The notes under the pieces are model-generated. The model was not told the origin of the DNA. It saw nothing but the letters and a program-made list of their open reading frames with translations, and ran no database searches. From contig JAIFNF010000041.1 of assembly GCA_020047885.1 (NCBI GenBank), forward strand, positions 1 through 9,410: 9,410 bases of DNA. The letters are read 5' to 3'. Positions 1-9,410 of the stretch are shown piece after piece. The translations under genes and the position numbers were made by a program. The DNA comes from Gammaproteobacteria bacterium. Its GTDB lineage: Bacteria; Pseudomonadota; Gammaproteobacteria; Competibacterales; Competibacteraceae. Every line of letters starts with the position of its first letter. Position 1 is the stretch's first letter.

Positions 1-56
1 AACCAACGACCCCCACCATGTCAAGGTGGTGCTCTAACCAACTGAGCTACGCGCCT
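1..56 (-). tRNA. tRNA-Val (anticodon GAC), 3' part cut off by the window edge
   Basis: Read on the minus strand, the acceptor 5' arm AGGCGCG starts at position 56. It is followed by the D-arm (GCTC, AGTTGGTTA, GAGC), then a perfect five-base-pair anticodon stem CCACC/GGTGG around the loop TTGACAT. The anticodon is therefore GAC, which reads valine GUC codons. The sequence runs through the variable loop into the T-arm and stops at the window edge, so the 3' acceptor strand is not visible. The 5' end follows directly from a recognisable promoter, so this tRNA is the first gene of its transcript. Confidence 0.95.
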
Positions 57-72
57 AAGCGATAGGCGCGGA

Positions 73-101
73 AGAGTACCCAAAGAAACCCGGCTTGGCA
101 A
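73..101 (-). promoter_or_regulatory. Sigma-70 promoter of the tRNA-Val gene
   Basis: On the minus strand a -35 element TTGCCA (101 to 96; five of six consensus bases) is followed by exactly 17 bp and a -10 element TACTCT (78 to 73; four of six). The predicted start is about 10 nt before the mature tRNA 5' end. The bases after the -10 are GC-rich (GCGCC), as in discriminators of stringently controlled stable-RNA promoters. Start position and stringent control are inferred. Confidence 0.65.
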
Positions 102-202
102 GGATTAAATTGCAAAAAGCCCATTTGCGCAGCCCCGCGATTTCCTGCAAAGTTGCCAGATAACCCATCTGCCCGGAACCCGACTCAAAGGAACCTGATT
201 TT

Positions 203-766
203 ATGAAATTCTGTAGCCAGTGCGGCGCTCCCGTCATCCTGCGCACCCCCACGGGCGATAATCGGCCCCGGCATGTTTGCGAGTCCTGCGATACCGTTCA
301 CTACCAGAATCCCAAAATTGTCGCCGGTTGCATTCCCGAATGGCAGGGACGGATTTTGCTCTGTCGGCGCGCTATCGAACCGCGCTATGGGTTGTGGACC
401 TTGCCGGCGGGGTTCATGGAAAACCATGAATCGGCGGTCGCGGCGGCGGCTCGCGAGACCTTGGAGGAGGCCAACGCGGTGGTGGAGAATCTCAGCCTGT
501 ATAGCCTGTACTCCCTGACTCATGTTAGTCAGGTGTATTTGATGTTTCGCGGTCAACTGAAGGATGGGCAGGCCAGCGCCGGTGAGGAAAGTCTGGAGGT
601 GGGTCTGTTTACTGAAGCGGAGATTCCCTGGGAGGAGATGGCGTTTACGGTGGTTCGCGAGACGTTGCAGCACTATTTCGCGGATCGACAGACCGGCTCG
701 TTTACTCTGCATGTTGGCGACATCTTCCTTGAAGCGGAGCACTACCGGGTGCATCGGTATGCCTGA
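203..766 (+). CDS. NUDIX hydrolase with N-terminal zinc ribbon
   Basis: This 187-residue cytosolic enzyme belongs to the NUDIX pyrophosphohydrolases, which cleave nucleoside diphosphates linked to another moiety (NADH, ADP-ribose, FAD and similar). The N-terminus carries a zinc-ribbon with Cys4/Cys7 and Cys26/Cys29, then the conserved stretch HYQNPKIV typical of the Nudix_N_2 type. The catalytic NUDIX box spans about residues 70-92: Gly70, Glu76, the pair Arg84-Glu85, and the metal-binding Glu88-Glu89. The usual glycine near the end of the box is Asn91, a mild deviation. The ATG at 203 is preceded by AAAGGAA (187-193) at good spacing. The gene stands alone, diverges from the tRNA and converges with the phosphatase gene. 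The exact substrate cannot be read from the sequence; NudC-like NADH or ADP-ribose hydrolysis is the likeliest class. Confidence 0.94.
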   Translation: MKFCSQCGAPVILRTPTGDNRPRHVCESCDTVHYQNPKIVAGCIPEWQGRILLCRRAIEPRYGLWTLPAGFMENHESAVAAAARETLEEANAVVENLSLYSLYSLTHVSQVYLMFRGQLKDGQASAGEESLEVGLFTEAEIPWEEMAFTVVRETLQHYFADRQTGSFTLHVGDIFLEAEHYRVHRYA

Positions 767-784
767 GCTTCGACCGACCTCAAA

Positions 785-799
785 TGAGATGCTGTCTCA
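785..799. terminator. Weak hairpin between convergent genes, possible bidirectional terminator
   Basis: TGAGA and TCTCA flank the five-base loop TGCTG in the 63-bp gap between the convergent NUDIX and phosphatase genes. On the minus strand the stem is followed only by TTTG and on the plus strand by AAAAC, so there is no proper U-tract. Position is the main argument; as a rho-independent terminator it is weak. Confidence 0.25.
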
Positions 800-829
800 A
801 AACTCCCCTCGCCCGCGTGCAGAAGAGGG

Positions 830-1666
830 TTATGCATGGCGCAACTGCAGCCGCCAGATGAGTCCGACCGTAATATCATCCCCGCTGCCTTGTTGCGAGG
901 CTTCATGGAGCCAGCCGGTCAAGTTCGGTTTCACGGCCTGCTCGCCTTCATCGCGCAGGAGCGCCCAGTAATCCCGCGCCACTTGCTGAAAACTGGCATC
1001 GTCGCGGTAAGCGTTGGCGTAGCCGTCGGTGGCCGCGAGAATGAGCGCGGGTGGTGCGCCGGCCAGGGTTTGGAAATAGATTTGTACGTCGTTCCACGCC
1101 TTGGGGGAACACAGCGAAGTGGTTTCATTGGCGATCAACCGGGCGTCTTTGGGGATCGGGCGCACCACGTCACCGGATTCCGAAACGGTCAGCAGGTCGC
1201 CATCGCCGAGTTGCAGGTAGAGGATGAAGTTCGCAGCGACGACCACCGTTAGCAGCGTCGTACCGTAAGCCAGTGCCGGGAGCGCTTCGAGCTGGCGGCG
1301 GGCGGCGGCGTCCAGCGGTTCCAATTCCTGTGCAGTGAAGGGCTGGCGCTGGAGCGACCGTTTTACCTGCGCTTGCCAGTGCCGCACGAGAGCCAATGGC
1401 AATTGTTCTTCCGCCCAGTGTTTGATTTGCGAGGGGCTGCCGAGGGTGAAGAGATGACTGCACACCTTTTGCGCGATCGCGACAGCCAGGCGGGCACCAC
1501 GCTGACTGCGAAAACTCTTGGCGCTGCCGTGGCCGTCCGCTAGGGCGACGATCAGCGGTACGTCATCCCGGAACTGGGCGATGCGGATGGCGTCCTGATT
1601 CGGCAATCCGGCGCGGTGATGGGCGGCGCCGCGGACACTGGCTTTGAGGGTCTGCCAATCGTGCAT
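830..1666 (-). CDS. PP2C-family Ser/Thr protein phosphatase (PphC/YegK-like)
   Basis: This 278-residue PPM/PP2C-type phosphatase probably removes phosphates from Ser/Thr placed by the kinase of the same operon. Metal-coordinating motifs appear in family order: NQD near residues 23-25, ADGHG with Asp44-Gly45-His46-Gly47, a central LGDGDLL strand, the ATDGY motif in the second half, and GDDITVG close to the C-terminus with Asp263-Asp264. No membrane segment is evident, so it is cytosolic. It is the last gene of the operon. I chose the ATG at 1666, just after the VWA stop codon at 1675, because the protein then begins like PphC-type enzymes (MHDWQTLKASVRG). A GTG at 1681 overlapping the VWA stop is the alternative and adds five residues. 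No clear Shine-Dalgarno is visible at either, which points to translational coupling. E. coli pphC sits in the comparable yegI/pphC/yegL cluster. Confidence 0.9.
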   Translation of the reverse strand: MHDWQTLKASVRGAAHHRAGLPNQDAIRIAQFRDDVPLIVALADGHGSAKSFRSQRGARLAVAIAQKVCSHLFTLGSPSQIKHWAEEQLPLALVRHWQAQVKRSLQRQPFTAQELEPLDAAARRQLEALPALAYGTTLLTVVVAANFILYLQLGDGDLLTVSESGDVVRPIPKDARLIANETTSLCSPKAWNDVQIYFQTLAGAPPALILAATDGYANAYRDDASFQQVARDYWALLRDEGEQAVKPNLTGWLHEASQQGSGDDITVGLIWRLQLRHA

Positions 1667-1674
1667 GAGCGCGG

Positions 1675-2382
1675 CTACCACACGTCGGCGGCGGAATCGG
1701 GTTTACCCAGCGATACGGGCGGGACGGGAATGGGCACGTTGACGCCTGCGGGGATCGCACCCGCCGCCTGACTGGCTGGGGACGAGGCGGATTTGAGGAC
1801 GGCGGTGGACACCCATTTGATGGAGCGCACCAGCGCCTCGGGGTTATTGGCTTGCAACGGGTGCAGTTCCGGGTGGCCGATAAACTTCTGCAAGACTTCG
1901 GTATCGGCGTCTTCGCCAATCGCAATGGCGATGCGCACGGCCTTTTTGCCCCACGGTTCATCCATCAGCGCTTGCAGGCCCTTGGCGAAATCGTCGGTGG
2001 GCTGACCATCGGAGATCAGCACCAGCACCGGAGGCAAGGCGCGGTCGGTCATCGGCGGGATGCGGAGTTGTTCGGCCAGCATGGTCAGCGCCCGACCCAG
2101 ATCAGTGACCCCATCGGCGGGCAAGTCGGCCCATTTGAAATCAGCGACCGGGGTGGGTTGGGAAACGTGCCACTGCGCCCCGGTCGAGAACTTGAGCGTC
2201 CGCACCAGCACCTCGGCGTTGGGGTTTTCATCAGCAACGCTCTGCATGTGCGGCAAGGCTTCCCGAATGGCGTTATTCAATGCCTGAATCTTGCCGTCGA
2301 TGGACATGGAGCCGGAACAGTCAGTGATCCAGATGAAATGCAGCGGGCGGGTGGCTAATTCACCGCCGGGGCGTTTGGCCAT
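1675..2382 (-). CDS. TerY/YegL-like von Willebrand factor A domain protein
   Basis: This 235-residue protein has a single VWA domain with an intact MIDAS metal site: Asp21-x-Ser23-x-Ser25 in TDCSGSM, Thr93 in the GVTDLG turn, and Asp125 in the LISDGQPTDD strand. VWA domains with a complete MIDAS bind Mg2+ or another divalent ion and organise protein complexes; the closest recognisable group is TerY/YegL (COG4245-like), found beside kinases and PP2C phosphatases. From about residue 195 the tail becomes Ala/Pro/Ser-rich low complexity, probably flexible. The ATG at 2382 has a good upstream AAAGGAAA about seven bases away. The gene ends overlapping the possible GTG start of the phosphatase and lies 73 bp after the DUF1566 gene. 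Its partner or target is not visible in the sequence. Confidence 0.92.
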   Translation of the reverse strand: MAKRPGGELATRPLHFIWITDCSGSMSIDGKIQALNNAIREALPHMQSVADENPNAEVLVRTLKFSTGAQWHVSQPTPVADFKWADLPADGVTDLGRALTMLAEQLRIPPMTDRALPPVLVLISDGQPTDDFAKGLQALMDEPWGKKAVRIAIAIGEDADTEVLQKFIGHPELHPLQANNPEALVRSIKWVSTAVLKSASSPASQAAGAIPAGVNVPIPVPPVSLGKPDSAADVW

Positions 2383-2455
2383 GGGGGTTTCCTTTGGGTG
2401 AGAGGTAGATATTGGTTCAGCACAGCCCGGTAAAGGTTGCCTATGTAAAGTTTAA

Positions 2456-3298
2456 TCACAGTCCGCCGCGCACGAGGCGCACATGTGTGCTGTACACCTT
2501 ATCGTAGGAGTACACGTAGCCATCGTTGAAGTTCACGTAACACACGCCGTCTGGATAGCCGGTGCCAATCGAGGAGGACCAGTACCACGACGCTGACGCG
2601 GGCGTATTCGGGAACGCAGCTTGATCGATCTTGGGGGATTGTGTACCCGCAAGCAGTTTTTGTAGCTCTTCCTTCGTCGGTACCCGCCAGTCACGGTAAC
2701 CGGCATAGCCACCTTGGCGATTGAGCGCGTCCGCCGCATGGAGCGCCTCTTGCCATGTGTATTTTTTTGCCTGACCAGTGCAGGTTCCGTTTTTCCATTC
2801 CTGCCCCAAGGAAAACCGCATCCATTGCAAACCAGTCAGCACGTCGGTCACAGTACCATCGTCGTTATCTCGATAACGAGGGGCAATCAACGGCTTATTT
2901 GCAAGTGTTGGAGGGGCAGACATAACCTTGCGAGCAGTAGACAGTGGGGCGGATGATACTGGCGTCGGCTTGGCCATGGGTGAGGGTTGCACAATAACGC
3001 CCAACGCCAGCGCCCACGATTCCACCGCCCAATGTGCTGCCTCAGTGGTCATCGCCAATTCATCTTCCAACCGCTTATACAATCGCGCCAGCACCATGGA
3101 TTGAGGGATTCCAGCCGGTGCCTTGAGCAAATCTTCGGCGACGCGATTCTTGAGGGCGCTAACCAGTACGAAAATCTCCCGCTTGTGCTGCCCACAATAA
3201 TCTCTCAGCAACGCTTCACAACGACGTGGGTCATCGCATAAAGAGCGCCCATATTCGACGATGAGTTCACGCAGTTTCTGACGGGGTGTATCGTGCAT
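2456..3298 (-). CDS. Adaptor-like N-terminal domain fused to DUF1566 (Lcl C-terminal) domain
   Basis: The 280-residue protein has three parts. Residues 1-101 form a helical-looking domain with three early cysteines (21, 27, 35) and the block AVESWALALG at 91-100; 70 of its first 100 residues are identical, without gaps, to those of the LRR protein in the same operon. Residues about 102-137 are a Pro/Ser/Thr-rich linker. From about residue 138 to the end lies a DUF1566 domain, recognised by DNDDGTVTDVLTGLQWMR, RDWRVPTKEEL, WYWSSS and the terminal VRLVRGG. DUF1566 is related to the C-type-lectin/formylglycine-generating-enzyme fold and usually serves ligand binding. No signal peptide precedes it, so a cytosolic role is likely. 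The ATG at 3298 follows GAGAAA; the upstream bases resemble those before the LRR paralogue, so the ribosome site seems duplicated too. Function of the N-terminal domain is unknown. Confidence 0.9.
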   Translation of the reverse strand: MHDTPRQKLRELIVEYGRSLCDDPRRCEALLRDYCGQHKREIFVLVSALKNRVAEDLLKAPAGIPQSMVLARLYKRLEDELAMTTEAAHWAVESWALALGVIVQPSPMAKPTPVSSAPLSTARKVMSAPPTLANKPLIAPRYRDNDDGTVTDVLTGLQWMRFSLGQEWKNGTCTGQAKKYTWQEALHAADALNRQGGYAGYRDWRVPTKEELQKLLAGTQSPKIDQAAFPNTPASASWYWSSSIGTGYPDGVCYVNFNDGYVYSYDKVYSTHVRLVRGGL

Positions 3299-3337
3299 AA
3301 TAAATTTCTCAGATATTCAGAGACCCAAGACCGTTCT

Positions 3338-3574
3338 TCAGGCGGCGAGCATTTTATTGGCGTAATCTCGACCAGCGGTCATCGGGGGCAACGGCTTACC
3401 GTCTTGCTGATACTGCGCCATCACGTCCTCGACGATAGCGCACAACTCCGCAAACACCTGCTGTTCATCCTGACCGTGACAGCCCCCATAAAATAATCCG
3501 GGGCAACTGCCGACAAAGCACTGATCTTCTTCAGACCATTCTACAATCTTGACGTAGTAAACGCTGGGTTTCAT
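3338..3574 (-). CDS. hicB: HicB-family antitoxin
   Basis: This 78-residue protein matches the HicB-like antitoxin fold (partial RNase H-like): a first strand YYVKIVEWSEED, then the conserved CPGLFYGGCHG loop, and the helix DEQQVFAELCAIVEDVMAQY. HicB binds and neutralises the HicA mRNA interferase. At this length it lacks an obvious C-terminal helix-turn-helix or ribbon-helix-helix, so if the pair autoregulates it is not through a classical added DNA-binding domain. Its ATG overlaps the hicA stop by four bases (ATGA at 3574-3571), so translation is coupled. It ends about 40 bp before the DUF1566 gene. Confidence 0.9.
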   Translation of the reverse strand: MKPSVYYVKIVEWSEEDQCFVGSCPGLFYGGCHGQDEQQVFAELCAIVEDVMAQYQQDGKPLPPMTAGRDYANKMLAA

Positions 3575-3768
3575 TTTTTGGATTCCTCAATGGCGGCTTT
3601 CACCGCATTTTCCTGATAGCGGTGCACATCGTCGCCCGGTTGACCAGAAATCACGACTGGTTTATTCAGCTTGGAATGGGTGAAATTGCGATGACTTCCT
3701 TTTCCACCTCGGTTAGCAAAACCGGCTTGCTGCAAATCTCGAATCAACTCCCGAATCTTTTTAGGCAT
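3571..3768 (-). CDS. hicA: HicA-family toxin (mRNA interferase)
   Basis: This 65-residue protein is a typical small HicA toxin with a double-stranded-RNA-binding-like fold. The signature GGKGSHRNF holds the catalytic His26, preceded by the helix IRELIRDLQQAGF and followed by the strand KPVVISGQPGDD. HicA cleaves mRNA and slows growth when free of HicB. Gene order (toxin first) and the 4-bp overlap with hicB are normal for the family. The start lies only 12 bp after the kinase stop codon, with a weak GAAG-type ribosome site overlapping that stop. The toxin reading frame and catalytic histidine are intact, so the pair is likely functional. Confidence 0.92.
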   Translation of the reverse strand: MPKKIRELIRDLQQAGFANRGGKGSHRNFTHSKLNKPVVISGQPGDDVHRYQENAVKAAIEESKK

Positions 3769-3780
3769 GGCTTGGTTTCT

Positions 3781-5097
3781 TCAAATCCGAATCTCGCCTT
3801 CAACGTGGCCGAAATTCACCTTGACGCCGACCGCCAGCCCGACGCTGCGTCCGGGTTCGACATCGTGAATCATTCCGTCAGTGGTGGTAATGACCCACTT
3901 GGCAGCGGACAGATTTTTCAGGCCCCAGAGATTCCGGTTCTGCGGATGCTGCTGGATCACCGCCACCGGTTGCGACAGGTCATAAAGCCGTTGGGGATCA
4001 ACATGGTGGGGATAGAGTTGGGTATCGTGATTGAGCATGATCACGTCGCGCCCGAGGCGGAGCCGGAATGGGAGCGTCAACGGCTGCTGACAAGACCAGC
4101 AAGCGCCGGGTTGTCCACTATTCGCCCGCAACGCTTCCCCGTCATAAAAGTTCTCTGCGCCGCAATGCCCACAGTACAGAATCGCATCGCGCAACTGCAC
4201 CAGCGCCGCCCGCCATTCGCTTTCCCGAATCCGGGCATGGGGATCGTGCAGACCCGCTGTGAAGGCGCGGGTCAAGCGGTCGCGCAGGAATTGCGGATAG
4301 ATCGGCCAGTACGCTAACGGATTGTCATGCAGACCAGGGACGGGACGGTTGGCGGCATTGGCAGGGTCGAAGATAAACAGCGGCTCGGTGCCGTAAAGCT
4401 TGTTCATCGCGGGCAGATCGAAGCATTTGATCGCGGCTTCCTGCTGCCCCTCCAGCGGATGATGAATGTGGAACAGGTAGAACAGCAGGACGGCCAGCGA
4501 GAATAAATCGGTTTGGGTGCTGGGGGATGCTTCGCCGCGCACCACTTCCGGGGCGATAAAGCGCGGGGTGCCGAGAACACCACTGTTGCCCTGGCCGTCA
4601 ATGGCGACATTGTCGTTATCGCAGACCTGAATATCGCCGGTGTCCGGGTCGAAAAAGACATTGCCGAAGGAAATATCCCGGTAGCACAGGCCCTGGGCGT
4701 GGAGTTCCAGGAACGATTGCGCCAGTTGCAGACCCGCGGTGGTCAGGGCGCGGAACGAGGGTTCGATGCGCCGCTTCATCAGATCGACGATGCCTTTATA
4801 GCGCGGTTCGCGCAGCGGCATGATGTAGCCAAAACCGGGAACGCCGGATGCGGCAGCCAGTTCCATGGGCCAGAGAAAATGCGGACTGGGTGGGCCTTTG
4901 CGGATCAGGGTATCGAGGCTTTGCTGTTGGGCGGGCGTGGCCTGTTCCGGGAAGTACCACTTGAGGGCGACTGGTTTGCTGCCTAATTGGGCGCGGTAGA
5001 CTTCGCCCTGGCCGCCGCCGCCCAGGAAGGTTTCGACCGTGCAGGGATGGCCGGAGGCGGTTTGAACCGTGGAACGGAGCTGCAGGAGTTGGTGCAT
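3781..5097 (-). CDS. Ser/Thr protein kinase with zinc ribbon and FHA-like C-terminal domain (YegI/TerY-P type)
   Basis: The 438-residue protein opens with a protein kinase domain (about 20-300): glycine-rich loop GGGGQG at 26-31, ATP-anchoring Lys46 in VALK, catalytic loop YRDISFGN (Tyr139-Arg140-Asp141, Asn146), Mg2+-binding Asp160 in DND, and APE at 182-184. The HRD histidine is Tyr and DFG is DND, but all catalytic acids and the lysine are present, so activity is plausible. A zinc ribbon follows with Cys309/Cys312 and Cys333/Cys336. The last 100 residues are rich in strands (MLNHDTQLYPHH, WGLKNLS, INFG-like VNFGHVEGEI) and look like an FHA-type beta sandwich, which I infer rather than recognise with certainty. 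No membrane helix is evident. It starts 19 bp after the LRR gene and runs into hicA. With the PP2C and VWA genes it completes a kinase-phosphatase-VWA triad. The ribosome site is weak (GGA eight bases upstream). Confidence 0.93.
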   Translation of the reverse strand: MHQLLQLRSTVQTASGHPCTVETFLGGGGQGEVYRAQLGSKPVALKWYFPEQATPAQQQSLDTLIRKGPPSPHFLWPMELAAASGVPGFGYIMPLREPRYKGIVDLMKRRIEPSFRALTTAGLQLAQSFLELHAQGLCYRDISFGNVFFDPDTGDIQVCDNDNVAIDGQGNSGVLGTPRFIAPEVVRGEASPSTQTDLFSLAVLLFYLFHIHHPLEGQQEAAIKCFDLPAMNKLYGTEPLFIFDPANAANRPVPGLHDNPLAYWPIYPQFLRDRLTRAFTAGLHDPHARIRESEWRAALVQLRDAILYCGHCGAENFYDGEALRANSGQPGACWSCQQPLTLPFRLRLGRDVIMLNHDTQLYPHHVDPQRLYDLSQPVAVIQQHPQNRNLWGLKNLSAAKWVITTTDGMIHDVEPGRSVGLAVGVKVNFGHVEGEIRI

Positions 5098-5116
5098 GGG
5101 GGGATTCCAACGAGCC

Positions 5117-6271
5117 TTATGGGAGAACGCGGGTGTTCGGCAACATTTGCTTTAGTTCTTGCAAGCGAGCGTGGCTTATATTTTGGCATTCACTCAAATT
5201 AAGTGTTTTCAGTTGGGTCATATGCCCTAAATGAGCTAAGACACCTGGACCAGTAATTTTCTTGAATCCACTTAAATCAATAACTTCTAAATTATTAAGT
5301 TTTTCGAGGTATTTTAAACCTTCGTCAGTAACAAAAATATTTCCAAAAATAACTTTAGAACTTAGGTTTAAATTTATTAAACTGTTATAGTTGCTTATGT
5401 AATTAAAACACCTATTTTGAATAGAACTACATCCACTTAAGTCAAGATATACTAAATTTTTAATAATTTTAAGGTTCATCCAATATTCTCTAAAAAAATC
5501 ATGTCCCAATATATTACAAAAACTTAAATCAAGAAATTCCAAATTAATAAATTTTTTAATGTGCATTAATTTGCCGTCATCAAAGTTTTGACATCTACTC
5601 AAACAGAGTCGATTAATTAAGAGATTTGGATCACACATTTCAAGAAAATAGAAATCAGTCACATCTTCAGAAATTTTGAGTTCGACCATTTGCCCTTGAG
5701 GCACGTCAATTTCACCTACAGCAGATTGTTCTTTACCGCCAATTTTAACTTTCCCCACGCTGAATCTAGGAAACTTCAACTTTCCACCAGCAGAAGATAC
5801 TGGAGAAGCAGTAATCACAGGTGAAATGCTATGGGTAGCAAGTTGAGTAGGTTGAAACGCAACGAAATCACGATCTAATCCATGGATGAATTTTGGTGAA
5901 ATACTCTGGGCAACAGGTTGAGTAGGTTGAACAGGAGTCGGTACGGAAACCGGCAATGGCTGACTAATCACGCCCAGAGCCAATGCCCACGACTCCACCG
6001 CCCACTTTGCCGCAGTTTCAGTCAGACCCAATTCATCTTCCAAGCGCTTGGTCAGGCGCGAGAGCAAGATCACTTCGGGTACTCCTGCGGAAGCATTGAG
6101 CAGCTCCGTAGCCACCCGGTTTTCCAGCGCATTGACCAATACGAAGATTTCCCGCTTGTATTGGCCGCAATGATCCTTGAGTAGCGCGCCGCAACGGCGC
6201 GGGTCTTCGCACAGGGAGCGACCATATTGGGCGATGAGTTTGCAGAGTTGCTGGCGGGGTTCGTTGTGCAT
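5117..6271 (-). CDS. Adaptor-like N-terminal domain fused to leucine-rich repeats
   Basis: The 384-residue protein starts with the same N-terminal domain of about 100 residues as the DUF1566 protein (gapless alignment, block AVESWALALG at 91-100). A linker of about 90 residues follows, with a duplicated QPTQ..SISP segment. The C-terminal half is a leucine-rich-repeat array of at least five units (LEFLDLSFCNI, LVYLDLSGCSSI, LINLNLSS, LEVIDLSGFKKI, LKTLNLSECQNI), of the cysteine-containing type used for protein binding. I chose the ATG at 6271 because GAGGAAA (6284-6278) lies six bases upstream and the protein then aligns residue for residue with its paralogue; an in-frame TTG at 6286 is less likely. 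The LRR part (about 5160-5700) is far more AT-rich than the N-terminal part, suggesting a chimera. It is followed after 19 bp by the kinase, so the LRRs may recruit a kinase substrate or trigger. Confidence 0.9.
   Translation of the reverse strand: MHNEPRQQLCKLIAQYGRSLCEDPRRCGALLKDHCGQYKREIFVLVNALENRVATELLNASAGVPEVILLSRLTKRLEDELGLTETAAKWAVESWALALGVISQPLPVSVPTPVQPTQPVAQSISPKFIHGLDRDFVAFQPTQLATHSISPVITASPVSSAGGKLKFPRFSVGKVKIGGKEQSAVGEIDVPQGQMVELKISEDVTDFYFLEMCDPNLLINRLCLSRCQNFDDGKLMHIKKFINLEFLDLSFCNILGHDFFREYWMNLKIIKNLVYLDLSGCSSIQNRCFNYISNYNSLINLNLSSKVIFGNIFVTDEGLKYLEKLNNLEVIDLSGFKKITGPGVLAHLGHMTQLKTLNLSECQNISHARLQELKQMLPNTRVLP
5821..5931 (-). repeat. Imperfect 36-bp direct repeat inside the LRR gene linker (75-bp period)
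   Basis: Positions 5821-5856 and 5896-5931 match at 31 of 36 bases. The offset of 75 bp is 25 codons, so the reading frame is kept and the protein repeats a QPTQ...SISP motif. This looks like an in-frame duplication that lengthened the flexible linker. Confidence 0.8.
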
Positions 6272-6318
6272 CGGAAATTTCCTCAATGATTAGTTAAAAT
6301 CGATAAAATTATTAAAAA

Positions 6319-7407
6319 TTAATAACTTTGGTTCTTCAAAAGCATTAGTTTACTTGATAATTCAGGATCTCTTTCTTCGAACTGAATCGATCTTTTTTTT
6401 GCTTTCCTTAATACCTTGATAAAGCTGGGTAACCGGCTAATTTTTCTTTGAATAGAATATATTATATGCTTCGTTTTTAAATTTTCATTTTCAATTTTCT
6501 TCTCGCATAAAAACTGACGTTGATATGAATATATTTTTTTATCAAAATATTTTTGTGTTATGTCTTTAATATAGCTTTCAAGATTTCTATTTGAATAACC
6601 AATAAGAGAATTTGCTCCACGTACTTGCATCTCATTCAGGAAATCCACATCCCATACATTAAATAAATCGCTAAGATCAGATTTTTTTGTCCCATATTTG
6701 TAAGATTTCCCATCGTATGCACATAAATACATATTTTTTGATAGAGGCATAAATAACTGAATGCCTTTAGCTGACAGGCTACCTATTCTTTTGTCATCAA
6801 GATCTTTATAAAGCCAGTTGTAGCGTATTATTGGATGATCTGAAATAATAAATTCTCGATCAGTTTTATTAACTAATAAATGAAGTTTAAGATCTTCCAT
6901 TGCCTTGGAATCAATCAGACCTGTCAATGTAAGTTCAGCAGTAAAATTTCGTAAAGCATCATTTCCATCAGGAACTATTCTAAAATCTTCTGAGTTTTCT
7001 GTATCGAGATTATTTAGTCTTAACAGATCCGAAACGATTGATTGAAAATGAAAATTAAAAAACTCAAGTGTATTTTCTCGATACTCTACTGTGCGGTAGA
7101 GCTGACAACATATAAATTTTATTAAAATATTACCTGAATTTAAAGCGGATAAATCAAGTTCTCTGAGCTTTCTAATTAAAATTGATGCGGGCGTCTCTAT
7201 ATGTGACTCTAAAAAATTCTCAATTCTATTATTCTTATCATAAAAATAATTTTGAGAAAAAACATTTTTAATTGGTTGATTAAACCTAAAATTTTTTTTT
7301 TGAATAATAAAAATATTTATTTTAGGATCTTTGCCTTCTAATATATTAAATCCTTTTAATAAAATCTGTGGAACATAATGTTGGTTTTTTGTGAATTTAT
7401 TTTTCAT
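6319..7407 (-). CDS. DUF4238 family protein, AT-rich
   Basis: This 362-residue protein shows DUF4238 hallmarks: the N-terminal NQHYVPQILLKGF (8-20), a FSQNYFYD segment near 50-57, the ENFLESHIETPASILIRKL helix (63-81), an RTVEYR motif (105-110), and ISDHPII (188-194) followed by a hydrophobic strand with LFMPLS. The biochemical activity of the family is not established to my knowledge; members are scattered across bacteria and often sit in variable islands. No signal peptide or membrane span is visible; the C-terminus is rich in Lys/Arg. The ATG at 7407 follows GAGAA. Base use is strikingly AT-rich, with runs of A and T, unlike the flanking GC-rich genes, which points to recent transfer. It ends 47 bp before the LRR gene start on the same strand with no clear terminator between, so it may be co-transcribed. 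Confidence 0.85.
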   Translation of the reverse strand: MKNKFTKNQHYVPQILLKGFNILEGKDPKINIFIIQKKNFRFNQPIKNVFSQNYFYDKNNRIENFLESHIETPASILIRKLRELDLSALNSGNILIKFICCQLYRTVEYRENTLEFFNFHFQSIVSDLLRLNNLDTENSEDFRIVPDGNDALRNFTAELTLTGLIDSKAMEDLKLHLLVNKTDREFIISDHPIIRYNWLYKDLDDKRIGSLSAKGIQLFMPLSKNMYLCAYDGKSYKYGTKKSDLSDLFNVWDVDFLNEMQVRGANSLIGYSNRNLESYIKDITQKYFDKKIYSYQRQFLCEKKIENENLKTKHIIYSIQRKISRLPSFIKVLRKAKKRSIQFEERDPELSSKLMLLKNQSY

Positions 7408-7524
7408 GGCATGTTCTCATTTTTCGCTATACTCGATCATTATTTATTTAATTTCTGAATTTTTATTTGGCTACGGTGATAACTAATACCAACACACTAA
7501 AATCAAGCAGACGCTAGCTTTTTC

Positions 7525-8646
7525 TCAAAGCTCAAACGGCGCTGGCAGACCATATTCGGCAAAAAGCTTTGTCAAACCACCCAGACCTAATCCCATCACC
7601 TTCGCCACTTTACGGGCGGAAATCTGACCTTTATCCAGTGCTTCATGCAGCATCTGCACTAATGAGACAGAGAACAATTTAGGCGGCTCGGCTACCGATG
7701 GACGCTGCTTCTGTTGGCAAAGATCGCGACGGGTATCGTCATGGATCAGCTTGAGATTGAACAGTCGCCACGCCAGCGCCATAGGGGTAACGCGCAACCG
7801 GGCGGCGACTTCGCACAAATGCCCCAGGTCGTTACAGCGATGACGGTCGAGGGTTGAATCGAGCGAGGCTTGCGGCATCAGCAACGCGGCAGCGAAATTG
7901 TCAGCTAACTGCTCAATGCGCTTGCCTTTATTGCGTTCATCAAAAGTGTTTGATTCCCGATGATCCGGTTTCATCGCTTCCCAGGTCAGCGCGTGAAACA
8001 GTTCATGCGCTAGATTATAAAACTGTCGCCCTTCCGGTTCCTGCCGGTTAATCAGGATAACGCTCAGCTCCTCCAAGTGGCAGGTCGCCCCCGAAATGGA
8101 TTGACCGTAGTTTGTTCCCACGGTATCCACGAACAGCACCGGGATATCCAGTTCGCGTTCAACCTGATCAATCAGGCTCTCCGCAGGAATCATCCCCAGA
8201 TTGAGTTCAGTCGCCAAACCCTCAGCCCGCGCCTGAGCCACCTCAAATGAGGATTGCGCCGTCAGCCGCAAGGTGCGCTTGAGGACGCTCGTTCGATGGT
8301 CCTGCCGCTCACGCAACCAGCGCAACAGACCGATCCATTGGCTGGCTTGCCGTTCAAACAGGTCAAGATGTTCCTCAGATATCTCGGGAGCGACGCGCCA
8401 TGAAAATCGAGCCTCGCCCGTCACGGCGAAGGGGTCGAGGAAGAATTCAACCTCCCGATTCAGCAGATCGGCCAGCGCCAATAGTTCATCCGATTTCACC
8501 CCGCGCTTGCCGTTCTCAATGTCGGAAACCGACTGTCGATCCTTCAACGCAAGTCCCTGGGTGAGCTGATCCTGAGTCCAGCCCTTGGCCTCACGCGCCG
8601 CTCTGACACGATAACCAATGAATTTATTAGCGATTTTTTCGAGCAT
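7525..8646 (-). CDS. XRE-family regulator fused to ImmA/IrrE-type zinc metallopeptidase
   Basis: The 373-residue protein joins an N-terminal XRE helix-turn-helix (about 10-66; RAAREAKGWTQDQLTQGL, then RQSVSDIENGKRG as recognition region) to an M78-type peptidase. The active site is HELFH at 214-218, and the third zinc ligand is probably Glu245 in EQLADNFAAALLMP. Family members such as ImmA/ImmR and IrrE/DdrO switch mobile-element or stress genes by cleaving a repressor; fused forms are often regulators of toxin-antitoxin or defence loci. The ATG at 8646 is chosen because AAGAGGT lies seven bases upstream and the HTH begins normally; the frame is open further, but only from a TTG at 8724 that lies upstream of the promoter. 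A strong -10 and palindromes just upstream suggest autoregulation. A 117-bp gap separates it from the DUF4238 gene downstream on the same strand. Confidence 0.94.
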   Translation of the reverse strand: MLEKIANKFIGYRVRAAREAKGWTQDQLTQGLALKDRQSVSDIENGKRGVKSDELLALADLLNREVEFFLDPFAVTGEARFSWRVAPEISEEHLDLFERQASQWIGLLRWLRERQDHRTSVLKRTLRLTAQSSFEVAQARAEGLATELNLGMIPAESLIDQVERELDIPVLFVDTVGTNYGQSISGATCHLEELSVILINRQEPEGRQFYNLAHELFHALTWEAMKPDHRESNTFDERNKGKRIEQLADNFAAALLMPQASLDSTLDRHRCNDLGHLCEVAARLRVTPMALAWRLFNLKLIHDDTRRDLCQQKQRPSVAEPPKLFSVSLVQMLHEALDKGQISARKVAKVMGLGLGGLTKLFAEYGLPAPFEL

Positions 8647-8675
8647 GGCCGTGACCTCTTCAATCAACGTGCTAT

Positions 8676-8699
8676 TCTTGCGTAAACTGTTTAGCAAGA
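8676..8699. promoter_or_regulatory. Imperfect palindrome at the XRE-ImmA transcription start, candidate operator
   Basis: Read on the minus strand, TCTTGC-TAAAC, one central A, GTTTA-C-GCAAGA form an inverted repeat broken only by one extra base. It abuts the -10 and covers the predicted start site. This is where an XRE autorepressor would bind; a hairpin at the mRNA 5' end is the alternative. Confidence 0.5.
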
Positions 8700-8704
8700 T
8701 TATA
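8699..8704 (-). promoter_or_regulatory. -10 element of the XRE-ImmA gene promoter
   Basis: A perfect TATAAT reads on the minus strand at 8704 to 8699, about 50 bp before the chosen start codon. The -35 region is poor: TTCTTG sits at 17-bp spacing and TTGCAT is too close. A strong -10 with a weak -35 fits a regulated promoter. The start site would fall near 8692, inside the palindrome at 8676-8699. Confidence 0.6.
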
Positions 8705-8706
8705 GG

Positions 8707-8722
8707 GCATTGTGAAAAATGC
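8707..8722. promoter_or_regulatory. Short inverted repeat in the -35/-10 spacer, possible second operator half
   Basis: GCATT and AATGC flank the six bases GTGAAA, between the weak -35 region and the -10 of the XRE-ImmA promoter. Its sequence differs from the palindrome at 8676-8699, so the same protein need not bind both. Confidence 0.3.
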
Positions 8723-8818
8723 AAGAAAATTAATGACTATCCATACCAAGCCCCGCGTCCCTGACCATACCGCACCAGTAGGCCGCGTTGATGGTCAAAT
8801 TCGAACTTCGCCTGTTAT

Positions 8819-9067
8819 TCATCCTGCCTGTTTTGGCTGAACAGTCATCCGCCGCTCCAGATAACACTGGATATCTTCAACCAGCGCCGCTTCACCCAAG
8901 GTATGCGGTCCTGTAAATTTTCCCGTGATAACCGGGGAGCACTGTACGGAGCCAGATGGCCAAGTTAAGCCAACACTTTGATTATGCTGAGTGATAGTCG
9001 CCGTGCTTGCCTGCACTACCGTTTTGATCACGCGAAAATTTACAGGACTATTTTTTGAGTATGCCAC
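8819..9067 (-). CDS. Doubtful small hypothetical ORF
   Basis: This open frame of 82 codons starts with GTG at 9067 and has only a mediocre GGCGGAAA upstream. I recognise no family, motif, signal peptide or membrane segment. The frame runs across both arms of the 22-bp inverted repeat, so much of it could be open by chance. The end (LVEDIQCYLERRMT) looks the most protein-like and might be a remnant of a longer gene. Treat it as unsupported. Confidence 0.2.
   Translation of the reverse strand: MAYSKNSPVNFRVIKTVVQASTATITQHNQSVGLTWPSGSVQCSPVITGKFTGPHTLGEAALVEDIQCYLERRMTVQPKQAG
8908..9048. repeat. 22-bp inverted repeat pair with 97-bp spacer
   Basis: The arm at 8908-8929 (GTCCTGTAAATTTTC, C, CGTGAT) is matched by the reverse complement of 9027-9048 with a single mismatch. 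The 97 bp between carry no gene. The structure resembles a miniature inverted-repeat element or a pair of recombinase/regulator sites. Confidence 0.75.
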
Positions 9068-9178
9068 AGGTTTCCGCCATATCGAGGGTTTTTTCAGGTG
9101 TCTTTTTTGTGGAAAATCAAGGCAAAACTACTAAATAGAGCGAATTTCATGCCTAAATCCGCGATTCAATGAAATCAA

Positions 9179-9192
9179 CCGATTAAAATCGG
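9179..9192. repeat. Small perfect dyad CCGATT-AA-AATCGG
   Basis: Perfect six-base arms around AA, 13 bp to the left of the double palindrome. It lacks a T-run on either side, so it is a poor terminator; an operator is possible. Confidence 0.35.
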
Positions 9193-9203
9193 GTGGCGTG
9201 GGC

Positions 9204-9259
9204 GGATGTTTCAAATTGAAACATTTGACGTTTCACCGTTATTTCAAATTGAAACATCC
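9204..9259. promoter_or_regulatory. Tandem palindrome array, candidate regulator binding sites
   Basis: ATGTTTCAAATTGAAACAT (9206-9224) is a perfect palindrome around its central A. TTTCAAATTGAAA (9242-9254) repeats its core, with centres 33 bp apart, close to three helical turns. The flanks GGATGTTTCAA (9204-9214) and TTGAAACATCC (9249-9259) make the whole block an inverted repeat, and a further GTTTCA half-site lies at 9230-9235. This layout is typical of cooperative dimer sites, such as enhancers of sigma-54 activators, but I find no good -24/-12 promoter next to it. Confidence 0.6.
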
Positions 9260-9343
9260 AGCGCGATCCAGAAGTCATCCCGTACTTCATATCTTGATTC
9301 CTCCGCCTTGGTCCTTTACTTTCATCAGATTTTCCGCGAGAGA

Positions 9344-9391
9344 CCCCGGCCTTCAGGCCGGGGAGGGATAGCGGGCCGAACGAAGTTCGGC
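9344..9391 (+). mobile_element. IS200/IS605-type right-end-like hairpins (solo end or remnant)
   Basis: CCCCGGCC and GGCCGGGG flank the loop TTCA (9344-9363), followed by AGG and a second hairpin GCCGAAC/GTTCGGC with loop GAA (9375-9391). The first hairpin with its AGACCCCGG...GGGGAGG setting resembles the end of tnpB-bearing IS200/IS605 elements, which is also the scaffold of the TnpB guide RNA. No tnpB frame precedes it on the plus strand in this window, so this would be a solo end, a decayed copy or a non-autonomous derivative. A plain GC-rich terminator lacking a T-run is the alternative. Confidence 0.4.
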
Positions 9392-9410
9392 GGCCTTTGG
9401 GTTGGGTTGT

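Follow-up and report, generated by a model that had tools for sequence, protein, structure and literature searches.

A TerY-P-like kinase-PP2C-VWA triad with a probable plug-in receptor layer carried on a shared N-terminal domain

The window, by which we mean the whole stretch of 9,410 nucleotides analysed, carries on its minus strand, from 6271 to 830 and in order of transcription, genes for an LRR protein, a protein kinase, HicA, a HicB-like protein, a DUF1566 protein, a VWA protein and a PP2C-type phosphatase. The LRR and DUF1566 proteins begin with the same domain, which we call the NTD. The genes and their parts are as follows.

8646-7525, minus strand: HTH-M78 gene, the 5'-most in transcription order of the window genes listed here
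7407-6319, minus strand: DUF4238 gene, between the HTH-M78 and NTD-LRR genes
5117..6271, minus strand: NTD-LRR protein, 384 aa (NTD 6271-5957, a linker, then LRRs at about 5686-5117)
5957..6271, minus strand: NTD copy 1, 105 aa, a predicted six-helix domain without a Pfam family
3781..5097, minus strand: Ser/Thr-type protein kinase, 438 aa, with a C-terminal zinc-ribbon-like stretch and FHA-fold domain
3571..3768, minus strand: HicA toxin-like protein (HicA_toxin, E 4.6e-10), judged a passenger
3338..3574, minus strand: HicB antitoxin-like protein, overlapping HicA by 4 bp, judged a passenger
2456..3298, minus strand: NTD-DUF1566 protein, 280 aa (NTD 3298-2984, a linker, then an Lcl_C domain at 2857-2468)
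2984..3298, minus strand: NTD copy 2, 105 aa, similar to copy 1 (NTD profile match 2.5e-58)
1675..2382, minus strand: VWA protein, 235 aa (VWA PF00092, E 3e-5), MIDAS residues located by eye
830..1681, minus strand: PP2C-type phosphatase, 283 aa (PP2C_2, E 1.1e-42), overlapping the VWA gene by 7 bp

A preliminary description of this DNA placed the genes on one strand with short gaps, and the coordinates bear this out: 19 bp separate NTD-LRR from the kinase, 12 bp the kinase from HicA, 39 bp the HicB-like ORF from NTD-DUF1566, and 73 bp NTD-DUF1566 from the VWA gene. Further Pfam matches are Lcl_C (DUF1566, E 1.2e-30), Pkinase (E 9.1e-16) and LRR_4 (E 4.8e-6); the ten window proteins scanned gave no match to a Ter or restriction family.

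The Lys, Asp, Asn and Asp catalytic residues of the kinase, described earlier as intact, are invariant in an alignment of 28 relatives (K46, D141, N146, D160 and D162). Four cysteines (309, 312, 333 and 336), also invariant in the 28 rows, mark a predicted zinc-ribbon-like stretch. The last 141 residues were modelled with a mean pLDDT of 93.7 and show an FHA fold from about residue 339 (339-438; Foldseek probability 1.00, E 0.013; VIA Z to 9.6), which is a fold call rather than proven homology because no Foldseek E-value reached 0.001. Both of these C-terminal features had been missed in the preliminary description. The usual phosphothreonine-binding residues of FHA domains are not evident by eye in this part of the kinase. 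The metal motifs credited to the PP2C (DGHG, ATDG and SGDD) and the full MIDAS credited to the VWA protein (DxSxS, T and D) were both found by eye. The VWA protein matches the PADLOC TerY weakly (E 0.016). The core is closely similar in locus L001, with identities to the window of 94.5% for the kinase, 90.6% for VWA and 83.3% for PP2C.

The two NTDs are identical at 79 of 114 residues (69%, E 6e-56), far above chance, and the earlier claim that both proteins carry the same N-terminal domain therefore stands. The NTD model has six helices (mean pLDDT 95.8); no confident relative was found among solved structures, and no Pfam family matched the window NTD. Across the 77 rows of an NTD alignment (77 of 100 near-complete copies, some near-duplicates having been left out), Pfam at E<=1 gave scattered weak matches, each in at most 4 rows and the best at E 0.003, among the 25 of 43 families listed. 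The NTD is an unnamed domain family. It begins within the first 25 residues in 92 of 98 NTD ORFs. In the 77-row alignment every Ser and Thr position stays below 90% conservation, although among 18 close relatives S19 and S94 reach it. By record titles, NTD loci are spread over about nine phyla and complete triads adjoin them in about seven; the titles, taken as deposited and in some cases possibly wrong, read Proteobacteria, Chloroflexi, Cyanobacteria, Nitrospina, Riflebacteria, Acidobacteria, Armatimonadetes, Verrucomicrobia and Acidimicrobiia.

A pattern scan of genome contigs with the NTD alignment alone gave 62 loci, in whose examined flanks triad genes were sought with the window proteins and with profiles. 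At least one triad gene was present in 49 of the 62 and all three in 37, so that the NTD recurs beside the triad in unrelated phyla and, as set out below, with varied C-terminal modules; the preliminary description had named such recurrence, in unrelated genomes, as support for its reading. The kinase occurs in 46 of these loci, whereas random placement of one kinase per 4.5 Mb would give about 0.19, and 49 of the 56 genomes examined behind the loci have it at E<=1e-60. In the other thirteen loci the stretch examined has no triad gene; the kinase lies elsewhere in nine of their genomes and was not matched in four (L002, L019, L061 and L062). Among the 37 complete-triad loci, 20 have a single NTD gene in the stretch examined and 17 have two or more. 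The NTD gene changes position, lying ahead of the triad genes, among them or behind them, and is fused to a core ORF in one case across the 62 loci (L039, PP2C-NTD-LRR; E<=1e-3).

The association is equally visible from the kinase. In the larger genome samples, scoring of the kinase was confined to the 4 to 11 top candidates of each genome. Among 396 genomes of the class of G004, 31 have the kinase (E<=1e-60), 37 the NTD (E<=1e-6) and 29 both (Fisher 2e-34; this and the p values that follow are guides, because the genomes are related and kinship was ignored, the samples overlap, and only those top candidates were scored). The preliminary description would have been contradicted by triad homologues that never lie beside shared-domain proteins; in this class the NTD lies within 3 kb of the kinase on the same contig in 27 of the 31 kinase genomes. 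When the 11 genomes known from the NTD scan are removed (n=385), 20 have the kinase, 26 the NTD and 18 both (p 8e-23, with the same reservation), and the NTD is adjacent to the kinase in 17 of the 20. The two kinase-only genomes have the kinase on contigs of 4,998 and 6,102 bases (L170 and L171). The order of G002 (195 genomes) has the kinase in 10 (E<=1e-60), the NTD in 12 and both in 9, with all nine pairs no more than 1.7 kb apart; in its newly found genomes alone, five of six with the kinase have the NTD (p 1.6e-7, likewise a guide), and in the tenth kinase genome (G311, L111) the kinase adjoins an FGE protein with a weak NTD match (E 0.008). For the order of G003 (40 genomes) the counts are 6 (E<=1e-100), 9 and 6, all six known from the NTD scan; in the phylum of G004 (151 genomes) the same three genomes have kinase and NTD, two of them known from that scan. 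NTD genomes without a kinase match number 8 of 37 in the class of G004, 3 of 12 in the order of G002 and 3 of 9 in the order of G003. Some of these lie at contig ends or have PP2C and VWA genes (L139, L176), and loci L134-L137 (12-16 kb) are intact NTD-FGE orphans without any triad match. By these sequence counts, NTD proteins accompany this kinase subfamily almost constantly. The LRR and DUF1566 proteins, presented earlier as a new addition to the operon, are indeed there, but they belong to this general association and are not a local expansion.

The other neighbours behave differently: neither HicAB nor DUF4238 shows a link to the 62 NTD loci like that of the kinase. HicA was found in the window and in only 4 of the 62 (L001, L003, L006 and L010; phmmer E<=1e-4), and a HicB-like ORF in the same four. 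The window's HicB-like ORF has no Pfam match and is presumably HicB, a name we gave from its position after HicA. HicAB had been counted as part of the new set. It does lie beside the triad in the window, but since it was found only in the window and these four of the 62 loci it is probably a lineage-local passenger.

The modules that follow the NTD are diverse. In 86 NTD proteins (from 98 NTD ORFs, leaving out two of more than 800 aa and ten that were short, partial or X-bearing), FGE-sulfatase occurs 15 times, Lcl_C 13 and WD40 10, among the 25 of 132 families listed. Proteins scanned singly (20, then 4 more, then 5 more) add ankyrin, MCPsignal, beta-helix, MORN, SH3_3, TPR, PEGA, Phosphonate-bd, RDD and DUF1232; several matched no module family, and P0110 carries GrpE (PF01025). 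On a Methylomonas plasmid the genes for kinase, VWA and PP2C precede five NTD ORFs; four of these carry Sel1, Tim44-like, Clp_N and zf-C4_ClpX modules, and the module of the fifth has no match. We note that the Clp_N and zf-C4_ClpX of this plasmid, and MCPsignal, suit outputs as well as inputs. In several proteins a simple hydropathy script predicts that a membrane segment separates the NTD from its module, for instance ahead of Phosphonate-bd (L040, L056) and SH3_3 (L029); it predicts none in the window's two NTD carriers. Between the window and L001 the NTD of NTD-LRR is 90.5% identical and the remainder 60.3%; for NTD-DUF1566 the NTD is 84.8% identical, the linker 39% and the last 60 residues 53%.

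Some modules appear to be diversified by a diversity-generating retroelement (DGR). Locus L048 contains the kinase, two NTD-FGE genes, a reverse transcriptase (RVT_1 E 6.3e-15 at L048:5967-7073) and a template repeat, and the contig edge cuts its PP2C down to a fragment; the stretch examined showed no VWA gene. The variable repeats of the two NTD-FGE genes have 11 of 17 (p 1e-4) and 14 of 19 (p 1e-6) mismatches at template A. Judged by this pattern, the two genes beside the kinase are DGR targets, which points to NTD proteins as receptors. L048 is the only one of the 62 NTD loci with a clear template/variable pair within the stretch examined. In the Thiocystis genome G321 a DGR (L132), on a different contig from the triad, has two DUF1566 targets; in each of them 18 of 20 mismatches fall at A. 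Compared with the L132 template, the NTD-DUF1566 of the triad itself (L014) shows 22 of 30 at A (p 1.7e-6). The window NTD-DUF1566 compared with the Thiocystis template gives 19 of 44 at A, which is not significant (p 0.038 uncorrected, one of 14 comparisons); selection on the fold could be an alternative source of these A-biased mismatches, and a DGR belonging to the gene in the window was looked for and did not turn up.

Varied, sometimes hypermutated modules on a common domain suggest plug-in sensors for one signalling core. We think it likely that the locus encodes a phosphorylation switch of TerY-P-like type to which a layer of plug-in receptors has been added. The conserved core would be the kinase, with its zinc-ribbon-like stretch and FHA fold, the PP2C and the VWA protein, and the adjoining NTD proteins would carry the swapped modules. 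The NTD would dock its receptor onto a core protein and not solely onto another NTD, since just one NTD gene accompanies 20 of the 37 complete triads in the stretch examined. A ligand bound by the module, be it LRR, DUF1566 or another, would then shift the balance of kinase and phosphatase, with the VWA protein serving perhaps as scaffold or substrate binder. The output may be a stress or anti-invader response, the least certain step. The preliminary description had left it open whether the shared domain made inputs or outputs swappable. Swapping of modules is borne out, and inputs are more likely than outputs because many modules are receptor-like, some lie behind a predicted membrane segment and some are hypermutated. 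A more ambitious version, in which the NTD is a universal socket of a wide bacterial receptor system by which many sensors, some of them DGR-varied, plug into one kinase-PP2C-VWA core, probably for recognition of invaders or non-kin, is in our judgement less likely than not.

The NTD might instead be an effector-associated domain (EAD), with NTD-NTD contacts assembling the carriers and the modules being effectors released or activated by the triad. The NTD resembles EADs, as presented in extracts of PMC7159879, in being small, non-enzymatic, all-helical and found on at least two genes in 17 of the 37 complete-triad loci. In the same extracts, however, one EAD copy is always on a core component, whereas L039 is the sole such case for the NTD; this near absence from core ORFs, together with the single-NTD loci, argues against a purely homotypic adaptor. 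EAD copies in neighbouring genes are expected to be each other's nearest relatives; in multi-NTD loci of the 77-row alignment, the nearest NTD relative is in the same locus for 15 of 38 copies and in another locus for 23. The singly scanned NTD proteins gave no nuclease, TIR, caspase or trypsin family (the bulk listing covers 25 of 132 families). We regard this explanation as unlikely.

The NTD proteins could also be substrates or outputs of the switch, phosphorylation controlling the attached module. An FHA fold on the kinase would suit the holding of phosphorylated partners, and Clp_N, zf-C4_ClpX, MCPsignal and GrpE could all be outputs. DGR hypermutation of the NTD-FGE genes and the faster change of the module ends nevertheless fit ligand recognition better, the 77-row NTD alignment offers no Ser or Thr at 90% conservation (S19 and S94 reach it among the 18 close relatives), and the usual phosphothreonine-binding residues are not evident by eye in the FHA part of the kinase. 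We consider a role as substrates or outputs quite improbable. Finally, the genes may share a neighbourhood without working together. The kinase is patchy (31/396, 10/195 and 6/40 genomes) and two of its relatives are plasmid-borne, as mere co-location would allow, yet the adjacency holds in many phyla despite changed gene order, the kinase-side co-occurrence is strong, the 46 loci with kinase far exceed chance placement, and HicAB and DUF4238 have no comparable link. Chance or simple co-location is in our judgement very improbable indeed.

A switch with a plug-in receptor layer would have wider meaning. We found nothing in the literature, among the matches listed, on what TerY-P-like triads sense. 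If one shared domain brings recognisable sensor-like modules to the triad, the input layer that has been missing would have a name and could be put to the test. Protein diversification by retroelements would moreover be linked with Ser/Thr phosphorylation, and if the NTD were a universal socket, bacteria would have a hypermutable receptor-to-phosphorylation pathway.

The trio itself was recognised from the start as that of E. coli yegI/pphC/yegL and of TerY-P, and both do share the three protein types with the window. In E. coli the kinase, PP2C and VWA-type genes are likewise close together, but identities to the window are low (kinase 20% over 235 aa, PP2C 41% over 71 aa, VWA 29% over 101 aa) and none of the ORFs in the 12 kb region matches the NTD profile at E<=10. 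Actinobacterial GAP1-N2 systems, in extracts of PMC7159879, have the same trio, with a kinase-zinc ribbon-beta domain protein whose beta-strand-rich domain lies beside the zinc ribbon, and PP2C and vWA genes; the window showed no GTPase/GAP1 gene, and those extracts mention no shared-domain receptors. The FGE modules of L048, diversified beside signalling genes, recall the DGR-diversified CLec/FGE sensors of conflict systems, but these, as far as the extracts of PMC10907252 go, pair with STAND NTPases or MoxR/VMAP, whereas L048 has a kinase-PP2C(-VWA) core and the NTD. A Prevotella plasmid encodes a TerY_C protein beside a kinase relative (35% identical over 428 aa), VWA and PP2C; two later proteins, one of them FGE, share an N-terminal region (20.8% over 125 aa, E 1.4e-4) that does not match the NTD profile. 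The TerY-P triad, as given in extracts of PMC11090510, consists of a TerY-like VWA, a PP2C and a Ser/Thr kinase fused to a zinc ribbon, and TerY-P or TerY-P-like modules are reported there and in extracts of PMC7699616 to have antiphage activity and to act in phage defence and stress. The window has the VWA with MIDAS, the adjoining PP2C and a kinase with a C-terminal four-Cys stretch, a predicted zinc ribbon; it differs in that its kinase also ends in an FHA fold and in adding the NTD proteins. We found no description of the NTD together with a kinase-PP2C-VWA triad in the literature, among the matches listed. By each sequence feature tested the triad is TerY-P-like, and the putative NTD receptor layer appears to be its new part.

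A second kinase match occurs in five of the 31 kinase genomes, among the matches listed (L168, G577 at L169, G606, G709 and G723), and the architecture of the second kinase ORF is taken from L168 only, of these five genomes.

L168:4212-6857, minus strand, second kinase ORF, adjoining the triad kinase

When L168 was read and scanned, this ORF proved to join a canonical kinase with a duplicate of the triad kinase, four-cysteine and FHA part included; by eye, the catalytic residues of the duplicate look degenerate.

The shared N-terminal domain (NTD) is also found in further architectures.

L039:907-3237, PP2C, NTD and LRR in a single ORF
L041:9177-10004, one ORF in which a VapB antitoxin domain is followed by the NTD, then a predicted membrane segment, then PEGA

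In L033 the parts of the L039 ORF are separate neighbouring genes, and the ORF may therefore have arisen by natural fusion, by loss of a stop codon or through a sequencing error. Three genomes carry NTD-FGE genes (L134-L137) with no triad match in the surrounding 12-16 kb; genes for aminotransferases or with a weak likeness to DUF4351 are among their neighbours.

Other relatives lie on plasmids, and a diversity-generating retroelement (DGR) is present in a Thiocystis genome.

L178:9894-14430, five NTD ORFs after the triad, Methylomonas plasmid
L179:6618-14379, triad with TerY_C, Prevotella plasmid
L132:1661-6999, DGR with two DUF1566 targets, Thiocystis genome

One of the DUF1566 targets is part of an 819-residue ORF. 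Two of the five Methylomonas NTD ORFs carry Clp_N and ClpX zinc-finger domains, which hint at a connection with Clp proteolysis. In L179, two proteins have in common an N-terminal region different from the NTD, and for this reason the shared-domain rule may extend beyond the NTD.

Upstream in the window are a gene and two palindromes.

7525-8646, minus strand, gene for an HTH and M78 peptidase (ImmA/IrrE-like) protein
9206-9224 and 9241-9257, near-identical palindromic stretches built around TTTCAAATTGAAA, upstream of this gene

The palindromes are possible operator sites. As relatives of the HTH-M78 gene are found close to the triad in L001 (a fragment) and L007, the gene may be a linked regulator; its top PADLOC match is RmrA (E 3.4e-26).
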